From positions 1 through 64,000 of the forward strand of contig JANQRW010000087.1 in assembly GCA_028284365.1 (NCBI GenBank): a stretch of DNA of 64,000 bases, given 5' to 3'. The position numbers and the translations under genes are program-made. The notes below the pieces were generated by a model. The model worked only from the letters and a program-made list of their open reading frames with translations. It made no database searches and was not told the DNA's origin. This DNA is from Marinicella sp. Its GTDB lineage: Bacteria; Pseudomonadota; Gammaproteobacteria; Xanthomonadales; Marinicellaceae. How positions within the stretch are numbered: position 1 is the first letter of the stretch; every line of letters starts with the position of its first letter. Below are positions 1 through 64,000 of this stretch, one piece after another.

Positions 1-308
1 CGTGAGTTTGGAACGTAAGTGGCCGCTATCGCTCACGGCTTTTCGCTTATTTCGTTAATGCTTTTTTGCTTCGCAAAACCGCAATAACTTCACTCACTGC
101 CTAACCAAGTGCACGCATAACAGCATTCAAGCAAGACTTATTGCCTTTCAGACAAACCGTCATGCTTTCATTGCTTATGCTGGTCAAGCTGCTCAGCAGC
201 TTTCCAATATGTGCATTTGATCAGCCAATAATCTCACTAACTTTTATCTAAAGTTCATTTTCCTGGCAAACAGCCTTTCATAGCTTGATTTAAGCCATCT
301 TGAATCTG
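1..308. other. non-coding stretch with a diverged copy of the 66-bp repeat
   Basis: No convincing gene. Positions 125-180 are a diverged copy of the 66-bp unit found in tandem near 42.3 kb. Read on the minus strand, that part encodes a peptide close to the one encoded by the tandem units (shared NE, M, LKG, K, CLNA), but stop codons follow soon after. Positions 1-6 and 33-38 form a short inverted repeat (CGTGAG/CTCACG). The stretch may be the edge of a decayed repeat element that continues outside the window. Confidence 0.5.
125..180. repeat. solitary diverged copy of the 66-bp repeat
   Basis: Begins ATTCAAGCAAG and shares CTTTCAG, CATGC and TCATTGC blocks with the tandem units at 42295-42490. 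I count about ten differences over 54 bases. It lies 42 kb from the array, so the unit is dispersed as well as tandem. Confidence 0.6.
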
Positions 309-1013
309 TTAAAACTGTGTTATAGATTCAAAAAAATCATGAACAGTTTGACTGGCTAATCCTTGAATTGATTGTTGAAAGTGACTATTTTGGTCACTTC
401 TTTGCAAATTGATTTCAACAGTTTTGGCACCTGACTGGTTGGCTATTTCAACAAACCCTGCCGCTGGGTATACAGAACCAGAGGTGCCGATTGAAACAAA
501 TAAATCACATTGCATTAAAGCACGCATGATGTCATCCATGTAGAATGGCATTTCACCAAACCACACAATGTGCGGCCTTAAAGTTCCTGTTCTCTCACAA
601 TGTTCACATATCCTATCCAACTGCAAATCCTCATGAATTGGAGCAATTTTGTGGCATTGAACACAGCGCATTTTTAGTAATTCGCCATGCATGTGTAACA
701 GCTTTTTACTGCCCGCCCGTTCATGCAAATCATCCACATTTTGAGTTACCAACAGGAATGACTCAAAACATTTTTCTGCCTTCGCCAAAGTTTTGTGCGC
801 CACATTAGGCTCAACAGTTTTTAAAGCCTTCCGTCGCGTGTTATAAAAACGTTGTACAAGTTCAGGATCCCGATCATACGCCTCTGGTGTTGCTACCTCT
901 TCGACCCGATGATTTTCCCACAAGCCACCACCGTCGCGAAATGTAGACAAGCCGCTTTCTGCTGAAACACCCGCACCAGTTAAAACGACAACCTGTTTAA
1001 ATTCATTTTTCAT
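309..1013 (-). CDS. cobB: NAD-dependent protein deacylase (sirtuin, CobB type)
   Basis: Sir2-family enzyme that removes acyl groups from protein lysines using NAD+. The 234-residue protein starts with the NAD-binding GAGVSAESGLSTFRD motif. It then has QNVDDLHERAG and the catalytic His in HMHGELL, followed by two Cys-x2-Cys pairs (CVQC, CEHC) that would hold the structural zinc. FGEMP and the GTSGSVYPA motif follow. The FYNTRR segment has the Tyr and Arg that mark class III sirtuins, which prefer succinyl and other acidic acyl groups. Length is normal for the class. It is divergent from the ccm operon, with 355 bp between them. Confidence 0.93.
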   Translation of the reverse strand: MKNEFKQVVVLTGAGVSAESGLSTFRDGGGLWENHRVEEVATPEAYDRDPELVQRFYNTRRKALKTVEPNVAHKTLAKAEKCFESFLLVTQNVDDLHERAGSKKLLHMHGELLKMRCVQCHKIAPIHEDLQLDRICEHCERTGTLRPHIVWFGEMPFYMDDIMRALMQCDLFVSIGTSGSVYPAAGFVEIANQSGAKTVEINLQRSDQNSHFQQSIQGLASQTVHDFFESITQF

Positions 1014-1368
1014 AGGTTAATCCAATAACAATCAAGCTCATTGATATCCATGTTACCAATCAACTCGCAGCAACGTCATTAGCAGGCATAAACAATGCCA
1101 ATCTTTATTCAAAATAGCCAATAAGCTAAATGATATCACCAACATAAACAACAATGTTCCAAATTTGATTTTTAGTTTTTTAACCTGCTCATTTCTCCAT
1201 ATTAAAGTCGTATGTGAGATTGAAGTCTCAACACAGACAGCTCCCAATCACCATTGTTTTCATGTCAGTCAAACCAATTTTAATGGACATGAGATGTTTC
1301 TCGTACTTGATTCAAGTCAATTATTATCCCTAAAAACTGTGCCAAAATGCTCATCATAGGCTCTGTTA
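1014..1368. other. intergenic region between divergent cobB and ccmA
   Basis: This 355-bp stretch must hold the promoters of cobB (leftward) and the ccm operon (rightward), but I could not pick out convincing -35/-10 pairs. A short inverted repeat CTTGATTCAAG lies near 1307. Small open frames on both strands (one hydrophobic, about 64 codons, minus strand) have no ribosome binding site or recognisable similarity. Confidence 0.4.
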
Positions 1369-2082
1369 ATGGGCTCTGGTTTACTTTCAATGCCATTTTT
1401 TATAAAATCCAAACCTCAATCAAGCAGCCCAAAATCTATTCTTTTGACCACACCCAGCCTACAAATCATTAACGCGCAATGCCAACGCTCGGGGGAAAGT
1501 TTATTCACGCCCACTTCGTTGCAACTAAACGCAGGTGAGTTGGCAGTTATTGCTGGCCCAAATGGTTCTGGTAAAACCACTTTAATGGAGGCTGTGGCGG
1601 GTTTAGGCTTGTTTACTCAAGGCGAATTTTTATTCAACAATCGACAATCTCACGAAGAATGGCTGGAACACAGTCATTATTTGGGCCATAAATTGGGTAA
1701 TAAAGGCAATTTAAGCTGTGAAGAAAATCTGCGATTTATCTGTCACATCAATCAGGTTCAAGTCAGTACCGATGAGATTGAATCAGTCTTAGAACAAGCG
1801 GGTTTAGGCGGTTACGATTATCACTTCGCAAGCGACTTATCAGCAGGCCAGAAAAAACGCCTTGCTTTGGGTAGATTGTTGTTGTTAAAAAAGACTTATT
1901 GGCTCTTGGACGAACCGTTTGTCAATCTTGATCAGGCAGGATGTGATTGGCTATATCAAATCATTAAAAATCATGTCAAACAAGGTGGAGCCGTTATCAT
2001 CACAGCGCACGATCAGAAAAAGATTCACGAATTAGCGCAGCATTACATCACTTTACAACCATTTGTCGAAGGAGTTGAATGA
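1369..2082 (+). CDS. ccmA: heme exporter ATP-binding protein CcmA
   Basis: ATPase of the CcmABCD complex, which moves heme onto the periplasmic chaperone CcmE during cytochrome c maturation. Walker A is GPNGSGKTTL, the signature is LSAGQKKRLALGRLLL, Walker B is YWLLDEP and the switch His is in ITAHD. The chosen start gives 237 residues, with about 30 more at the N-terminus than usual for CcmA. Later starts (ATG near 1390, or a TTG just before LTTPSLQII) are possible, and no good ribosome binding site separates them. It is the first gene of ccmABCDEFGHI and its end overlaps ccmB by 4 nt (ATGA). Confidence 0.93.
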   Translation: MGSGLLSMPFFIKSKPQSSSPKSILLTTPSLQIINAQCQRSGESLFTPTSLQLNAGELAVIAGPNGSGKTTLMEAVAGLGLFTQGEFLFNNRQSHEEWLEHSHYLGHKLGNKGNLSCEENLRFICHINQVQVSTDEIESVLEQAGLGGYDYHFASDLSAGQKKRLALGRLLLLKKTYWLLDEPFVNLDQAGCDWLYQIIKNHVKQGGAVIITAHDQKKIHELAQHYITLQPFVEGVE

Positions 2083-2744
2083 TGCAATTTTGGGCCTTGT
2101 TTAAAAGAGATGTCTTAGTGGCCTGGCGGCGCAAAGCCAATGTTTACCAACCTTTGGTGTTTCAACTATTGGTCGTAACCATGTTTCCACTTGGATTAGG
2201 TGCAGGCGCCCAAACCTTGTCAAAAATTGCACCAGCTGTGGTATGGATATTGGCATTGCTTAGCACACTAATCACCCTAGAAAATATATTTAAAGATGAT
2301 TTTGAAGATGGTAGTTTGGGTGTTTATGTGCTTTCTGGCATGAGCTTACCTTTGGCCATTTTAAGTAAAACCACAGCTCATTGGTGCACCACTGGTATTC
2401 CAGTCATTCTGTTCGCTCCTGTCATCGCCATGTTGTTACACCTACCAGAACATGCTTATGGCATTTTGATGTTGTCATTAGCCATTGCCACCCCCATATT
2501 CAGCCTGTTAGGCACAGTGGGTTCGGCTTTGATCATGAACATAAAAAATGGTGGTATGTTACTCAGTGTTTTAATTATGCCATTGTTGGCTCCGGTATTG
2601 ATTTTTGGTGCCGGCGCTGTTCTGGAAACTGCTCTAAGTAACTCAGCTTCCACCCACTTGCTCTTATTATCAGGCTCACTGGTATTGAGTTTGACCTTGG
2701 CGCCATTAGCTGCAGCTGCAGCAATCCGAATTAATCTAGAATAG
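2079..2744 (+). CDS. ccmB: heme exporter membrane protein CcmB
   Basis: Integral membrane subunit of the CcmABCD heme-handling ABC complex. The 221-residue protein has about six hydrophobic segments and the family's opening pattern (FKRDVLVAWRRKANVYQPLVFQLLVVTMFPLG). Length matches the usual ~220. The start overlaps the ccmA stop, so translation is probably coupled. The gene sits 13 nt before ccmC. Confidence 0.93.
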   Translation: MMQFWALFKRDVLVAWRRKANVYQPLVFQLLVVTMFPLGLGAGAQTLSKIAPAVVWILALLSTLITLENIFKDDFEDGSLGVYVLSGMSLPLAILSKTTAHWCTTGIPVILFAPVIAMLLHLPEHAYGILMLSLAIATPIFSLLGTVGSALIMNIKNGGMLLSVLIMPLLAPVLIFGAGAVLETALSNSASTHLLLLSGSLVLSLTLAPLAAAAAIRINLE

Positions 2745-2757
2745 TGAATGATTAAAA

Positions 2758-3528
2758 ATGAATAAAATCGTTAAGTTTTATCATGAAATGGGCTCACCAC
2801 CGAGCTTCTATCGCATCACACAGCATTGGTTAATGCCGATGCTTATATTGGCTATTGGTCTGACGTTTTATGGTTTGATTGATGGTTTGTTCTTTGCTCC
2901 AGAAGACTACCAACAAGGCGATTCTTACCGCATTATTTTTGTCCACGTACCTGCAGCATGGATGAGTATGTTTATTTACGCAATTATTGGTGTTTGTGGC
3001 ATCATCACATTTGTCTGGCGCATGAAAGTGGCAGAGGCTGTGATGATGGCCAGTGTTCCGATTGGCGCATTATTCACTGCCATAACATTGTTAACAGGCA
3101 TGCTTTGGGGTAAACCCATGTGGGGTACTTATTGGGACTGGGATGCACGTATGACCTCACAGTTGATTCTGTTGTTTTTATATATTGGCGTAGCTGGCAT
3201 TTATGCTGCTTATGAAGAAGAACCACGCAAAGCGGCTCGATTAGCGGCTTTGGTGGCCATCATTGGCTTGGTTAATTTACCCATCATCAGGTATTCGGTT
3301 TATTGGTGGACCAGTATTCATCAAACCTCTTCAATCACTTTAAGCGGTGGTTCTGAGGGTATTCACTCCTGGGATATGCTCAGACCTTTGCTGGTGATGG
3401 CATTGGCCACAAAATTTTATTACATTTACTCCATGTTAACTCGCACTCACACTTATCTACTCAAAACCGAGTCTAATAAAAAGTGGGTCGCAAATGCAGT
3501 GACTAAAACCAAAGGAGTACAATCATGA
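2758..3528 (+). CDS. ccmC: heme exporter protein CcmC
   Basis: Six-helix inner-membrane protein that presents heme to CcmE. It carries the tryptophan-rich heme-handling motif WGTYWDWDAR and the two family histidines (in FVHVPAAW and WWTSIHQTSSI). Length is 256 residues, as expected. The stop overlaps the ccmD start. Confidence 0.95.
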   Translation: MNKIVKFYHEMGSPPSFYRITQHWLMPMLILAIGLTFYGLIDGLFFAPEDYQQGDSYRIIFVHVPAAWMSMFIYAIIGVCGIITFVWRMKVAEAVMMASVPIGALFTAITLLTGMLWGKPMWGTYWDWDARMTSQLILLFLYIGVAGIYAAYEEEPRKAARLAALVAIIGLVNLPIIRYSVYWWTSIHQTSSITLSGGSEGIHSWDMLRPLLVMALATKFYYIYSMLTRTHTYLLKTESNKKWVANAVTKTKGVQS

Positions 3529-3680
3529 TGGAGTTATTTGATATGGGTAAATACGACTTCTTTGTGTGGGGTTCGATGGGCGTATTTATCGCTGCCTTGT
3601 TGCTGGACTTTGTCACCGCTAAAGGCAGTCAAAGGCAAGTAAGAAAACAAATTAAAGCGAAACTTCGGAGAACAAAATGA
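3525..3680 (+). CDS. ccmD: heme exporter protein CcmD
   Basis: A 51-residue open frame that begins MMELFDMGKYDFFVWGSMG, has one hydrophobic segment (GVFIAALLLDFV) and ends with a basic tail (RKQIKAKLRRTK). This is the standard layout of CcmD, a single-span protein that helps release holo-CcmE from CcmABC. The ATG overlaps the ccmC stop and the TGA overlaps the ccmE start, so all three genes are coupled. A second ATG directly follows the first (3528) and could be the real start. Confidence 0.9.
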   Translation: MMELFDMGKYDFFVWGSMGVFIAALLLDFVTAKGSQRQVRKQIKAKLRRTK

Positions 3681-4135
3681 CCCCTACTCGCAAAAAAAGA
3701 CTCATCCTGATACTGATGGTAGCCTTAGGTGTATCAATAGCTGTTGCCATATTTCTAACCGCTTTCAAAGACAACATCATGTTCTTTAAAAGCCCCACAG
3801 AAGTAGCAGCACAAGATTATCCACAAAATCGTAATTTCAGACTGGGTGGTATGGTCAAAGACGGCAGTATGAGTCGGGTCCCAAATAGCTTAAAAGTTCA
3901 TTTTGTAGTAACAGATTTTGCCGAAGAGGTAAAGGTGGAATATGAAGGGATTTTGCCTGACTTGTTCAGAGAAGGTCAAGGGGTGGTTACCATTGGTCAA
4001 ATGACGACAGGTGGTTTGTTTGTGGCAGAAGAAGTTTTGGCCAAACACGATGAGAACTACATGCCACCTGAAGTAGCAGATGCACTCGAAACAGCAAAAA
4101 AACAACAACCCACCCACCAACAGGGGTCTGAGTAA
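3677..4135 (+). CDS. ccmE: cytochrome c maturation protein CcmE (heme chaperone)
   Basis: Periplasmic, membrane-tethered chaperone that binds heme covalently and carries it from CcmC to CcmF. One N-terminal transmembrane anchor (residues 8-30) is followed by the OB-fold domain. The heme-attaching His is His124 in LAKHDENYMPPEV, with the conserved Tyr at 128. Length 152 residues is normal. The motif is HxxxY, so this is the usual form and not the Cys variant. Confidence 0.95.
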   Translation: MTPTRKKRLILILMVALGVSIAVAIFLTAFKDNIMFFKSPTEVAAQDYPQNRNFRLGGMVKDGSMSRVPNSLKVHFVVTDFAEEVKVEYEGILPDLFREGQGVVTIGQMTTGGLFVAEEVLAKHDENYMPPEVADALETAKKQQPTHQQGSE

Positions 4136-4138
4136 ATC

Positions 4139-6082
4139 ATGTTGGCATCTATTGGACAGTTTTTACTGATTCTTTCATTTGTGGTGGCTGCGGTACTGAT
4201 GTTGGTGCCCATGCTTGGCTATTTTAAAAACAATGACAACATGATGCGTACCGCCAGGCCCTTGTCCTATTTGTTATTCTTGATAACTTTGGCTTGCTTC
4301 TTGATATTGGTTAGTCTGTTTGTGGTACAAGATTTTTCAGTGACTTATGTCTGGCAACACTCCAGTTTAGAGTTACCTTTACGTTATCGCATCACCGCTA
4401 CTTGGGGTGCCCATGAAGGTTCCGTGTTGATGTGGGTTACCGTTCAAGCCTTATGGGTTGCAGCTGTAGCAAAGTACAGCCGTTCACTGACTTTGTCACA
4501 AGTTTCAAGGGTTTTATCAGTGCTAGGCATAATCGCTACCGGCTTCATTGCGTTTGTTTTGTTCGCTTCTAACCCGTTTGAGATCACCAATCCAGCACCA
4601 CTGGATGGCCGGGATTTGAATCCATTGTTACAAGATTTTGGCATGATTATTCATCCTCCTTTACTGTATTTTGGCTATGTGGGCTTATCTGTGGCTTTTG
4701 CGTTGGCCGTGGCAGCATTGATAGGTGGACAAATCGATGAGAAATGGATTCGCTGGTCCAGACGCTGGACCAATATAGCCTGGGCTTTTCTCACCATTGG
4801 TATTGTCTTAGGTAGCTGGTGGGCCTATTATGAATTAGGCTGGGGCGGCTGGTGGTTTTGGGACCCTGTTGAAAATGCTTCATTCCTGCCCTGGCTGGCA
4901 GGTACTGCTTTAATTCATGTACAAGCTGTCAGTGAACGTAAAAACGCTTTTCGTGGGTGGACAGTATTATTGGCCATCATAGCATTCAGTTTATGTGTTT
5001 TGGGTACGTTTCTGGTGCGTTCTGGGAGCATCACTTCAGTACACTCTTTTGCTGCTGATCCATTCAGGGGTATCTTTATTTTGGTATTACTGGGTATTTA
5101 TGCTGGCGGTGCACTGACTTTGTATGCATTGCGAGTCAACCAACTGCGTTCCAAAGACACCATCAATATTGAATCCAGAGAAACCATGCTATTGGCTAAT
5201 TCTTTGATTTTTATTACTTCTACTTTTACCATCTTGCTTGGCACCATATTTCCGATGATTTTTGAAGCTTTTGGCAAGAAAATTTCTGTCGGAGAACCCT
5301 ACTTTGGCTTAATGTTCTTCTTGCTAATGATTCCGATGGCGGTGCTACTGCCACTGGGAGCCCAAATGAAGTGGCACAAAGATCAATTCGGCACAGCTGT
5401 GAAAATGCTAACGCCACATTTACTAATTGCTGCTGTATTAACGGTTGTGACTTATTTTCTGGTTAACGGTTTGAATTTACGTGCCACAGCTGGTGTATTT
5501 GGCGGTTTTTGGATTGTTTCCAGTTCAATTGCTCAAGCCATCAATTATCGAGGTAAAACCAATGCTGGTTTTGTGGGCATGACTGTGGCACATATAGGCG
5601 TTGGTATGTTTTTATTTGCCATGTCTATGACGGAACACAAAGACATCGAAAAAGACGTGTTATTAGTACCAGGCCAAACCACACAAGTGGCAGGTTATGA
5701 CTTTACTTTCAATGGCGTTAAAGAAGTCGCTATTGAAAACTACCAATCACAGCAAGGTTCAGTTTTTGTTAGTCATAAAGGCAAAAAACTGGTGGAGTTA
5801 CATCCGCAAAAACGCTTTTATCCAAAACAGCAGCAACCCATGACTGAAGCAGATATTTACCCAATGATAACGCGAGACATATACGTCTCAATGGGTGAAC
5901 AAATCACCGATGATGGTGGCTGGGCTGTACGAATCTACATCAAACCCATGATAAGGTGGATGTGGTTTGGTGCTTTGATGATGATGGCAGGCGCTGTCAT
6001 CGCCTTGTTCACCAAGCGCAGTAAAAAACAGGAACACGATCAAGTCAATCAAGTGATGAAAAATAAGTTGGAGCTATCATGA
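4139..6082 (+). CDS. ccmF: heme lyase CcmF
   Basis: Large membrane protein of the heme lyase complex, which joins heme to apocytochrome c with CcmH and CcmI. The 647-residue chain has many transmembrane helices and the WWD motif GWGGWWFWDPVENASFLPW. Conserved histidines lie in the HPPLLYFGYVG and HVQAVSERK segments. It ends in a single helix and a short cytoplasmic tail. The stop overlaps ccmG by 4 nt. Confidence 0.95.
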   Translation: MLASIGQFLLILSFVVAAVLMLVPMLGYFKNNDNMMRTARPLSYLLFLITLACFLILVSLFVVQDFSVTYVWQHSSLELPLRYRITATWGAHEGSVLMWVTVQALWVAAVAKYSRSLTLSQVSRVLSVLGIIATGFIAFVLFASNPFEITNPAPLDGRDLNPLLQDFGMIIHPPLLYFGYVGLSVAFALAVAALIGGQIDEKWIRWSRRWTNIAWAFLTIGIVLGSWWAYYELGWGGWWFWDPVENASFLPWLAGTALIHVQAVSERKNAFRGWTVLLAIIAFSLCVLGTFLVRSGSITSVHSFAADPFRGIFILVLLGIYAGGALTLYALRVNQLRSKDTINIESRETMLLANSLIFITSTFTILLGTIFPMIFEAFGKKISVGEPYFGLMFFLLMIPMAVLLPLGAQMKWHKDQFGTAVKMLTPHLLIAAVLTVVTYFLVNGLNLRATAGVFGGFWIVSSSIAQAINYRGKTNAGFVGMTVAHIGVGMFLFAMSMTEHKDIEKDVLLVPGQTTQVAGYDFTFNGVKEVAIENYQSQQGSVFVSHKGKKLVELHPQKRFYPKQQQPMTEADIYPMITRDIYVSMGEQITDDGGWAVRIYIKPMIRWMWFGALMMMAGAVIALFTKRSKKQEHDQVNQVMKNKLELS

Positions 6083-6609
6083 AAAAAGTTCTTATTGCAC
6101 TGATTCCATTGGCCATCTTTTTCAGCTTAATTACTCTGTTATACATTAATATGGGCAAACACTCAGAAGTTTTGCCATCTCCATTGATTGGCAAGCCAAT
6201 ACCTGGTTTTGAACACCAGACACTCCACACCCGCCAAACCATGACTCAAAATGACTTTTTAGGTAAACCTTGGCTGTTGAATGTCTTTGGAAGCTGGTGT
6301 CCCAGTTGCCAATATGAGCACCATTTAGTTAGGGCATTGGCTGATTCAGGTAAAATCAAAGTGGTTGGGCTAAACTGGAAAGACGAAACCAATGATGCCA
6401 AAAACTGGCTCAAGCGTTGGGGCGACCCATATCACGAAATATTGGTCGATTATGAAGGTGATACTGCGATTAATTTGGGTGTCTATGGTGCACCAGAAAC
6501 CTTCTTAATAGATGCCCAAGGCATCATTCGCTATAAAATAGCTGGCGTTTTAACGACAGAAATCATCCGCAATGACTTAATGCCACTGATTGAGGAGTTG
6601 TCATTATGA
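6079..6609 (+). CDS. ccmG: thiol:disulfide interchange protein CcmG/DsbE
   Basis: Membrane-anchored periplasmic thioredoxin-like reductant that keeps the CxxCH cysteines of apocytochrome c, or CcmH, reduced. It has an N-terminal anchor (residues 5-24), the active site GSWCPSCQYEH (WCxxC), and the family's cis-Pro loop GVYGAPETFLID. Length 176 residues is typical. It overlaps both neighbours by 4 nt. Confidence 0.95.
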   Translation: MKKVLIALIPLAIFFSLITLLYINMGKHSEVLPSPLIGKPIPGFEHQTLHTRQTMTQNDFLGKPWLLNVFGSWCPSCQYEHHLVRALADSGKIKVVGLNWKDETNDAKNWLKRWGDPYHEILVDYEGDTAINLGVYGAPETFLIDAQGIIRYKIAGVLTTEIIRNDLMPLIEELSL

Positions 6610-6992
6610 ACAAGCTTATAGCCGCTTTCTTTTGTTTGACGGCAATGCCTTCTTTTGCAATTGAGGTCTATGCTTTTGAAACACCCGAACAAGAAGCACT
6701 CTACCAACAACTGGCCAAAGATTTACGCTGTTTGGTCTGTCAAAACCAGAACTTAGCCGATTCAGAGGCAGGCCTGGCAAAAGACCTTAAAGATCAGGTG
6801 GCTGAATTCGTTATGGCTGGGCAAGATGCACAGACAATCAAACAATACATGGTCGAAAGATATGGTGATTTTGTGACTTACGAGCCTCCTGTGAACGCAA
6901 GCACAGCTTTTTTGTGGTTTTCTCCTTTGATCGTCTTTCTTATAGGCGCCTTGGTCTTATACTTCAGCATCAGGAAGAATCGGCATGAATGA
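6606..6992 (+). CDS. ccmH: cytochrome c maturation protein CcmH
   Basis: Short CcmH (CcmL type): signal peptide, then the redox motif LRCLVCQNQNLADS in a small helical domain, and a C-terminal membrane anchor (residues 101-122). It works with CcmF and CcmI in the heme lyase complex. The TPR part found in long CcmH proteins such as the E. coli one is encoded separately by the next gene. Length 128 residues. Confidence 0.94.
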   Translation: MNKLIAAFFCLTAMPSFAIEVYAFETPEQEALYQQLAKDLRCLVCQNQNLADSEAGLAKDLKDQVAEFVMAGQDAQTIKQYMVERYGDFVTYEPPVNASTAFLWFSPLIVFLIGALVLYFSIRKNRHE

Positions 6993-8103
6993 ATTTTTGA
7001 TTTACTCAAGCATCACCTTATTTGCTTTGTTGTTATTTCATTGGTGGTATAAAGGAGTTGATCTTAAAGCTGAGAAGCAGTGGTTGTTACAACAAATCAA
7101 ACAAGCCAGTGAGTCCGAACAGCCCGCCTATGCCAAAGCATTACAAAATTTAGACAACCAAAATAGTAAGAGTTTCTCCACTACATTATGGATGGCGATG
7201 ATGATAGCACCTGCTACTTTTGCTATTGACTACATTTGGTTTCAAGACATTCCACTAAATGAGCGTGTCTCAATAGCTGACGTTCAACAGGAAGTGCCTG
7301 ATCTGGCTACTGCCATTACCCAATTAGAAACTAAATTGGCAGAGCAACCGAATGATTTAGAAGGCCAAATGCTTTATGGCAGTGCCATGATGCAGCTACA
7401 ACGTTACGAAAATGCTGTGGGAGCTTACCGCCAAGCCAATGAGTTGGAACCCAACAACCCACACATATTGACTGAATTAGCCGAAGCCATCGCCTTTAAG
7501 AATAACACCGGCAGCTTTCTTGGCGAACCAGAACCATTTTTACAACAAGCGATCAAAGCCAACCCAAAGCATCAAAAAGCCATGTGGTTACAAGGCATTG
7601 TTTTCTACGAAAAATTCGAATACGAAAGTGCTGAGAAAATTTGGTCTGAACTGTTAGAACAGGTTCAAAGCCCCAAAATCCGCAATACCATCACCACTCA
7701 AATCAATCAGGCCAGAGCAGCCTTAGACAAACAGCCCCTTGGTGGACAAACAAACACCAATGAGATTAACTATTTGGTGATGATCGATGCAGATGATGCG
7801 ATCAAAGCAACAGACTTACCAAAAGAGGCCAGAATCTTTGTTTATGCCAAGGAACTCAATGGCACACCCATGCCAATAGCCGCTGTGCCAATTGAACAAC
7901 CATTTAATTGGCCACTTTCAGTGCGTTTAAGTGATCAACATAACTTGAACCCTAATCGAAAACTCAGCTCATTTGCCCAACTGGAATTCTCCGCAAAACT
8001 GAGCCTATCCGGCAGTGCCACATCAGCCAATGATGATAACAACAGCAATGTGGTTGTTGGTGATCAACAATCTACGAATATACAACTTAAAATTAGTAAA
8101 TAA
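6985..8103 (+). CDS. ccmI: cytochrome c maturation protein CcmI (TPR apocytochrome chaperone)
   Basis: The 372-residue protein has an N-terminal membrane helix, a short loop and a second helix near residues 60-80. A periplasmic TPR domain follows (AMMQLQRYENAVGAYRQANELEPNNPHIL and later units). The C-terminal beta-rich domain (IDADDAIKATDLPKEARIFVYAK...) is typical of CycH/CcmI. It binds the C-terminus of apocytochrome c and delivers it to CcmF/CcmH. It overlaps ccmH by 8 nt and ends the ccm set. Confidence 0.92.
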   Translation: MNEFLIYSSITLFALLLFHWWYKGVDLKAEKQWLLQQIKQASESEQPAYAKALQNLDNQNSKSFSTTLWMAMMIAPATFAIDYIWFQDIPLNERVSIADVQQEVPDLATAITQLETKLAEQPNDLEGQMLYGSAMMQLQRYENAVGAYRQANELEPNNPHILTELAEAIAFKNNTGSFLGEPEPFLQQAIKANPKHQKAMWLQGIVFYEKFEYESAEKIWSELLEQVQSPKIRNTITTQINQARAALDKQPLGGQTNTNEINYLVMIDADDAIKATDLPKEARIFVYAKELNGTPMPIAAVPIEQPFNWPLSVRLSDQHNLNPNRKLSSFAQLEFSAKLSLSGSATSANDDNNSNVVVGDQQSTNIQLKISK

Positions 8104-8105
8104 TT

Positions 8106-9056
8106 ATGGCCATTGAATCCCAGATCCGCCAAGTACCAGAACTTAATCTTGAAGACTATTTAGCTGGTACCAAACTTGAAAAACAACGTTTTGTAGATAA
8201 TTTTTACGCTGGTTTAGTCGATTATGGATTTATTGTACTGAACCCTTATCAGTTTGATTTCACTTTGGTGGATGAGTGTTATGAAATATTTAAGTCGTTT
8301 TTTAAATTACCTTTAGAAACCAAACAACAATACAATATCCACGATGGAGGTAAACGCGGCTATGTACCACGCCTACAAGAACATGCGAAAAACAGCAAAA
8401 ATCCAGATTTGAAAGAATTTTGGCATGTTGGCAGAGAAATTTCTACAGATCACCACTTGGCTCAGGAATATCCAAAAAACATGTGGCCAAATGAAATTAA
8501 TGACTTTAAAACCAAAGTCTATGCACTTTATGAACAACTGGATCAAACCGCATTGGTGATGTTCAGGTCTTTAGCCACAGCCTTGGATGTACCCAAAGAT
8601 TATTTCGAAAAATTAACCCATGATGGAAATTCAATATTACGCGCCATTCACTACCCTCCAATGCAAGACTTTGAATTGCCGGGCTCAGTTCGAGCAGCCG
8701 CACACGAAGACATCAATTTAATTACCTTGTTGGTTGGTGCTACTGATAGTGGTCTAGAGCTACTGGATCGAGATGATAAATGGTTAGCTGTCGAAAGCAC
8801 ACCAGGACAGATCGTGGTTGATTCTGGTGATATGCTTTCTCGCATAGCTAATGAAACCATCCCTGCCACAACTCATCGAGTTGTCAATCCAAGCGATGAT
8901 ACTTCAGACCGTTATTCCATGCCGTTTTTCTGTCATCCACACCCAGATGCTGTACTCAGTTGTATACCCTCATGTAAAGGAGATGGTGTTAAATATCCTG
9001 ACATCACCGCTCGTGACTTTTTAAATCAGAGACTCAAGGAAATTGGCTTGAATTAA
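8106..9056 (+). CDS. 2-oxoglutarate/Fe(II) oxygenase, isopenicillin N synthase-like family
   Basis: Non-heme iron oxygenase of the DIOX_N plus 2OG-FeII_Oxy type, 316 residues. The iron ligands are visible as His200-x-Asp202 (AAHEDINLIT) and His257 (ATTHRVVNP). Arg269 and Ser271 (RYSMPFF) would bind the 2-oxoglutarate carboxylate. The N-terminal half has the family's substrate-fold pattern (GFIVL, FFKLPLETKQQY, RGYVP). The substrate cannot be told from sequence. It starts 2 nt after ccmI and is almost certainly in the same transcript, though I know of no link to cytochrome c maturation. Confidence 0.85.
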   Translation: MAIESQIRQVPELNLEDYLAGTKLEKQRFVDNFYAGLVDYGFIVLNPYQFDFTLVDECYEIFKSFFKLPLETKQQYNIHDGGKRGYVPRLQEHAKNSKNPDLKEFWHVGREISTDHHLAQEYPKNMWPNEINDFKTKVYALYEQLDQTALVMFRSLATALDVPKDYFEKLTHDGNSILRAIHYPPMQDFELPGSVRAAAHEDINLITLLVGATDSGLELLDRDDKWLAVESTPGQIVVDSGDMLSRIANETIPATTHRVVNPSDDTSDRYSMPFFCHPHPDAVLSCIPSCKGDGVKYPDITARDFLNQRLKEIGLN

Positions 9057-9103
9057 TCGCTCTTTTGTGTTGATTTAAAATTTGAATAAAAGTGACAAAA
9101 TTT

Positions 9104-9130
9104 GTTGATCCGTATGATTTACAGATCAAC
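9104..9130. promoter_or_regulatory. inverted repeat upstream of pilH
   Basis: GTTGATC and GATCAAC (7-bp perfect arms, 13-base spacer) lie about 100 bp before the pilH start and 50 bp after the oxygenase stop. It could be a weak terminator-like hairpin or an operator; no T-run follows. Confidence 0.35.
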
Positions 9131-9232
9131 CAGCCACTAAACTTGTGTGTGAACAAACACTAATGACACATTTTTTTGCATTTAACTGGATTATTCATTA
9201 AGATGTTAAATAGTTAAAGAAAATGAAAATTT

Positions 9233-9598
9233 ATGGCAAGAGTATTAATCATTGATGATTCACCTTCTCAATTGTATGGCATGCAAAAGATAGTGGAAAA
9301 ATTAGGTCACGAAACATTGCTAACTGAAGATGGTAAAGAAGGTATTCAAATAGCCAAAGAGCAACTGCCAGATTTAATCTTAATGGATGTAGTTATGCCA
9401 GATTTGAATGGTTTCCAAGCAACCAGAAAAATCTCAAAAGATGAACGTACAGCTCACATCCCTATTATTATTGTAACCACCAAAAAACTGGAAACAGATC
9501 GTGTTTGGGGCCTGCGCCAAGGTGCCAAAGAATACTTGGTCAAACCAGTAACTGAAAAAGCACTAAAGGAAGTACTTAATAACCACCTACCTCAGTAG
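9233..9598 (+). CDS. pilH: twitching motility response regulator PilH
   Basis: Single-domain CheY-like receiver, 121 residues. It has the acidic pocket (IIDDS near the start), the phosphoacceptor Asp52 in LILMDVVMPDLNGFQATR, the conserved Thr in IIIVTTKK and the Lys in EYLVKPV. The wording of the LNGFQATRxxSKD...HIPIIIVTTK segment is characteristic of PilH of the Pil-Chp chemosensory system, which controls type IV pilus retraction. It stands alone here, with no pilG beside it, and ends at a hairpin terminator. Confidence 0.88.
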   Translation: MARVLIIDDSPSQLYGMQKIVEKLGHETLLTEDGKEGIQIAKEQLPDLILMDVVMPDLNGFQATRKISKDERTAHIPIIIVTTKKLETDRVWGLRQGAKEYLVKPVTEKALKEVLNNHLPQ

Positions 9599-9616
9599 TG
9601 CTAACAAGCAATATCC

Positions 9617-9663
9617 AAAACCACTTGTGTTCAAAATTCAGTGAGACCAGGTGGTTTTTTTTG
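9617..9663 (+). terminator. Rho-independent terminator after pilH
   Basis: AAAACCACTTG at 9617-9627 pairs with CAGGTGGTTTT at 9648-9658 (one wobble) and runs into eight Ts. It overlaps the last codons of the convergent orn gene and may act weakly in the other direction too. Confidence 0.75.
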
Positions 9664-10221
9664 TGCGTTATCTTTACCACCAACTTCTCCCATAAACTGG
9701 CGGTAATATTGTAGCTCTTTGATTGATTCCTTAACATCAGCCAATGCCAAATGTTGGCCTGTTTTGCTGAAACCATCAAGCAGTTGAGGGTTCCACCTCC
9801 TGATTAATTCTTTGATTGAACTGACATCAATTTGTCGGTAATGAAAGTAGTTTTCAAGTTTGGGCATGGATTTAGCTAAAAATCTTCGATCCTGACAAAT
9901 ACTGTTGCCACACATAGGTGATGTATGTATATCTACATGCTCCTGTAAAAACTCGATGGTTAAATGCTCAGCATCACGCACCGATATATCTGATTCCAAC
10001 ACCCGATCCCACAAACCAGAATTACTGTGATGTTCAGTATTCCACTCATCCATAGCTAACAGCACTTTTTCATCTTGATGAACTGCTAAAGATGGGCCCT
10101 CAGCAATAATTTCCAATTCTTGATTGGTAACAATTGTGGCCACTTCAATGATGCGATCTTTAATGGGATCTAAACCGGTCATCTCTAAATCAATCCAAAT
10201 CAAATTGGTTTTATTGCTCAT
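9631..10221 (-). CDS. orn: oligoribonuclease
   Basis: DEDDh 3'-5' exonuclease that degrades 2-5 nt RNAs and the pGpG left from cyclic di-GMP breakdown. Motif I is [11 protein letters not shown] (Asp, Glu). The middle Asp lies in [13 protein letters not shown], and the His and Asp of motif III are in [17 protein letters not shown]. The protein has 196 residues, with a short charged tail ([14 protein letters not shown]) beyond the usual ~181. It converges on pilH and reads into the shared terminator. Confidence 0.95.
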
Positions 10222-10553
10222 TCTATTTTCCTTTGATTATATTAAGGGGGGATGGTGTTCTTTTGTCTTCAGCACCTCTTCCCACTTTAGCTCAGTTACG
10301 TCTCAAGACTTATCGTCCACCCGACAAAAGTACAAATTCAGTTCAGACTCGCATCCTTTGGAAACATTTATACTTACCTGACTGGGTTTCATGCGAGGTT
10401 TCAACCTATAGCAAAGCCACTCTCATAACATCTGCATACCTCATTGAGGTGCCAGTCGAACTGATCATAAATTTCTCATATCAGGTCACCCTATTTTACC
10501 TTGTCACCCAGTGCTTTGTTGGATTAAAACAGTAATTAAGTTACCATAGTACC
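10222..10553. other. intergenic region between divergent orn and rsgA
   Basis: 332 bp that must contain both promoters. Long open frames run through it on the plus strand, but they lack a ribosome binding site and have no recognisable content. I see no RNA gene or strong hairpin. Confidence 0.4.
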
Positions 10554-11432
10554 ATGACTGAACTTTATCGCGTGGCTTCAACCCAAAAAACCACTGCAAC
10601 CCTATTGCATAATGAAACCCATGAAACCGCACACGCTTTTTTTTCACGCAAGCTTAAGCCCATTTGTGGTGATTTTGTTGAAGTCGAAATTAAAAAATCC
10701 GAATTAAATATTAAAAGAATACAGAAACGATACAACTCTTTCAGCCGTGCTGATAACAAAGGCCACAAACAACACATTGCTTCCAACGTTGACCAAATCA
10801 TGATTGTGATGGCAGTAGAACCCGCACCTACTCGAGATATTTTGAATCGTTATTTAATTACAGCTGAACATGAAAGCATTGATCCTATATTGGTATTTAA
10901 CAAATCTGATATAGATTCAAAAGTATTTATCAACATCATCAACCAATATGAACAATTAGGCTATCAGGTGTTTAAAACCACTAAGCACGATCAAGCCTCT
11001 ATTAACTGCATCAAACCTTTGTTAGAAAGTCAAACCACCATCATTGTCGGTCAATCCGGTGTTGGTAAATCTTCAATCACCCGCGTTATGATGCCTGGTT
11101 TGGACTTAAAAACTGGCAAATTATCAGATAAAACTGGTAAAGGTGCTCACACCACCAGTGTTACTCAAATGTATTATGATGAAACTTTAAGAGCCAATAT
11201 CATCGATTCTCCAGGCGTGTGGGAGTACGGTTTATGGGACATGAGTGCTCGTAAAATTTCCAGTGGATTTCGAGAATTTCAACAATACTTGGGCTTATGC
11301 AAGTTCAGCAACTGCACCCACATCCACGAACCCCAATGTGCAATCATGCAAGCAGTTAAAAATAAAGAGATTCACGAAAACCGCTATGAATCGTACTTAC
11401 GCATCGTCGACTCCATGAAATACTGGGCATGA
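10554..11432 (+). CDS. rsgA: small ribosomal subunit biogenesis GTPase RsgA
   Basis: Circularly permuted GTPase that checks late 30S subunit assembly. An N-terminal OB-fold is followed by the G4 motif (FNKSD) before G1 (GQSGVGKSS) and G3 (DSPG), the order that marks this family. The C-terminal zinc-binding segment is CKFSNCTHIHEPQC. Length is 292 residues. It heads a four-gene cluster with a Nudix hydrolase, an S4 protein and a deacetylase-like protein. Confidence 0.95.
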   Translation: MTELYRVASTQKTTATLLHNETHETAHAFFSRKLKPICGDFVEVEIKKSELNIKRIQKRYNSFSRADNKGHKQHIASNVDQIMIVMAVEPAPTRDILNRYLITAEHESIDPILVFNKSDIDSKVFINIINQYEQLGYQVFKTTKHDQASINCIKPLLESQTTIIVGQSGVGKSSITRVMMPGLDLKTGKLSDKTGKGAHTTSVTQMYYDETLRANIIDSPGVWEYGLWDMSARKISSGFREFQQYLGLCKFSNCTHIHEPQCAIMQAVKNKEIHENRYESYLRIVDSMKYWA

Positions 11433-11446
11433 GGTAAAATGAGGCT

Positions 11447-12016
11447 ATGGGCATCAGATTTTGTAACCAATGCGGAGAACCAGTCAAGTATCAAATACCT
11501 AGAGGTGATGACAAGCCTCGAGCTGTGTGTCAATCATGTCACTTTATCCATTACGAAAACCCCAAAATTGTCAATGCATGCATTGTTGAACATGAAGGGA
11601 AAATTTTATTAGGAAAACGTACCATTGAACCCCGCAAAGGTTTTTGGAATGTACCTGCTGGATTTATGGAAAATGGCGAAGCCACGCGTTCCGGTGCGAT
11701 ACGAGAAGTCAAAGAAGAAGTATTGGCAGACTTAAAAAATGTTACCTTGTTCGGCGTTTACAACATCATTCAACGCAACCAAGTCCATGTCTACTTTCGA
11801 GGCGAATTAGCACACGAACACTTTGGTGCTGGTGCTGAAACCTCGGATGCCAAACTGTTTGCACCAGAACACATTCCATGGAGTAAACTGGCCTTTCCTG
11901 TTGGAATCACTGCTTTAAAAAGATACATCAAAGAAATGAAAACTGGTGATTTTTCTATCAAAGAAGAAGACATCATCATTGATTATGAACTACTCAAACA
12001 ATACGACTTATCATGA
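11447..12016 (+). CDS. Nudix hydrolase with N-terminal zinc ribbon
   Basis: The 189-residue protein starts with a Cys4 zinc ribbon (CNQC...CQSC). The Nudix box follows: G-x5-E then REVKEE, within PAGFMENGEATRSGAIREVKEE. The usual Gly after the glutamates is replaced, as in other members of this zinc-ribbon NudC/YjhB-like branch. The likely substrates are nucleoside diphosphate derivatives, but the exact one cannot be told. It starts 14 nt after rsgA and overlaps the next gene by 4 nt. Confidence 0.85.
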   Translation: MGIRFCNQCGEPVKYQIPRGDDKPRAVCQSCHFIHYENPKIVNACIVEHEGKILLGKRTIEPRKGFWNVPAGFMENGEATRSGAIREVKEEVLADLKNVTLFGVYNIIQRNQVHVYFRGELAHEHFGAGAETSDAKLFAPEHIPWSKLAFPVGITALKRYIKEMKTGDFSIKEEDIIIDYELLKQYDLS

Positions 12017-12228
12017 ACATCATCGAAATTAACAAAGAACCTGTAGAACTTTATAAAATTTTGAAATTTGAAGGTTTGATTGGAACTGGTGGAGAAGCTA
12101 AACTTGTGATCGACGAAGGCTTGGTTAAAGTTAATGGCGAAGTTGAGTTGAGAAGGCGTAATAAAATCAGGGATGGCTTTGTGATCGAATTCAACGGTGA
12201 AACTTACACAGTTAAACTCACAAAGTAA
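12013..12228 (+). CDS. S4-domain RNA-binding protein, YbcJ family
   Basis: A 71-residue protein made of one S4-like RNA-binding fold: VELYKILKFEG...GGEAKLVIDEGLVKVNGEVELRRRNKIRDG. This is the pattern of the small YbcJ family, which is thought to bind structured RNA. The start overlaps the Nudix stop (ATGA), so translation is coupled. Together with RsgA it gives the operon an RNA or ribosome flavour. Confidence 0.88.
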   Translation: MNIIEINKEPVELYKILKFEGLIGTGGEAKLVIDEGLVKVNGEVELRRRNKIRDGFVIEFNGETYTVKLTK

Positions 12229-12239
12229 CAACACAGCGT

Positions 12240-13145
12240 ATGAGCATACCGCTGATATACAGCCCGTTCTATTCTTACAGCTTTCCTGCCAATCACCGTT
12301 TTCCGATGAGCAAATTTCATCACTTATACCAGTGCTTGAGCCATCTGGGCATCATTCAAAATAACAACGTCTTTAGACCTGGTAGGGTAAAAAAGGAAGT
12401 GTTGGCATTGGCCCATGAATTCAATTACATCAATCGATTTAAAACCAATCAACTCAACACCAAAGAGTTACGAAAGATGGGGCTACCCTGGAGTGAAGCT
12501 TTGGTTAAACGCTCCATGATTTCACCTAATGGCACCCTGATGGCAGGTGCTATTGCAATCAATCACGGTATCGCTTGTCATCTGGCAGGTGGTACACATC
12601 ATGCGCATTACGACCATGGTCGTGGTTATTGCGTTTTTAATGACCTGGCAGTGGCAGCCAAAGCATTGGTGGCTCAAGGCAAAGTCAACAAGATATTAAT
12701 TTTTGACTGCGATGTCCACCAGGGAGATGGCACCGCTTCCATCTTACAAAACGATGATGGCATTTTCACATGCTCCATTCACTGCGAAAAAAATTTTCCA
12801 CATCACAAAGCCATCAGTGATTTAGATGTGGGTTTACCCAAAGGCATAAATGATGATGTGTATTTAGCAGTGGTTGCAGAAGTTCTCAACAAAGCCATTA
12901 AAATGTCACAGCCGGACCTGGTTTTTTATGACGCTGGGGTAGATATCTATGCTCATGATGGCCTGGGTCATTTAGATATAAGTTTCGATGGTATCAGGAA
13001 GCGTGAACACTTGGTTTTAGAGACCATTAAACAACACAATATTCCTGTTGCCACAGTCATTGGCGGCGGCTATGACAAAAACACTTTAGCGCTGGCACAA
13101 CGACACGCTCTGGTTTTTCAGGCTGCTGAAAACACTTATTCATAA
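12240..13145 (+). CDS. histone deacetylase-like (class IIa-type/AcuC family) amidohydrolase
   Basis: Zinc-dependent deacetylase fold of 301 residues. The catalytic His pair is His120-His121 (GGTHHAHYDHG). The metal ligands are Asp158 and His160 (FDCDVHQGDG) and Asp235 (DAGVDIYAHDGLG). The GGGYD turn supplies the likely transition-state Tyr. Bacterial relatives act on small acylated amines or proteins; the substrate here is unknown. It begins 11 nt after the S4 gene, so it is probably the last gene of the rsgA operon. Confidence 0.88.
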   Translation: MSIPLIYSPFYSYSFPANHRFPMSKFHHLYQCLSHLGIIQNNNVFRPGRVKKEVLALAHEFNYINRFKTNQLNTKELRKMGLPWSEALVKRSMISPNGTLMAGAIAINHGIACHLAGGTHHAHYDHGRGYCVFNDLAVAAKALVAQGKVNKILIFDCDVHQGDGTASILQNDDGIFTCSIHCEKNFPHHKAISDLDVGLPKGINDDVYLAVVAEVLNKAIKMSQPDLVFYDAGVDIYAHDGLGHLDISFDGIRKREHLVLETIKQHNIPVATVIGGGYDKNTLALAQRHALVFQAAENTYS

Positions 13146-13228
13146 TCAAGACTATTTGTGAATCTTTTGTGAGGATTCTCTCTGGCATACCATCTTATGA
13201 TTGTATTTAATCAATCTTAGGGTTAAAA

Positions 13229-13912
13229 ATGAAAGTTAGAGATTTAATGTTAATCAGTCTGTTGATGGTCACTGCCAACATCAAAGCACAAGAGTATTCT
13301 GCCACTTACCGTGTGACTTTCGTCAGCGAATGGACCAGTCAGTCACACCCTACAGATTTTCCAGGTGGCGCACATTTTTCACCATTGATTGGTAGCACAC
13401 ATAATACCGATGGTATGATTTGGAGTCCAGGTGAGTTTGCCACTGCGGGCGTGGAACTGATGGCAGAAACTGGTGGTACGTCCATCCTCAGAAACGAAAT
13501 CAACGCGCTGATCAACACAGGCCACAGCGAAAACCTGATTACTGGACGAGGTTCTGATGCTGTAGATATGGTCAGTATAGAATTTGAAGTCAGCTATTCA
13601 CACCCATTGGTTAGCTTAGTCACCATGATAGCCCCAAGTCCGGATTGGTTTGTGGGAGTACATGGTGTTGATTTGATTGAAAATAAATTTTGGGTGGATG
13701 AAGTCATGTATGACCTCTTACCCTATGACTCAGGTACTGACAGTGGTGTTAGTTTTACCAGCAGTAACATTGATACAAACCCAGCCGAGCCCATAAGTCT
13801 AATCACGACAACACCTTTAGACAATGGTGTACCGCTGGCCACCTTGCTGTTTGAACGCCTCACCGTCACTGGCACTTCACCAGATGTTGTTTTTGTGAGT
13901 GATTTTGATTGA
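13229..13912 (+). CDS. secreted spondin-domain protein
   Basis: A 227-residue protein with an N-terminal signal peptide (MKVRDLMLISLLMVTANIKAQ). One Spondin_N-like domain follows: YRVTFVSEWTSQSHPTDFPGGAHFSP, the SPGEFATAGVE segment, and the conserved IAPSPDWFVGVHGVDL with its Trp-Phe-x-Gly-Val. In animals this domain belongs to extracellular matrix proteins. Bacterial versions are exported proteins of unknown role. It seems to be a single-gene unit, with an 83-bp upstream gap after the deacetylase gene and dapB converging on it. Confidence 0.82.
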   Translation: MKVRDLMLISLLMVTANIKAQEYSATYRVTFVSEWTSQSHPTDFPGGAHFSPLIGSTHNTDGMIWSPGEFATAGVELMAETGGTSILRNEINALINTGHSENLITGRGSDAVDMVSIEFEVSYSHPLVSLVTMIAPSPDWFVGVHGVDLIENKFWVDEVMYDLLPYDSGTDSGVSFTSSNIDTNPAEPISLITTTPLDNGVPLATLLFERLTVTGTSPDVVFVSDFD

Positions 13913-13972
13913 AGTGAATTAATTCAACCGAAAGTAAAACCCCAATGTTTTCGATGGTTTCTTTATTCGAGA

Positions 13973-14746
13973 TCAAGCCATCAGAACCGCGTTCAAATCA
14001 TAAAAACCAACAGGTTTACCGTTGATCCATTTAGCTGCATTGAGTGCACCTTGAGCAAAAATGGTGGGGTCATGAGCTTCGTGTTTTAGGGTGATGACTT
14101 CATCTGCCAGTTGGCAGGTAATTTCATGAGTACCAGGCACTTCACCCATCCGTTTGGCATGAATATTAACTTCACCCAATTGGAATGAAGCATCACCCGT
14201 TTTAACCATACTGCTTTGAGATGTCATTGCTTGCGCCAAAGAAATGGCAGTACCCGATGGCATGTCTTTTTTGTGCATATGGTGTGTTTCGGTGATGCTG
14301 AATTGACCGTTGGGATTGGTTTTTTTAATCACTTGTAATAAGTTTTTTAATATTTGGATATTCAATGAGAAGTTAGAAGTCCACATGATAGGAATGTATT
14401 TGGATGCCTGACCAATGCGATCAAAACTGTCTTGGCTCAAACCTGTGGTGCCACTAACTAAGGCAGTTTGTTGTAGCACACAATAATCAACCAACTCATC
14501 AAAGCCCTCAGGTTGTGCAAAATCAATCACCACATCGGCTTTGACCTCAGCCAGTGAGCCAATCGCAACTAGACCGGTCGCATTCGCTTGAATCAAATCT
14601 CCCAAATCTCTACCCAAATACTTGCTACCCGGTGATACCAAGCCAGCCACTAATTTAAATTTATTATCAGCCAAAACTAATTTGAGAAGCCTGCGACCAA
14701 TACGACCTGATACGCCTGAGATGATGACTTTGATGGGTGGGTTCAT
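13973..14746 (-). CDS. dapB: 4-hydroxy-tetrahydrodipicolinate reductase
   Basis: Enzyme of lysine and diaminopimelate synthesis. The NAD(P)-binding Rossmann motif is GVSGRIGRRLLKLV. The active-site segment is THHMHKKDMPSGTA, with the catalytic His pair and Lys. The substrate-binding GEVNIHAKRMGEVPGTHE is also clear. At 257 residues it is slightly short but complete. It follows grpE-dnaK-dnaJ on the same strand, separated by the MITE-like element. Confidence 0.95.
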   Translation of the reverse strand: MNPPIKVIISGVSGRIGRRLLKLVLADNKFKLVAGLVSPGSKYLGRDLGDLIQANATGLVAIGSLAEVKADVVIDFAQPEGFDELVDYCVLQQTALVSGTTGLSQDSFDRIGQASKYIPIMWTSNFSLNIQILKNLLQVIKKTNPNGQFSITETHHMHKKDMPSGTAISLAQAMTSQSSMVKTGDASFQLGEVNIHAKRMGEVPGTHEITCQLADEVITLKHEAHDPTIFAQGALNAAKWINGKPVGFYDLNAVLMA

Positions 14747-14815
14747 TGTTATGCCTGATCAAATGGAAGTATTGTAATTTATTTCGATCTTAAAACAATA
14801 CAGATGTACTCATTT

Positions 14816-14970
14816 AATCAGCACATTCGATTGGTGAAGCATAACTAGTGAGTGAGAGGTGCTCCTTTTAAAAAAGGAGCCAAGCCGACTAAGCTTGTCC
14901 AAGCTTAATTATTAAACTCCGACGTATTAAAAAAGTTTGAAAACACTTCGACAAGCTCAATGTGCTGATT
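14816..14970. mobile_element. MITE-like element with 12-bp perfect terminal inverted repeats
   Basis: AATCAGCACATT at 14816-14827 is the exact inverse of AATGTGCTGATT at 14959-14970. The similarity extends imperfectly to about 24 bp inward (CTTC...AATGTGCTGATT). Inside is a perfect hairpin, GCTCCTTTT-AA-AAAAGGAGC (14861-14880). There is no coding capacity and I see no clear target-site duplication. It ends 2 bp before the dnaJ stop codon. Confidence 0.55.
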
Positions 14971-14972
14971 TC

Positions 14973-16118
14973 CTAACCAGTCATGCGATCCAAAAATGAT
15001 TTCACATTATCAAACCAGCCTTTGCGTTTGGGGTTGTTCTTATCACCTGAATCTTTAATGGTCTGTGCAAATTTATTTAATAAATCTTTTTGTTCTGAAG
15101 ATAAGTTGACAGGTGTCTCCACATTCACCTTACAATACAAATCTCCAGTGCTGTGAGAACGTACTGACTTAACCCCCTTGCCACGCAAACGGAACTGTTT
15201 ACCTGATTGGGTTTCAGCCGGCACCTTTAACTTAACTTCTCCAGATAAAGTGGGTACTTTGATTTCACCACCTAAACAGGCAGTGGTAAAGTCAATGGGC
15301 ATATCACAAAACAGTGAATCACCTTCACGCACAAAAATATCATGTGCTAAAACACGAATATCAACGTATAAATCACCCGCTGGTCCACCTTTTGGCCCTG
15401 CTTCGCCCTTGCCTGATAACCGAATGCGATCACCTTCATCAACACCAGCTGGAATTTTCACATTGAGCTTGCGGTTTTCCTGCCTTCTGCCCTGACCACC
15501 ACAATCACCACATGGATTGCTGATAATGGTACCTTGTCCACGGCAGTCAGGACATGTTTGTTGTACTGAAAACATACCTTGTTGCATGCGTACCTGACCG
15601 ATACCATTACAGGTTTGACAAGTTTTAGTCTCACCATCTTTTGAACCGGAACCATTGCATGGGTCACAACTAACCATGGTAGGAATGTTTATTTCTTTAT
15701 TAACACCGTTTATCGCTTCTTCAAGTTCAACAGTCATTTCAATCTGTACATCACGGCCACGTTGGGGACCTGCAGATCGCCCACCGCCACGACGACCACC
15801 ACCAAAGATATCACTAAAGATGTCGCCGAAGATGTCGCCCACATCACCTTGGAAACCGCCGCCAAAGCCACCAGGCCCACCGGCACCCTGCCCACTTACA
15901 GCATCAAAACCATATTGGTCATAAGTCTGGCGTTTGGTTTCATCTTTAAGGATTTCATACGCCATCTGCGCTTGCTTGAATTTTTCTTGGGCGCTGGGAT
16001 CATCCGCATTGCGATCTGGGTGGTATTTCATCGCTGTGCGTTTAAAAGCCTTCTTAATCTCAGCTTTGGTCGCTGATTTTTGAATGCCTAAAATTTCGTA
16101 TAAATCTTTCTGTGCCAT
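14973..16118 (-). CDS. dnaJ: chaperone protein DnaJ
   Basis: Hsp40 co-chaperone that stimulates DnaK ATP hydrolysis and delivers substrates. It has an N-terminal J domain with YHPDRN, a glycine-rich linker (residues ~75-105, [10 protein letters not shown]...), four CxxCxGxG zinc-finger repeats ([32 protein letters not shown]) and the C-terminal substrate domains. At 381 residues it is a full-length type I DnaJ. It lies 213 bp downstream of dnaK, with two hairpins in the gap. Confidence 0.96.
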
Positions 16119-16162
16119 AACTCTTTTTATGTAATGTTAATAAGGTTTTTATCAACCTCTTG

Positions 16163-16202
16163 TTACCAAAATACCGCCTCAGACAAGGCCCAAGGCGGTA
16201 TT
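16163..16202 (-). terminator. hairpin after dnaK (partial terminator candidate)
   Basis: AATACCGCCT (16170-16179) and AGGCGGTATT (16193-16202) are a perfect 10-bp pair with a 13-base loop. On the minus strand the stem runs into ATTTTGG. The T-run is short, so it may weaken rather than stop read-through from dnaK to dnaJ. Confidence 0.5.
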
Positions 16203-16214
16203 GATACTGATTAT

Positions 16215-16252
16215 GTTATCGGTTGGCACACATAGCGGTGCCAAATGATAAC
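16215..16252. other. long interrupted stem-loop in the dnaK-dnaJ spacer
   Basis: GTTATC-GG-TTGGCAC at 16215-16229 is mirrored by GTGCCAA-AT-GATAAC at 16238-16252: 13 paired bases with a 2x2 internal loop and an 8-base apical loop. No T-run follows on either strand, so it is not a classical terminator. It could be an mRNA processing or stability element. Confidence 0.45.
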
Positions 16253-16331
16253 TCCTTCAAGTCATCGCAAACTTTGCGCCTAACATGCTTAACCAAATGC
16301 AACAACAAAAGAAGCGAAGTTGAAGATTCTT

Positions 16332-18257
16332 TTACTTTTTCTCGTCGTCGTTGACTTCTTCAAATTCAGCATCAACCACATCATCATTACCATCAGCAGG
16401 TGCTTCAGCGGTTGCATCAGCTGCACCCTGTTGTGCTTGTGCCGCTTGTGCTACTTTTTGCATCACAGGTTGTGTTGCTTGCTGTAAGGCTTCTGTGGCT
16501 GACTCTATCGCTGCTTTGTCATCACCTTTGGCGGCAGTTTCAAGCGACTCAATCGCTGACTCTATGGCTGATTTTTCAGCGTCATCAATGATTTCTTTGT
16601 GCTCATCCAACATCTGCTTAGCCGTATGCGTCATCGCATCAGCGCCATTTCTGGCTTGGGATAGCTCTTTGAACTCCTTATCTTTATCAGCGTTCAACTC
16701 AGCATCTTTAATCATTGCTTCGATTTCTTCATCTGACAGGCCAGAGCCTGCTTTAATTTCAATGCGTTGTTCTTTACCAGTGGCTTTATCTTTAGCCGAC
16801 ACATGAATGATACCGTTGGCATCAATATCGAAGGTTACTTCAATTTGTGGCATGCCCCGTGGTGCCGCTGAAATACCTTCTAAATTAAATTGACCCAATG
16901 ACTTGTTGGCATGTGCCACTTCACGCTCACCTTGTAAGACATGTACCGTTACCGCTGACTGATTGTCTTCTGCTGTAGAGAACACTTGTGATGCCTTGGT
17001 TGGAATCGTAGTATTTTTCTCAATCAACTTAGTCATCACACCACCCAAAGTTTCGATGCCCAATGACAAAGGTGTTACATCTAATAACAGCACGTCTTTC
17101 ACATCACCAGATAACACACCACCTTGAACCGCAGCACCCATGGCCACTGCTTCATCAGGATTAACGTCTTTACGCGGTTTCTTACCAAAAGTTTGTTCTA
17201 CAATTGTTTGTACAGCGGGCATACGTGTTTGACCGCCAACTAAAATCACATCTGAAATTTCACTCAATGAAACACCAGCATCTTTAATTGCAGTTTCACA
17301 AGGTGCGACCGTACGCTTGACTAAGTCCTCTACCAATGACTCCAATTTAGAACGGGTGATTTTCACGTTCATGTGTTTAGGGCCTGAAGCATCAGCTGTG
17401 ATGTATGGTAGGTTCACTTCGGTTTGATCCAAAGTTGACAATTCAATTTTAGCTTTCTCAGCAGCTTCTTTCAGACGTTGTAAGGCCAATGGATCATTTT
17501 TCAAATCAACACCTTGGTCTTTCTTAAACTCTTCAACCAGGTAATCCATAACACGGTTATCAAAATCTTCACCACCCAAAAAGGTATCACCATTGGTGGC
17601 CAAAACTTCGAATTGTTGTTCGCCATCGATGTCAGCAATTTCAATGATTGAGATATCAAAAGTACCACCACCCAAGTCATAAACTGCGATGGTGCGATCA
17701 CCACCTTTTTTATCCATGCCGTAGGCCAAAGCAGCCGCTGTTGGCTCATTGATGATTCGTTTAACTTCCAAACCAGCAATCTTACCTGCATCTTTGGTTG
17801 CCTGGCGTTGTGAATCATTGAAATACGCTGGTACTGTAATAACTGCCTGGGTTACATCTTGGCCCAGGTAATCTTCAGCTGTTGATTTCATTTTTTCCAA
17901 AATTCTTGCCGACACTTCTTGTGGCGCCATTTTCTTACCACGCACTTCAACCCAAGCATCACCGTTATCTGCACCAATGATTTTATATGGTACGATGTCT
18001 TGGTCTTTTTTCACCACATCTTCATTGATCTTACGACCAATCAAACGCTTAATAGCAAATAATGTGTTTTCTGGATTAGTTACAGCTTGTCTTTTTGCTG
18101 ATTGACCAACCAATGTTTTACCTTCTTCTGTGAAAGCCACAATAGAAGGAGTGGTTCTGTCGCCTTCTGAATTCTCAATAACTTTGATGTCATTGCCTTC
18201 CATGATAGCGACGCAGGAATTGGTTGTTCCTAAATCTATACCTATTACTTTTGACAT
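16332..18257 (-). CDS. dnaK: molecular chaperone DnaK (Hsp70)
   Basis: Full-length Hsp70 of 641 residues. The N-terminal ATPase signature is [17 protein letters not shown], followed by [14 protein letters not shown] and [11 protein letters not shown]. The interdomain linker [14 protein letters not shown] comes next, then the beta substrate domain and the helical lid. The tail is rich in Ala and Gln and ends with acidic residues (EEVNDDEKK). It works with GrpE (upstream) and DnaJ (downstream) in protein folding and heat-shock control. Confidence 0.97.
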
Positions 18258-18326
18258 TTTTTAACCTCTAAAAATTTTGTTCTTAATCGATGACCGTTAT
18301 TTATGGTCAGCTAAATATTTTTCAAC

Positions 18327-18962
18327 CTATGCCGCAACCACTACCATAGCTGCGCGAATCACACGACCATGCAATAAATAGCCTTTTTGGAACACATCAA
18401 TAATGATGTTCTTCTCATGGTCAGGTGATGGCACCATGGACATCGCCTCATGTTTTTCCGGATCAAATTTTTCACCAACTGGATTCACAATCTCTATGCC
18501 ATTTTCTTCAAGTACCTTGCTGAAGATTTTCTGAGTGTTTTGGGTCCCTTCGATCATGGCTTCTGTGGTTACTTCACAGTTTTCATCATCAATCACTTCC
18601 AAAGCCTTATCAAAACTGTCCATCACTGGAATCATCGCTTTAATGATCTTATCATTGGAAAATTTACGCGTGTTATCCAAATCTCTTTGTAATCTTCTTT
18701 GTAGGTTCTGAGCTTCTGCGGCTACACGAAGAACTTCATCTTCTTTATCGGCCAATTGGCTTTTTAACTCTTCAATTTTGGCTTGCATTTGTTCCAAAGC
18801 TGATAGTTCCTCATCATCCAGTTCGGCGATAACCACTTCTTCGCCTTCTGAAACAACATCTTCTTTGGTACCAATTTCTTCGGCCATCACGTCTTCATTT
18901 TCAGCAATCTCAGCTGTTTCTAATTCAGTTTCAACTTCTTGATTTACGTTTTCCTCAGTCAT
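18327..18962 (-). CDS. grpE: nucleotide exchange factor GrpE
   Basis: Hsp70 nucleotide exchange factor. It has a long acidic N-terminal arm (many Glu up to about residue 60), a coiled-coil (LEQMQAKIEELKSQLADKEDE...RRLQRDLDNTRKFSN) and the C-terminal beta domain with NPVGEKFDPEKHEAMS and GYLLHGRVIRAAMVVV. I chose the ATG at 18962 (about 211 residues); a GTG two codons earlier (18968) is the other option. It is the first gene of the heat-shock operon and lies behind a sigma-32-type promoter. Confidence 0.94.
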   Translation of the reverse strand: MTEENVNQEVETELETAEIAENEDVMAEEIGTKEDVVSEGEEVVIAELDDEELSALEQMQAKIEELKSQLADKEDEVLRVAAEAQNLQRRLQRDLDNTRKFSNDKIIKAMIPVMDSFDKALEVIDDENCEVTTEAMIEGTQNTQKIFSKVLEENGIEIVNPVGEKFDPEKHEAMSMVPSPDHEKNIIIDVFQKGYLLHGRVIRAAMVVVAA

Positions 18963-18993
18963 AATCACTTGTAGTTGTTTTATAATGGCAGTG

Positions 18994-19021
18994 ATATGGA
19001 GGTGGCACCTAACAATTCAAG
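18994..19021 (-). promoter_or_regulatory. sigma-32 heat-shock promoter of grpE
   Basis: On the minus strand, CTTGAA (19021-19016) is followed after 13 bases by CCTCCATAT (19002-18994). The E. coli RpoH consensus is CTTGAAA, 11-16 bases, CCCCATNT. The -35 matches fully to the sixth base and the -10 matches 7 of 8. The predicted start site leaves a leader of about 20-25 nt before the grpE ATG. Confidence 0.8.
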
Positions 19022-19060
19022 TCGCTGTCACCAAATTTACACAACTTATTTACAAGGTTT

Positions 19061-20728
19061 ATGCTGCATTCACTTTACATTGAAAATTTTGTTCTGATCA
19101 AACAATTAGAAATTGACTTTCATCCCAGAATGTCAGTTTTTACCGGCGAAACTGGTGCAGGTAAATCAATCATCATCGGGGCACTCTCATTGGCTTTGGG
19201 TAACCGTGCTGATTCACAAGCCATTGGGCCGTTTACTGACCAAGCTGAAATCATTGCCGAATTTGATGTTTCACAAAACGCCAATGCCAAACAATGGTTG
19301 TATGCACAGGATTTGATGCCAAATAACGAAAACCAACTCATCATTCGCCGAACCATTAACAAACAAGGACGCAGTAAGCAATGGATTAATGGCAAACCCA
19401 CGCCGTCAGGTATGGTCAAAGAATTGAGCCAATATTTGGTACAAATCCACGGCCAACACGATCAAATCAGGCTGCTCAATAATCACAACCAATTACAAAT
19501 ACTCGATCAATCCGGCGATTACCAGTTATTGCTTAAACAAACTCAAGAGGCAGTCAAACAGATTCTGGACTTAGAAAAAAGCAAACAAAAATTACTTGAT
19601 GCGGGTTCAATGAGCCCAGAACAAGCCCAATTGTTACAATATCAGTTTGACGAACTAGAACAGCTTGCCCTACAAAACAATGAGTATGATGAATTGCACA
19701 CTGCTCTAAAAACAGCGGCACATGCACAAGACCTGATCAGTACAATAGACAATTCATTACACAGCATAGGTGAAAGCGATAACAGTGTAGCGTCACAGTT
19801 AGCTCAGATCATTGCTCAATTACAGCAAGCCAGCGGTCATGATTTCGGTAGCATAGTTAAAATGCTAGATGAGTCTCTCATCAATATCAATGAAGCTCAA
19901 TCTGAATTAAAAACTGTGGCACAAGGCATAGACAGTGATCCTGCACACTTAAACCAAATTGAAACCCGCTTGGATCAAATCACCCAGATCGCACGCAAAC
20001 AGCAAGTGATGCCAGAACTGCTCTATCAACATCATCAGGATTTGAACAACACATTGGCCACACATGCAAATTTAGCCAACAACCAACAACATTTAGAACA
20101 AAAAATTAAAGCTGCTATAGACCATTATAATGAGGTTGCTGAACAGCTTTCTGAAAGACGTCATAAAGCGGCACAAGTTTTGGCCAAAAACATCACCAAC
20201 ATGATTCGCGACTTGGGCTTGCCAGAAGCTAAATTCAGCATTAATGTGAATCACCACAATGAAGCCAAACCCAAGGCATTAGGCAAAGACCACATTGAAT
20301 TTATGATAGCTGCCAACAAAGGCCAAAATACCCAACCACTGAATAAAACAGCATCTGGTGGTGAGTTATCAAGAATCTCACTGGCCATCGAGGTCTGCAC
20401 CCAACAAAAGAACCAACACCAAGCCTTTGTGTTCGATGAAGTAGACACAGGTATTGGTGGTGGCACCGCAGAAAAAGTAGGTCACATTATGCAGCAGCTC
20501 AGCATCAACAACCAGGTTTTTGCTGTCACACACTTACCACAAGTGGCTGGGCACGCACATGATCATTTGTTAGTCAGCAAATCATCACAAGGTGAACACA
20601 CCACCTCTAAAGTTGAACATTTGAATAAACAGCAGCGCATTGAGGAATTGGCCCGCATGTCTGGCGGCCAAACCATCACAGCTGCCACTCTGGCCCAAGC
20701 CAAAGAGTTCTTAAAAACCGGATCCTGA
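19061..20728 (+). CDS. recN: DNA repair protein RecN
   Basis: SMC-like ATPase used in double-strand break repair. Walker A is GETGAGKSIIIGALSLALG. Two long coiled-coil arms fill the middle. The C-terminal part has the signature ASGGELSRISLAIE and Walker B FDEVDTGIGGGTAE. Length is 555 residues, as usual. It is divergent from grpE across under 100 bp. RecN is SOS-controlled in E. coli, but I found no LexA box in this spacer. Confidence 0.95.
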   Translation: MLHSLYIENFVLIKQLEIDFHPRMSVFTGETGAGKSIIIGALSLALGNRADSQAIGPFTDQAEIIAEFDVSQNANAKQWLYAQDLMPNNENQLIIRRTINKQGRSKQWINGKPTPSGMVKELSQYLVQIHGQHDQIRLLNNHNQLQILDQSGDYQLLLKQTQEAVKQILDLEKSKQKLLDAGSMSPEQAQLLQYQFDELEQLALQNNEYDELHTALKTAAHAQDLISTIDNSLHSIGESDNSVASQLAQIIAQLQQASGHDFGSIVKMLDESLININEAQSELKTVAQGIDSDPAHLNQIETRLDQITQIARKQQVMPELLYQHHQDLNNTLATHANLANNQQHLEQKIKAAIDHYNEVAEQLSERRHKAAQVLAKNITNMIRDLGLPEAKFSINVNHHNEAKPKALGKDHIEFMIAANKGQNTQPLNKTASGGELSRISLAIEVCTQQKNQHQAFVFDEVDTGIGGGTAEKVGHIMQQLSINNQVFAVTHLPQVAGHAHDHLLVSKSSQGEHTTSKVEHLNKQQRIEELARMSGGQTITAATLAQAKEFLKTGS

Positions 20729-20738
20729 ACTAAGCAGC

Positions 20739-21983
20739 ATGAATAAAAAAATATTTAATCACATGTTTTTAATTAGCATCTTTTCGCTTTTTGTTTCAAC
20801 AACATCTGCACAAACTGAAAAAAAAACCGACACAATAAGCGCTGAATTTAAAAATGACATGGCTGTGGTTTTCGGGAAAAAAGATTCAGCACAAAAAACA
20901 GCAGCTCTGGAATACGCTTTGTGGACTGATGAATTACAAAAATACTTGTTGGATTCTGACGATGATTTTGCCAAAGCCATAACCTTGGCAGCTAAAGTTT
21001 CGACAGTTCAAAACTCCAAACTAATAGCAAAAATCAATCAAAACAATAAATTAGAACAACAACTTAATGATTTAAGTTATCAACCAATCGCCGATGCACT
21101 TAACATGTTGCTGACACAAAACGACTTGAGTGCCGATGCTTTGGATGTTTTATCTGATGTTTGTTTCAACAAAGAAATCAAAGATCACTGTCATACCAAC
21201 ATACTGTTACAAAAACGCATGCAAGCCGACAGCGACAATTTACAAGTTTACTTGCGACCTTTTGCTATGTCTACACAAGCCAATAACCATTCAACCTCAG
21301 AAAAATTACTGGCATTGATGGCCAACACTAAAAAAAGTAAAACCACATTGCTTATTACACCTGAAACGAATCTATTGATCGACCAATTCCTTGCTGATAA
21401 TCCTGTACCAAAATCTTACATTGAGGGCATGATTATTGACTACAAAAAACTTTCAGGCGTATCAGCAGCGACCAAAGCAAAACTGATAGACTTAATGCCC
21501 AATTACATGCCTGCTTTCGTAAAAAATTCGCTCCGACACTTAAATGATTTACCCCCATACAAGCCTCTAATGGACTATTGTAAAAAACATGCCACAGTTG
21601 TTGTACAATGTCGAGACATCGCCCGAATCATGATTCAAAAAAGTAATTCAATGATCGACAAAGGCATAGGTCATGCCGTTTTGATAGCCAGTTTTGAAGC
21701 AACAGGCGATATTGCTGGAGCAAAATCTGCCAAAGAATTAAGTGATCAATTTAAAACTTCATATAAGTGCATACAAAAGCTAGGCAGTGGTCCTCACTTT
21801 ATGGATAACTACTTCGACCCAACTTACCAAAAAATCACCATGGAAACGACGGACGAATACGAGATGATTATTCAGCTCGCCGAATACCGCTATAAAAAAC
21901 TTAAAGCCCAAGGTGATGAATCAGCCGTTGATCCGAATACTTGTTTTGATAATCAACCACAACCTAAAAGGCGCAGGCAATGA
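20739..21983 (+). CDS. secreted protein of unknown function
   Basis: The 414-residue protein has a clear signal peptide (residues ~5-25, FLISIFSLFVSTTSAQ). The rest looks mostly helical and soluble. Scattered Cys residues occur (CFNKEIKDHCH, CKKHATVVVQC, CIQKLGSG, CFDNQ), which may pair in the periplasm. The tail is basic (PKRRRQ). I recognise no family. It starts 10 nt after recN, so it may share that transcript. Confidence 0.7.
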   Translation: MNKKIFNHMFLISIFSLFVSTTSAQTEKKTDTISAEFKNDMAVVFGKKDSAQKTAALEYALWTDELQKYLLDSDDDFAKAITLAAKVSTVQNSKLIAKINQNNKLEQQLNDLSYQPIADALNMLLTQNDLSADALDVLSDVCFNKEIKDHCHTNILLQKRMQADSDNLQVYLRPFAMSTQANNHSTSEKLLALMANTKKSKTTLLITPETNLLIDQFLADNPVPKSYIEGMIIDYKKLSGVSAATKAKLIDLMPNYMPAFVKNSLRHLNDLPPYKPLMDYCKKHATVVVQCRDIARIMIQKSNSMIDKGIGHAVLIASFEATGDIAGAKSAKELSDQFKTSYKCIQKLGSGPHFMDNYFDPTYQKITMETTDEYEMIIQLAEYRYKKLKAQGDESAVDPNTCFDNQPQPKRRRQ

Positions 21984-24482
<2,499 letters not shown>

Positions 24483-24503
24483 GTAAACACGACTTACCCA
24501 CTT

Positions 24504-24531
24504 AAAAGCAGGGTTAAAACCCTGCTTTTTT
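24504..24531 (+). terminator. Rho-independent terminator of katG
   Basis: AGCAGGGTT (24507-24515), loop AA, AACCCTGCT (24518-24526), followed by Ts and preceded by As: a textbook hairpin 25 bp after the katG stop. Confidence 0.9.
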
Positions 24532-24655
24532 GTGGTGTTAATAAAAAAGTATCGAAGAACTGAAGCGGAGACCGAGGGTCCAAACACACTTCTGATTTGA
24601 TAAACAGTGATTACCTTGATATATTAGCTTTAATATCTTTAAGGAAGAACTCCCT

Positions 24656-25117
24656 ATGAAATTAATAGCATTGTTATTCCTATCATTTGTTTTTCAATCT
24701 GGGAAAGCCAATATATCAATGGATGATGAGACTTTGCTGGAAGGTGAAATGCCCACGTTAATTTATGTTTTGGGTTGTGGTAACTGGAATAATTTCACAT
24801 TTTCAGTGATCAACGATCAAATCAACGCCAGTGCCGATGTTCCCAGTAACTGGTTTAATTGTCATATTGACCCAGCCCCTCCACAATTTTGGAATAGATT
24901 ACCATTAACTCAATTACCAGTTGGTGACTATCAACTGAACATCACCCTTAATGGCTTGACCCAAAGTGAAACCAGCCAATTAACTTTTACAATTAGGGGC
25001 GGAACACAAGTTCAGTCAGTACCTGTCAATAGATCTAAAGCCTTGGTTTTGCTTGTAGTGCTGATTGTACTTTCAGGGCTGTATCAGCGTAAAACATACA
25101 ACCTTTATAATAACTGA
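24656..25117 (+). CDS. exported protein with C-terminal hydrophobic sorting-like tail
   Basis: A 153-residue protein with a signal peptide (LIALLFLSFVFQSGKA), a beta-rich domain of about 100 residues with paired Cys (GCGNW and FNCH), and a C-terminal VPVNRSKALVLLVVLIVLSGLYQRK. The short motif, hydrophobic helix and basic end resemble the IPTL/PEP-CTERM class of sorting tails, though the motif is not canonical. AAGGAAGAA gives a good ribosome binding site. It is transcribed alone after the katG terminator. No family recognised. Confidence 0.7.
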   Translation: MKLIALLFLSFVFQSGKANISMDDETLLEGEMPTLIYVLGCGNWNNFTFSVINDQINASADVPSNWFNCHIDPAPPQFWNRLPLTQLPVGDYQLNITLNGLTQSETSQLTFTIRGGTQVQSVPVNRSKALVLLVVLIVLSGLYQRKTYNLYNN

Positions 25118-25201
25118 CTCCAGGAGGTTTTAAGAAGTACTGATTGACTTAAAAATCAATCTTTCTGTGAACCAAAACCAGAGTCGTATGCATCAAATGT
25201 A

Positions 25202-25220
25202 TGGCGCGCTCGGCAGGAGT
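25202..25220. repeat. 19-bp direct copy of the tRNA-Arg 3' end
   Basis: TGGCGCGCTCGGCAGGAGT is identical to 25375-25393, which is the encoded CCA, the discriminator, the acceptor strand and part of the T arm of the neighbouring tRNA gene. The copies are 173 bp apart. This looks like an attachment-site-type duplication or a tRNA gene fragment. Confidence 0.7.
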
Positions 25221-25321
25221 ACTTCGGGCATCCTGCCCTTCGCCCTGTGGGTCCGACAAGCGGGGTTGAATCGCTCCAGGCGATTCAATTGAACCAAGCA
25301 AGGCTTGACAGCCTTGCGGTT
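25212..25321. other. cluster of three hairpins beside tRNA-Arg
   Basis: Hairpin 1 is GGCAGGA/TCCTGCC (25212-25237). Hairpin 2 is TTGAATCGC/GCGATTCAA (25266-25288), perfect 9 bp with loop TCCAG. Hairpin 3 is GCAAGGC/GCCTTGC (25298-25317), extended by AACC/GGTT outside a small bulge. None has a T-run. The region is GC-richer than its surroundings and non-coding. Confidence 0.55.
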
Positions 25322-25345
25322 AAACTCAGCCTTACTTCCCACACT

Positions 25346-25364
25346 AAAAAGCCGCTGATGCGGC
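25346..25364 (-). terminator. terminator of tRNA-Arg
   Basis: On the minus strand, GCCGC-ATCA-GCGGC is followed by TTTTT, 11 bp past the CCA end of the tRNA. The stem is short but GC-only. Confidence 0.7.
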
Positions 25365-25374
25365 GGTTTCAGCG

Positions 25375-25451
25375 TGGCGCGCTCGGCAGGAGTTGAACCT
25401 GCGACCTACCGCTTAGGAGGCGGTTGCTCTATCCAACTGAGCTACGAGCGC
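25375..25451 (-). tRNA. tRNA-Arg (anticodon CCT)
   Basis: A 77-nt cloverleaf read on the minus strand. Acceptor is GCGCTCG/CGAGCGC, D arm GCTC...GAGC and anticodon stem ACCGC/GCGGT, with loop CTCCTAA giving anticodon CCT (reads AGG). The T arm is GCAGG-TTCAACT-CCTGC. Discriminator G is followed by an encoded CCA. All stems pair perfectly. Confidence 0.95.
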
Positions 25452-25464
25452 TGAGCAGGTTATT

Positions 25465-26385
25465 TTATTTTGATTTGTTTTTTTCTGCAAAGACAATAGC
25501 AATTTTATCGGCTTTTGGACTGGTAGTGAGTCGGGTAATTTGATGCAGTTTTTGATCATTAAACTCGGCAATGATGTACCAACGTCTCTGATCGGTGCTC
25601 ACATAAAGCGTATTATCGCGACCAGCCCAAAAACGCCCTGCACTGTCTAAGGTAAAATCTTCGACCCCCATCGGCAGAGACATCACATCTTCGTGGGTAC
25701 CATCAGTTTTACGCATATGAATGCGCCACGGCGTTGTGTTTTTATCAACATAATAAAGACGCATTTGTTTTTGATCGGTGATAAATGCACGGCCTACATT
25801 CTCTGAGAGCTTTTGGGCTTTGGTATTGGTTTTTTGTAAATACAAATCACCACCATTGTTATCATTAAGAATAAAACTCCACAAACTGCCATCAACAGTC
25901 CAATTAAAATACCCCACTTGTTTAAGGTCACTGTAACGTTGCATTTGTTTCTCAACTGAAGCAGATTGATCAAGGATGACTACGTATTGGTTGCCCTGTT
26001 CATCCACTTGCACCACACTTATATTTGGATTATCAGCCATTGGGGTGGCTGAGTATTCACTCAACGCAGTGGTCATATATGGCTGAGTTTGACCAGTTGC
26101 AATATCATATTGATAGATGTCCATCTGAGTGCTTTGGTCGGTATTTACAGCTCGCGTGTAGTACAACAAACCACCATCATTTGAAAACTTGGGTTGGTTA
26201 TCATAACCGGTACGCTGGGTGATGTTTTTACCTTCCGATAAAGCCAACACACCATGGGTATTTTGTTCGATATCAAACAACAAAATTTCAGTCCCTGAAA
26301 TAACCACCGTTGTGGGCTTTTCATCCGTGTTCTCAGCACCTGCTTGCCAACTAAAAAAAAGCAACAATACCATCAATAGTTTCAT
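25465..26385 (-). CDS. periplasmic TolB/WD40-like beta-propeller protein
   Basis: The 306-residue protein has a signal peptide (MKLLMVLLLFFSWQAGA). Repeated short beta-propeller blades follow, of the kind seen in TolB-like proteins: QPKFSNDGGLLYYTR...DIYQYDIATGQTQPY, YFNWTVDGSLWSF, RLYYVDKNTTPWRIHMRKTDG. No enzyme motif is present. The start overlaps crcB by 4 nt, placing it last in the lolA-rarA-crcB transcript. Its exact role is unknown. Confidence 0.75.
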   Translation of the reverse strand: MKLLMVLLLFFSWQAGAENTDEKPTTVVISGTEILLFDIEQNTHGVLALSEGKNITQRTGYDNQPKFSNDGGLLYYTRAVNTDQSTQMDIYQYDIATGQTQPYMTTALSEYSATPMADNPNISVVQVDEQGNQYVVILDQSASVEKQMQRYSDLKQVGYFNWTVDGSLWSFILNDNNGGDLYLQKTNTKAQKLSENVGRAFITDQKQMRLYYVDKNTTPWRIHMRKTDGTHEDVMSLPMGVEDFTLDSAGRFWAGRDNTLYVSTDQRRWYIIAEFNDQKLHQITRLTTSPKADKIAIVFAEKNKSK

Positions 26386-26744
26386 GATTTAACTCCCAGC
26401 CAAAAGGCCAAAAAACAACAAACAGTGGTGAGCACAGTGTATATGGCTGCTTTGATGATTTCATCATTTTGTATCATAACCACGGTTTCCATAGAGAATG
26501 TCGACCAGGTGGTTAAAGCACCTAAGAAACCCACTGTAATAAATAAACGCAATGGTTCACTGAGCTCAGCATGTTGCTCAAAATAGTTAAAGGCTTTACC
26601 CATTAAAAAACAACCCACGACATTAACCAATAAAGTGGCTCCAAACAAAGGAAAATTAAGCACTTGTGACACCAATTGGTTAACTCCATAACGCATGGAT
26701 GCACCGAAAGCACCACCCAATGCCACAGCCAACAAAGCGATCAT
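26382..26744 (-). CDS. crcB: fluoride ion channel CrcB/FluC
   Basis: Small four-helix membrane channel that lets toxic fluoride out of the cell. Family landmarks are GGAFGASMRYGVNQ at the N-terminus, the Asn in LLVNVVGCFLMG and the GFLGALTTWSTFSMET segment with its Thr/Ser-rich Na+ and fluoride path. Length 120 residues is typical. It overlaps rarA by 4 nt; there is no room for a fluoride riboswitch. Confidence 0.93.
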   Translation of the reverse strand: MIALLAVALGGAFGASMRYGVNQLVSQVLNFPLFGATLLVNVVGCFLMGKAFNYFEQHAELSEPLRLFITVGFLGALTTWSTFSMETVVMIQNDEIIKAAIYTVLTTVCCFLAFWLGVKS

Positions 26745-28036
26745 GATTCACCTCTACTGTTTTTTTGTGCTTTGTGTCGTTCTTCCCTGATGTGCTTGAG
26801 CTTTTCCGCAATCTTGATTTCCAAGCCCTGTCCTGCCGGATCATAATAAACCTGTTCACCCATTCCATCAGGAAACCCAGTTTGTGAATAAGCGATACCA
26901 TCTGCAGCATCATGATCGTATTGATAGTCCTGACCGTATCCGGATGATTTCATCAACTTTGTAGGCGCATTGCGTAAGTGCATCGGCACCGCCAATGTAC
27001 CTCTTTTCTGAACATCACCCTGAGCTAACTTATAAGCTTTATAAACCGCATTGCTCTTGGGGCAACTGGCTAAATAGGCAACCGCTTGTGCCAATGCTAA
27101 ATCACCTTCTGGCGAGCCCAAACGCTCATAGCTTTGCCAAGCTCCCAAACAAATATTCAACGCCCTCGGGTCAGCATTACCTATGTCTTCACTGGCCATG
27201 CGTAAAATTCTGCGTGCCAAATAATATGGATCACAACCACCATCTAGCATCCGTGCCAGCCAATACAAGGCCGCATCAGGATTGGTAGAGCGGACGCATT
27301 TGTGCAAAGCAGAAATTTGTTCATAAAACTCATCACCACCCTTATCAAAGCGTCTGGTCTGACCTGCAGTAACCAAATCCACATCACCATCCTGAGTCAT
27401 GCCATCAGTGACATAGTCAGCTAAAATTTCAACTAAGCCCAATAATTTACGGCCATCACCGTCAGCAGCTCTAACCAATGCCATTCGCTGTTCATCAGTC
27501 ATTAATAAATCAAACCCGACTTGATCAATGCTGCGTGCCAATAAATTTAACAAATCTTCATCATCAAGACTTTTAAGAATATAAACCTTCAGCCGTGATA
27601 ACAAAGCGTTATTTAAAGCAAATGATGGATTTTCAGTGGTCGCACCAATTAAGGTAATCAAACCACTTTCAAGGTGAGGCAGAAAGGCATCCTGTTGTGA
27701 TTTGTTAAATCGATGGATTTCATCAACAAATAAAATGGTACTCTTGGGAAGTGCTTGTTCGGCCTGTTCGATGGCTGCTCTGATGTCTTTTACGCCAGAT
27801 AGTACAGCTGATAAATTAATGAGGTAGGCGTCCACAGCTTGGCTGAGGATTCTGGCCAAGGTGGTTTTTCCAGTCCCCGGAGGCCCCCAAAACACCATGG
27901 AATGTAGACTTTGATTTTTAACCATCAAAGCCAATGGCCTGCCATCTGCTATCAAATGTTGTTGTCCAACCACTTGATCCAAAGATGTTGGGCGTAACAA
28001 ATCAGCCAATGGCTGGTGTTGGATGGTCACTGCCAA
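26741..28036 (-). CDS. rarA: replication-associated recombination protein A (RarA/MgsA)
   Basis: AAA+ ATPase acting at stalled replication forks. It has an N-terminal LADLLRPTSLDQVVGQQHL, Walker A GPPGTGKTTLARILS and Walker B LFVDEIHRFNKSQQDAFLPHLE. Sensor 1 is LIGATTENPSFALN. The C-terminal tetramerisation part includes YWLARMLDGGCDPYYLARRILRMASEDIG. Length 431 residues is normal. It lies 3 nt after lolA, a pairing seen in many gammaproteobacteria. Confidence 0.95.
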   Translation of the reverse strand: MAVTIQHQPLADLLRPTSLDQVVGQQHLIADGRPLALMVKNQSLHSMVFWGPPGTGKTTLARILSQAVDAYLINLSAVLSGVKDIRAAIEQAEQALPKSTILFVDEIHRFNKSQQDAFLPHLESGLITLIGATTENPSFALNNALLSRLKVYILKSLDDEDLLNLLARSIDQVGFDLLMTDEQRMALVRAADGDGRKLLGLVEILADYVTDGMTQDGDVDLVTAGQTRRFDKGGDEFYEQISALHKCVRSTNPDAALYWLARMLDGGCDPYYLARRILRMASEDIGNADPRALNICLGAWQSYERLGSPEGDLALAQAVAYLASCPKSNAVYKAYKLAQGDVQKRGTLAVPMHLRNAPTKLMKSSGYGQDYQYDHDAADGIAYSQTGFPDGMGEQVYYDPAGQGLEIKIAEKLKHIREERHKAQKNSRGES

Positions 28037-28039
28037 GGC

Positions 28040-28747
28040 TTATAGCTCAGGACTGTTTTGGTCGATTGCTCGAACCACATCAACACCCTCTGGCGGTACA
28101 AATTGAAACAAATCAGCAACGAATTCTGGATTTCTCTTGATGTCATGAAATTCAAAAACCATGGTTTGTTGGAATTGGTTCTCCACTTTTATCTGCTTAA
28201 CCATGCTATCCTTAACTGCCATCCAAACAGTTTTTACTTCTTCATTGGTTTCTTTAGGTGTTAAACTGATCCAATCAATGCCATTACTATGCGCTTCATG
28301 TCTGATGTCATAGTGTTGTTGTGATTTTTGATCGTTGATGATGACATAAATCGGGTTTAACTGGTTGTTTTGTTGTTTAACAGTCACTTGTTCTAAATCT
28401 TCATCATAAACCCAAACATTGGTACCATCGGCCACAATCAATTGTTCCACTGGATCCTTATAATGCCAGCGAAATTGAGCGGGAGTTTGCATATAAACTT
28501 GGCCAGCATTCAGGTCTGATTTTTCGTTGTTTTCCAGCAGTTCATATTGTATAAACTCGGCCTGCAAACCGGTAAGGCCTTTTCTCAAACCGGCTAATAT
28601 TTCATTTGGATCAATTGCCGCTTCTTGGGTTGTTATATCCTTTTCAAATTCTTTAGTGGCAAGCTCTTCAACGGTCAAATCTTGTGCAAAAGTATAATTT
28701 GCTAGCAACAAACCACCTAAAATAATGATACTTTTCATAACAATCAC
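28040..28747 (-). CDS. lolA: outer-membrane lipoprotein carrier protein LolA
   Basis: Periplasmic chaperone that carries lipoproteins from LolCDE to LolB. A signal peptide (IIILGGLLLANYTFAQ) is followed by the LolA fold: GLQAEFIQYEL, GQVYMQTPAQFRWHYKDPVEQLIVADGTNVWVYDEDLEQVTVK. At 235 residues it is a little longer than E. coli LolA, with an insert before the first strand. It is the first gene of the lolA-rarA-crcB-propeller set. Confidence 0.9.
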   Translation of the reverse strand: MIVMKSIIILGGLLLANYTFAQDLTVEELATKEFEKDITTQEAAIDPNEILAGLRKGLTGLQAEFIQYELLENNEKSDLNAGQVYMQTPAQFRWHYKDPVEQLIVADGTNVWVYDEDLEQVTVKQQNNQLNPIYVIINDQKSQQHYDIRHEAHSNGIDWISLTPKETNEEVKTVWMAVKDSMVKQIKVENQFQQTMVFEFHDIKRNPEFVADLFQFVPPEGVDVVRAIDQNSPEL

Positions 28748-29082
28748 GTAAATAAAAAAACCATTTTACCTAATCAAACTGAATCTTGGGTAAATAAAAA
28801 TATTTCTCTGTCACTCACAAGTGTCCACCTCTTTAATAGAATACATAATATTGACCTTAATGAGCATCACAGAAATGAGTGTGGTGATACTGACTGTATA
28901 CACCTTGCCCGATTACAACACTTTTTATTTGCAAATAAGTACACAAAAATTTGTTGACATTTCTACCTTTATATTTTAACTTAAAATTAAAAGGGGGTTA
29001 AGAAAGTTCGCCAGAAGTGGCTATGGATGATCGGCTGTTCTTAATCGAAAAACATAAACCTATATACACACCAGAGGTAATG
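28748..29082. other. intergenic region between divergent lolA and the giant surface protein gene
   Basis: About 335 bp, AT-rich. It should hold the promoters of both genes. A TTGACA at 28954 lies about 125 bp before the surface protein start, with AT-rich hexamers downstream, but the spacing to any good -10 is poor. ATG codons at 29017 and 29080 lie upstream of the chosen start at 29083. Confidence 0.35.
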
Positions 29083-32000
29083 ATGTTTCATCGTTTGTCG
29101 ATATTTTTAATTGCTTTTGCATTACTTTACTTTACCAACTCATCAGCACAAGATCGATTTTATAATATTTATGTGGATACTGATGGCTCAATCACTACTG
29201 GTTGTGATGTAAATTTGCCAGAATTTTCATCCAACATCGGGGGAGTCGAATCCCGACTCACCATAACCACTGACAGCGCCTTACCTCCCAATGTTACTGC
29301 CACCACTTTTCACCAATGCGATGGAACAGCCTTTGGGACGGGCAGCGCCATTGCACCAGCAGCCATGGGCTTGAACACTGGTATGAATGGCACTGATGTT
29401 TTTGAAGTGGGGTTCAATCAAAACCTTTTGAATGTTACCAGCTCAGGCAATGTAATATTCTATTTCACTACAGATTCAAACACCGCTTCTGACATCGTTT
29501 TGACTCAGTCCAATGGTGGTCCAATCATTTTAGGATTTGTTTTCCCAGTACCAGCGTTAGGACTGTTGGCGTTGTGTTTGATTATATGCTGCGTGCTTCT
29601 GATGACAAGAAAATCCATGTCAAGCAAAATGGCACTCTCTGTTATGTTGATTGGTGTTAGTTCACTTGTCTGGGCAATGAACATCATTGTTGATGGACAA
29701 ACCAATGATTGGACAACCTTTCAGCCCTCAGCATCAGACCCGGTGGGTGATACATCCCAGAATGGAAGCTTCGCCGATCTAACTGCTGTGTTTTTAACCA
29801 AAGTGAATGAAACAGTTTTTGTCCGTTTAGATGTGGTTGATGTTGAAAATCAGGCACCTTCAGCAAATGGCAATTCTGTAACCACACTTGAAGAACAGGC
29901 GGTCACGATCACTTTGACTGGCTCTGACGCTGAAGGCTCCGCCATCACTTTTGCTGAAGGCAATGCACCAACAAACGGTGTATTGAGTAATTTCACAGTC
30001 GTTGATGGCACTTCATCCACCGTTGATTACATACCAAACACAGATTTTGCAGGATCAGATGGTTTTACCGTGGTTGCCAATGATGGTCAGATAGATTCAG
30101 CTCCTGCCAGCATAGCAGTGCAAGTTAATCCTGTGAATGATGCGCCCAGCTTTATTTCTGGTGGCAATGTTAATGTTTTAAAAACTGCCGGTGCATATAA
30201 TCAAATTTGGGCCACTGACATTTCAGCAGGTCCAGTCGATGAATCTAGCCAAAATCTGACTTTCAATATCACAACAAACGACAATGCTGCTATTTTTACT
30301 GTACAACCAAGCATTGACTCATCGGGCATGTTGACATTTGAGGGAGTTCCAGATGCCACTGGCACTGCCAATTTGTCGGTCAACTTAGTTGATGATGGTG
30401 GCACAGCTAATGGCGGTTTTGATACTTCTACAACAGTCGATTTCACCATCACTTTACAGGGCGTAAACGACGAACCCACTTTCACTGCGGGAGCAGATCA
30501 ATCATTACTTGAAGATGCCGGCACGCAAACAATTGTCGGCTGGGCCACAGCCATATCAGCTGGACCACCTGATGAATCCGGGCAAGCGCTCACTTTTAAT
30601 GTAACCAATAACGATGATCCAGCTTTATTCAGCGTAACGCCACAAATAGATGCCACAACTGGCGACCTTTCATTCACACCTGCTGCTGATGCCAATGGTA
30701 TAGCCAATATTTCAGTCTTTTTAATGGACGATGGTGGTACAGCCAATGGTGGCGATGATACATCACCAACCGCTTCCTTCAATATCACATTAACTGCAGT
30801 TAACGACGCACCCTCTTTCACTGCTGGGGCCAATCAAAATGCACTGGAAGGTGCAGGCGCACAAACTGTTAATAGCTGGGCCACTGGCATATCTCCCGGT
30901 CCAGCTGATGAAGCAGCACAAGCCACATCTTTCAATGTCAGCAATGACAACAATGGATTATTCACAGTTCAACCCAACATTGATGCAGCAGGTAATTTGA
31001 CTTACACGCCTGAAGGCACTGTTTTAGGTTCAGCCACTGTTACTGTCTCAATCAGTGACGATGGTGGTACTGCCAATGGAGGCGTAGACACTTCGACGAA
31101 TCAAACCTTCATTATCAGCGTGACTCCGGTTAATGATGAACCCTCATTTACTTCAGGACCCGATGAAACAGTATCAGAAGACGCTGGCGCACAAACTGTT
31201 AATGGTTGGGCCACCAACATCATGGCAGGCCCGCCCGATGAAGCCGGACAAAATTTAACCTTTAACATCACTGCAAACAACAACCCTGGCCTCTTCAGTG
31301 TTGGACCTGCGGTGTCTGCTGATGGTACTTTGAGCTACACGCCTGCTGCTGATGCCAATGGTACAGCCAACATCACCATAGAATTGATGGATGATGGCGG
31401 CACTGCTAATGGTGGCGATGACACCTCACCACCGCAAAGTTTCAGCATCACTGTCAACCCACTAAACGACGCCCCTGATTTCACTGTTGGTGCCAACCAG
31501 AGTGTGCTGGAAGAATCAGGCCCACAAACGGTTAATGGTTGGGCCACCAACATATCTCCAGGTCCAAGTAATGAATCAGCACAATCTGTCAGCTTCAATG
31601 TCGCCAATAACAACAATGCACTGTTCAGCGTCCAGCCTGCTGTCGACACCTCCGGTAATTTGACTTATACACCAACAGCCAATACCAGTGGTTCAGCCAC
31701 GGTCAGTGTTGCTGCGATGGATGATGGTGGCACAGCCAACGGTGGTGTTGACACATCAGCCCCACAAAATTTCACCATCACCGTTGTAGGGATAAACGAT
31801 GCACCCAGCTTCACTGCAGCTGCTGATCCTGCAGCGTCTAGTGAAGATGGAGGTGCTGAATCTCTGGCATGGGCCTCTGGCATTTCAGCTGGTCCAGCTG
31901 ATGAATCTGGACAAACGCTCACCTTTAATTTAACTCAGACCAGTATCGATACAACATTGAGTTTTTCAACTGTGCCATCAGTGAACAGCACCACTGGTAA

Positions 32001-34893
32001 TGTTGAATACACTGCTGCAGCCAATGCATTTGGTACAGCCACATACGATGTTGTATTGATGGATGATGGCGGCGTCGCTAACGGTGGGATTGACACCTCT
32101 AGTCCCGCTGTTTCGCTGACCATAACTGTGGATCCAGTTAATGATCCACCATCAGTTACAGCACCAGGACCATTTGCAGTCACCACTAACATTCGAATTG
32201 AAGTTCCTGACGGAAGCAGTGATTTGTTGGCCAATGCCACAGACGTTGAACCAAGCACCACTTTATCAATCCAGGGTAGTGGTTCCATAGCCACAACACA
32301 AGGAGGCACCATCACTGTTAACAATGCCACAGGTGAATTCAGTTATGACCCTCCACCAGGTTTTACTGGCACAGACACTTTTGATTATCAGGTTTGTGAT
32401 GATGGCGTTCCAGTACCCGCAGCTTGTAGCACTGCAGTTACAGTTACACTGAACGTGTCAGGAAATACCATCTGGTTTATCGACAATACTGCTGCTGCTG
32501 GAAATGGAACACTGCAAACACCATTTAACTCATTGTCGGCATTTAACTCATCAGCCAACCCTGGCACCGGGCATTATGTCTTTCTGGCCACTGGAACCGG
32601 CACTTATAGCGAAGCTGGAATCACGCTGGCAGCAGGTCAAACTTTACTCGGTCAAGGCAGATCAGGTTCTTTCGATGTGGTGACCGGAATCACTGCTGCG
32701 CCATTCAGTATCAATAGGCCTACGCTGGGCGGAGCTCGACCTTTGATTGTCAGCTCTGCAAACGGCATAAACATGTCCACCAACAATGATATCAGAGGTT
32801 TGAATATTGGCAACACCACCAACTTTGGTTTACGAGGCACAGTAATCGGCAACCTGACCTTAGACGAAGTCGGCATTAACGGTAATGGCGGAGGTATCCA
32901 AATCACCACCAGCGGTGCATTGTCATCGGTCAGCTTTGATGTTCTTGATTCTACAAGCAGCACCACTGCAGCAATAGACCTAAACGGCACCACTGGTACT
33001 GTGTCTATTGCTAGCAGCACGACTGGTATCAATAACAACTTTGCCAGTCCTGCCATACGCATCAATGGTGGTTCACTCAATATGACCTATCCTGGCAGCA
33101 TCAACAACACATCAGGTCGATCCATTGAGGTCAGTAATAACACTGGAGGGATCTTAAATTTCAATGGCCTAGTGGATGACGATGCAGCAGGAATTTTGCT
33201 GAATAACAACACCGGAGCAACCATAAACTTCTCCAGTTTAGATTTGGATACAGCTACTGATACAGCATTCACCGCAACTGGAGGTGGCACAGTCAATATA
33301 ACTGGCTCAACCAACACCATCGATACCACGACAGGTCTTGCCATAAATATACAAAACACTTCCATTGGCACATCCGGTATCACATTAAGAAGTGTTAGCA
33401 AGAATGGTGGTACCACTGGTATTGATATCAATGGTGCCGGCTCTGCAGGTTTCTTTACCATAACAGGTACGGGCACTTCCAATGGCAGCGGAGGAACAAT
33501 ACAGAACACCACTTTAAATGGCATTCTGATAGAGAATACCAATAACATCAACATCAGTAATGTAAATCTCAACAATGGCACCAACGAATCCGCTGGCTGT
33601 TTAGCTGGAGTTAATGGTGTCAGTGGCGATTGTAACGCCGCGATTGAATTCAATACAGTCAGCAATATTAATTTAACAAACCTCACCATAGACGGCAACG
33701 GCGATGCCTCTGACGAGTTAGGCATATATGCCAACACAGTCACCAACTTCGATATGAACAATGTAACGGTTCAAAACGTATCAGACAGCATCAATGAACA
33801 CGGTATTTATGTGGTTAATTTAGCTGGAATCGGCAGCAACACCAGTCGCTGGCAAGATCTGACTGTTAACAACACGGCTGGAGACACAGCTATATTAGTG
33901 ACTCAAAACACCGGCAACGCAGAATTAATTGTTGATGGGGATACCAACATCACCAATGCCCTGGAAGCTGGTTTTGAAGCCAGAACCACCACCGCAACTG
34001 CTAACCTGACCGTTACCCTGGGCGATGCACCAGCAATAGGCAGTGAAACTACACTGATTGAAAACACCAATATTGGCGCCCTTTTCATCGCTGATAATGG
34101 CAATTTAACCGCCAATGTTCGCAACAGCATCATTCAACCAGGAGCTGGTATCGGTTCTATTATCAGACCAGGTTCAGGTTCTAATGGTGTTATGTTTGTC
34201 GGTGTTACGGCACAATCTGGAGGTACTACAGGATCAGTCACACTGAATGCGATAGGTAACAGCACCACTCAGGAAGACGGTGGCGCTGGCGGTACAGGTA
34301 GATCGGCCAATGCCTTGGGCGGATCTCAAAACATCAGTGGCAATGTCAGCAACAACACCATTGGATCTAATGACGAATTTGTAGACGGATTCTTTTCAAA
34401 CTTTACTGGAGTCGGTAACTTAACCACCAATACAGTTCTTATAGATAACAACATCATCAATATGACTGGAACAGGCACCAATGAAACCATCTCAGGCATT
34501 GAATACAACGCTTCGGACAGTGCAGGTGAATTATCCATGACGGTCACCAACAACACCATATTTTCGGCCGGTGATAATGGATTTTCGGGAGGTATCATCT
34601 CACTGGCTGGTGATACTGGTGGTGGCGATAATAACATTCTTTGTACTGATTTGATAGGAAATGATGCCACATTACCCAATGCACCTGTTGGTGTTGATGG
34701 TGACGATTATGTCTTTGTTTCTTTCTCTGGCACTGAAATCAGGCTGGAAAACCCAACTTTAGGTGTCTTGTCAGAAGCTCAAATTGATGCCCACATTATT
34801 GGCAACGACGCAGGAACAACAACAGCAACCGATGTTAATGTCTTCAACGTAGGTAGTGGCTTCCACTCTGGTGTGAGTGCATGCCCACAATAA
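29083..34893 (+). CDS. giant exported surface protein: cadherin-like repeats plus beta-helix-like region
   Basis: Start chosen at 29083 (AGAGG 5 nt upstream, then a signal peptide ending SSAQ); starts at 29080 or 29017 are in frame. The product is about 1,936 residues. Residues 1-178 form a small exported domain ending in VPALGLLALCLIICCVLLMTRK. A second signal-like segment, MSSKMALSVMLIGVSSLVWA, follows at once. Next come six ~110-residue repeats (VNDAPSF...GxANGGxDTS), an Ig-like domain (VNDPPSVTAPG) and about 700 residues of Asn/Thr/Gly-rich parallel beta-helix-like sequence beginning NTIWFIDNTAAAGNGTLQTPF. It is probably an adhesin or surface-layer type protein; the secretion route is not visible. 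Confidence 0.8.
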   Translation: MFHRLSIFLIAFALLYFTNSSAQDRFYNIYVDTDGSITTGCDVNLPEFSSNIGGVESRLTITTDSALPPNVTATTFHQCDGTAFGTGSAIAPAAMGLNTGMNGTDVFEVGFNQNLLNVTSSGNVIFYFTTDSNTASDIVLTQSNGGPIILGFVFPVPALGLLALCLIICCVLLMTRKSMSSKMALSVMLIGVSSLVWAMNIIVDGQTNDWTTFQPSASDPVGDTSQNGSFADLTAVFLTKVNETVFVRLDVVDVENQAPSANGNSVTTLEEQAVTITLTGSDAEGSAITFAEGNAPTNGVLSNFTVVDGTSSTVDYIPNTDFAGSDGFTVVANDGQIDSAPASIAVQVNPVNDAPSFISGGNVNVLKTAGAYNQIWATDISAGPVDESSQNLTFNITTNDNAAIFTVQPSIDSSGMLTFEGVPDATGTANLSVNLVDDGGTANGGFDTSTTVDFTITLQGVNDEPTFTAGADQSLLEDAGTQTIVGWATAISAGPPDESGQALTFNVTNNDDPALFSVTPQIDATTGDLSFTPAADANGIANISVFLMDDGGTANGGDDTSPTASFNITLTAVNDAPSFTAGANQNALEGAGAQTVNSWATGISPGPADEAAQATSFNVSNDNNGLFTVQPNIDAAGNLTYTPEGTVLGSATVTVSISDDGGTANGGVDTSTNQTFIISVTPVNDEPSFTSGPDETVSEDAGAQTVNGWATNIMAGPPDEAGQNLTFNITANNNPGLFSVGPAVSADGTLSYTPAADANGTANITIELMDDGGTANGGDDTSPPQSFSITVNPLNDAPDFTVGANQSVLEESGPQTVNGWATNISPGPSNESAQSVSFNVANNNNALFSVQPAVDTSGNLTYTPTANTSGSATVSVAAMDDGGTANGGVDTSAPQNFTITVVGINDAPSFTAAADPAASSEDGGAESLAWASGISAGPADESGQTLTFNLTQTSIDTTLSFSTVPSVNSTTGNVEYTAAANAFGTATYDVVLMDDGGVANGGIDTSSPAVSLTITVDPVNDPPSVTAPGPFAVTTNIRIEVPDGSSDLLANATDVEPSTTLSIQGSGSIATTQGGTITVNNATGEFSYDPPPGFTGTDTFDYQVCDDGVPVPAACSTAVTVTLNVSGNTIWFIDNTAAAGNGTLQTPFNSLSAFNSSANPGTGHYVFLATGTGTYSEAGITLAAGQTLLGQGRSGSFDVVTGITAAPFSINRPTLGGARPLIVSSANGINMSTNNDIRGLNIGNTTNFGLRGTVIGNLTLDEVGINGNGGGIQITTSGALSSVSFDVLDSTSSTTAAIDLNGTTGTVSIASSTTGINNNFASPAIRINGGSLNMTYPGSINNTSGRSIEVSNNTGGILNFNGLVDDDAAGILLNNNTGATINFSSLDLDTATDTAFTATGGGTVNITGSTNTIDTTTGLAINIQNTSIGTSGITLRSVSKNGGTTGIDINGAGSAGFFTITGTGTSNGSGGTIQNTTLNGILIENTNNINISNVNLNNGTNESAGCLAGVNGVSGDCNAAIEFNTVSNINLTNLTIDGNGDASDELGIYANTVTNFDMNNVTVQNVSDSINEHGIYVVNLAGIGSNTSRWQDLTVNNTAGDTAILVTQNTGNAELIVDGDTNITNALEAGFEARTTTATANLTVTLGDAPAIGSETTLIENTNIGALFIADNGNLTANVRNSIIQPGAGIGSIIRPGSGSNGVMFVGVTAQSGGTTGSVTLNAIGNSTTQEDGGAGGTGRSANALGGSQNISGNVSNNTIGSNDEFVDGFFSNFTGVGNLTTNTVLIDNNIINMTGTGTNETISGIEYNASDSAGELSMTVTNNTIFSAGDNGFSGGIISLAGDTGGGDNNILCTDLIGNDATLPNAPVGVDGDDYVFVSFSGTEIRLENPTLGVLSEAQIDAHIIGNDAGTTTATDVNVFNVGSGFHSGVSACPQ
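30133..32136 (+). repeat. six tandem ~330-bp repeats (cadherin-like modules)
   Basis: Units begin at VND/LND/IND motifs near 30133, 30463, 30799, 31129, 31462 and 31792, and a differing seventh domain begins near 32137. Spacing is 330-345 bp, always a multiple of three. Shared blocks are GPxDExxQ, DDGGxANGGxDTS and the closing ITV. Units differ at many positions, so they are old duplications and not recent ones. Confidence 0.85.
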
Positions 34894-35056
34894 AGTTAAA
34901 ACAGAGAAACGTGATAATACTGCTTACTCACAATAACCGTGTCCATAAAAGAGGAGTTAATTGATCTAAAAACTTAATAAAAAACTTTAAAAAGAGGAGT
35001 TAGCATATGCATAGTTTATTTTTCGTAACCAATAACACTAATCAAGGGGGTGTTTT

Positions 35057-35569
35057 ATGTCTGAACCATTTTTAGCAGAAATCAGAATCGTGGGCTTTAA
35101 TTTTGCACCGCGTGGCTGGGCCTTTTGTAATGGCCAAATTTTACCAATAAACCAAAATCAATCATTATATTCTCTGTTAGGAACCACTTATGGCGGTGAC
35201 GGCAGGACATCATTCGCACTACCAGATGTCAGAGGGCGCGTACCTATTCATGTAGGTAGCAACGGTGGACCTAATCATCGCGAAGGACAAAAATCTGGTG
35301 AAGAAACTCATACCCTGACAGCAGCAGAAATGCCACAACACAGTCATGGCATGAACGGCACAAGCAACACAGCATCAGAAGCCACTCCAAACAGTAACTT
35401 GCTACCTGGTGGTAATAATGGCCAACCTTACGCCACATCAGGAACAGTTACTATGGGTACAGGCACCATTGCCAATGTTGGCGGTGGGCAAGCTCATAAC
35501 AATATGCAACCATATCTGGCAATGAATTATTGTATTGCCTTACGTGGCTTATTCCCTTCACGAAACTAG
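35057..35569 (+). CDS. phage tail collar / Mdp-like protein, copy 1
   Basis: A 170-residue protein of the tail-collar (PF07484-like, microcystin-dependent protein MdpB) type. The conserved opening is MSEPFLAEIRIVGFNFAPRGWAFCNGQ; then ILPINQNQSLYSLLGTTYGGDGRTSFALPDVRGR; then ETHTLTAAEMPQHSH; and the ending NNMQPYLAMNYCIALRGLFPSR. A GGGGGT-like ribosome binding site precedes the ATG. It is the first of three tandem paralogues. There is no signal peptide and no other phage gene nearby, so this is not part of a visible prophage. Confidence 0.9.
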   Translation: MSEPFLAEIRIVGFNFAPRGWAFCNGQILPINQNQSLYSLLGTTYGGDGRTSFALPDVRGRVPIHVGSNGGPNHREGQKSGEETHTLTAAEMPQHSHGMNGTSNTASEATPNSNLLPGGNNGQPYATSGTVTMGTGTIANVGGGQAHNNMQPYLAMNYCIALRGLFPSRN

Positions 35570-35579
35570 GAGAAATCAT

Positions 35580-36104
35580 ATGTCAGAACCATTTGTAGGC
35601 GAAGTTCGCATGTTTGCGGGTAACTTTGCACCTCGAGGATGGGCCTTTTGTGATGGGCAATTATTGGCCGTTTCACAAAATGATGCCCTGTTTAGTTTAT
35701 TAGGAACAATTTATGGCGGTGACGGCAGAACAACTTTTGGCCTGCCTGATATGCGTGGTCGATTGGCAATACACGCGGGATCTGGTCCAGGTTTAAGTCC
35801 CAGACGCTTAGGAGCAAAAGCCGGTTCAGAAAATGAAACCCTAACTGTCAATCAATTACCCAGTCATACTCATGATGTACACGCATCTAATGCCGCTGGC
35901 TCTTCAACCAACCCCACGGGTAATTTCGCCAGAGATACAGCCGGCTCGGATATCTATATACAAGATTTATCAGCCACAAACACGGCTTTGAACTCCAATG
36001 CGATCAGTAACGTCGGTGGTTCAAGAAGCCACACCAATTTGATGCCCTTTTTATGCATCAATTACATCATTGCCTTATTTGGCATTTACCCATCCAGACA
36101 ATAG
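35580..36104 (+). CDS. phage tail collar / Mdp-like protein, copy 2
   Basis: Paralogue of the previous gene, 174 residues, starting MSEPFVGEVRMFAGNFAPRGW at an ATG preceded by AGGAGAAATC; an in-frame upstream start at 35535 lies inside copy 1 and is unlikely. It keeps the collar block YGGDGRTTFGLPDMRGRLAIH, the LPSHTHD motif and the NLMPFLCINYIIALFGIYPSR ending. The middle (residues ~95-145), which is the exposed variable part in this family, differs from the other copies. The gap to copy 1 is 10 nt. Confidence 0.9.
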   Translation: MSEPFVGEVRMFAGNFAPRGWAFCDGQLLAVSQNDALFSLLGTIYGGDGRTTFGLPDMRGRLAIHAGSGPGLSPRRLGAKAGSENETLTVNQLPSHTHDVHASNAAGSSTNPTGNFARDTAGSDIYIQDLSATNTALNSNAISNVGGSRSHTNLMPFLCINYIIALFGIYPSRQ

Positions 36105-36114
36105 GAGAAACATC

Positions 36115-36654
36115 ATGTCAGAACCTTTTATAGCAGAAATAAGAATTTTCGCTGGCAATTTTGCTCCCAGAAGCTGGGCTTTCTGTAATGGGCAGTTACT
36201 GCCTATTTCACAAAATACAGCATTATTTTCATTAATTGGCACCACTTACGGCGGAGATGGTCGATCCACCACGGCACTGCCAAATTTACAAGGCAGAGCA
36301 GCCATGCATCCTGGACGCGGACCTGGTTTGACGGCTCGCAGGCTGGGCCAAAGAGGCGGTACCGAGATGGTGTCATTATCAGAAGCACAAATGCCAAACC
36401 ATCAACACAGTGTCATTGCTGATTCTAATTCCGGCGGTTTCTCTGGGGGTGGCGCTGATACACCAGATCCTGGTCAACATTTTTTAGCCAATACTTCTGC
36501 CAGCGGCCAGTTTTACGCCGATGGCTCAAACAACCTAAGTGCCATGCGAGATGTCCAAAGTAACGGTGGCAGCCAACCACACAATAACATGCAACCTTAT
36601 ATTGCCATTAATTTCATCATTGCATTACAGGGCTTATACCCTTCCAGGAGTTAA
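36115..36654 (+). CDS. phage tail collar / Mdp-like protein, copy 3
   Basis: Third paralogue, 179 residues, starting MSEPFIAEIRIFAGNFAPRSW behind AGGAGAAACATC. It keeps YGGDGRSTTALPNLQGRAAMH, AQMPNHQH and NNMQPYIAINFIIALQGLYPSR. The variable middle is Gly/Ser-rich. All three copies have the same ribosome binding site and nearly the same spacing, so they should be made together, possibly as a mixed fibre or collar. Confidence 0.9.
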   Translation: MSEPFIAEIRIFAGNFAPRSWAFCNGQLLPISQNTALFSLIGTTYGGDGRSTTALPNLQGRAAMHPGRGPGLTARRLGQRGGTEMVSLSEAQMPNHQHSVIADSNSGGFSGGGADTPDPGQHFLANTSASGQFYADGSNNLSAMRDVQSNGGSQPHNNMQPYIAINFIIALQGLYPSRS

Positions 36655-36656
36655 TT

Positions 36657-37004
36657 ATGAACCGAAGAAATTTTGCAAAATCAGTGATCATAACTGCTGG
36701 CGCTTCTGCGTTTATAGGTAGGCCCGTTTCAGCTTCTACTGTCAACCAAACTAAATTTGAAACTGGGCATCAGATGCGCAGTGATGAAGGCCTGAAAATG
36801 ACTTTAAGTGATCATGAACTGCCAACCCTAAACAAAGATCAAAAGCAATTTGTATTAACTTTTGATGTGGATGACCCAAGTGAACGTTTGCAGGAAAAAA
36901 TATACCACCTCACGGATCGCAATGGGAAAAGGCATGAAATTTTTATGTCACCCATTAATAACAAGCAATTACAAGCTGTTTTCAATTGGAGAGTCCATGC
37001 CTGA
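36657..37004 (+). CDS. small Tat-signal protein, distant DUF6916-like
   Basis: A 115-residue protein with an N-terminal MNRRNFAKSVIITAGASAFIG: a twin-arginine motif followed by a hydrophobic stretch. The rest (LSDHELPTLNKDQKQFVLTFDVDDPSERLQEKIYHLTDRNG...IFMSPINNKQLQAVFN) has the order of elements of the small DUF6916-type protein encoded at 37514-37813: an FxLxF strand, then QexYxl, then the IFMSP strand, then AVFN. I infer that the two are distant relatives. It starts 2 nt after collar copy 3 and overlaps the GNAT gene by 8 nt. Confidence 0.7.
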   Translation: MNRRNFAKSVIITAGASAFIGRPVSASTVNQTKFETGHQMRSDEGLKMTLSDHELPTLNKDQKQFVLTFDVDDPSERLQEKIYHLTDRNGKRHEIFMSPINNKQLQAVFNWRVHA

Positions 37005-37521
37005 AAACTGGTTGGCTTTTAAAAATGAGCCAAAACAGATACCTTCAGACATTTATTTTGAAGCCATATCCACAAAGGATATGGCTTTCTTGGCCGAATT
37101 GTACTGCTCAACACGCTGGGAAGAAGTTAGGCAAGCCCCTTGGGATGATCAACAACGCATCGATTTTCTCAACCAACAATTCGAAGCACAACACCAACAT
37201 TACTCCACCCATTACCCCAATGCCGAAAAATTATTAATTAAAAAAGACAGCAGAAACATTGGCAGGATTTATGTTGACCGTGATGCAGTGTCAATTTGCT
37301 TGATTGATGTGGCTTTACTCACCGCTGAACGTGGTACTGGCTTAGGTAGTTTGTTATTAAAAGAGCTGTTATTAGAGGCCCAAGAAACCAGTAAAAAAGT
37401 AGTCATTCACGTTGAAAACTTTAATCCTGCATACCAATGGTATTTACGACATGGGTTTGAACAAGTTGAAGATAAAGGAGTTTACCAATACATGGAATGG
37501 TATCCAAAAAAAATCAAGTGA
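36997..37521 (+). CDS. GNAT-family N-acetyltransferase
   Basis: Start chosen at 36997, with GGAGAG just upstream and inside the previous gene, giving 174 residues; a longer upstream frame would read through the Tat-protein gene. The acetyl-CoA-binding motif A is ALLTAERGTGLGSLLLKELL (RGTGLG), and motif B is HVENFNPAYQWYLRHGFEQV. The substrate is unknown. Translational coupling to the collar cluster suggests it modifies one of its proteins or a surface partner. Confidence 0.82.
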   Translation: MPENWLAFKNEPKQIPSDIYFEAISTKDMAFLAELYCSTRWEEVRQAPWDDQQRIDFLNQQFEAQHQHYSTHYPNAEKLLIKKDSRNIGRIYVDRDAVSICLIDVALLTAERGTGLGSLLLKELLLEAQETSKKVVIHVENFNPAYQWYLRHGFEQVEDKGVYQYMEWYPKKIK

Positions 37522-37813
37522 AAATAGCTTCGTAGTGAACACCTTTGTTGTCACCAAAGACTGGGACCAAAAACAACTCAAATTCACCCATCGTTTTATG
37601 GGAGATCTTGTAAACGCCCTGTTCAAATACTTCTGTTTCATTACAAGCAAAAACAATTGAGAACTGATCATTTTGGTCTTTGTTAGTTGCTTTCAGACCT
37701 GACTTCACCTCTTCTATTCTACAAGGAAACGCCTTATTTTCACTGAAAGATATCTCAAATAAATCCGCCGCATGGTTGTCGAAATGTTTTTTGTTTGGTA
37801 AAGTCATCATCAT
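37514..37813 (-). CDS. DUF6916-like small protein
   Basis: About 99 residues from the ATG at 37813; a TTG further upstream (37834) is less likely and no clear ribosome binding site decides it. The pattern FSIVFACNETEVFEQGVYKISHKTMGEFELFLVPVF...YEAIF matches what I recall of the DUF6916 family, often encoded beside collar proteins. It is tail to tail with the GNAT gene, overlapping by 8 nt. No signal peptide. Confidence 0.65.
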   Translation of the reverse strand: MMMTLPNKKHFDNHAADLFEISFSENKAFPCRIEEVKSGLKATNKDQNDQFSIVFACNETEVFEQGVYKISHKTMGEFELFLVPVFGDNKGVHYEAIFT

Positions 37814-37931
37814 TAAGTGGTACAAAGTTATCAATAAATATTATAACTTAATTCAACCTGATTTTTTAGCCTTGATGGCTCGAATCAATAATTGAAAACT
37901 GACCCTCTATTTTCAAAGTATTTTTAACTCA

Positions 37932-38486
37932 TCAAAATGGATTAAGCGTGTAACCTTCGTTTTGTAGTAATGCATGGGCAGTCATCGCTGATAACGATAA
38001 GGTTACTCCAGGTAATAAATCTATCTTCTTTACCCCGTAGTAGGCGGCACTTTGACCACAAACAGTAAAGGTAACACCCAGTTTTTGTAATTCCTGAATC
38101 AACGCTGCATTAGAATTAATTGCATTACTTTTGTTATCCTCAAGAGATTGATAGTGGCTATTGTTTATCATGTCTTTCACAGCACCACCATGAATGACCA
38201 TAGCCAACTTTATATTAGCTACATCAATTCCAGCAGCTACGTGCATGTTCAGAAAACGTGCAGCACTATTAATACTGCGATTCAATTGGCCGATTTCAGC
38301 TTGTTTATCTACATCAAAACTTACTTTGAAATTTGTATTTTCTGGTAGTTTTTCAGCTCCTTTAACATCAGCAATCATACCAAACTTTTCAATTGCAGGA
38401 CCTTTATGGAACTGGCTGGTTTGAGCAAATACCGGAACAATGATTACTTGCATCACTAACAACATCATCATGGGTGTTTTTTTCAT
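37932..38486 (-). CDS. periplasmic DsrE-like protein
   Basis: A 184-residue protein with a signal peptide (MMMLLVMQVIIVPVFAQ). A DsrE/DsrF-like fold follows: FKVSFDVD, AARFLNMHVAAGIDVANIKLAMVIHGGAVKDM, and a single Cys in LGVTFTVCGQSAAYYGV. That Cys sits where sulfur-relay DsrE proteins keep theirs. It is 3 nt downstream of ftsK on the same strand and probably cotranscribed. Role unknown. Confidence 0.75.
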   Translation of the reverse strand: MKKTPMMMLLVMQVIIVPVFAQTSQFHKGPAIEKFGMIADVKGAEKLPENTNFKVSFDVDKQAEIGQLNRSINSAARFLNMHVAAGIDVANIKLAMVIHGGAVKDMINNSHYQSLEDNKSNAINSNAALIQELQKLGVTFTVCGQSAAYYGVKKIDLLPGVTLSLSAMTAHALLQNEGYTLNPF

Positions 38487-38489
38487 ACT

Positions 38490-40769
38490 TTACTCCACAG
38501 AAGGTGGTGGTGGCGCCAATACTTCACGTGCACCATTATGTGCAGGAGCCGAAACAACACCGTTGGCTTCTAATTGTTCAACAATTGTTGCTGCCCGGTT
38601 GTAGCCAACTCGTAAACGCCTTTGTACATATGAAATTGAAGCTTTGCGACTTTCAGTCACCACAAACACAGCTTTATCATACAATTCATCAACATCTGAA
38701 TCAGCTTTTTCAGGCAAACCTGTTTCACTAAGCATTTGCCCATCATCAGTCAATTGCACATTATCCAAGATGCCTTCTTGGTATTCAGCTTCATAATGGC
38801 TGGTCAGATAATTCACTACTGAATGTACTTCATGGTCATCAACAAAGGCACCATGAACACGGTCAGCCTGTGCTTTTCCTGGTGGTAAATACAGCATGTC
38901 ACCATGCCCTAATAACATTTCAGCACCACCCTGATCCAAAATGGTACGTGAATCAATACGTGAAGAGACTTGGAAGGCCATCCGCGTTGGGATATTAGCC
39001 TTAATCAGACCAGTTATCACATCCACAGATGGTCGTTGTGTTGCCAACACCAAATGCACCCCAGCAGCACGGGCTTTTTGTGCCAAGCGAGCAATCAGCT
39101 CTTCGACCTTCTTACCCACAATCATCATCATATCAGCAAATTCATCAATGATTACGACAATAAAAGGCATAGGCTTCAAAGCCTCTTGAGTGGAACCAAA
39201 AGGTGCTGTTGTTTCGTCCCAAAATGGATCCATAATAGGATTGCCGGCATCAATGGCTTTCTGAATTTTCTTATTGAATCCAGCTAAATTGCGCACACCC
39301 ATAGCTGCCATTAATTTATAACGACGTTCCATTTCTGCAACACACCAACGCAAGGCATTGGCAGCCTCTTTCATGTCAGTCACCACTGGTGCCAACAAAT
39401 GAGGAATGCCTTCATAAATTGAAAGCTCTAGCATTTTAGGGTCAACCATGATCATTTTGACTTGTTCAGGACTGGCCTTGTACAACAATGAAATGATCAT
39501 CGAATTCACAGCCACTGATTTACCTGAGCCGGTGGTGCCAGCAACCAATAAATGCGGCATTTTAGCAATGTCAGCAATCACCGGGTTACCACCAATACTT
39601 TTACCCATTGCAAGGGTTAATGGTGATTTTGATTTATCAAAACTAACTGATCTGAGGATTTCGCTTAAATAAACTATCTCGCGAGTGGCGTTGGGAATTT
39701 CTATGCCGATGTAAGGCTTGCCTGGAATCACATCAACAATACGCACACTGGTGATTGACAAACCACGCGCTAAATCTTTGGCTAAACCTACAATTTTACT
39801 GGCCTTGATACCTGCAGATGGGTTCACTTCAAATCGCGTTACAACTGGCCCCGGATAAACGCCCACCACTTCAGCCTTAACTTTATAATCTGCCAGCTTC
39901 AATTCCAACTGCCTGGACAGCACTTCAAGTTCTTCATTGGTATAACCAAAAACTTGATCTTTAGGTGTATCCAATAATGACAATGGCGGTAACTTACCAG
40001 CAGGAAGTGTATGAAACAGATTCATCTGTTTTTCTTTGTTTGAACGTTTGCTTTCCTTGACTTCGGGCTCAAGTTGTTCAATCACTATAGGTTCACGTTG
40101 TTCCTGAATTTTTTTATCAATTTTTCGCACCTCTTCGCGCTCTTCGCGCGCTTTTTTACCGGCTCGCCAATCTTTAAACTGTTCCCATTTCAACCCCAGC
40201 CAATGAAAAAATTTGATGGTCAGCTGCCCAACTTTATCAGCCAGGCCAATCCACGATAGACCAGTGAACAAAGTGATACCAGCCAAGAATGTGGCTGCCA
40301 AAATTAAAGTTGCACCAATGTCACCAAAACCAGAAAACACTGAAGTACCAACCACATCACCTATGATGCCACCGCCAGAAAATGGCATGCCACCGGTGGC
40401 AGCATTTAAATGTGACAAACCACAACCTGTTAATAATGAAGCCACAAAACCCAACGATTTAATGATGGTGTCTAACCAGGTATCTTCATCATCACTGCCA
40501 TCCTGGAATAAACGCCAGGCAACATAAAGTAAACCCAACGGAATGAAATAGGCAAAATAACCCAGAAAGTGTAATAAGAAATCTGCTACATAAGCGCCTG
40601 TTACACCGCCCAAATTATTAACCTTGGTTACATCTGAAGTTGCAAATGAACCAGGGTCCTGTGGGTGGTAGGTCATTAAAGACAGTAAAAAATAAGCCGC
40701 AACAGGAACAATGATAAAAACCAGTGATTCCCTAACGCGATTTCTGACTTGTTTAGAAACTTGATTCAA
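38490..40769 (-). CDS. ftsK: DNA translocase FtsK
   Basis: A 759-residue translocase that pumps DNA at the septum and activates XerCD. Four transmembrane helices lie in the first 180 residues, followed by a short charged linker, much shorter than in E. coli. The motor has Walker [17 protein letters not shown] and Walker [16 protein letters not shown], and the [23 protein letters not shown] segment. The C-terminal gamma domain, a winged helix that reads KOPS, is [31 protein letters not shown]. Complete. Confidence 0.95.
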
Positions 40770-40794
40770 TGGCTGGTGTTAGTACAAGTAATAA

Positions 40795-40818
40795 AGCATT
40801 AGGATAAGCCCTAATGCT
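40795..40818 (-). terminator. hairpin after ald
   Basis: AGCATTAGG / CCTAATGCT is a perfect 9-bp stem with a 6-base loop, 41 bp after the ald stop. The minus-strand tail is TTTATTACTT, so it is a fair terminator for ald, just before ftsK. Confidence 0.6.
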
Positions 40819-40858
40819 CTATTATTCAATTCATCCGTGTCGCTATTTTTCAATTGTT

Positions 40859-41920
40859 TTAAAGATCCATTAGGGCAGGATGAACAATTTGTCCGCTTTG
40901 TACATTAATACCTTTATGTAACGATGGAACAGCAGCCCAATCAGCTTGAGTTAGTCTTTGTACATATGGCAATATAGCTGCTGAAATGGCATGTGTTGAT
41001 GTTCTTGGAACGGCACCTGGCATATTAGTCACAGAAAAATGCACCACACCATGTTCTACAAAAGTTGGATCAGCCCAAGTGGTTGGCTTGGTGGTCTCGA
41101 CACAGCCACCCTGATCTACTGAAATATCAGCGATCACAGAACCTGCTTCCATGCCCTTAACCATATCTTCAGTAATGACATGTGGCGCTTTGGCTCCAGT
41201 AACCAAAACAGCACCAATCACTAAATCAGCATTGGAGATCTCATCCGCAACAAGCTCTTGATATGGATACAAGGCAGTTACATTTGATCCCATAGCCATC
41301 ATTTGAGCCAATCGATCCTGGCGTTTATCAAAAACCACTACATTGGCGCCACTGGCCGCTGCCAATGCCGCTGAATTACCACCAGCAGCACCACCACCAA
41401 GAACCACAACTTTACCGCGTTCAGTTGATGGTAAACCGCCCAACAACAAGCCTTTACCACCCATCGGATGGTGTAAGGTATGCGTCCCTACTTGGGTGGC
41501 AATTTTACCAGCAATGATACTCATTGGTGCCAGCAATGGTAATGAGCCATCAGCTTCTTCTACTGTTTCAAATGCAACACCAGTTAAACCAATATCCAAT
41601 AAAGACTGAGTCAACGCAGGCTCAGCTGCCAAATGCAAATAACAAAACAAAAGGTGGTCTTCTCTGAGGTATTGTAAATCACCAGCAATCGGCTCTTTAA
41701 CTTTAACAATCATCTCAGCAACGCCATACAAACTCTCCGCGTCTGGTTCTATTTTCACACCTGCTCGAACATAATCATCATCAGAAAAACCGCTCATAAT
41801 ACCAGCGCTTGACTGGATATAAACATCATTACCTGCTCTGACCAAGTCAGCTGCCGCCGCTGGTACCAAAGCCACTCGACCTTCGAGTGTTTTGGTCTCT
41901 TTTGGAATACCAATTTTCAT
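40859..41920 (-). CDS. ald: alanine dehydrogenase
   Basis: NAD-dependent enzyme interconverting L-alanine and pyruvate plus ammonia. It starts at MKIGIPKETKTLEGRVALVP (353 residues); an in-frame start 18 nt upstream is not supported by the family. Active-site His and Lys are expected in VKVKEP and CYLHLA. The Rossmann motif is VVLGGGAAGGNSAALAAASGANV. The end is GINVQSGQIVHPALMDL. A 700-bp non-coding region lies upstream. Confidence 0.92.
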   Translation of the reverse strand: MKIGIPKETKTLEGRVALVPAAAADLVRAGNDVYIQSSAGIMSGFSDDDYVRAGVKIEPDAESLYGVAEMIVKVKEPIAGDLQYLREDHLLFCYLHLAAEPALTQSLLDIGLTGVAFETVEEADGSLPLLAPMSIIAGKIATQVGTHTLHHPMGGKGLLLGGLPSTERGKVVVLGGGAAGGNSAALAAASGANVVVFDKRQDRLAQMMAMGSNVTALYPYQELVADEISNADLVIGAVLVTGAKAPHVITEDMVKGMEAGSVIADISVDQGGCVETTKPTTWADPTFVEHGVVHFSVTNMPGAVPRTSTHAISAAILPYVQRLTQADWAAVPSLHKGINVQSGQIVHPALMDL

Positions 41921-43632
<1,712 letters not shown>

Positions 43633-43655
<23 letters not shown>

Positions 43656-44280
43656 CAAAAATGATTTTCCAGCTGTTGAAAATGCTGCAAAAGACCCTGA
43701 CGGTTTGTTATGTTACGGCGGTGATCTGTCTACAGAGCGGTTAATAGCAGCGTATCAAAACGGTATCTTTCCATGGTACTCACAAGGCGAGCCCATCCTA
43801 TGGTGGAGCCCATGGCAACGTATGGTGTTGTTCCCCGGTAAACTGCATGTCAGTAAAAGTCTCAAAAAAGCCATCAAAAAATATCAGCCCAAATTTTATT
43901 TCAACCGCAATTTCTCCAACATCATCAATCATTGTGCAAATGTACCACGTGTAGATCAGGGTACATGGATTCACCCTGAAATGATTGTTGCTTATGAAGC
44001 GATGTTTAATGCTGGGTTTGCGTTTTGTATAGAAGCAGAAATCGATGGTCACTTGGTTGGCGGCATGTATGGAGTCGCTTTAGAGCGCATCTTTTGTGGT
44101 GAATCCATGTTCTCTTTACAAGCCAATGGTTCAAAATTTGCCATGTACGGTCTGTGCCAATACATGCAAGCACATCATATAGAATTGCTTGATTGTCAGT
44201 TACACAATCCACACTTAAAATTTATGGGTGCCCAGTTGATCTCAAGAGAACAGTTCCAACCCTACTTAACCAGCAAATAA
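43633..44280 (+). CDS. aat: leucyl/phenylalanyl-tRNA-protein transferase
   Basis: N-end-rule enzyme that adds Leu or Phe to proteins with N-terminal Arg or Lys so ClpAP can degrade them. Family blocks are FPAVENAAKDPDGLLCYGGDLS, AAYQNGIFPWYSQGEPILWWSP, GTWIHPEMIVAYEAM and GGMYGVALERIFCGESMFS. The ATG at 43633 (215 residues) starts close to where family members start; an upstream GTG at 43594 would add 13 residues without support. No good ribosome binding site is seen. Confidence 0.92.
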
Positions 44281-44550
44281 ATCAACCAATCAGCGTTACT
44301 ATTTATCCAACCTCAAGTTTATACAAAGACTACAAACCAAAATGTAATCCCCGCTGAAAAATGAACTTCATGCTTACATTCAAAAATGTGAAGCAGAATT
44401 AAAGGATTAGCCATACTTTGTCCGCCCACTCATAAAGGGTGCTGACCCCATTGTTTTCATGGTTTGAATTTCAGATTCTGAATATTTTTTGAGGATTTGA
44501 GAAGTTATTTTAGATATTTAACGGAATTTTAGGAATTTATTGAATCAACC

Positions 44551-44590
44551 TTTGAGGTGACTCTTTGAAAAAATCACCTCAAATCCTTTT
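44551..44590 (+). terminator. hairpin with short T-run
   Basis: TTTGAGGTGA (44551-44560) and TCACCTCAAA (44574-44583) form a perfect 10-bp stem with a 13-base loop, followed by TCCTTTT. It lies 270 bp after aat, so it may belong to a lost gene. Confidence 0.45.
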
Positions 44591-44698
44591 GATATCAACG
44601 GTGTAGATGGGTGTACACGACAACCACTACAATAAGATTAAGAGTGCAAATCTATAGTCTAAACTAATTAGTAACTATCAAATCGAGACTAATACAGA

Positions 44699-44788
44699 TT
44701 ACAAAACTACTACTCTGCTTCTTTGGTCCCACGCAGCAATTTCATTCCAATAAATGGAATTACCGTTAGTGTCAATGAATACCCACAT
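44699..44788 (-). pseudogene. possible 3' remnant of a gene
   Basis: The minus strand reads MWVFIDTNGNSIYWNEIAAW and so on for 29 codons to TAA. The composition is protein-like (Trp, Asp, Asn-Gly turn) but there is no upstream continuation, so it may be a decayed tail fragment or chance. Confidence 0.25.
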
Positions 44789-44895
44789 GACACTTTAATT
44801 ATCTACTCAACAAACAACTTAAAATGTTGAAATACTTTTGTGTTATAGTGTTAAAAGTGTGTGTTATTTTTAACTCTTATCACAAGGATATTTTT

Positions 44896-45657
44896 ATGAA
44901 AAAAGTAACATTTTTGATATTTACATTTTACTGTTTTACAGCTTATTCAGCATGTGAAAATCAACTACACGGTATTAGGGGACCCGCTGACAAACCTAAA
45001 ATCTCTATTCAATCAAACTCTAGGTTGGGTTCTAATTTTTCTTATTTTAGAAACTATAGTCTTAACAACTGCGATGAAGAAGAATTGGGAAATATAGTAG
45101 TTTCAGGAGTATCACCTGGCCCAGGTTGGTTTCCTTTTTTTAACCCTGTCGGCAGCTGGATTTATCTAGGTGGCCGTGATGGCGCCGGTGGCGGTTCATC
45201 TATGTCTCCAGAAAAAGAAGCTTATTGTGAATTAAAAGACCAAGCCACTGCTCTCATTAGTGCTCTACCCGTAACGGGAACCGCAGCCAATGGATATAGT
45301 ATAGGACAAGCAACATCAACTTGGGCTAGAGCGGTAATAAACGCTGGTTTAAGAGATATTCAAATATGAGTCGCAACAGGTATGCCTGCTACAGGATCCT
45401 ACACAGATGGCACTGTAAATTGGAGGGAGGCTGACATTAATTGGAATATTTATAACACCTGGCAAAACATTCCAGCAGATACTAATCCAAACACACCACC
45501 AGGTCCTGTGTGGAACCCAAGTAACTCTTTTCCTACTCAGCATAATGGTGGTTCAAAGCATATTTTTGCCAAATGGCTGTTAGCGAAAGGTCAAGGAACT
45601 GGTAATGTTAACGATATGATAGGAACAGATCCACAACCCACCGTACCTTGCCCATAA
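44896..45657 (+). pseudogene. secreted protein gene interrupted by an in-frame TGA
   Basis: AAGGA and the ATG at 44896 open a frame with a signal peptide (MKKVTFLIFTFYCFTAYSA) of 157 codons, ending DIQI-TGA at 45367-45369. The same frame continues without a break for another 95 codons (VATGMPATGSYTDGTVNWREADINW...PTVPCP) to the next stop. The downstream part has no start signal or signal peptide of its own. The simplest reading is one gene of about 253 codons in which a sense codon, perhaps TGG, became TGA. Read-through is possible but unproven. No family recognised. Confidence 0.65.
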
Positions 45658-45662
45658 GAAAC

Positions 45663-46595
45663 ATGCACATTATCCAGAAGAAAACTATATTCGTAATTTT
45701 GTTGGTGGCTTTATTAGCAATATGGACCTCATTTGAACTGAATCTTTTCAGTTCAAATGAACCTATAAAAGTGGTCACAGAACATCCTAGCGAGAATAAA
45801 GAACAGGCGTTAAATTTATCTGAAGATAAGCCCAAAATTGAAAGTTTAAAACTGTCTATAGAGCCAATTAGTGTAGAAATAGAAACTTTGAATGATTATA
45901 TTGAAGAAAATATTAGCCCAATAGGCACTAGCCTTAAGCCTGGCCTCTTTTCCACTGTTTTCGAAGATATTAACAATGGGTTTCTGGATGTTGATTTGGC
46001 AGCTGAACAACTAAAAGAAATTATGCTTGACCCTCAAAAACACCAGCTCGAAATGAGAGAATTGTTTGGTTATTGTGACGCTTTAAAAAAACGCGTTACG
46101 GGTATTACAGATGACTCTACTCAAAGTACATTGTTCGGAGAAGATATTTTACTTGCTTTGCAAAAGTCAGAATATTGCAGTTACGTAGGAACTGTGGCAG
46201 ACCCTTTCTACATAATTTTAAACTTGGCAAGAAAGGGTGATAAGATTGCTCAACTTTATCTTATTGATGATTTATATTTTGCTATCCAAAGGGGGCTAAT
46301 TAACCCCAATATTAATCCTTTGGAATATTATGATTTAAGAACTGAAATAATCGATTATTTAGTTACATTGTCATCATCCGGCGTTGTGCAAGCATCAATA
46401 AACCTGCAAAAACTATATAGCACATCTAATTTTCTAGTCCCTGTTGATAAGGTATTAGCTTATTTCTATGCTGTCTTAGTTGAAAAACAAAGTAACGGCC
46501 AAATGATTTATGACTATCCCAGTAATCAATTATATGAACGTTTAACTGAATCTCAAAAACAGCGTGCTGATAGAATTACAAAAAGATTTAGATAG
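45663..46595 (+). CDS. membrane-anchored Sel1/TPR-like protein of unknown function
   Basis: About 310 residues from the ATG at 45663. It has one N-terminal membrane anchor (residues 8-22, FVILLVALLAIWTSF), a charged low-complexity linker, then a helical domain with Sel1-like pairs (ASINLQKLYSTSNFLVPVDKVLAYFYAVLVEKQ) and a basic end. It sits 5 nt after the split secreted gene and may be cotranscribed. AT-rich codon use sets it apart from its housekeeping neighbours. It has the same plan as the convergent gene that follows. Confidence 0.65.
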   Translation: MHIIQKKTIFVILLVALLAIWTSFELNLFSSNEPIKVVTEHPSENKEQALNLSEDKPKIESLKLSIEPISVEIETLNDYIEENISPIGTSLKPGLFSTVFEDINNGFLDVDLAAEQLKEIMLDPQKHQLEMRELFGYCDALKKRVTGITDDSTQSTLFGEDILLALQKSEYCSYVGTVADPFYIILNLARKGDKIAQLYLIDDLYFAIQRGLINPNINPLEYYDLRTEIIDYLVTLSSSGVVQASINLQKLYSTSNFLVPVDKVLAYFYAVLVEKQSNGQMIYDYPSNQLYERLTESQKQRADRITKRFR

Positions 46596-46655
46596 GGTTT
46601 TACCCCCATTTTAATATAGACTTTAACGATTCGTTTTTCACCATAATTTGCTTTC

Positions 46656-47600
46656 CTAAAATCTTTCTAAATGTAATTCTACAAGCTTTTTAGCTTTATT
46701 TTTGGCTATCTCTTTTTTTCGGTCCTCAATTATGCTTTCAAGCCGATTAATTTGTTCGTATATGAATGGAAGCTCATATATATCTGCAGCTGCATGGTAA
46801 TACATGTAAGCATCAACGACATTTGGAGTTTCCCAATTTTCACTAGACATAGCATCAGCAATTAAAACCCATGCCCTAGATTCTCCATACTCAGCAGCTT
46901 CCTCAAGATATTTTCTCTTTAAAAAATTCCATTCTTTTTCTAATTGCACATAATTTAAATACTCAAGGTTGTTGGGGTTTTTATGGTATTCAGCTTTATG
47001 TTTAACATATGAAGGGTGAGATATTTTCCAAAGGCCTACTTTAGCCTCCACATATCCTCGCTCAGCAGCTACATTAAGATAATGGAATATTTTTTCATAA
47101 TCATCCTTTTCGAATCCGTCACATTTAGATTCCTTATTAGTCAGGTTAGTAGACAAATCATCAAAGTTATCAATTTTGACTCCGGGATATATTAATGTTT
47201 GATTAAAAAAATTACGCCCTGTTGGATCATCCAGTAGAAGATTGCCAATATTATTAATAAAATTTTGTAACTCTTCATCTGTTAGCTGCGCCAAGGAACA
47301 TACAGAATTCAGTGACACCAACTCAAATGCAGCGCTTCCATCTTTTTCTTCTTCCACCATTCTAACGAGCCTGTTTTTTAAATTTAAATCACCACTTTTT
47401 GTTGTTAAATCTGTTGGTTTGTAAGATATATTATTTGGCTTATTAGATAGTACAAATGGATCACTTGCTTTAGATTCAACCGCAGACTCGTCATTATTAA
47501 CATCTGCAAAGTTAGACAGGGAAGTATTAAAAATATTAATCACAAAATACACCAAAAAACAAAGTAACAACAAATAAAGTATTATTTTTTTCACAATCAA
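46656..47600 (-). CDS. membrane-anchored Sel1/TPR-like protein of unknown function (convergent partner)
   Basis: 314 residues from a TTG start at 47600; a GTG two codons later is equally possible and no ATG is near. It has an N-terminal membrane anchor (IILYLLLLCFLVYFVINIF), a linker, two or three Sel1-like helical pairs (YEKIFHYLNVAAERGYVEAKVGLWKIS, RKYLEEAAEYGESRAWVLIADAM, VVDAYMYYHAAADIYELPF), and a Lys/Glu-rich tail. It is convergent with the preceding gene (60 bp apart) and has the same plan, so the two may be distant paralogues. Confidence 0.65.
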   Translation of the reverse strand: MIVKKIILYLLLLCFLVYFVINIFNTSLSNFADVNNDESAVESKASDPFVLSNKPNNISYKPTDLTTKSGDLNLKNRLVRMVEEEKDGSAAFELVSLNSVCSLAQLTDEELQNFINNIGNLLLDDPTGRNFFNQTLIYPGVKIDNFDDLSTNLTNKESKCDGFEKDDYEKIFHYLNVAAERGYVEAKVGLWKISHPSYVKHKAEYHKNPNNLEYLNYVQLEKEWNFLKRKYLEEAAEYGESRAWVLIADAMSSENWETPNVVDAYMYYHAAADIYELPFIYEQINRLESIIEDRKKEIAKNKAKKLVELHLERF

Positions 47601-47667
47601 TATTTCAACCTTATAAAATACATTAAAACAATAATCTCCCCATTTTTACTGAGTTCAAAACCAGAAT

Positions 47668-47935
47668 TCATACGGCCATTAAGGGAGGTCGTCCACCGTT
47701 TGCTTTGTGCGGTCTTTCATGATTATAAAACAGCCACTTTGTTGCATAGTTTTGTACTTGTTCTAATGAATCAAACAGGTGTTACTGACCCAATTGAACC
47801 TGATTGTTCGATTATACCTTTCAATATAGGCATTCTGTTGTAGTTTACCTGGTTGAATATATTAAATCCTGATCTTTTGTTTTTTTGCCCAGCTAATTGA
47901 CATTTCCCCGATAATTAGAACCATGGGGAAGTCCA
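47668..47935 (-). pseudogene. IS3-family transposase remnant A (C-terminal part)
   Basis: On the minus strand the DDE-domain end of an IS3-type OrfB can be read as YIQPGKLQQNAYIERYNRTI, then, after a one-base frameshift, HLFDSLEQVQNYATKWLFYN and HERPHKANGGRPPLMAV, stop. An in-frame TAA precedes YIQPG, and the sequence upstream is scrambled. Clearly inactive. Confidence 0.8.
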
Positions 47936-47940
47936 CTTTA

Positions 47941-48170
47941 ATGATGGCTGTTTGGCAGAGAAAGCCAACCACAACAGTTATCATTCAGATCAAGGATCAC
48001 AGTATGGTAGTGATGAATGGCTGCGATTCTGTGGTTTACATAATCTTAAGCCCAGTATGAGCCGTAAAGGCAATTGTTGGGATAATGCTGTGGGTGAGTC
48101 ATTCTTTAGCAGCTTTACAAAAGAAAGAATTAAAAAAAGGATATACAAAACAAGGCAATTAGCTATATTT
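47941..48170 (+). pseudogene. IS3-family transposase remnant B
   Basis: On the plus strand: MAVWQRKPTTTV, a one-base deletion, then HSDQGSQYGSDEWLRF, SMSRKGNCWDNAVGESFFSS and FTKERIKKRIYKTR. This is the catalytic core and Glu motif of an IS3-type OrfB from a different element than remnant A and in the opposite orientation. It breaks off beside the cyclophilin gene. Inactive. Confidence 0.82.
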
Positions 48171-48181
48171 GACGAAACTTG

Positions 48182-49105
48182 TTACTGTTGGAGCCTCACT
48201 GGGATTGGTACACCACAAGCATCCATATAATCAGCTTGGTACACAAACCATTCACCAGTGCGGTTTTTTCTCGCCTTTAATAAAGCTTTGAATGATTCTG
48301 TGTTTGAATCCATAACCTCAATAGCAGTGCGTTGAGCAACAGGTATATCTGCTGCGATCTGGATTGATTCAATGACATTTTGACCAGCTAAATCAACGGG
48401 GCCCTCAAGGTTTTGTCCACGCTTCAGTGCCTGTATATGCGCCATACCATCAATCACCCGCCCAAAAACGGTCACATTACGATCCAAGTAACGTTGGGCA
48501 GGACCATTAACCACATACAAAGCGGTCCCTCCAGAATCAAGTTCATTGGCACGCCCCATTCCTAAAGCACCATAACAATGTAACATCCAACTTTCACCAG
48601 TTTCCAGATCTTTACCTACCGCAAAACTTTTGTAAAAACCGGTTTCATCGGCATAACCATCATCATTGTCAAAACCCACATAATCCTCATCTAAGTCCAT
48701 CATTGATGTTAATTCGCTGGGCACACCATAACTGCCATATTCTAATGGTGGCATACTTGCTTCAGACTCATACAAAGGGCCTCCTTGGGCAACAAAACCA
48801 TCAATCACACGGTAAAAGTTAGTACCATCAAAAATGCCTTGACGAACCAAAGCAATGGTGTTTTTAACATGTTGAGGAGCCAGGTCGGGTAACATTTCAA
48901 TGATAATTTCTCCACCACTTGCAAGTTTTAAATACAAGGTGTTTTCAGCTTCTAAGTGACGCCATTCACTGTTTTTTGAGTTGGCTACAACTGCAGAAGG
49001 AGTTAAAGTAACAGCTGATGTTGATGCTGTTTTTGTTGTTTGAATGTTATTTTGACAAGCTGCCAGAAACGTTAAACTGGATATCAGTGCTACTGTTTTT
49101 ATCAT
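48182..49105 (-). CDS. cyclophilin-type peptidyl-prolyl isomerase lipoprotein
   Basis: A 307-residue protein with a lipoprotein signal (TFLAACQNN; Cys17). The cyclophilin domain is LYLKLASGGEIIIEMLPDLAPQHVKNTIALVRQGIFDGTNFYRVIDGFVAQGGPLY. It is interrupted by an acidic insert of about 70 residues (LDEDYVGFDNDDGYADETGF...) before GALGMGRANELDSGG and NVTVFGRVIDGMAHI. The product probably helps fold envelope proteins. The stop lies about 10 bp from the IS remnant, so its end could have been affected, but ACGVPIPVRLQQ looks natural. Confidence 0.85.
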   Translation of the reverse strand: MIKTVALISSLTFLAACQNNIQTTKTASTSAVTLTPSAVVANSKNSEWRHLEAENTLYLKLASGGEIIIEMLPDLAPQHVKNTIALVRQGIFDGTNFYRVIDGFVAQGGPLYESEASMPPLEYGSYGVPSELTSMMDLDEDYVGFDNDDGYADETGFYKSFAVGKDLETGESWMLHCYGALGMGRANELDSGGTALYVVNGPAQRYLDRNVTVFGRVIDGMAHIQALKRGQNLEGPVDLAGQNVIESIQIAADIPVAQRTAIEVMDSNTESFKALLKARKNRTGEWFVYQADYMDACGVPIPVRLQQ

Positions 49106-49153
49106 TTACTGCATTCCTCTCAAGAGAAACATCAATATAAACAATAACACCAA

Positions 49154-49660
49154 CTATTCATAGCGAAAGCTTAAAACTTTTTGACCTTTGATGGTCAGGT
49201 AACTGAATAACCTGGGTTTGTATTTAAGGTATTTGGCATGTTTACGGTGTACCCTTCTGAACAGGATTTCATCATTATTATCCAGAGTTGCATACAGTTT
49301 ATATTTGTAACCAATCGCTTCGTTGATAACCCTGGTTTCTTCAATTAAGTGCTCTCCAAAGTTGGCCTTGAACAGACGGGCACATGACTTAAATTGAGCA
49401 TCATGTCCATGATGAACTCCCACACAAAGATGAGCCAATTCATGTCGAAGGGTGGCTTCTAGTAAGTGAATGGTATTACTACCAATAAATGCCTGGTTGA
49501 TGAACACCACACCATGAACATCTGCCATACCATACTTGGTTTTGTGACTGGTTAATTGAACAGATTGTGGTGTTATTTGCCATTTTTTAGCCGGCACTAA
49601 CTCATACATTTCTTGTAGTAAGTATTGGTACCTTTGTTGTATGTATGGCCAATTAATCAT
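49154..49660 (-). CDS. SprT-family zinc metalloprotease-like protein
   Basis: A 168-residue protein with the metal-binding motif RHELAHLCVGVHHGHDAQFKSCARLF (HExxH and a downstream His). The N-terminal helix is INWPYIQQRYQYLLQEMYELVP. This is the SprT-like fold related to Spartan proteases. The C-terminal zinc-ribbon seen in many SprT proteins is missing, replaced by a basic segment. Start ATG at 49660. Function unproven. Confidence 0.8.
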   Translation of the reverse strand: MINWPYIQQRYQYLLQEMYELVPAKKWQITPQSVQLTSHKTKYGMADVHGVVFINQAFIGSNTIHLLEATLRHELAHLCVGVHHGHDAQFKSCARLFKANFGEHLIEETRVINEAIGYKYKLYATLDNNDEILFRRVHRKHAKYLKYKPRLFSYLTIKGQKVLSFRYE

Positions 49661-49704
49661 GAAAAAATGATTTTTGAAATATGTAAAAAGTTCTGGTTCT
49701 CATT

Positions 49705-49747
49705 AAAAAAAGCAAACGGCCTGAAAGTATAAACAATCAGGCCGTTT
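49705..49747 (-). terminator. Rho-independent terminator of the peroxiredoxin gene
   Basis: AAACGGCCTGA (49714-49724) and TCAGGCCGTTT (49737-49747) are a perfect 11-bp stem. On the minus strand the stem is followed by GCTTTTTTT, so it ends the peroxiredoxin transcript, 52 bp after its stop. Confidence 0.88.
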
Positions 49748-49799
49748 TATTTGCTGTCATCGGTCATAAATCACAGCAGTTGTAGGTAAGCGTTGTGAC

Positions 49800-50405
49800 T
49801 TACAATTTATCTGATTCGGTAGATAAATATTCTGCCACACCATCAGGTGAAGCATTCATACCTTTATCACCTTCTTGCCACCCAGCTGGACAAACTTCAC
49901 CATGTTCTTCATGGAACAACAAAGCATCAACCATGCGTAACATTTCATCAACATTCCTGCCCAATGGTAAATCGTTAACCACTTGGTGGCGAACCACATT
50001 ATTTTGGTCAATCAAAAATGAAGCACGAAATGCAACTGCACCATCTGGTGTTTCTACATCATATTTCTTACACGCTTTATGAGTCACATCAGCGAACATG
50101 GTGTATTTAACAGGGCCAATACCACCTTGGTTAATTGGCGTGTTTCTCCATGCGTTGTGAGTGAATTGTGAGTCAATTGAAACAGCAATAACTTCAACAC
50201 CACGTTTCTTAAACTCGTCCATGCGCTTATCAAAGGCAATCAATTCTGATGGACAAACAAAAGTGAAATCCAAAGGATAGAAAAATACCACTTTAATTTT
50301 GCCATCGGTGGCTTTTTTGAAGTTATAGTCATCAACAATTTCGCCATTGCCTAAAACTGCTGCACCTTTAAGATTAGGTGCTTTTCTTCCTACCAGTACG
50401 CCCAT
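49800..50405 (-). CDS. 2-Cys peroxiredoxin (AhpC/TSA family)
   Basis: Thiol peroxidase of 201 residues. The peroxidatic Cys51 lies in PLDFTFVCPSE and the resolving Cys in HGEVCPAGWQEG near residue 172, so this is a typical Prx1-type enzyme. It has GGIG (NQGGIGPVKY) and a C-terminal YLSTESDKL, similar to the GGLG and YF motifs that make such enzymes easily overoxidised. It forms its own transcription unit with a strong terminator. It may be reduced by the TrxB/thioredoxin system. Confidence 0.93.
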   Translation of the reverse strand: MGVLVGRKAPNLKGAAVLGNGEIVDDYNFKKATDGKIKVVFFYPLDFTFVCPSELIAFDKRMDEFKKRGVEVIAVSIDSQFTHNAWRNTPINQGGIGPVKYTMFADVTHKACKKYDVETPDGAVAFRASFLIDQNNVVRHQVVNDLPLGRNVDEMLRMVDALLFHEEHGEVCPAGWQEGDKGMNASPDGVAEYLSTESDKL

Positions 50406-50529
50406 AAAAATCTCCGAATATAGATCAATTAAAACCTGCTATTTTAAACTTTCTGCGTTAATTCTACGTTAGGAAAATCAAATTGATGCCATCGATTTTT
50501 TCTATCAAAAGAACACCATTAATTAAGCT

Positions 50530-53500
50530 TTATGGCTTGGCTGCTTGCTTTGCCGTTTGAACTCTTTTTTGTTTGATTCGGCTGAAGCGCCCTTGACCCC
50601 ACAAGCGCAAATCATCCAGCCAACAATAAATACAAGGCAACAGTACCAAAGAAATGATGGTTGAAAAAGTTAAGCCGCCGATGATGGCTCGTGCCATTGG
50701 AAAATAACTGGGACCATTACCACCACCAACTGCTGATACACTGACACTCAGTGGCAACAAACCAACCACTGTGGTGGATACAGTCATCAATACAGGTCGA
50801 ATGCGATCAATTCCACCCTGCACCACTGCATCCAATCGATTCATACCTTCATGACGTAAATTATTGATGTGATCAATCAAGACAATGCCGTTGTTCACCA
50901 CCACACCAATCAATATCATCGCACCAATCCCTGCCATCACATTGAATGTGGTACCGGTAATCGCAAAGAAAAAGAAAATACCCATGATGGAAAACAAAAT
51001 GGTGTTATAGACACAAATAGGAAACAGCAATGATTCAAACATCGCAGCCATAACCATAAAAATTATCATCAATGCAATGAGCCAAGGCATCAACAAGTCA
51101 GACAACTCAATATCGACATCACCACCATTGGCGTTGAAAGTCCAAGTATAACCAGTGGGTAAATTAAAGTTATCCATTACTTTGGTGATTTCATCACGAA
51201 TTTCTTTGGCATTGCTACCATCTTCGATATCCATATCAATCTGAATGGAATTTTGGCGCTGCAACCTGAATAAGCGGCGTGGTGAGCTGGTGGAAATAAT
51301 ATCTGCAACATTATATAAAGGAATTGAAAGACCATCTGAATTTTTTATTGGTAAGTTTTTCAATTGCTCAATCTCAAACTCACCTTTTTGGTAAAAGCGC
51401 ATCTTCACTGGAATTTCACCCTGATCAGATACATATTCCCTCAGGTTCATACCTCGCATAGCAATTGAGACTGATTGTGCCACCTCACTTGGGTTTAAAC
51501 CAAGGTTTAATGCGCGTTCACGATTGACGCTCACTTGTAATTCTTCCCGGTTGCTCCTTTGTTCAACCTGGACATTAGTCACTTTATCTACGTTACGGAG
51601 CATAAACATGGTTTCATCAAGCAGTTCTTCACGTATAAATTGTGCAGACTCTCCCTGCAGGTATAATTTAATCCCCTGCGACCCTAAATTACTGCGCCAT
51701 TGGAACGAAGGTTTACCGATGGCTATGTCAGGCATGTCCTCTAAGATTTCCTTTTTAATTTGGGCGACGGTTTTGGTTGCCTCATCTTCATCGATTAACG
51801 TAATCATAGAACTCGCAAAACCATTTTCTTCGTAATAAGTATAGACAGAATCTATTTCAAATTTTTCCTGGTTAGCGTACAGGTAATCTTCTATTCGGTC
51901 GACATCTTTCTTCATACGATCCAAAGTGTAATTGCCGTTTACATGATATGGCATCCAAAAATTTCGACTGACTGATTGGCCAGTACCATCATCTTGACTC
52001 ATGGATGTATAAAAGCCCAAACATATCACGATCAAACCCATTGAAGCGAAAAAGGTTTTCCATCGATGACCCAGAAAATACACCAATATAGAACGATAGT
52101 TTTTGATTAAAAATAAGCTGAATATAAAAAACAATGACACGTATGCAAACACAGTGAAATTCTCTGATGGCATATTCAAGGCTTGTGAAAGGTAATACGC
52201 CACAATGTACAACAACACAATCAATAAAAACTTATAGCGTTTCTTCATTTGCGAGAATTTTGCCAATAACCTCGACTCCAGACCATTGGTCTTGGCTTCT
52301 TGCTTTTTAACAAATAAACCTATGGCCATCGGTACCACAGAAATTGATAACATCAATGAAACCAACAATGATGCAATGATGGCTACTGCTACATGGGTTA
52401 AAAATATAGCCAACAAATTACCTTCACCAACAATCACCGGCAAGAACACACAAATGGTGGTCAGTGTCCCCGCAATCACTGGCTTGATGACCAATTTAAC
52501 ACCTTTGATCAGGGCGTCTCTTGGATTATGCGGATCTAATTGCCGCTGCGTGTAAACACTCTCAGTGATCACCACCGAATTATCTACCAACATGCCCACT
52601 GCCAACATCAAACCCATTAAGGATAAATTATTCAAACTGATACCAGTAAAATACAGCACACCAAGGGTGATGATGATAGAGATTGGAATTGACATGGAAA
52701 TGATCAATGTCATCGGTAAATTCCGCAAAAACACATACAACACAAATAAGGACAGCAAAGAACCAGTAATACCAGCAGTGACCACATCCCGCAATGAGTT
52801 GGTAACCCCTTGGGCTTGGTTATCCAGAAATACTAATTTGATCCCGCTCATTTGTGACGTCTGACTGATTTCCTCAATGGTACTCAACACTTCTTCGCCC
52901 ACTTGCACCAAGTTGGCTGTGGATTCACGAAATATCTCTAAACCCACAGAGTATTTTTTATTCAAATGTCTGGCATAATCGCGCTCTCCATTAATCAGCT
53001 CAATGGTGGCGATGTCCTTAAGCCGGATGTTTTTGTCATTAAGGACTAAATTGCGATATTCTTCGATGTCATTGGCTTGTGACTGTGGCGTGATTCTGAT
53101 CACTTCATCATCAGTAAAGAAATTACCCGATCGGATACTGAAATTGAGGTTACTCAGTTTGCTTTGTAACTCGTTGAAGCCAATGCCATAACGACGCATG
53201 CGTTCATTATCTAACTTAATACTGATCTCAAGTGGTTCAATACCTTGTAATTCAACCCTGGCCACACCTGGTATGCGTTGAACCGGCTTCACCAAGTATT
53301 GATTCAACACATCATATGCACCTTCCAGATCGCGATCACCAATGATACGGATTTTCATCATGGCCTCATTACCAGGTTCTTCTTTGCGCACAAAAATTTG
53401 TCGTACATCAGAAGGTAGCTCACTGCGAATCAAATCCAGTTGCTCGTTAACCAGCATGATTTTTTCATCAATATCAACATCCAACTTGAACAACATAAAA

Positions 53501-53814
53501 ACGTTACTGGAGTTGGTGTTTGAGTTTGAGTTCATTTGAACCACATCACCTATGGTCGCCAAAGCTTCCTCAATAGGCCTGGTGATACTGCGCTCAACTT
53601 CTTGTGGTGTCCCTGCATCGTAAGGCACCACCACTATTAAAAATGGTAATTTGATTTCTGGCCAACTTTCCAGCGGTAACAATCGAGAAGAAATCAAACC
53701 AAAAGTCACCAATGAAAGAAACATCATACTGATGGTCACTGGTCTGGCCATTGAAAAACTGGCTAATCTGGCTATACCAGTAGCTTCACTACTTACTTTC
53801 TCGGCGTGTTTCAT
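50530..53814 (-). CDS. RND efflux permease (HAE1/AcrB superfamily), second permease
   Basis: About 1,094 residues from the ATG at 53814, whose ribosome binding site lies in the end of the preceding gene. It has the RND plan: one N-terminal helix, a large periplasmic loop, six helices with GLMLAVGMLVDNSVVITESV, and the repeat of that layout in the second half (MAGIGAMILIGVVVNNGIVLIDHINNLR). An extra hydrophobic stretch lies in the middle (~residues 530-610). The TM4 proton-relay pair is Asp-Asn, not AcrB's Asp-Asp. Substrate unknown. Confidence 0.9.
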   Translation of the reverse strand: MKHAEKVSSEATGIARLASFSMARPVTISMMFLSLVTFGLISSRLLPLESWPEIKLPFLIVVVPYDAGTPQEVERSITRPIEEALATIGDVVQMNSNSNTNSSNVFMLFKLDVDIDEKIMLVNEQLDLIRSELPSDVRQIFVRKEEPGNEAMMKIRIIGDRDLEGAYDVLNQYLVKPVQRIPGVARVELQGIEPLEISIKLDNERMRRYGIGFNELQSKLSNLNFSIRSGNFFTDDEVIRITPQSQANDIEEYRNLVLNDKNIRLKDIATIELINGERDYARHLNKKYSVGLEIFRESTANLVQVGEEVLSTIEEISQTSQMSGIKLVFLDNQAQGVTNSLRDVVTAGITGSLLSLFVLYVFLRNLPMTLIISMSIPISIIITLGVLYFTGISLNNLSLMGLMLAVGMLVDNSVVITESVYTQRQLDPHNPRDALIKGVKLVIKPVIAGTLTTICVFLPVIVGEGNLLAIFLTHVAVAIIASLLVSLMLSISVVPMAIGLFVKKQEAKTNGLESRLLAKFSQMKKRYKFLLIVLLYIVAYYLSQALNMPSENFTVFAYVSLFFIFSLFLIKNYRSILVYFLGHRWKTFFASMGLIVICLGFYTSMSQDDGTGQSVSRNFWMPYHVNGNYTLDRMKKDVDRIEDYLYANQEKFEIDSVYTYYEENGFASSMITLIDEDEATKTVAQIKKEILEDMPDIAIGKPSFQWRSNLGSQGIKLYLQGESAQFIREELLDETMFMLRNVDKVTNVQVEQRSNREELQVSVNRERALNLGLNPSEVAQSVSIAMRGMNLREYVSDQGEIPVKMRFYQKGEFEIEQLKNLPIKNSDGLSIPLYNVADIISTSSPRRLFRLQRQNSIQIDMDIEDGSNAKEIRDEITKVMDNFNLPTGYTWTFNANGGDVDIELSDLLMPWLIALMIIFMVMAAMFESLLFPICVYNTILFSIMGIFFFFAITGTTFNVMAGIGAMILIGVVVNNGIVLIDHINNLRHEGMNRLDAVVQGGIDRIRPVLMTVSTTVVGLLPLSVSVSAVGGGNGPSYFPMARAIIGGLTFSTIISLVLLPCIYCWLDDLRLWGQGRFSRIKQKRVQTAKQAAKP

Positions 53815-53815
53815 G

Positions 53816-56800
53816 TTAATTCTCTCTGGTTTGTTCAACTCTTTCTTTCGTCAACAAAGAAAACATCACTGGTATTACAATTAAAGTTAAAAATGTAGAA
53901 ACCAAAAGGCCACCGATCACAGTAATGGCCATGGGAGCTCGAATTTCAGCACCTGCACTGGAACTTCCAAAAGTGATTACCATTGGCAACAACCCCAACA
54001 CAGTGGTCATGGTTGTCATGATAATCGGTCTGAGTCGCGATTTACCTGCTTCGATAATGGCAGTGGTTTTTGCCATTTCTTTATCAATGGATTGTTTGAT
54101 GATATCAATCAAAACAATGGCATTATTCACCACGATCCCTGCCAGCATGATAAGACCAATAAACACAACCACTGAAATCGATGTATTTGTTAAGTACAAG
54201 GCCCAAACTGCACCAATAAAAGCCAATGGTACAGAAAACAGTATCACAAATGGGTGAATAAATGATTCAAATTGTGAAGCCAGGATCATGTACACCAAAA
54301 AAACCGCTAAGGATAAAGCAAATATCATGGACTGGTTCGATGATTCAAGATCTTCATTTTGTCCAGTGACTTTGGTCATCACCAGTGGGTGTATATCAGC
54401 TTCAGCCACCAATTGTTTAACTTGTTTAACTGCATCGCCCAAAGCAATATCGGTCACATCAGCCGAAACCACCACTGTTCTGTCCTGATTTCTTCTCAAG
54501 ATGTAACCAGGACCCTCAGCAACACGAATTTCAGCCACATCTGCCAACCTGACAGGGGCTTCACTTTCCGGGTTAATGATCAGATTTCTTATATCATCAA
54601 TTGAATCCCTTTGATTCTCAATCGCTCGAACTCGTAAGTCCATTTTTTGATCCTGCCAATGTACTGTGGTTTCGACCTTACCCAACACTTTGTTAACCAC
54701 ATTATTCGCCACATTTGAAACACTCATTCCCAATGCTGATATTTTTTCATGATCAAAATACAGTTGAACTTCTGGATTACCAACCTCAACACCATCATCC
54801 ACATTGACAAAATGTGAGTCACTTTTAAGTAATTTGGCAAAACGAACTGCATTCTCTTTCAACAGTTCCAAGTCATTTCCAATCAGTTCTACTTCTATGG
54901 GTTTGGCCAAGTCAAAGAATTGACCTGTTTTTAACTCACTCTGTAAACCAGGCTTGCTGTTAATGATTTCTAAAACTTGTTTCTCAACTCGTTTTTTAGG
55001 AACTCCATGTTTAAGTTTTAAGGTTATTTGTCCCGTATTTTCTCCGCCAGACAAAGCCGAAGTATCTAACAGGTTGCCTTCACCGCTGTAACCATAAACT
55101 AAATTAACAGATTCAAAACCTTCTATTTCTTGACTGATTTGTTTAAAGAAGCTGTCAGTGGACTCTAACGTCTCTCCCTCTGGTAACTTAAAATTAATCT
55201 TAACTGTATTGGCATCCATATCAGGTATGAGTTCGATACCAATTTTGGGCAAAATCCACACACCTGATGCAAAACAAAATGTAGCTAATAACATAACCAA
55301 TAAACGGTTACGTAAAGCCCAAGGTAAAATATTCCGATAAACTGCGGCTAACCCATCAAACAGTTTGTTTACCGTTGCTGCAGGGATCGCCAACAGGTAT
55401 TTAAGTAATTTACCGATACTTAAAAATGGCAACATGACAATAAAAATCAGAACATCCAGTATGACATTAAAAAAACTTTTTCTACCCGAACGTACTTTTG
55501 CACCTAGTTTAGTTCGTGGTTGATATGCTGCTTCACCAGTTTCATCACTGAATCCGCCTTTTCTGTGCTTTAAGCTAGAAAGCATGGGGATCATTATCAA
55601 AGCAAATACCAGAGAGACAATGAGCGTAAAGGTTACTGTCAATGCCTGGTCTTTGAATAATTGACCAGCAATGCCTTCGACAAACACCAATGGCAGAAAA
55701 ACTGCAATGGTGGTTAAAGTCGAGGCAGTGATGGCACCACCAACTTCTGCTGTACCTTCACGAACAGCCGACAGTGAGTTTTTGTTACCCTTTAGCTTTG
55801 ATGCAATGTTTTCTAAGACAACAATACCGTTATCCACCAGCAGACCTACCGCAAGAGCAACCCCACCTAATGACATGATATTAAAACTCACGCCAGCACG
55901 GTACATAAAAAAGAAACCTGTTATCACAGAAATAGGAATCAACACCGCAATAATCACTGTAGCCAAAGCATCTTTGAGAAACAAATAAATGATTAAAATT
56001 GCTAATAAGCCACCGATCAATGCAGCACTGACAACATTATCTATGGCGTCTTTAATAAAGGCTGATTGGTCATCAATGACCTCAATTGAGGTCTCATCAG
56101 GCAACGATTTTTTAATCTCTTCAAGTTTTGAACGCACAGCTTCGGCCACCGCAACTGTGTTACTGTCACCTTCTTTATAAATGGCTATTTCAATGGCTTC
56201 TTTGCCGTTAAGACGATTGATAGATTTGCGATCTTTGTGGCCCAGTTTTACCTCTGCCACATCCTGAATTTTTATGATGCGACCATTCTGGTTGGTGATA
56301 ATCAACTCTTTGATTGCGTCAATACTTTCAAACTGATTGACTGTGCGCACCAAGAACATTTTGCTGCCCTGCTTTATGGCGCCACCAGATAAATTGATAT
56401 TATCCTGTCGCAACCTACCAGATATATCAGTGATGCTCAAACCCAACTGAGACAACTTAAATTGATCAGGCAATATTTCTATTTCCTTTTCATATCCACC
56501 ACTGATTTTTACAGCAGCTACACCAGTAATAGGATCTAATTTCTTTTTTAAATCATTATCAGCAAAGGTTCGCAAGCGCTTTAATTCTTCAGCGGAGCTG
56601 CTGCCATCTAAACTGAAGGATAACTGCAAAATCGGATCTGTCGATGGGTTAAATCTTAATAGAATGGGTGAATCAACATCTAACGGTAGTTGCACTGCAT
56701 CCATACGATCTCTGACATCATAGGCTGCTCTCTTCATATCAGCATCCCAGTTAAATTGAAGCTTCACATCAGAACGGCCAGTTGTAGAAGTAGAATATAT

Positions 56801-57043
56801 TTTACTTAACCCCTTAACCACGCCCACACTTTCTTCCAGTGGTTTAGTAATCAACAACTCCATTTCTTCAGGGCCTGTATTGTCATACTCGGTTCTGATG
56901 GTTAAAGTTGGGTATTCAAGATTTGGCAACAAGGTCACTGGCATTTTGTTCATGGCTATAAAACCGAACAAAATAAAACCAATCGCTAACATGGCTACTG
57001 TAACCCGGCGATTGGTTGCAAATCGGGTTATTGATTCAATCAT
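53816..57043 (-). CDS. RND efflux permease (HAE1/AcrB superfamily), first permease
   Basis: A 1,075-residue RND transporter. N-terminal helix is MIESITRFATNRRVTVAMLAIGFILFGF. TM4 is GGVALAVGLLVDNGIVVLENIASK (single Asp, then Asn). The second half has FIGLIMLAGIVVNNAIVLIDIIKQS. Both periplasmic loops are complete. It sits between the adaptor (4-nt overlap) and the second permease (1 nt). Two different permeases behind one adaptor is the MdtABC arrangement, so a mixed trimer is possible. Confidence 0.92.
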   Translation of the reverse strand: MIESITRFATNRRVTVAMLAIGFILFGFIAMNKMPVTLLPNLEYPTLTIRTEYDNTGPEEMELLITKPLEESVGVVKGLSKIYSTSTTGRSDVKLQFNWDADMKRAAYDVRDRMDAVQLPLDVDSPILLRFNPSTDPILQLSFSLDGSSSAEELKRLRTFADNDLKKKLDPITGVAAVKISGGYEKEIEILPDQFKLSQLGLSITDISGRLRQDNINLSGGAIKQGSKMFLVRTVNQFESIDAIKELIITNQNGRIIKIQDVAEVKLGHKDRKSINRLNGKEAIEIAIYKEGDSNTVAVAEAVRSKLEEIKKSLPDETSIEVIDDQSAFIKDAIDNVVSAALIGGLLAILIIYLFLKDALATVIIAVLIPISVITGFFFMYRAGVSFNIMSLGGVALAVGLLVDNGIVVLENIASKLKGNKNSLSAVREGTAEVGGAITASTLTTIAVFLPLVFVEGIAGQLFKDQALTVTFTLIVSLVFALIMIPMLSSLKHRKGGFSDETGEAAYQPRTKLGAKVRSGRKSFFNVILDVLIFIVMLPFLSIGKLLKYLLAIPAATVNKLFDGLAAVYRNILPWALRNRLLVMLLATFCFASGVWILPKIGIELIPDMDANTVKINFKLPEGETLESTDSFFKQISQEIEGFESVNLVYGYSGEGNLLDTSALSGGENTGQITLKLKHGVPKKRVEKQVLEIINSKPGLQSELKTGQFFDLAKPIEVELIGNDLELLKENAVRFAKLLKSDSHFVNVDDGVEVGNPEVQLYFDHEKISALGMSVSNVANNVVNKVLGKVETTVHWQDQKMDLRVRAIENQRDSIDDIRNLIINPESEAPVRLADVAEIRVAEGPGYILRRNQDRTVVVSADVTDIALGDAVKQVKQLVAEADIHPLVMTKVTGQNEDLESSNQSMIFALSLAVFLVYMILASQFESFIHPFVILFSVPLAFIGAVWALYLTNTSISVVVFIGLIMLAGIVVNNAIVLIDIIKQSIDKEMAKTTAIIEAGKSRLRPIIMTTMTTVLGLLPMVITFGSSSAGAEIRAPMAITVIGGLLVSTFLTLIVIPVMFSLLTKERVEQTREN

Positions 57044-58107
57044 AAGCCAGCATTTTGGTCGTATTTAACAACATTGACTGCAACATCCGGTGTCAAATTA
57101 TTTTTGCCAGTTGTGACCACTTCTTGATTTGGAGATAAACCTGAAGTGATCTCATATGAATCAGGCATTTCATAACCAAGATTTACTTGTTGCTTTTTTA
57201 TTTGGTTTTCGTTTTCAACGATGTATACAAATGACAATTCATCTTCGCGGATAATGGCATCTTTATTTACCAGGACCACATCACTGCGTTCATCAAAAAT
57301 AATATTTGCTTTTGCAAACAGTCCTGGGCGCAATAAACCCTCAGAGTTATCCACTGCTACGGTCACTTCAAATGTACCAGAAGTTGAATCGATGATTGGA
57401 CTGACTCTGATCACTTCGCCATTGATGGTTTGATTTGGTAGAGCATCAAATTTAAACTCAACATTCAGCCCCCTTTTCATGATATGCCATTGATGTTCTG
57501 GGACATCAATCTTGGCTTGTAATGAATCGAAATCAACCACTTCAAATACTGCTGTGGCGTTCTGAATGAGGTTACCAATTTTAACCAATCGTTTGGTTAC
57601 CAAACCATCAAATGGTGCTTTGATTTGAGTAAACGACAAATTCATCCTGGCTTGATCCATACTGGCTTTTAATGATTTGGTTTCGAAGCGCAAATTATCA
57701 ATCTGCTCTTTATTAGTCAGACCTTTTTCAAAGATTTTTTCTGCACGAGTTAAGTTATTTAAACTTTTTTCATAATTAGCTGTTGCAGACTTTAATGTCA
57801 ACCTCTGTTCATCAGATTCAAGCACCATCAATACATCGCCTTTTTTAACAGGGTCGCCTTCTTCTACTTTTATATCTAGAATGATACCAGCAGTTTTCGT
57901 CGTCACCATAGCTGCTCGGTCTGCAGCTAATATTGCAGTTGACTTGAAAGTTGCTGTGGAGTTACCAACATAAGACTCAGCTGTTTCAACATTAATAACA
58001 ACTTTCTCTTTTTCATCTTTGATTTCTTGTTTATCCACCTCGCCAGTGTTACCACGTTGGCAGGCCACAACTGTTAGCATCAAACTGACCACTATAAATA
58101 TTCTCAT
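57040..58107 (-). CDS. RND efflux periplasmic adaptor lipoprotein (MFP/HlyD-like)
   Basis: About 355 residues from the ATG at 58107; upstream in-frame starts would put extra residues before the signal sequence. The lipobox is TVVACQ (Cys16). Then come the barrel-sandwich lipoyl halves (GIILDIKVEEGDPVKKGDVLMVLES and IKAPFDGLVTKRLVKIGNLI), an intervening coiled-coil hairpin, and the beta-barrel domain (LRPGLFAKANIIFDERSDVVLVNKDAII). It links the RND pump to an outer-membrane channel, which is not encoded here. Confidence 0.92.
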   Translation of the reverse strand: MRIFIVVSLMLTVVACQRGNTGEVDKQEIKDEKEKVVINVETAESYVGNSTATFKSTAILAADRAAMVTTKTAGIILDIKVEEGDPVKKGDVLMVLESDEQRLTLKSATANYEKSLNNLTRAEKIFEKGLTNKEQIDNLRFETKSLKASMDQARMNLSFTQIKAPFDGLVTKRLVKIGNLIQNATAVFEVVDFDSLQAKIDVPEHQWHIMKRGLNVEFKFDALPNQTINGEVIRVSPIIDSTSGTFEVTVAVDNSEGLLRPGLFAKANIIFDERSDVVLVNKDAIIREDELSFVYIVENENQIKKQQVNLGYEMPDSYEITSGLSPNQEVVTTGKNNLTPDVAVNVVKYDQNAGL

Positions 58108-58176
58108 AACGCTTAATTCTATTAGGTATATACATTGTAACAATTACACGTGAATTTACATGTGCTTTTAGTCACC

Positions 58177-58207
58177 CAAAAAAAAGGCTTATCGAATGAT
58201 AAGCCTT
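58177..58207 (-). terminator. Rho-independent terminator after the Ig-like lipoprotein gene
   Basis: AAGGCTTATC / GATAAGCCTT is a perfect 10-bp stem with a 4-base loop (58184-58207), followed on the minus strand by a run of about eight Ts. It ends the pilus-lipoprotein transcript 22 bp after the lipoprotein stop. Confidence 0.92.
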
Positions 58208-58229
58208 AGTGAAATTTCAATGATTTCAG

Positions 58230-60950
58230 TTATGGAGTAGGACACCCAGCTGGTGCAGGTGATGACCCAATTGTACAAATATCTATGCCCCTGAAAGTAA
58301 CTGTTGCCACTGGCGAACCGCTACCAGTAGTAAAATCACAACTGCCTTCAAAAGACTCTTGCACACCATTAAGTGCTGCTCTAACAGTAGCAGTGGTTAT
58401 ACCACTATCATCTGTTGGTTCGATTGCCCTGGTAATATCCAATTCACCACCAGTTGATTGACAATCACCAAATAATGGTACATTTGAAATTCCCTGTCCA
58501 TTTCCACCAAACAGGAACAATTGAACATCATATACACCACTGTTAGAAAATGATCCAGGTGATGCACTTAAGAAAATGGAACCTGGATTTGCAACTCTCA
58601 TACACACATCCCCACTGTCATCATTCAAACATGAAATTGAACCCACATTGAAAATAAAGCCTGTGGCATCATCGACCTCTATAACTCCACTGGCTTGAGC
58701 GACACCTGTTGCACAACCATTTGCGCCTGTGCGGTTTTCCATAACTCCAGACCCAGAAATACCGTCAATGATCCCCGTACCTGATCCACCAACATAACCC
58801 CATTGTACATCTGCACCTTGAATTGGACTCCTTGCCGCATCAAAGACACACACTTGTATAGGAACTGGTGTGTTTGCAGGAATCAAACCTGGTGCAACAC
58901 TAATAGTTGGGGTCAATCCAGAAGAACCAACAGATCCTGCACCAGGGTAAATAATCATTTCAACATCAGTAACACTGCGCCCATTTGCTCCTTGTCCTTT
59001 GGCATAGACACCAGCAATTTTTCCTAATTTTGAAACTGGATAATTAATCTGTGTAGATACCACACCATTTTCATCGATAGTAGCAGTGGCATTAATATTG
59101 CCATCTACAGCTCTACCAATGGCGTAGGGAAAGATATCTAAATCGTTGATAATCGAACCTGATAAATCATTGCGGTTGAATCGCTCTGAGATATTAAGTG
59201 ATGTGTCTGATAATACGCTCTGTACTGTAACGGCACTTTCTAAATCCTCATTCCTGAGTATTTCCTCTCCGAATACCAACAGGGTATCAGATGGTTGAAC
59301 TTCTGCAGCACCATTAATAAAGTCACCTGAAGCTGATGTGAAGTTATTTCCACCTTCTTGTGGATCTCCATCAATACCTGAATTAACAAATGTACCAGGA
59401 CCATCATTTGGATAACCTACAACCGGACTGTCAATCAAACCAAACTGTATGGTTTGTGGCAATGCAGGATTACCACCTTTATCTGTCCCAATAGCACTTA
59501 TTGTTAGTGAGTACGAACCATCAAGGTTGCCAATCTCATCTTCCGTCACAACACCGTTATCAACTCTGTTAATAAATAGGTTATTGATTGATGGAGAAGT
59601 GATATCCAACCCAAATAAAACACCATCACTGATAACAAAATTATTTTGGGCTGTAATTGGATCTTGTAAACCATTATCCACATTATTATCCGCTCGGTCA
59701 GTGGTAACAGTAACAACAGCAGTATTCGGATTGTTACCACTGAGTAATTGCAATGATGCAACACCATTGTTCGAACCAATGCTTATTGACTGGCCTTGAA
59801 CATTTTGCCCTTGCTCATTTACACCAGATAACTTTTCACCACTATTTTGTCCATCTGTAGATAAACTCGCTATCACGTTATTGAACCCGTTTGGATCTCT
59901 CACTGGCACACCTTCCGACACTTCTACAATGGCCTGAAGTGTTTGGGATTGATTACCACCAGAGCCATTCACGTAACTTGAACCTGTTCCAGCAAGTGAG
60001 ATAGATCTTGGAAGCTCAGGATCAATGCCTCCATCAACTATGATGTCTAACTGCTGAGAGATTGTTGTACCAGTAAATTGATCAACAGCATTAACTGTAA
60101 TGGTTGCAACACCGGGATCTCTTGACCAAACAAATATTTTGCCTTTCCCTGCCACCATATCAACTGGACCAGAACCCATTGTAACAAATATTTCGTTTAT
60201 ATCTTCTGTTTCTGGGTCATCTAAGGTTGAAAATGCCGCAATTGATAAAGGGTTAATCGACACACCAACGGTAGACCCGGCACCATCGGTTGCTGCGGGG
60301 TTAACAAAGTTTCCTTGTGGGTCACGGAAGCTTATTTCAACCTCTGTGTTATAAACAGTCCTAAAGGCTTGTTCTGGAGATAAATTAAATATATTCGCTG
60401 GCAGGGTTGATGCCTGTGCTTCAAGAGTTAAACGATCAAATGCATCAGGCCCTTGGGTGATACTGTAATTCATACTCGCACTAGAAGTTCTACCTGTTTG
60501 GGGGTCTACTGCAGATGCAGTCAATGTAACTGTTCCTGGAGATACACCATGAATAAAGAAGGTACCATTACCACCACTTGCTTCATCGCCCACAGAACCA
60601 AAAAATGTAGTGAACTCATTGATATCAGTGGTTTCAGGATCATCCAATCTCGAAATAGGAGCAACTTCAACATTTGAAGTCGTTAATTGAATATTTGTAC
60701 CATCAGTGATTGCCGTACCGTTATCAAAGGTCACCCTAACTGTTAATTGTGTATAAAACGGAGAATTTCCAGTTATAGGAAAATCATTGGTATTCGCTGG
60801 CACTGTGGCATCAACAGCTGCAAAAGTAATTCTTAAATTTGATACTGCCGGACCGGGTGATGTTCCGCCACTGTCACTACTACCACCACATGCAGCTAAA
60901 ATAGTGGCGAATAAAACTGATATAACAATTTGTTTTGTATATTTGATCAT
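58230..60950 (-). CDS. large Ig-like-domain lipoprotein downstream of pilQ
   Basis: A 906-residue protein with a lipoprotein signal (LFATILAACGGSS; Cys21) and a Gly/Ser linker. Beta-rich Ig-like (Big_1/invasin type) domains follow. The first two each carry LDDPET-x-DINE (residues ~102 and ~243) and a closing GTVTLTASAVDPQTGRT or GVATITVNAVDQFTGTT. Later domains end in C-x-TGAN and GTCDFTTG-like parts with paired Cys (VCVFDA, SCLNDDSGDVC, GDCQSTGG, GSCDF). It starts 15 nt after pilQ and ends at a strong terminator, so it is probably made with the pilus secretin. Exact role unknown. Confidence 0.78.
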   Translation of the reverse strand: MIKYTKQIVISVLFATILAACGGSSDSGGTSPGPAVSNLRITFAAVDATVPANTNDFPITGNSPFYTQLTVRVTFDNGTAITDGTNIQLTTSNVEVAPISRLDDPETTDINEFTTFFGSVGDEASGGNGTFFIHGVSPGTVTLTASAVDPQTGRTSSASMNYSITQGPDAFDRLTLEAQASTLPANIFNLSPEQAFRTVYNTEVEISFRDPQGNFVNPAATDGAGSTVGVSINPLSIAAFSTLDDPETEDINEIFVTMGSGPVDMVAGKGKIFVWSRDPGVATITVNAVDQFTGTTISQQLDIIVDGGIDPELPRSISLAGTGSSYVNGSGGNQSQTLQAIVEVSEGVPVRDPNGFNNVIASLSTDGQNSGEKLSGVNEQGQNVQGQSISIGSNNGVASLQLLSGNNPNTAVVTVTTDRADNNVDNGLQDPITAQNNFVISDGVLFGLDITSPSINNLFINRVDNGVVTEDEIGNLDGSYSLTISAIGTDKGGNPALPQTIQFGLIDSPVVGYPNDGPGTFVNSGIDGDPQEGGNNFTSASGDFINGAAEVQPSDTLLVFGEEILRNEDLESAVTVQSVLSDTSLNISERFNRNDLSGSIINDLDIFPYAIGRAVDGNINATATIDENGVVSTQINYPVSKLGKIAGVYAKGQGANGRSVTDVEMIIYPGAGSVGSSGLTPTISVAPGLIPANTPVPIQVCVFDAARSPIQGADVQWGYVGGSGTGIIDGISGSGVMENRTGANGCATGVAQASGVIEVDDATGFIFNVGSISCLNDDSGDVCMRVANPGSIFLSASPGSFSNSGVYDVQLFLFGGNGQGISNVPLFGDCQSTGGELDITRAIEPTDDSGITTATVRAALNGVQESFEGSCDFTTGSGSPVATVTFRGIDICTIGSSPAPAGCPTP

Positions 60951-60965
60951 GTTAAACCTTCAACC

Positions 60966-63128
60966 TTATAAACTTTCTTTAATAATAGTAGGAGTTACGA
61001 AAATCAATAACTCTGCTTTTTCATCTTGAACAGATTTATTCCTGAACAAATTACCTACACCAGGTATGTCACCAAGGAAAGGTACTTTTGACTTAGTAGT
61101 CCTTCTAACTTGTTCATAAATACCACCGAGCACAACTGTTTGTCCATTGTTAACAAGCACTCTTGTTTCTACAGACCTCGTATCAATTGATGGCACACTG
61201 CCTCCCAGAGATGTTGATACTTCCTCACCAATCGCGTCCTGATCTACTTTTAGCGTCAAATCAATTCGATCATCTGGTGTTATAAGCGGTACCACATTCA
61301 GCGCAAGTACGGCATCTTTAAACTGTATAGATGTTGCACCACTTGATGTTGCTTGTTCAAAAGGTATCTGAACACCTTGTTTTATGACTGCCTGAGATTG
61401 ATTGGCAGTTATAACTCTTGGGGATGAGATAACTTCGCCTCTGTTTTCTGTTTCCAAGGCCGACAGCTCAAGGTCAAGCAAAAAGTCTGCAGCCAAAATA
61501 CTTGCTGCCCACCTTCCTGCAGTTGAAGCCGCAGCTGGCAAATTAACATTTAATCGTTCTCCTAGTGGAGCTCCTGCAATTGGTGCTGATAATTCTGTAT
61601 CTGGTGTAACTGTAGGTAAGCCAGACCCACTGGGCGAAGTATATCTTCTGTTCAAAGCCGTATTATTTAATCGATCCACAGCAGCAGCACTGCCTCCTGT
61701 GCTGATGATGTTTCCATATTTATCTTCATGAGAACCAGTTACCCCGAAACGAACACCCAGCTCATCACCAAAACGTTCAGTAGCAACAACTATCCTTGAT
61801 TCTATTTGTACCTGTTGAACCGACCTGTCTAATGTGGCAACTAAATCCTGAATAACCAAAAGTTTTTCTGGAACATCAGTAACCAACAGGGTATTTGTTC
61901 TCTCATCAAATGTTACCGAACCACGCTCTGATAACAGTGAATTCCCTCCTGATGACTCTCCAGAAGATTCACCATTGATTAACATGGCCAATTCTTCTGC
62001 TTTGGCATAGTTAACCTGAATAAAAATGTTATCCAATGGTGCCAACTCTTCCTTCTTACTTAATACTTCTAAGGCTTCTTGTTCCCTTTGAGCAATTTCA
62101 GCAGCAGGAGCAATCCAGATAACATCTCCCCTTCTTCTCTGATCTAACTGTTTACTTTGTAAAACAATATCTAACGCTTGATCCCAAGGAACCTCATTTA
62201 ACCTCAGTGTCACATTCCCATCAACATTATCTGCAACCACAATATTAAGTTGTGAGGCATCTGCAATAAGCTGTATAACAGAACGAACAGCTACATCTTG
62301 AAAGTTAAATGAAACTTTATTACCTGTATAAACTGGCTCCTCATTTAATAACTTAGATGCGCTTGCCACCTCTTGTCTCTGCTCGGATATTTCGATGGTG
62401 TATTGTTGCCCAGTTTGATAGATCACTTTTTCGTACGGGCCGTTTATTTCTACCTCTACTTTAACATCATTACCTTTTTGTCTGGCATCAACAAAGGTAA
62501 CTGGTGTTGCAAAATCAATAACATCAAGTTTTCTGCCCATGGACTCAGCCAATTGGGAATCAGATATTTCTATATTAATTTTCCCTAAGGACTCTGAATA
62601 ATTGATTACTGCATCTGAGTTGGTAAGACCTAATTGAATAATTCCCTGTCCTTCCGTGCCACGTCGAAAATCAACCATGTCAACCACTGATTCTGTTGAT
62701 GATGCATTACTGTAAGCATTACTGTCATTGTACAACTTAACTGATACCACATTGCCAACAGAGGTGATTTCATGTCTAACCTGTTTAAGCAAATCTATAA
62801 CAACTCTTGTTTTGTCATTGCTTGAGACTACCCTTATTCCTCTGGCACCACCTGTACCCACCGCCATATTGCGCTTATTGGTGGCATTTTTTGTTTGAGC
62901 AAAATCCAGTGCCAGCCTTGGAGGTAAATTTGTAGAAAAAACTTCCGGTGTAACTGCTTCTTCACTGAATTTAAAGTCAATAACCACAGCTCCCATTTCC
63001 CCGGTCCGTACAGAAATATCATCTATTGCTGATTGGGCTAATGACTGACCAGTAACAAGAACACAAAACAGTGTGAAAACAACACCTTGTTTGCTAATTT
63101 TGTTAAAAAATAAACTATTCATTTTCAT
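60966..63128 (-). CDS. pilQ: type IV pilus secretin PilQ
   Basis: Outer-membrane secretin pore for the type IV pilus. Start chosen at the ATG at 63128, with GAGAG upstream; a GTG at 63146 is in frame. A signal peptide (VVFTLFCVLVTGQSLAQ) is followed by AMIN domains (about residues 35-240) for peptidoglycan binding. The STN/N0 domain is VSFNFQDVAVRSVIQLIADASQLNIVVAD, then N1 (VTLRLNEVPWDQALDIVLQSKQL). The secretin core has VPLITPDDRIDLTL and the closing GGIYEQVRRTTKSKVPFLGDIPGVGNLFR. Length about 720 residues. Confidence 0.95.
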   Translation of the reverse strand: MKMNSLFFNKISKQGVVFTLFCVLVTGQSLAQSAIDDISVRTGEMGAVVIDFKFSEEAVTPEVFSTNLPPRLALDFAQTKNATNKRNMAVGTGGARGIRVVSSNDKTRVVIDLLKQVRHEITSVGNVVSVKLYNDSNAYSNASSTESVVDMVDFRRGTEGQGIIQLGLTNSDAVINYSESLGKINIEISDSQLAESMGRKLDVIDFATPVTFVDARQKGNDVKVEVEINGPYEKVIYQTGQQYTIEISEQRQEVASASKLLNEEPVYTGNKVSFNFQDVAVRSVIQLIADASQLNIVVADNVDGNVTLRLNEVPWDQALDIVLQSKQLDQRRRGDVIWIAPAAEIAQREQEALEVLSKKEELAPLDNIFIQVNYAKAEELAMLINGESSGESSGGNSLLSERGSVTFDERTNTLLVTDVPEKLLVIQDLVATLDRSVQQVQIESRIVVATERFGDELGVRFGVTGSHEDKYGNIISTGGSAAAVDRLNNTALNRRYTSPSGSGLPTVTPDTELSAPIAGAPLGERLNVNLPAAASTAGRWAASILAADFLLDLELSALETENRGEVISSPRVITANQSQAVIKQGVQIPFEQATSSGATSIQFKDAVLALNVVPLITPDDRIDLTLKVDQDAIGEEVSTSLGGSVPSIDTRSVETRVLVNNGQTVVLGGIYEQVRRTTKSKVPFLGDIPGVGNLFRNKSVQDEKAELLIFVTPTIIKESL

Positions 63129-63142
63129 AAATTCACTCTCAT

Positions 63143-63667
63143 TCACTCTTCTTTCAAAGCCATTGCCGCATCACGTTCCCGCCATGCGCCCAAGCCATCA
63201 TTTATCCATTCTTTCAACAGAACTTTATTTTCAAAAATTGTTAATACTTGACCATGATTATGGCCTAAAAAATCACCTTCAGAAACAGGGTGAATCACTC
63301 CCTCGGGATCAACTATCAAGGCCCAATAATTTTCTTCTTGTTGATAGGTGCCAACCATCAGTAAACTATCCAGTGGATACGATTCCAAGTATTCTTTTCT
63401 TCTGCTTAAATCAGGGCCTTCACCACCTTCAGCAACAACCAGATTGGCTTGCTCACTCTCTTCAACAACTTCTAAATCATTAGAAAATGGATCACGCATT
63501 GTTGTCGCATTGTATTCAAATACCTCATGCGGCTTAAGCTGTGGCAGTGGATCAATAGGCTTCACAGGCCTGTTTTTTTGTAATTCTAAAAATTGATTTA
63601 AATCATCAACGCTGTTATTACAACCAACTAAAATCACAAATAACACAATGGTAATTTTCTTAGTCAT
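63143..63667 (-). CDS. pilP: type IV pilus assembly lipoprotein PilP
   Basis: Inner-membrane lipoprotein (LFVILVGCNNS; Cys16) that links PilN/PilO to PilQ. An unstructured Pro-rich stretch (KPIDPLPQLKPHEVFEYNATTMRDPF) is followed by the small beta domain that binds PilQ (YPLDSLLMVGTYQQEENYWALIVDPEGVIHPVSEGDFLGHNHGQV). Length 174 residues is normal. It overlaps pilO by 4 nt and lies just ahead of pilQ. Confidence 0.93.
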   Translation of the reverse strand: MTKKITIVLFVILVGCNNSVDDLNQFLELQKNRPVKPIDPLPQLKPHEVFEYNATTMRDPFSNDLEVVEESEQANLVVAEGGEGPDLSRRKEYLESYPLDSLLMVGTYQQEENYWALIVDPEGVIHPVSEGDFLGHNHGQVLTIFENKVLLKEWINDGLGAWRERDAAMALKEE

Positions 63668-64000
63668 TGAGCACCTCCTGCTGCAGCCTCTACTTCCCGC
63701 ATTTCCTCATCATCTAAATAGCGGTATGTTTTTGCAGTACCCTCGAGCAGTAAACGACCACCTTGGATAGAATCACCAAGTGGCTTGAGAGAAATATCAT
63801 GCATGGTAAGTATGACAACTCTTGGTAATGATGCAACCCCACTAACAAAATTGCCAAACTCATGATAATTTCCTTTCATTTTCAAACTGATTGGCTTTTC
63901 AGCATAGAAATCTTTCAAAGTCTCAGCACCAGGCTCAAACAATTCATTTTCAATCCCACTGGCTAATGCAGTTTGTGAAACATCTACAATCAGATCAGAC
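63664..64000 (-). CDS. pilO: type IV pilus inner-membrane protein PilO (partial, N-terminus outside the window)
   Basis: Only the C-terminal ~112 residues are inside the window. The open frame runs to the window edge (VSQTALASGIENELFEPGAE...). The pattern ENELFEPGAETLKDFYAEKPISLKMKGNYHEFGNFVSGVASLPRVVILTMHDISL is the PilO ferredoxin-like C-terminal domain, which pairs with PilN. The tail is Ala/Gly-rich (EVEAAAGGAQ). The rest of pilMNO should lie just beyond 64000. Confidence 0.92.
   Translation of the reverse strand, partial: SDLIVDVSQTALASGIENELFEPGAETLKDFYAEKPISLKMKGNYHEFGNFVSGVASLPRVVILTMHDISLKPLGDSIQGGRLLLEGTAKTYRYLDDEEMREVEAAAGGAQ

Follow-up and report, generated by a model that had tools for sequence, protein, structure and literature searches.

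The description of tRNA-linked repeats (TLRs) in E. coli dates from 1978; in the account given in 2021, they had no known function, save that those linked to rRNA bind CsrA and Hfq; an earlier claim that connected TLRs with recovery from starvation was withdrawn (PMC8144298). According to the same source, the E. coli TLRs rrA, rrB, and rrF are transcribed and processed, and the E. coli rrnB T1–T2 cassette, which is present in many plasmids, carries a TLR. E. coli RrB binds CsrA in vitro, more weakly when three GGAs are mutated, and its deletion and overexpression are described as giving modest, puzzling phenotypes only (PMC8144298). The CsrA site is a GGA in hairpin loops; CAGGA(U/A/C)G is the form found in the CsrB repeats, selection gave the consensus RUACARGGAUGU, and a single CsrA dimer bridges sites that are 10–63 nt apart, as reported in PMC7652899 and PMC5027483. 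The trailer of a tRNA transcript has also been cited as a regulator, in the case of 3′ETS-leuZ (PMC8144298). The RNA that we propose below would resemble 3′ETS-leuZ in being such a trailer. 3′ETS-leuZ works by base pairing with sRNAs, and we know of no tail copy in it.

Here, we analyzed a stretch of 64,000 nucleotides of Marinicella sp. DNA, hereafter the window, whose sole tRNA gene, as determined by ARAGORN, is tRNA-Arg(CCT) at 25375–25451 on the minus strand (Rfam tRNA model, 72.2 bits). Promoter-like hexamers were located just 5′ of this gene by a consensus scan only (25462–25491, minus), and a terminator-like hairpin with a T run lies directly 3′ of it (25351–25364, minus) and can be compared with T1 of E. 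coli rrnB; the 1 kb scanned contains one terminator-like hairpin, as compared to a mean of 0.8 in shuffled sequences. The 19-mer TGGCGCGCTCGGCAGGAGT occurs at 25375–25393, as the end of the tRNA gene from the T-loop to CCA, and again at 25202–25220, downstream on the transcript side, with a start-to-start distance of 173 and 154 nt between the tRNA end and the second copy. By simple arithmetic, about 1e-6 exact repeats of 19 bp are expected by chance in 0.9 kb. The initial annotation, made from the letters of the window, had reported this exact copy, its CCA, its distance of 173 bp and its side, and all of these held at 100% identity. It had also reported three strong hairpins between the copies. 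The strong folding was borne out, since the 173-nt stretch reaches −76.6 kcal/mol as compared to −59.5 ± 4.2 kcal/mol in shuffles (z −4.1) and beats 199 of 200 of them; the count was not, as the stretch holds the terminator-like hairpin and several more. Neither of the flanking reading frames, of 306 and 153 aa, has a match in Pfam. The remaining frames that were tested nearby are RecN-like, a peroxidase, CrcB, MgsA/RarA-like, and LolA, so that no integrase was found among the flanking and nearby frames tested. A repetitive reading frame of 1958 aa is situated further along, at 29017–34893 of the window.

The segment that ends in the second copy is almost certainly a tRNA-linked repeat, kin of the Rfam family RtT, judging from its sequence and predicted fold. 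A covariance model, R1, was built from 53 aligned elements of the class with no Marinicella among them, and it gave a single match in the 64-kb window, at 25332–25202 on the minus strand (49.4 bits, E 1.1e-13). The element carries, towards its 5′ end, a decayed inverted copy of the T-arm/acceptor 3′ part of its host tRNA (GGCTGAGTTTAACC versus GGCAGGAGTTGAACC, 25318–25331, minus), which was recognized by eye and follows a family-wide pattern. It continues with GGTTCAA (25289–25295, minus), a copy of the 5′ side of the host T-loop (GGTTCA in the host, GGTTCA in the element) that forms the left flank of the core. The core itself consists of hairpin 1 (25266–25288, minus), whose loop CTGGA has its GGA at 25275–25277 according to the R1 alignment and the fold; the family-conserved CCC-NNN-GGG hairpin, here CCCACAGGG (25243–25251, minus), according to the class alignment and R1; and hairpin 3, GGGCAGGATGCCC (25226–25238, minus), assigned by R1, whose loop carries the CsrB-type motif CAGGAUG with its GGA at 25231–25233 and with which pairing to the tail competes. 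The tail (25202–25220, minus) is the exact 19-nt copy of the tRNA-Arg(CCT) 3′ end including CCA. Of the features that mark TLRs, the window element has a 3′ end identical to that of the upstream stable RNA (19 of 19 positions, as compared to the usual 18–19 bp), a position directly downstream of the tRNA gene on the same strand, and a folded core homologous to those of E. coli rrB and the tyrT repeats, all of which R1 matches.

The element is thus a further case, in Marinicella, of a kind already known from E. coli. Like the window element, rrA, rrB, and rrF have at their 3′ end 18–19 bp copied from the stable RNA that precedes them (PMC8144298), and a terminator lies between host gene and repeat both in the E. 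coli rRNA operons and in the window. R1 finds the same core in rrB and in the window at nearly the same score (48.9 versus 49.4 bits), and GGA is present in hairpins 1 and 3 of both. The host differs, being tRNA-Arg(CCT) in the window and 5S rRNA for rrA, rrB, and rrF; homologs of rrB are reported in Enterobacteriales only (PMC8144298), whereas the window is from Marinicella; and a hairpin/T-run scan found no second terminator downstream of the repeat in the window, in contrast to the E. coli rRNA-operon TLRs. In the stretches of E. coli K-12 that were searched, R1 matched four tyrT–tyrV repeats (77–84 bits) and, in rrnB, the repeat that follows 5S. The tyrT repeats of E. coli are the RtT RNA of Rfam (RF00391), and they share with the window element the tail rule, the GGTTCRA flank and the CCCGAAGGG hairpin; unlike those of the window, their loops are without GGA. 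The window element also falls below any RtT threshold: the Rfam model did not match it even at E 10, with a gathering cut-off of 45 bits, so RtT was rejected as the full answer. The best RtT score for elements at tRNA-Ser was 41.1 bits, under the same cut-off, and in the source genome the model found nothing at E 0.001 and the Ser element at E 0.00156 in a looser search. The fold on which R1 rests is supported by the class alignment, in which 222 helix cells changed on both sides versus 81 in shuffles, and in which P1, HP1, and HP3 are paired in 86.7% of cells, as compared to 69.8% after shuffling and no more than 55% after sliding. With CsrB and CsrC, the window element shares, in the family fold, GGA of the CAGGAUG type in hairpin loops; these RNAs have about 9–22 sites, as compared to two loop sites in the window element, which would be joined to a tRNA transcript, and an Rfam scan of the element gave no match to the CsrB/CsrC families.

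In the source genome and the 40 relatives searched, parts of the hairpin region were also found next to other tRNAs, and the same anatomy was seen 3′ of tRNA-Ser(GCT), tRNA-Ser(GGA), and tRNA-Arg(CCT), where each element closes with a copy of its own tRNA's 3′ end. R1 matched in 37 of 41 relatives (E 1e-4) and, at E < 1e-6, in four places of the source genome, namely the repeat at tRNA-Ser(GCT), the element of the window, and two orphan elements that form a tandem pair on contig C54. A plain genome repeat, which the initial annotation had considered, was rejected, as the source genome has one full-length copy; flanking copies are present in relatives as well. The orphan pair (L229, 1501–1795) has GGA/GGA loops and no intact tRNA nearby, only a tRNA-Ser-like tail.

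The tail rule extends well beyond Marinicella. Within the order, the Rfam RtT model matched 91 of 151 genomes at E 10, with 8 of 151 above the cut-off; in a draw of 274 genomes from the class, it matched 62 at E 0.01, with 18 of 274 above the cut-off. From 162 RtT hits with a locus, weaker listed hits being left out, 30 were dropped for having no same-strand upstream tRNA in the stretch, and the remaining 132 elements stand behind tRNAs for Ser (76), Gln (29), Tyr (14), Arg (6), Glu (4), and Pro, Val, and Thr (1 each). The tail matches the last 18 nt of the adjacent tRNA at 16 or more positions in 108 of these 132 elements, which are found at Ser, Gln, Tyr, Arg, Glu, Pro, and Val tRNAs, while the tails of other isotypes fit only at 10–12 of 18 positions on average. 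The 5′ arm resembles an inverted copy of the same part of the tRNA as the tail. It pairs with its own tail at −16.1 kcal/mol versus −11.0 kcal/mol with the tails of other isotypes, and does so better in 85 of 100 elements (p 3e-14); of 103 distinct elements, 100 entered this comparison, since two contain N and one is without its 5′ part. The effect is strong in Tyr, Gln, and Glu and weak in four Arg elements (−8.7 versus −7.0 kcal/mol), and the anti-tail, as this 5′ inverted copy may be called, is decayed in the window element.

The sequences next to the core follow the host too. In Marinicella, the left flank follows the 5′ side of the host T-loop, with A in the element for A in the host in 9 of 9 cases at position 52 and in 5 of 6 at position 57, and the right flank consists of the 3′ side of the host T-loop and the acceptor. 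The left flank is nearly invariant over the class, so most of its tracking signal comes from Marinicella. In E. coli rrB, AGTAGG stands before the core, as in 5S, and AACTGCCAGGCAT after it. Since both flanks track the host, a core of about 65–75 nt appears as if lodged in the T-loop of a duplicated tRNA end, and from this we infer that TLRs are probably duplicates of the ends of stable RNA genes, each holding a core, which suggests how TLRs arise.

Among 70 Marinicella elements, 14 are 3′ repeats with their own tail. In 10, the core sits in the T-loop of a copied tRNA 5′ part that stands upstream of the intact tRNA, and in 8 it sits in the D-loop of a copy of the 5′ end of tRNA-Ser; 38 are degenerate, orphan or without a tRNA in the stretch analyzed. 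The T-loop inserts in 5′ copies are upstream of tRNA-Arg(TCG) at five loci (L270, L279, L280, L253, and L268), of tRNA-Arg(CCT) at L077, and of tRNA-Ser(GCT) at L259. Several Marinicella genomes carry csrA immediately 5′ of tRNA-Ser(GCT) and have elements in the gap; in the source genome csrA is likewise upstream of this tRNA, with no element between. At such loci the first 18–22 nt of tRNA-Ser(GCT) are copied, often in tandem, and a GGA/GGA core occupies the D-loop position (L072, L073, L078, L071, L263, L259, and L060, in genomes G001, G012, G013, G006, G002, G004, and G016). These copies with a core in the D-loop are the 5′ counterpart of the 3′ repeats.

At the tRNA-Arg(CCT) locus itself, 20 genomes of the genus and family were compared, and four of them have a clear R1 match (G000, G013, G015, and G022), which in G013 and G022 lies upstream of the intact tRNA. 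One further genome has a weak trace of 14 bits, and another (G014) has tandem tail copies with no R1 match. The patchy matches indicate that the element comes and goes. Among named genomes, Marinicella litoralis and a single MAG contig matched a 27-base pattern taken from the element.

The most informative feature of the core is its pair of GGA loops. The loops of hairpins 1 and 3 read CCGGGAG/CAGGACG in rrB and CCTGGAG/CAGGATG in the window, where the two GGAs are 44 nt apart in the family fold; in GGA/GGA cores generally, the median distance from first to last GGA is 48 nt. Across 271 distinct R1 cores, drawn from 325 alignment rows, GGA is present in both loops in 144, in neither in 94, and in one of the two in 17 and 16. 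As the consensus of R1 itself has GGA-like loops, elements taken with the Rfam model and folded singly served as a control; they gave 39 with both, 39 with neither and 12 discordant among the 90 parsed of 100, and some of the 12 look misparsed. When one core was drawn per family (59 families, 1000 draws), the median counts were 27/21/5/6, with a median p of 1.4e-6 and a largest p of 0.003. Both classes are present in 10 of 59 families. On contig C30 of genome G195 (L170), a tandem array behind tRNA-Gln has GGA/GGA and no-GGA elements side by side. Both GGAs are found in 66 of 67 distinct Marinicella cores, and they are kept as the stems vary, with 51 distinct hairpins 1 and 53 distinct hairpins 3 among the 67; CA(N)GGA(A/C/U)G stands in hairpin 3 of 60 of 67. 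A protein with two GGA pockets explains this paired pattern best, the main alternative being two old element lineages. By homology with RrB and from the loop statistics, elements of the GGA class probably bind CsrA, and a link between TLRs and CsrA outside rRNA operons was not found in print as far as we searched. We are somewhat less confident for the window copy. In its best single-sequence fold, GGCAGGA of hairpin 3 pairs with UCCUGCC of the tail, which would hide the second GGA; this could be a switch, or it could mean that the window copy binds CsrA poorly.

The gene csrA is present in the source genome, and its distribution was compared with that of the loops in 106 typed genomes, absence calls resting on draft genomes. 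At least one GGA/GGA element was found in 55 of 88 genomes with csrA versus 5 of 18 without a csrA hit (p 0.009, kinship ignored). The five exceptions (G008, G015, G251, G275, and G347) are drafts of about 210–470 contigs, and the first two of them are Marinicella. In one family of the order, f9, csrA was not found in 11 of 12 typed genomes (G032, G063, G105, G109, G118, G130, G135, G139, G143, G148, and G152) and appears to have been lost, and none of its 16 cores is GGA/GGA; the sole typed f9 genome with csrA, G042, is also without the GGA pair. Since f9 is one clade, this loss of csrA and GGA counts as close to one event. That GGA is paired in a largely all-or-none fashion across 59 families, that the loops stay constant as the stems change, and that GGA pairs are absent from the family without csrA together lead to a sharp prediction, namely that about half of the TLRs sampled are CsrA ligands and the remainder are not. 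In this way, the comparison makes the function of a little-understood family testable.

The element might instead be a TLR of the known kind without a CsrA function, whose core is structural, serving processing, terminator insulation or protection of the tRNA 3′ end, and whose GGA loops are the mark of an old sublineage. We consider this unlikely. It would agree with the 94 cores that keep their fold with no GGA in either loop, as the E. coli tyrT repeats also do, with the chance that the window fold hides one GGA, and with the proposal that the tail serves RNase E processing, made where the function of TLRs is called unknown (PMC8144298). However, the Marinicella loops stay NGGA despite the turnover of their stems, the two classes occur together within single families and within the G195 array, and RrB, a member of the same class, is reported to bind CsrA (PMC8144298). 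We also think it improbable that the core is a mobile, selfish module that inserts into tRNA loops, with regulation secondary. Its three settings in Marinicella and its patchy presence would fit such a module, but no copy was found in the source genome away from tRNA-like sequence, even the orphan pair adjoining a tRNA-Ser-like tail, and there is no mobility gene among the nearby frames tested and no phage match, a weak test given the 38 unassignable Marinicella elements.

An integrase can leave a 19-bp repeat from T-loop to CCA, and the initial annotation had named the scar of an excised element first among its three readings. We regard an attachment-site scar of an island or phage in tRNA-Arg as extremely improbable, because the same element stands at many isotypes with the end of each tRNA, its fold is conserved, the frames tested include no integrase, and no island lies between the copies in G013 and G015, the relatives read that have the element at tRNA-Arg(CCT), where the annotation had proposed to look for one. 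The second reading, a very small satellite, found as little support, with no match of the element in phage records and no match of the 27-base pattern in viral contigs; island scar and satellite were both rejected on the integrase-free flanks, the missing phage matches and the many tRNA isotypes. A search of plasmids for distant matches gave, among the matches listed, only ones to query bases 1–94, which cover the tRNA and adjoining sequence. The third reading, a hairpin element that captured a tRNA end, comes close to the truth, since many tRNA genes have the core beside them, always combined with the end of the local tRNA.

The reading that we favor, and consider likely as a whole, is that the window TLR gives a trailer RNA that most likely binds one CsrA dimer and would tie CsrA availability to tRNA transcription, having arisen as a copy of the tRNA 3′ end with a core in its T-loop. 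Read-through of the terminator would put the trailer on one transcript with tRNA-Arg(CCT), and the enzymes of tRNA 3′-end maturation would cleave it at the tail copy, after the proposal made for E. coli RrB. Its core, with two GGA-loop hairpins 44 nt apart and of the GGA/GGA class, most likely binds one CsrA dimer, judging from homology and the loop statistics, and CsrA availability would thereby be coupled to transcription of the tRNA. As to origin, the own 3′ end of the tRNA would have been copied and the core lodged in its T-loop, with both flanks tracking the host tRNA. A broader reading is nearly as likely as not: TLRs may be class-wide CsrA-titrating RNAs coupled to stable-RNA transcription, which would arise when a portable core of about 65–75 nt lodges in the T-loop, the D-loop or the 5S end of a duplicated piece of a stable RNA gene, and would lose the GGA pair where csrA was lost; the Marinicella copies between csrA and tRNA-Ser(GCT) would then be positioned for csrA feedback.

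A further locus 3′ of tRNA-Arg(CCT), in genome G004 (L039), retains the terminator, the first hairpin and GGTTCAA, after which a foreign stretch follows and, further on, a piece like the 3′ side of hairpin 1. From its sequence, this locus appears to be a remnant of a window-type element.

Follow-up and report, generated by a model that had tools for sequence, protein, structure and literature searches.

An open frame in the window (the whole stretch of Marinicella sp. DNA that was analyzed, 64,000 nucleotides in length) raises the question of why a giant exported protein should carry what looks like a sorting tail near its N-terminus, followed by what looks like a fresh signal peptide. An earlier note on this DNA offered three readings: two genes had been fused by loss of a stop codon, the protein is cut into two exported parts, or the ATG at 29617 is a second start. 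The observation on which these readings were built, a sorting-tail-like segment running into a second signal-peptide-like stretch with no stop codon between them, was confirmed by translation, by hydropathy analysis, and by comparison of 54 homologues. The signal peptide had been placed directly after the tail; the two elements are indeed adjacent, with one serine intervening between ..MTRK and MSSK. By translation, the order in the window protein is VPALGLLALCLIICCVLLMTRK (residues 156-177), S178, M179 (ATG 29617), SSKMALSVMLIGVSSLVWA (residues 180-198), MNIIVDGQTNDW, and the repeats. The features of the locus are collected in Table 1.

Table 1. Predicted features of the giant protein gene and of its downstream neighbors, in window coordinates.
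Feature	Position	Strand	Remarks
Giant exported protein, 1936 aa	29083..34893	+	One uninterrupted frame; layout common to homologues
First signal peptide, residues 1-22	29083..29148	+	Predicted cleavage SSA|QDR; A22-Q23 near-invariant; model helix 2-18
N-terminal beta domain, residues 23-156	29149..29550	+	Pattern YnIYvDtD...TGC...C; beta strands in models
Internal IPTL-type sorting signal	29548..29613	+	VP motif (P157), helix 158-174, basic R176-K177
Second export signal, residues 178-198	29614..29676	+	Short basic turn, helix ending L-V-W-A
Met179 codon	29617..29619	+	Candidate second start, judged no start
Post-junction segment, residues 199-256	29677..29850	+	DGxxxDW...DPxGD...D...RxDVxDxEN
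Repeat region	29851..34893	+	Big_9/tandem-95 and cadherin-like repeats, then a repetitive stretch
Three tandem Phage Tail Collar (PF07484) genes, DUF6916 gene, GNAT acetyltransferase gene	35057-37521		Directly downstream of the giant gene

Hydropathy analysis of the 1936 residues revealed exactly three membrane-helix-like stretches (residues 1-17, 158-174, and 187-203), and no hydrophobic segment beyond these, and hence no C-terminal sorting signal, was found in the whole protein. The predicted signal peptidase I site of the second export signal lies after A198 (VWA|MN). Within the N-terminal domain (N-domain), D32, D34, G40, C41, and C79 are invariant in the homologue alignment (A3). The repeat part matches NF012211 with 109 bits, against a cut-off of 90, and also PF17963, while the repetitive region at the end of the protein may form a beta-helix. 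The predicted masses are ~14.0 kDa for the N-domain, 174.1 kDa for the repeat part, and 192.5 kDa for the whole chain.

The junction was aligned in 54 homologues from ~20 genera, the window copy being counted among them. P157 is invariant (54/54), and is preceded by valine or isoleucine in 53 of the 54. At the proposed second cleavage, position -1 is occupied by alanine in 47 sequences, glycine in six, and serine in one, and position -3 by alanine in 28 and valine in 26; small residues are thus present at both places in all 54, as expected for a signal peptidase I site behind a hydrophobic core with a basic N-side. The segment from the proline to the equivalent of A198 spans 41-47 residues and contains ~4 basic residues on average, and no acidic residue in any of the 54. 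These counts are not independent, because the aligned sequences are related, though they span ~20 genera; the junction signature is nonetheless common to the 54 homologues, well beyond chance. Sorting tails consist of a motif, a helix, and a basic cluster on the cytoplasmic side (PMC3237569), and the proline, the helix, the basic residues, and the small residues at -1 and -3 are thus what would be expected for a sorting tail joined to a second signal peptide.

The distribution of this layout bears directly on the idea of a lost stop codon. Two paralogues of the giant, which share its layout, are encoded elsewhere in the window genome (3.11 Mb, 99.8% complete), one on contig C15 (L009, 1681 aa) and one on contig C84 (L047, 1647 aa). 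A profile of residues 1-266, built from the window protein and the C15 paralogue, matched in 51 of 250 genomes of the order, representing 20 of 78 genera, and the family members are mostly single open frames of 1.6-3.5 thousand residues with no internal stop. Beyond the order, two more genomes with this layout turned up in a 369-genome sample of the class, and both encode an exosortase H (XrtH). One partial match (G050) was set aside as the ordinary C-terminal tail of a different protein. A stop codon lost recently in the window genome, or an assembly error, might be suspected, since the layout resembles two exported proteins in series, and since HVO_0405 of Haloferax is known to be the fusion product of two independent genes (PMC7157517). 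However, the frame is unbroken in the 54 homologues and in the two genomes outside the order, and no adjacent pair of separate genes was found in the genomes of the order that were searched. Four candidates for separate N-domain genes (in G011 and G015) were all shortened by contig ends. The earlier note had set two observations together against its own proposal, unbroken homologues and a single mature N-terminus, and the first of these has now been made. Because the layout recurs in ~20 genera and in two genomes beyond the order, the fusion of two genes by a lost stop was not borne out as a recent event, and we regard recent fusion or misassembly as almost certainly wrong. An ancient fusion may have given rise to the layout.

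Initiation at 29617, by which the long part would be made independently from the same mRNA, draws its appeal from an ATG that is followed by signal-peptide-like sequence. The methionine is not conserved, and the C15 paralogue has VFNNK at that place. In the interval tested, six of the 54 homologues contain no in-frame ATG, GTG, or TTG, and no Shine-Dalgarno-like site was detected upstream of internal in-frame start codons in any of the 54. A second start at this position is therefore very improbable, and this part of the earlier proposal found no support.

A single exosortase H gene was found in the window genome (174 bits, against a cut-off of 86), and its product carries the motifs APGCNGVE, NMVRI, and FFHLYLW, which we take to be the Cys, Arg, and His motifs expected of exosortases. 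The gene is adjoined by that of a repeat protein (L001:19-1140) with, as judged by eye, cadherin/Big-like repeats. Among the 250 genomes of the order, XrtH was detected above cut-off in 48 of the 51 family-positive genomes; the other three are 80, 85, and 89% complete, and the last of these has a partial match. When only near-complete genomes were counted, XrtH was present in 41/41 family-positive and 56/154 family-negative genomes (41/0 versus 56/98; Fisher p ~1.6e-15, a statistic that ignores phylogeny). XrtH thus also occurs in genomes without the giant family. A search of the open-access literature for papers on exosortase H, IPTL-CTERM, or midcut proteins returned nothing useful.

Of the three readings, cutting of the protein into two exported parts is the best supported: the family co-occurs with XrtH, the motif is of the IPTL type, and the signal-peptidase-like site is invariant. 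We consider it likely, from sequence features, that one gene gives rise to two exported proteins by way of a precursor that is cut mid-chain. Sec export would start at the first signal peptide, which would be removed after residue 22. Helix 158-174 would then halt transfer in the orientation of C-terminal exosortase tails, with the Arg-Lys pair on the cytoplasmic side and the VP motif exposed on the outer one. After the short basic turn, helix 183-198 would act as a second signal peptide and set translocation going again, so that the long repeat part is carried across the membrane. The ~14 kDa N-domain would be released by an exosortase H cut at the VP motif or close to it, and would probably be transferred to an anchor; lipid attachment is suggested by analogy. 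A second cut, by signal peptidase I after VWA198, would release the ~174 kDa repeat part, and the ~40-residue hairpin left between the cut sites would be discarded. The final location of both products is presumptive.

Two less elaborate uses of the junction deserve consideration. The hairpin might serve as an uncut, two-helix anchor in the inner membrane, with only the first signal peptide removed, leaving one chain with two periplasmic parts. A hairpin was predicted in both structural models described below, and the cleavages are themselves inferred. A plain anchor, however, needs neither an invariant proline at the outer end of the first helix nor an invariant A/V-x-A/G/S at the end of the second, and does not require tight co-occurrence with XrtH, so we judge an uncut anchor to be unlikely. 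Alternatively, a single cutter, either signal peptidase I or XrtH, might act, the remaining half of the junction anchoring one product. The two sites are each marked by a conserved signature, and it is their joint use that is deduced; yet across ~20 genera neither signature is less invariant than the other, an indication that both sites are in use, and we judge a single cutter, too, to be unlikely. An uncut anchor and the use of a single site explain the joint invariance less well than do two cuts.

Mid-chain signals in the window genome are not restricted to the giants. Three subtilisin-like proteins (L006, L007, and L008, on contigs C8, C75, and C61) have small N-domains of their own, and the same mid-chain IPTL-type helix and second hydrophobic stretch as the giant; the mid-chain signal thus also precedes an unrelated, subtilisin-type cargo in this genome. 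On contig C61 the coding sequence is interrupted by what looks like a frameshift, a 451-aa frame being followed by one of 564 aa. As for the neighborhood, the downstream collar genes recur behind the homologue in ten related loci (L074, L076, L078-L083, L088, and L090).

For each of two family members, AlphaFold2 (mean pLDDT 71.7 and 68.6) predicted a beta N-domain, a helical hairpin (158-178/181-203 in the numbering of the window protein), and two post-junction strands. Foldseek searches with the two models gave no match at E<=0.001, and nothing significant. For a CBM9-like or galectin-like fold of the N-domain, the best relevant VIA-align Z was ~4-5. A split or circularly permuted CBM9-like domain was sought in 121 genomes, using a profile in which the post-junction segment was set before the N-domain; no protein in a clear canonical order was found among these genomes, and no solved structure. 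Three rows (G114, G093, and G088) spanned both parts of the permuted profile, which was attributed to fortuitous extension of matches to the post-junction segment. The post-junction segment shares a frame with the N-domain, barring truncated or undetected cases, and a few of the weak fold matches extend from the N-domain into the first post-junction strand. Both hint that the two products of the cut might stay together, the XrtH-anchored N-domain holding the giant repeat part through the DGxxxDW segment, an arrangement that we regard as conceivable, if unlikely.

Exosortase tails are understood as C-terminal signals, and the deeply conserved giant family keeps such a signal mid-chain, backed by a predicted second signal peptide. 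If two-cut processing is correct, it would let a bacterium export two proteins from a single gene in fixed proportion. The family is a clear, testable candidate substrate for exosortase H, and a conserved subfamily that is missed by the present curated midcut model. Should the products stay together, mid-chain cutting would serve to hold a large protein that lacks a C-terminal anchor non-covalently at the surface.

Several known systems resemble parts of this arrangement. Tandem-95/Big_9 repeat surface proteins share with the giant a repeat part that scores above the NF012211 cut-off, but the repeat model is silent on the N-domain and the junction. The archaeosortase ArtA cuts HVO_0405 of Haloferax volcanii at a central site (PMC7157517), as is also stated in the title of J Bacteriol 199:e00802-16, as given in the reference list of PMC11980579, and thus offers an experimental precedent for central cutting within this group of enzymes. 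In both cases the enzyme, a proposed one for the giant, belongs to the exosortase/archaeosortase superfamily, and the tripartite signal lies away from the C-terminus; HVO_0405, however, is archaeal, a Tat substrate, and a strain-specific fusion of two genes, whereas the layout of the giant is conserved across genera. Proteins of the IPTL-CTERM type (TIGR04174, PF18203), which go with exosortase H, have the motif, helix, and basic cluster at equal columns, but at the C-terminus. The signal of the giant instead lies ~157 residues in, is followed by a second export signal, and has ~1760 residues C-terminal to it. In a congener, the same tail was observed in a different protein, where it occupies the usual C-terminal position.

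The closest likeness is to the catalogued midcut-by-XrtH proteins (NF033207), whose common order is a signal peptide, an internal IPTL-like signal, a basic turn, a second hydrophobic stretch, and an exported part, and whose examples above cut-off sit in XrtH genomes, as does the giant. Two short proteins of the midcut type were also seen adjacent in tandem at a locus (L105) of an XrtH-encoding genome from another family of the class. With E values up to 10 allowed, the window copy gave no match to NF033207 or to TIGR04174; its assignment to the midcut kind runs through its homologues. NF033207 matched 18 of 22 aligned homologues at E<=0.1 (best, 5.6e-10) in the same columns; the best of these scored 39.5 bits against a cut-off of 45, so that no family member reaches the cut-off. 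TIGR04174 matched ten of the 22 at the same columns, and its cut-off of 20.5 bits was exceeded by two homologues (L035, 21.3; L061, 21.5). In the window genome, NF033207 matched the three subtilisin-like proteins and the C15 giant, all below cut-off. Midcut proteins above cut-off have an N-part of ~25 aa and frames of 165-400 aa, whereas the giant has a conserved N-domain of ~130 aa and a C-part of ~1700 aa, and its second helix ends in a strict signal-peptidase-like site. The layout and the similarity of the relatives, with scores that stay below cut-off, point to the midcut kind, yet to a form that is not recognized by score, and the giant is thus best read as a variant of the catalogued midcut-by-XrtH proteins.
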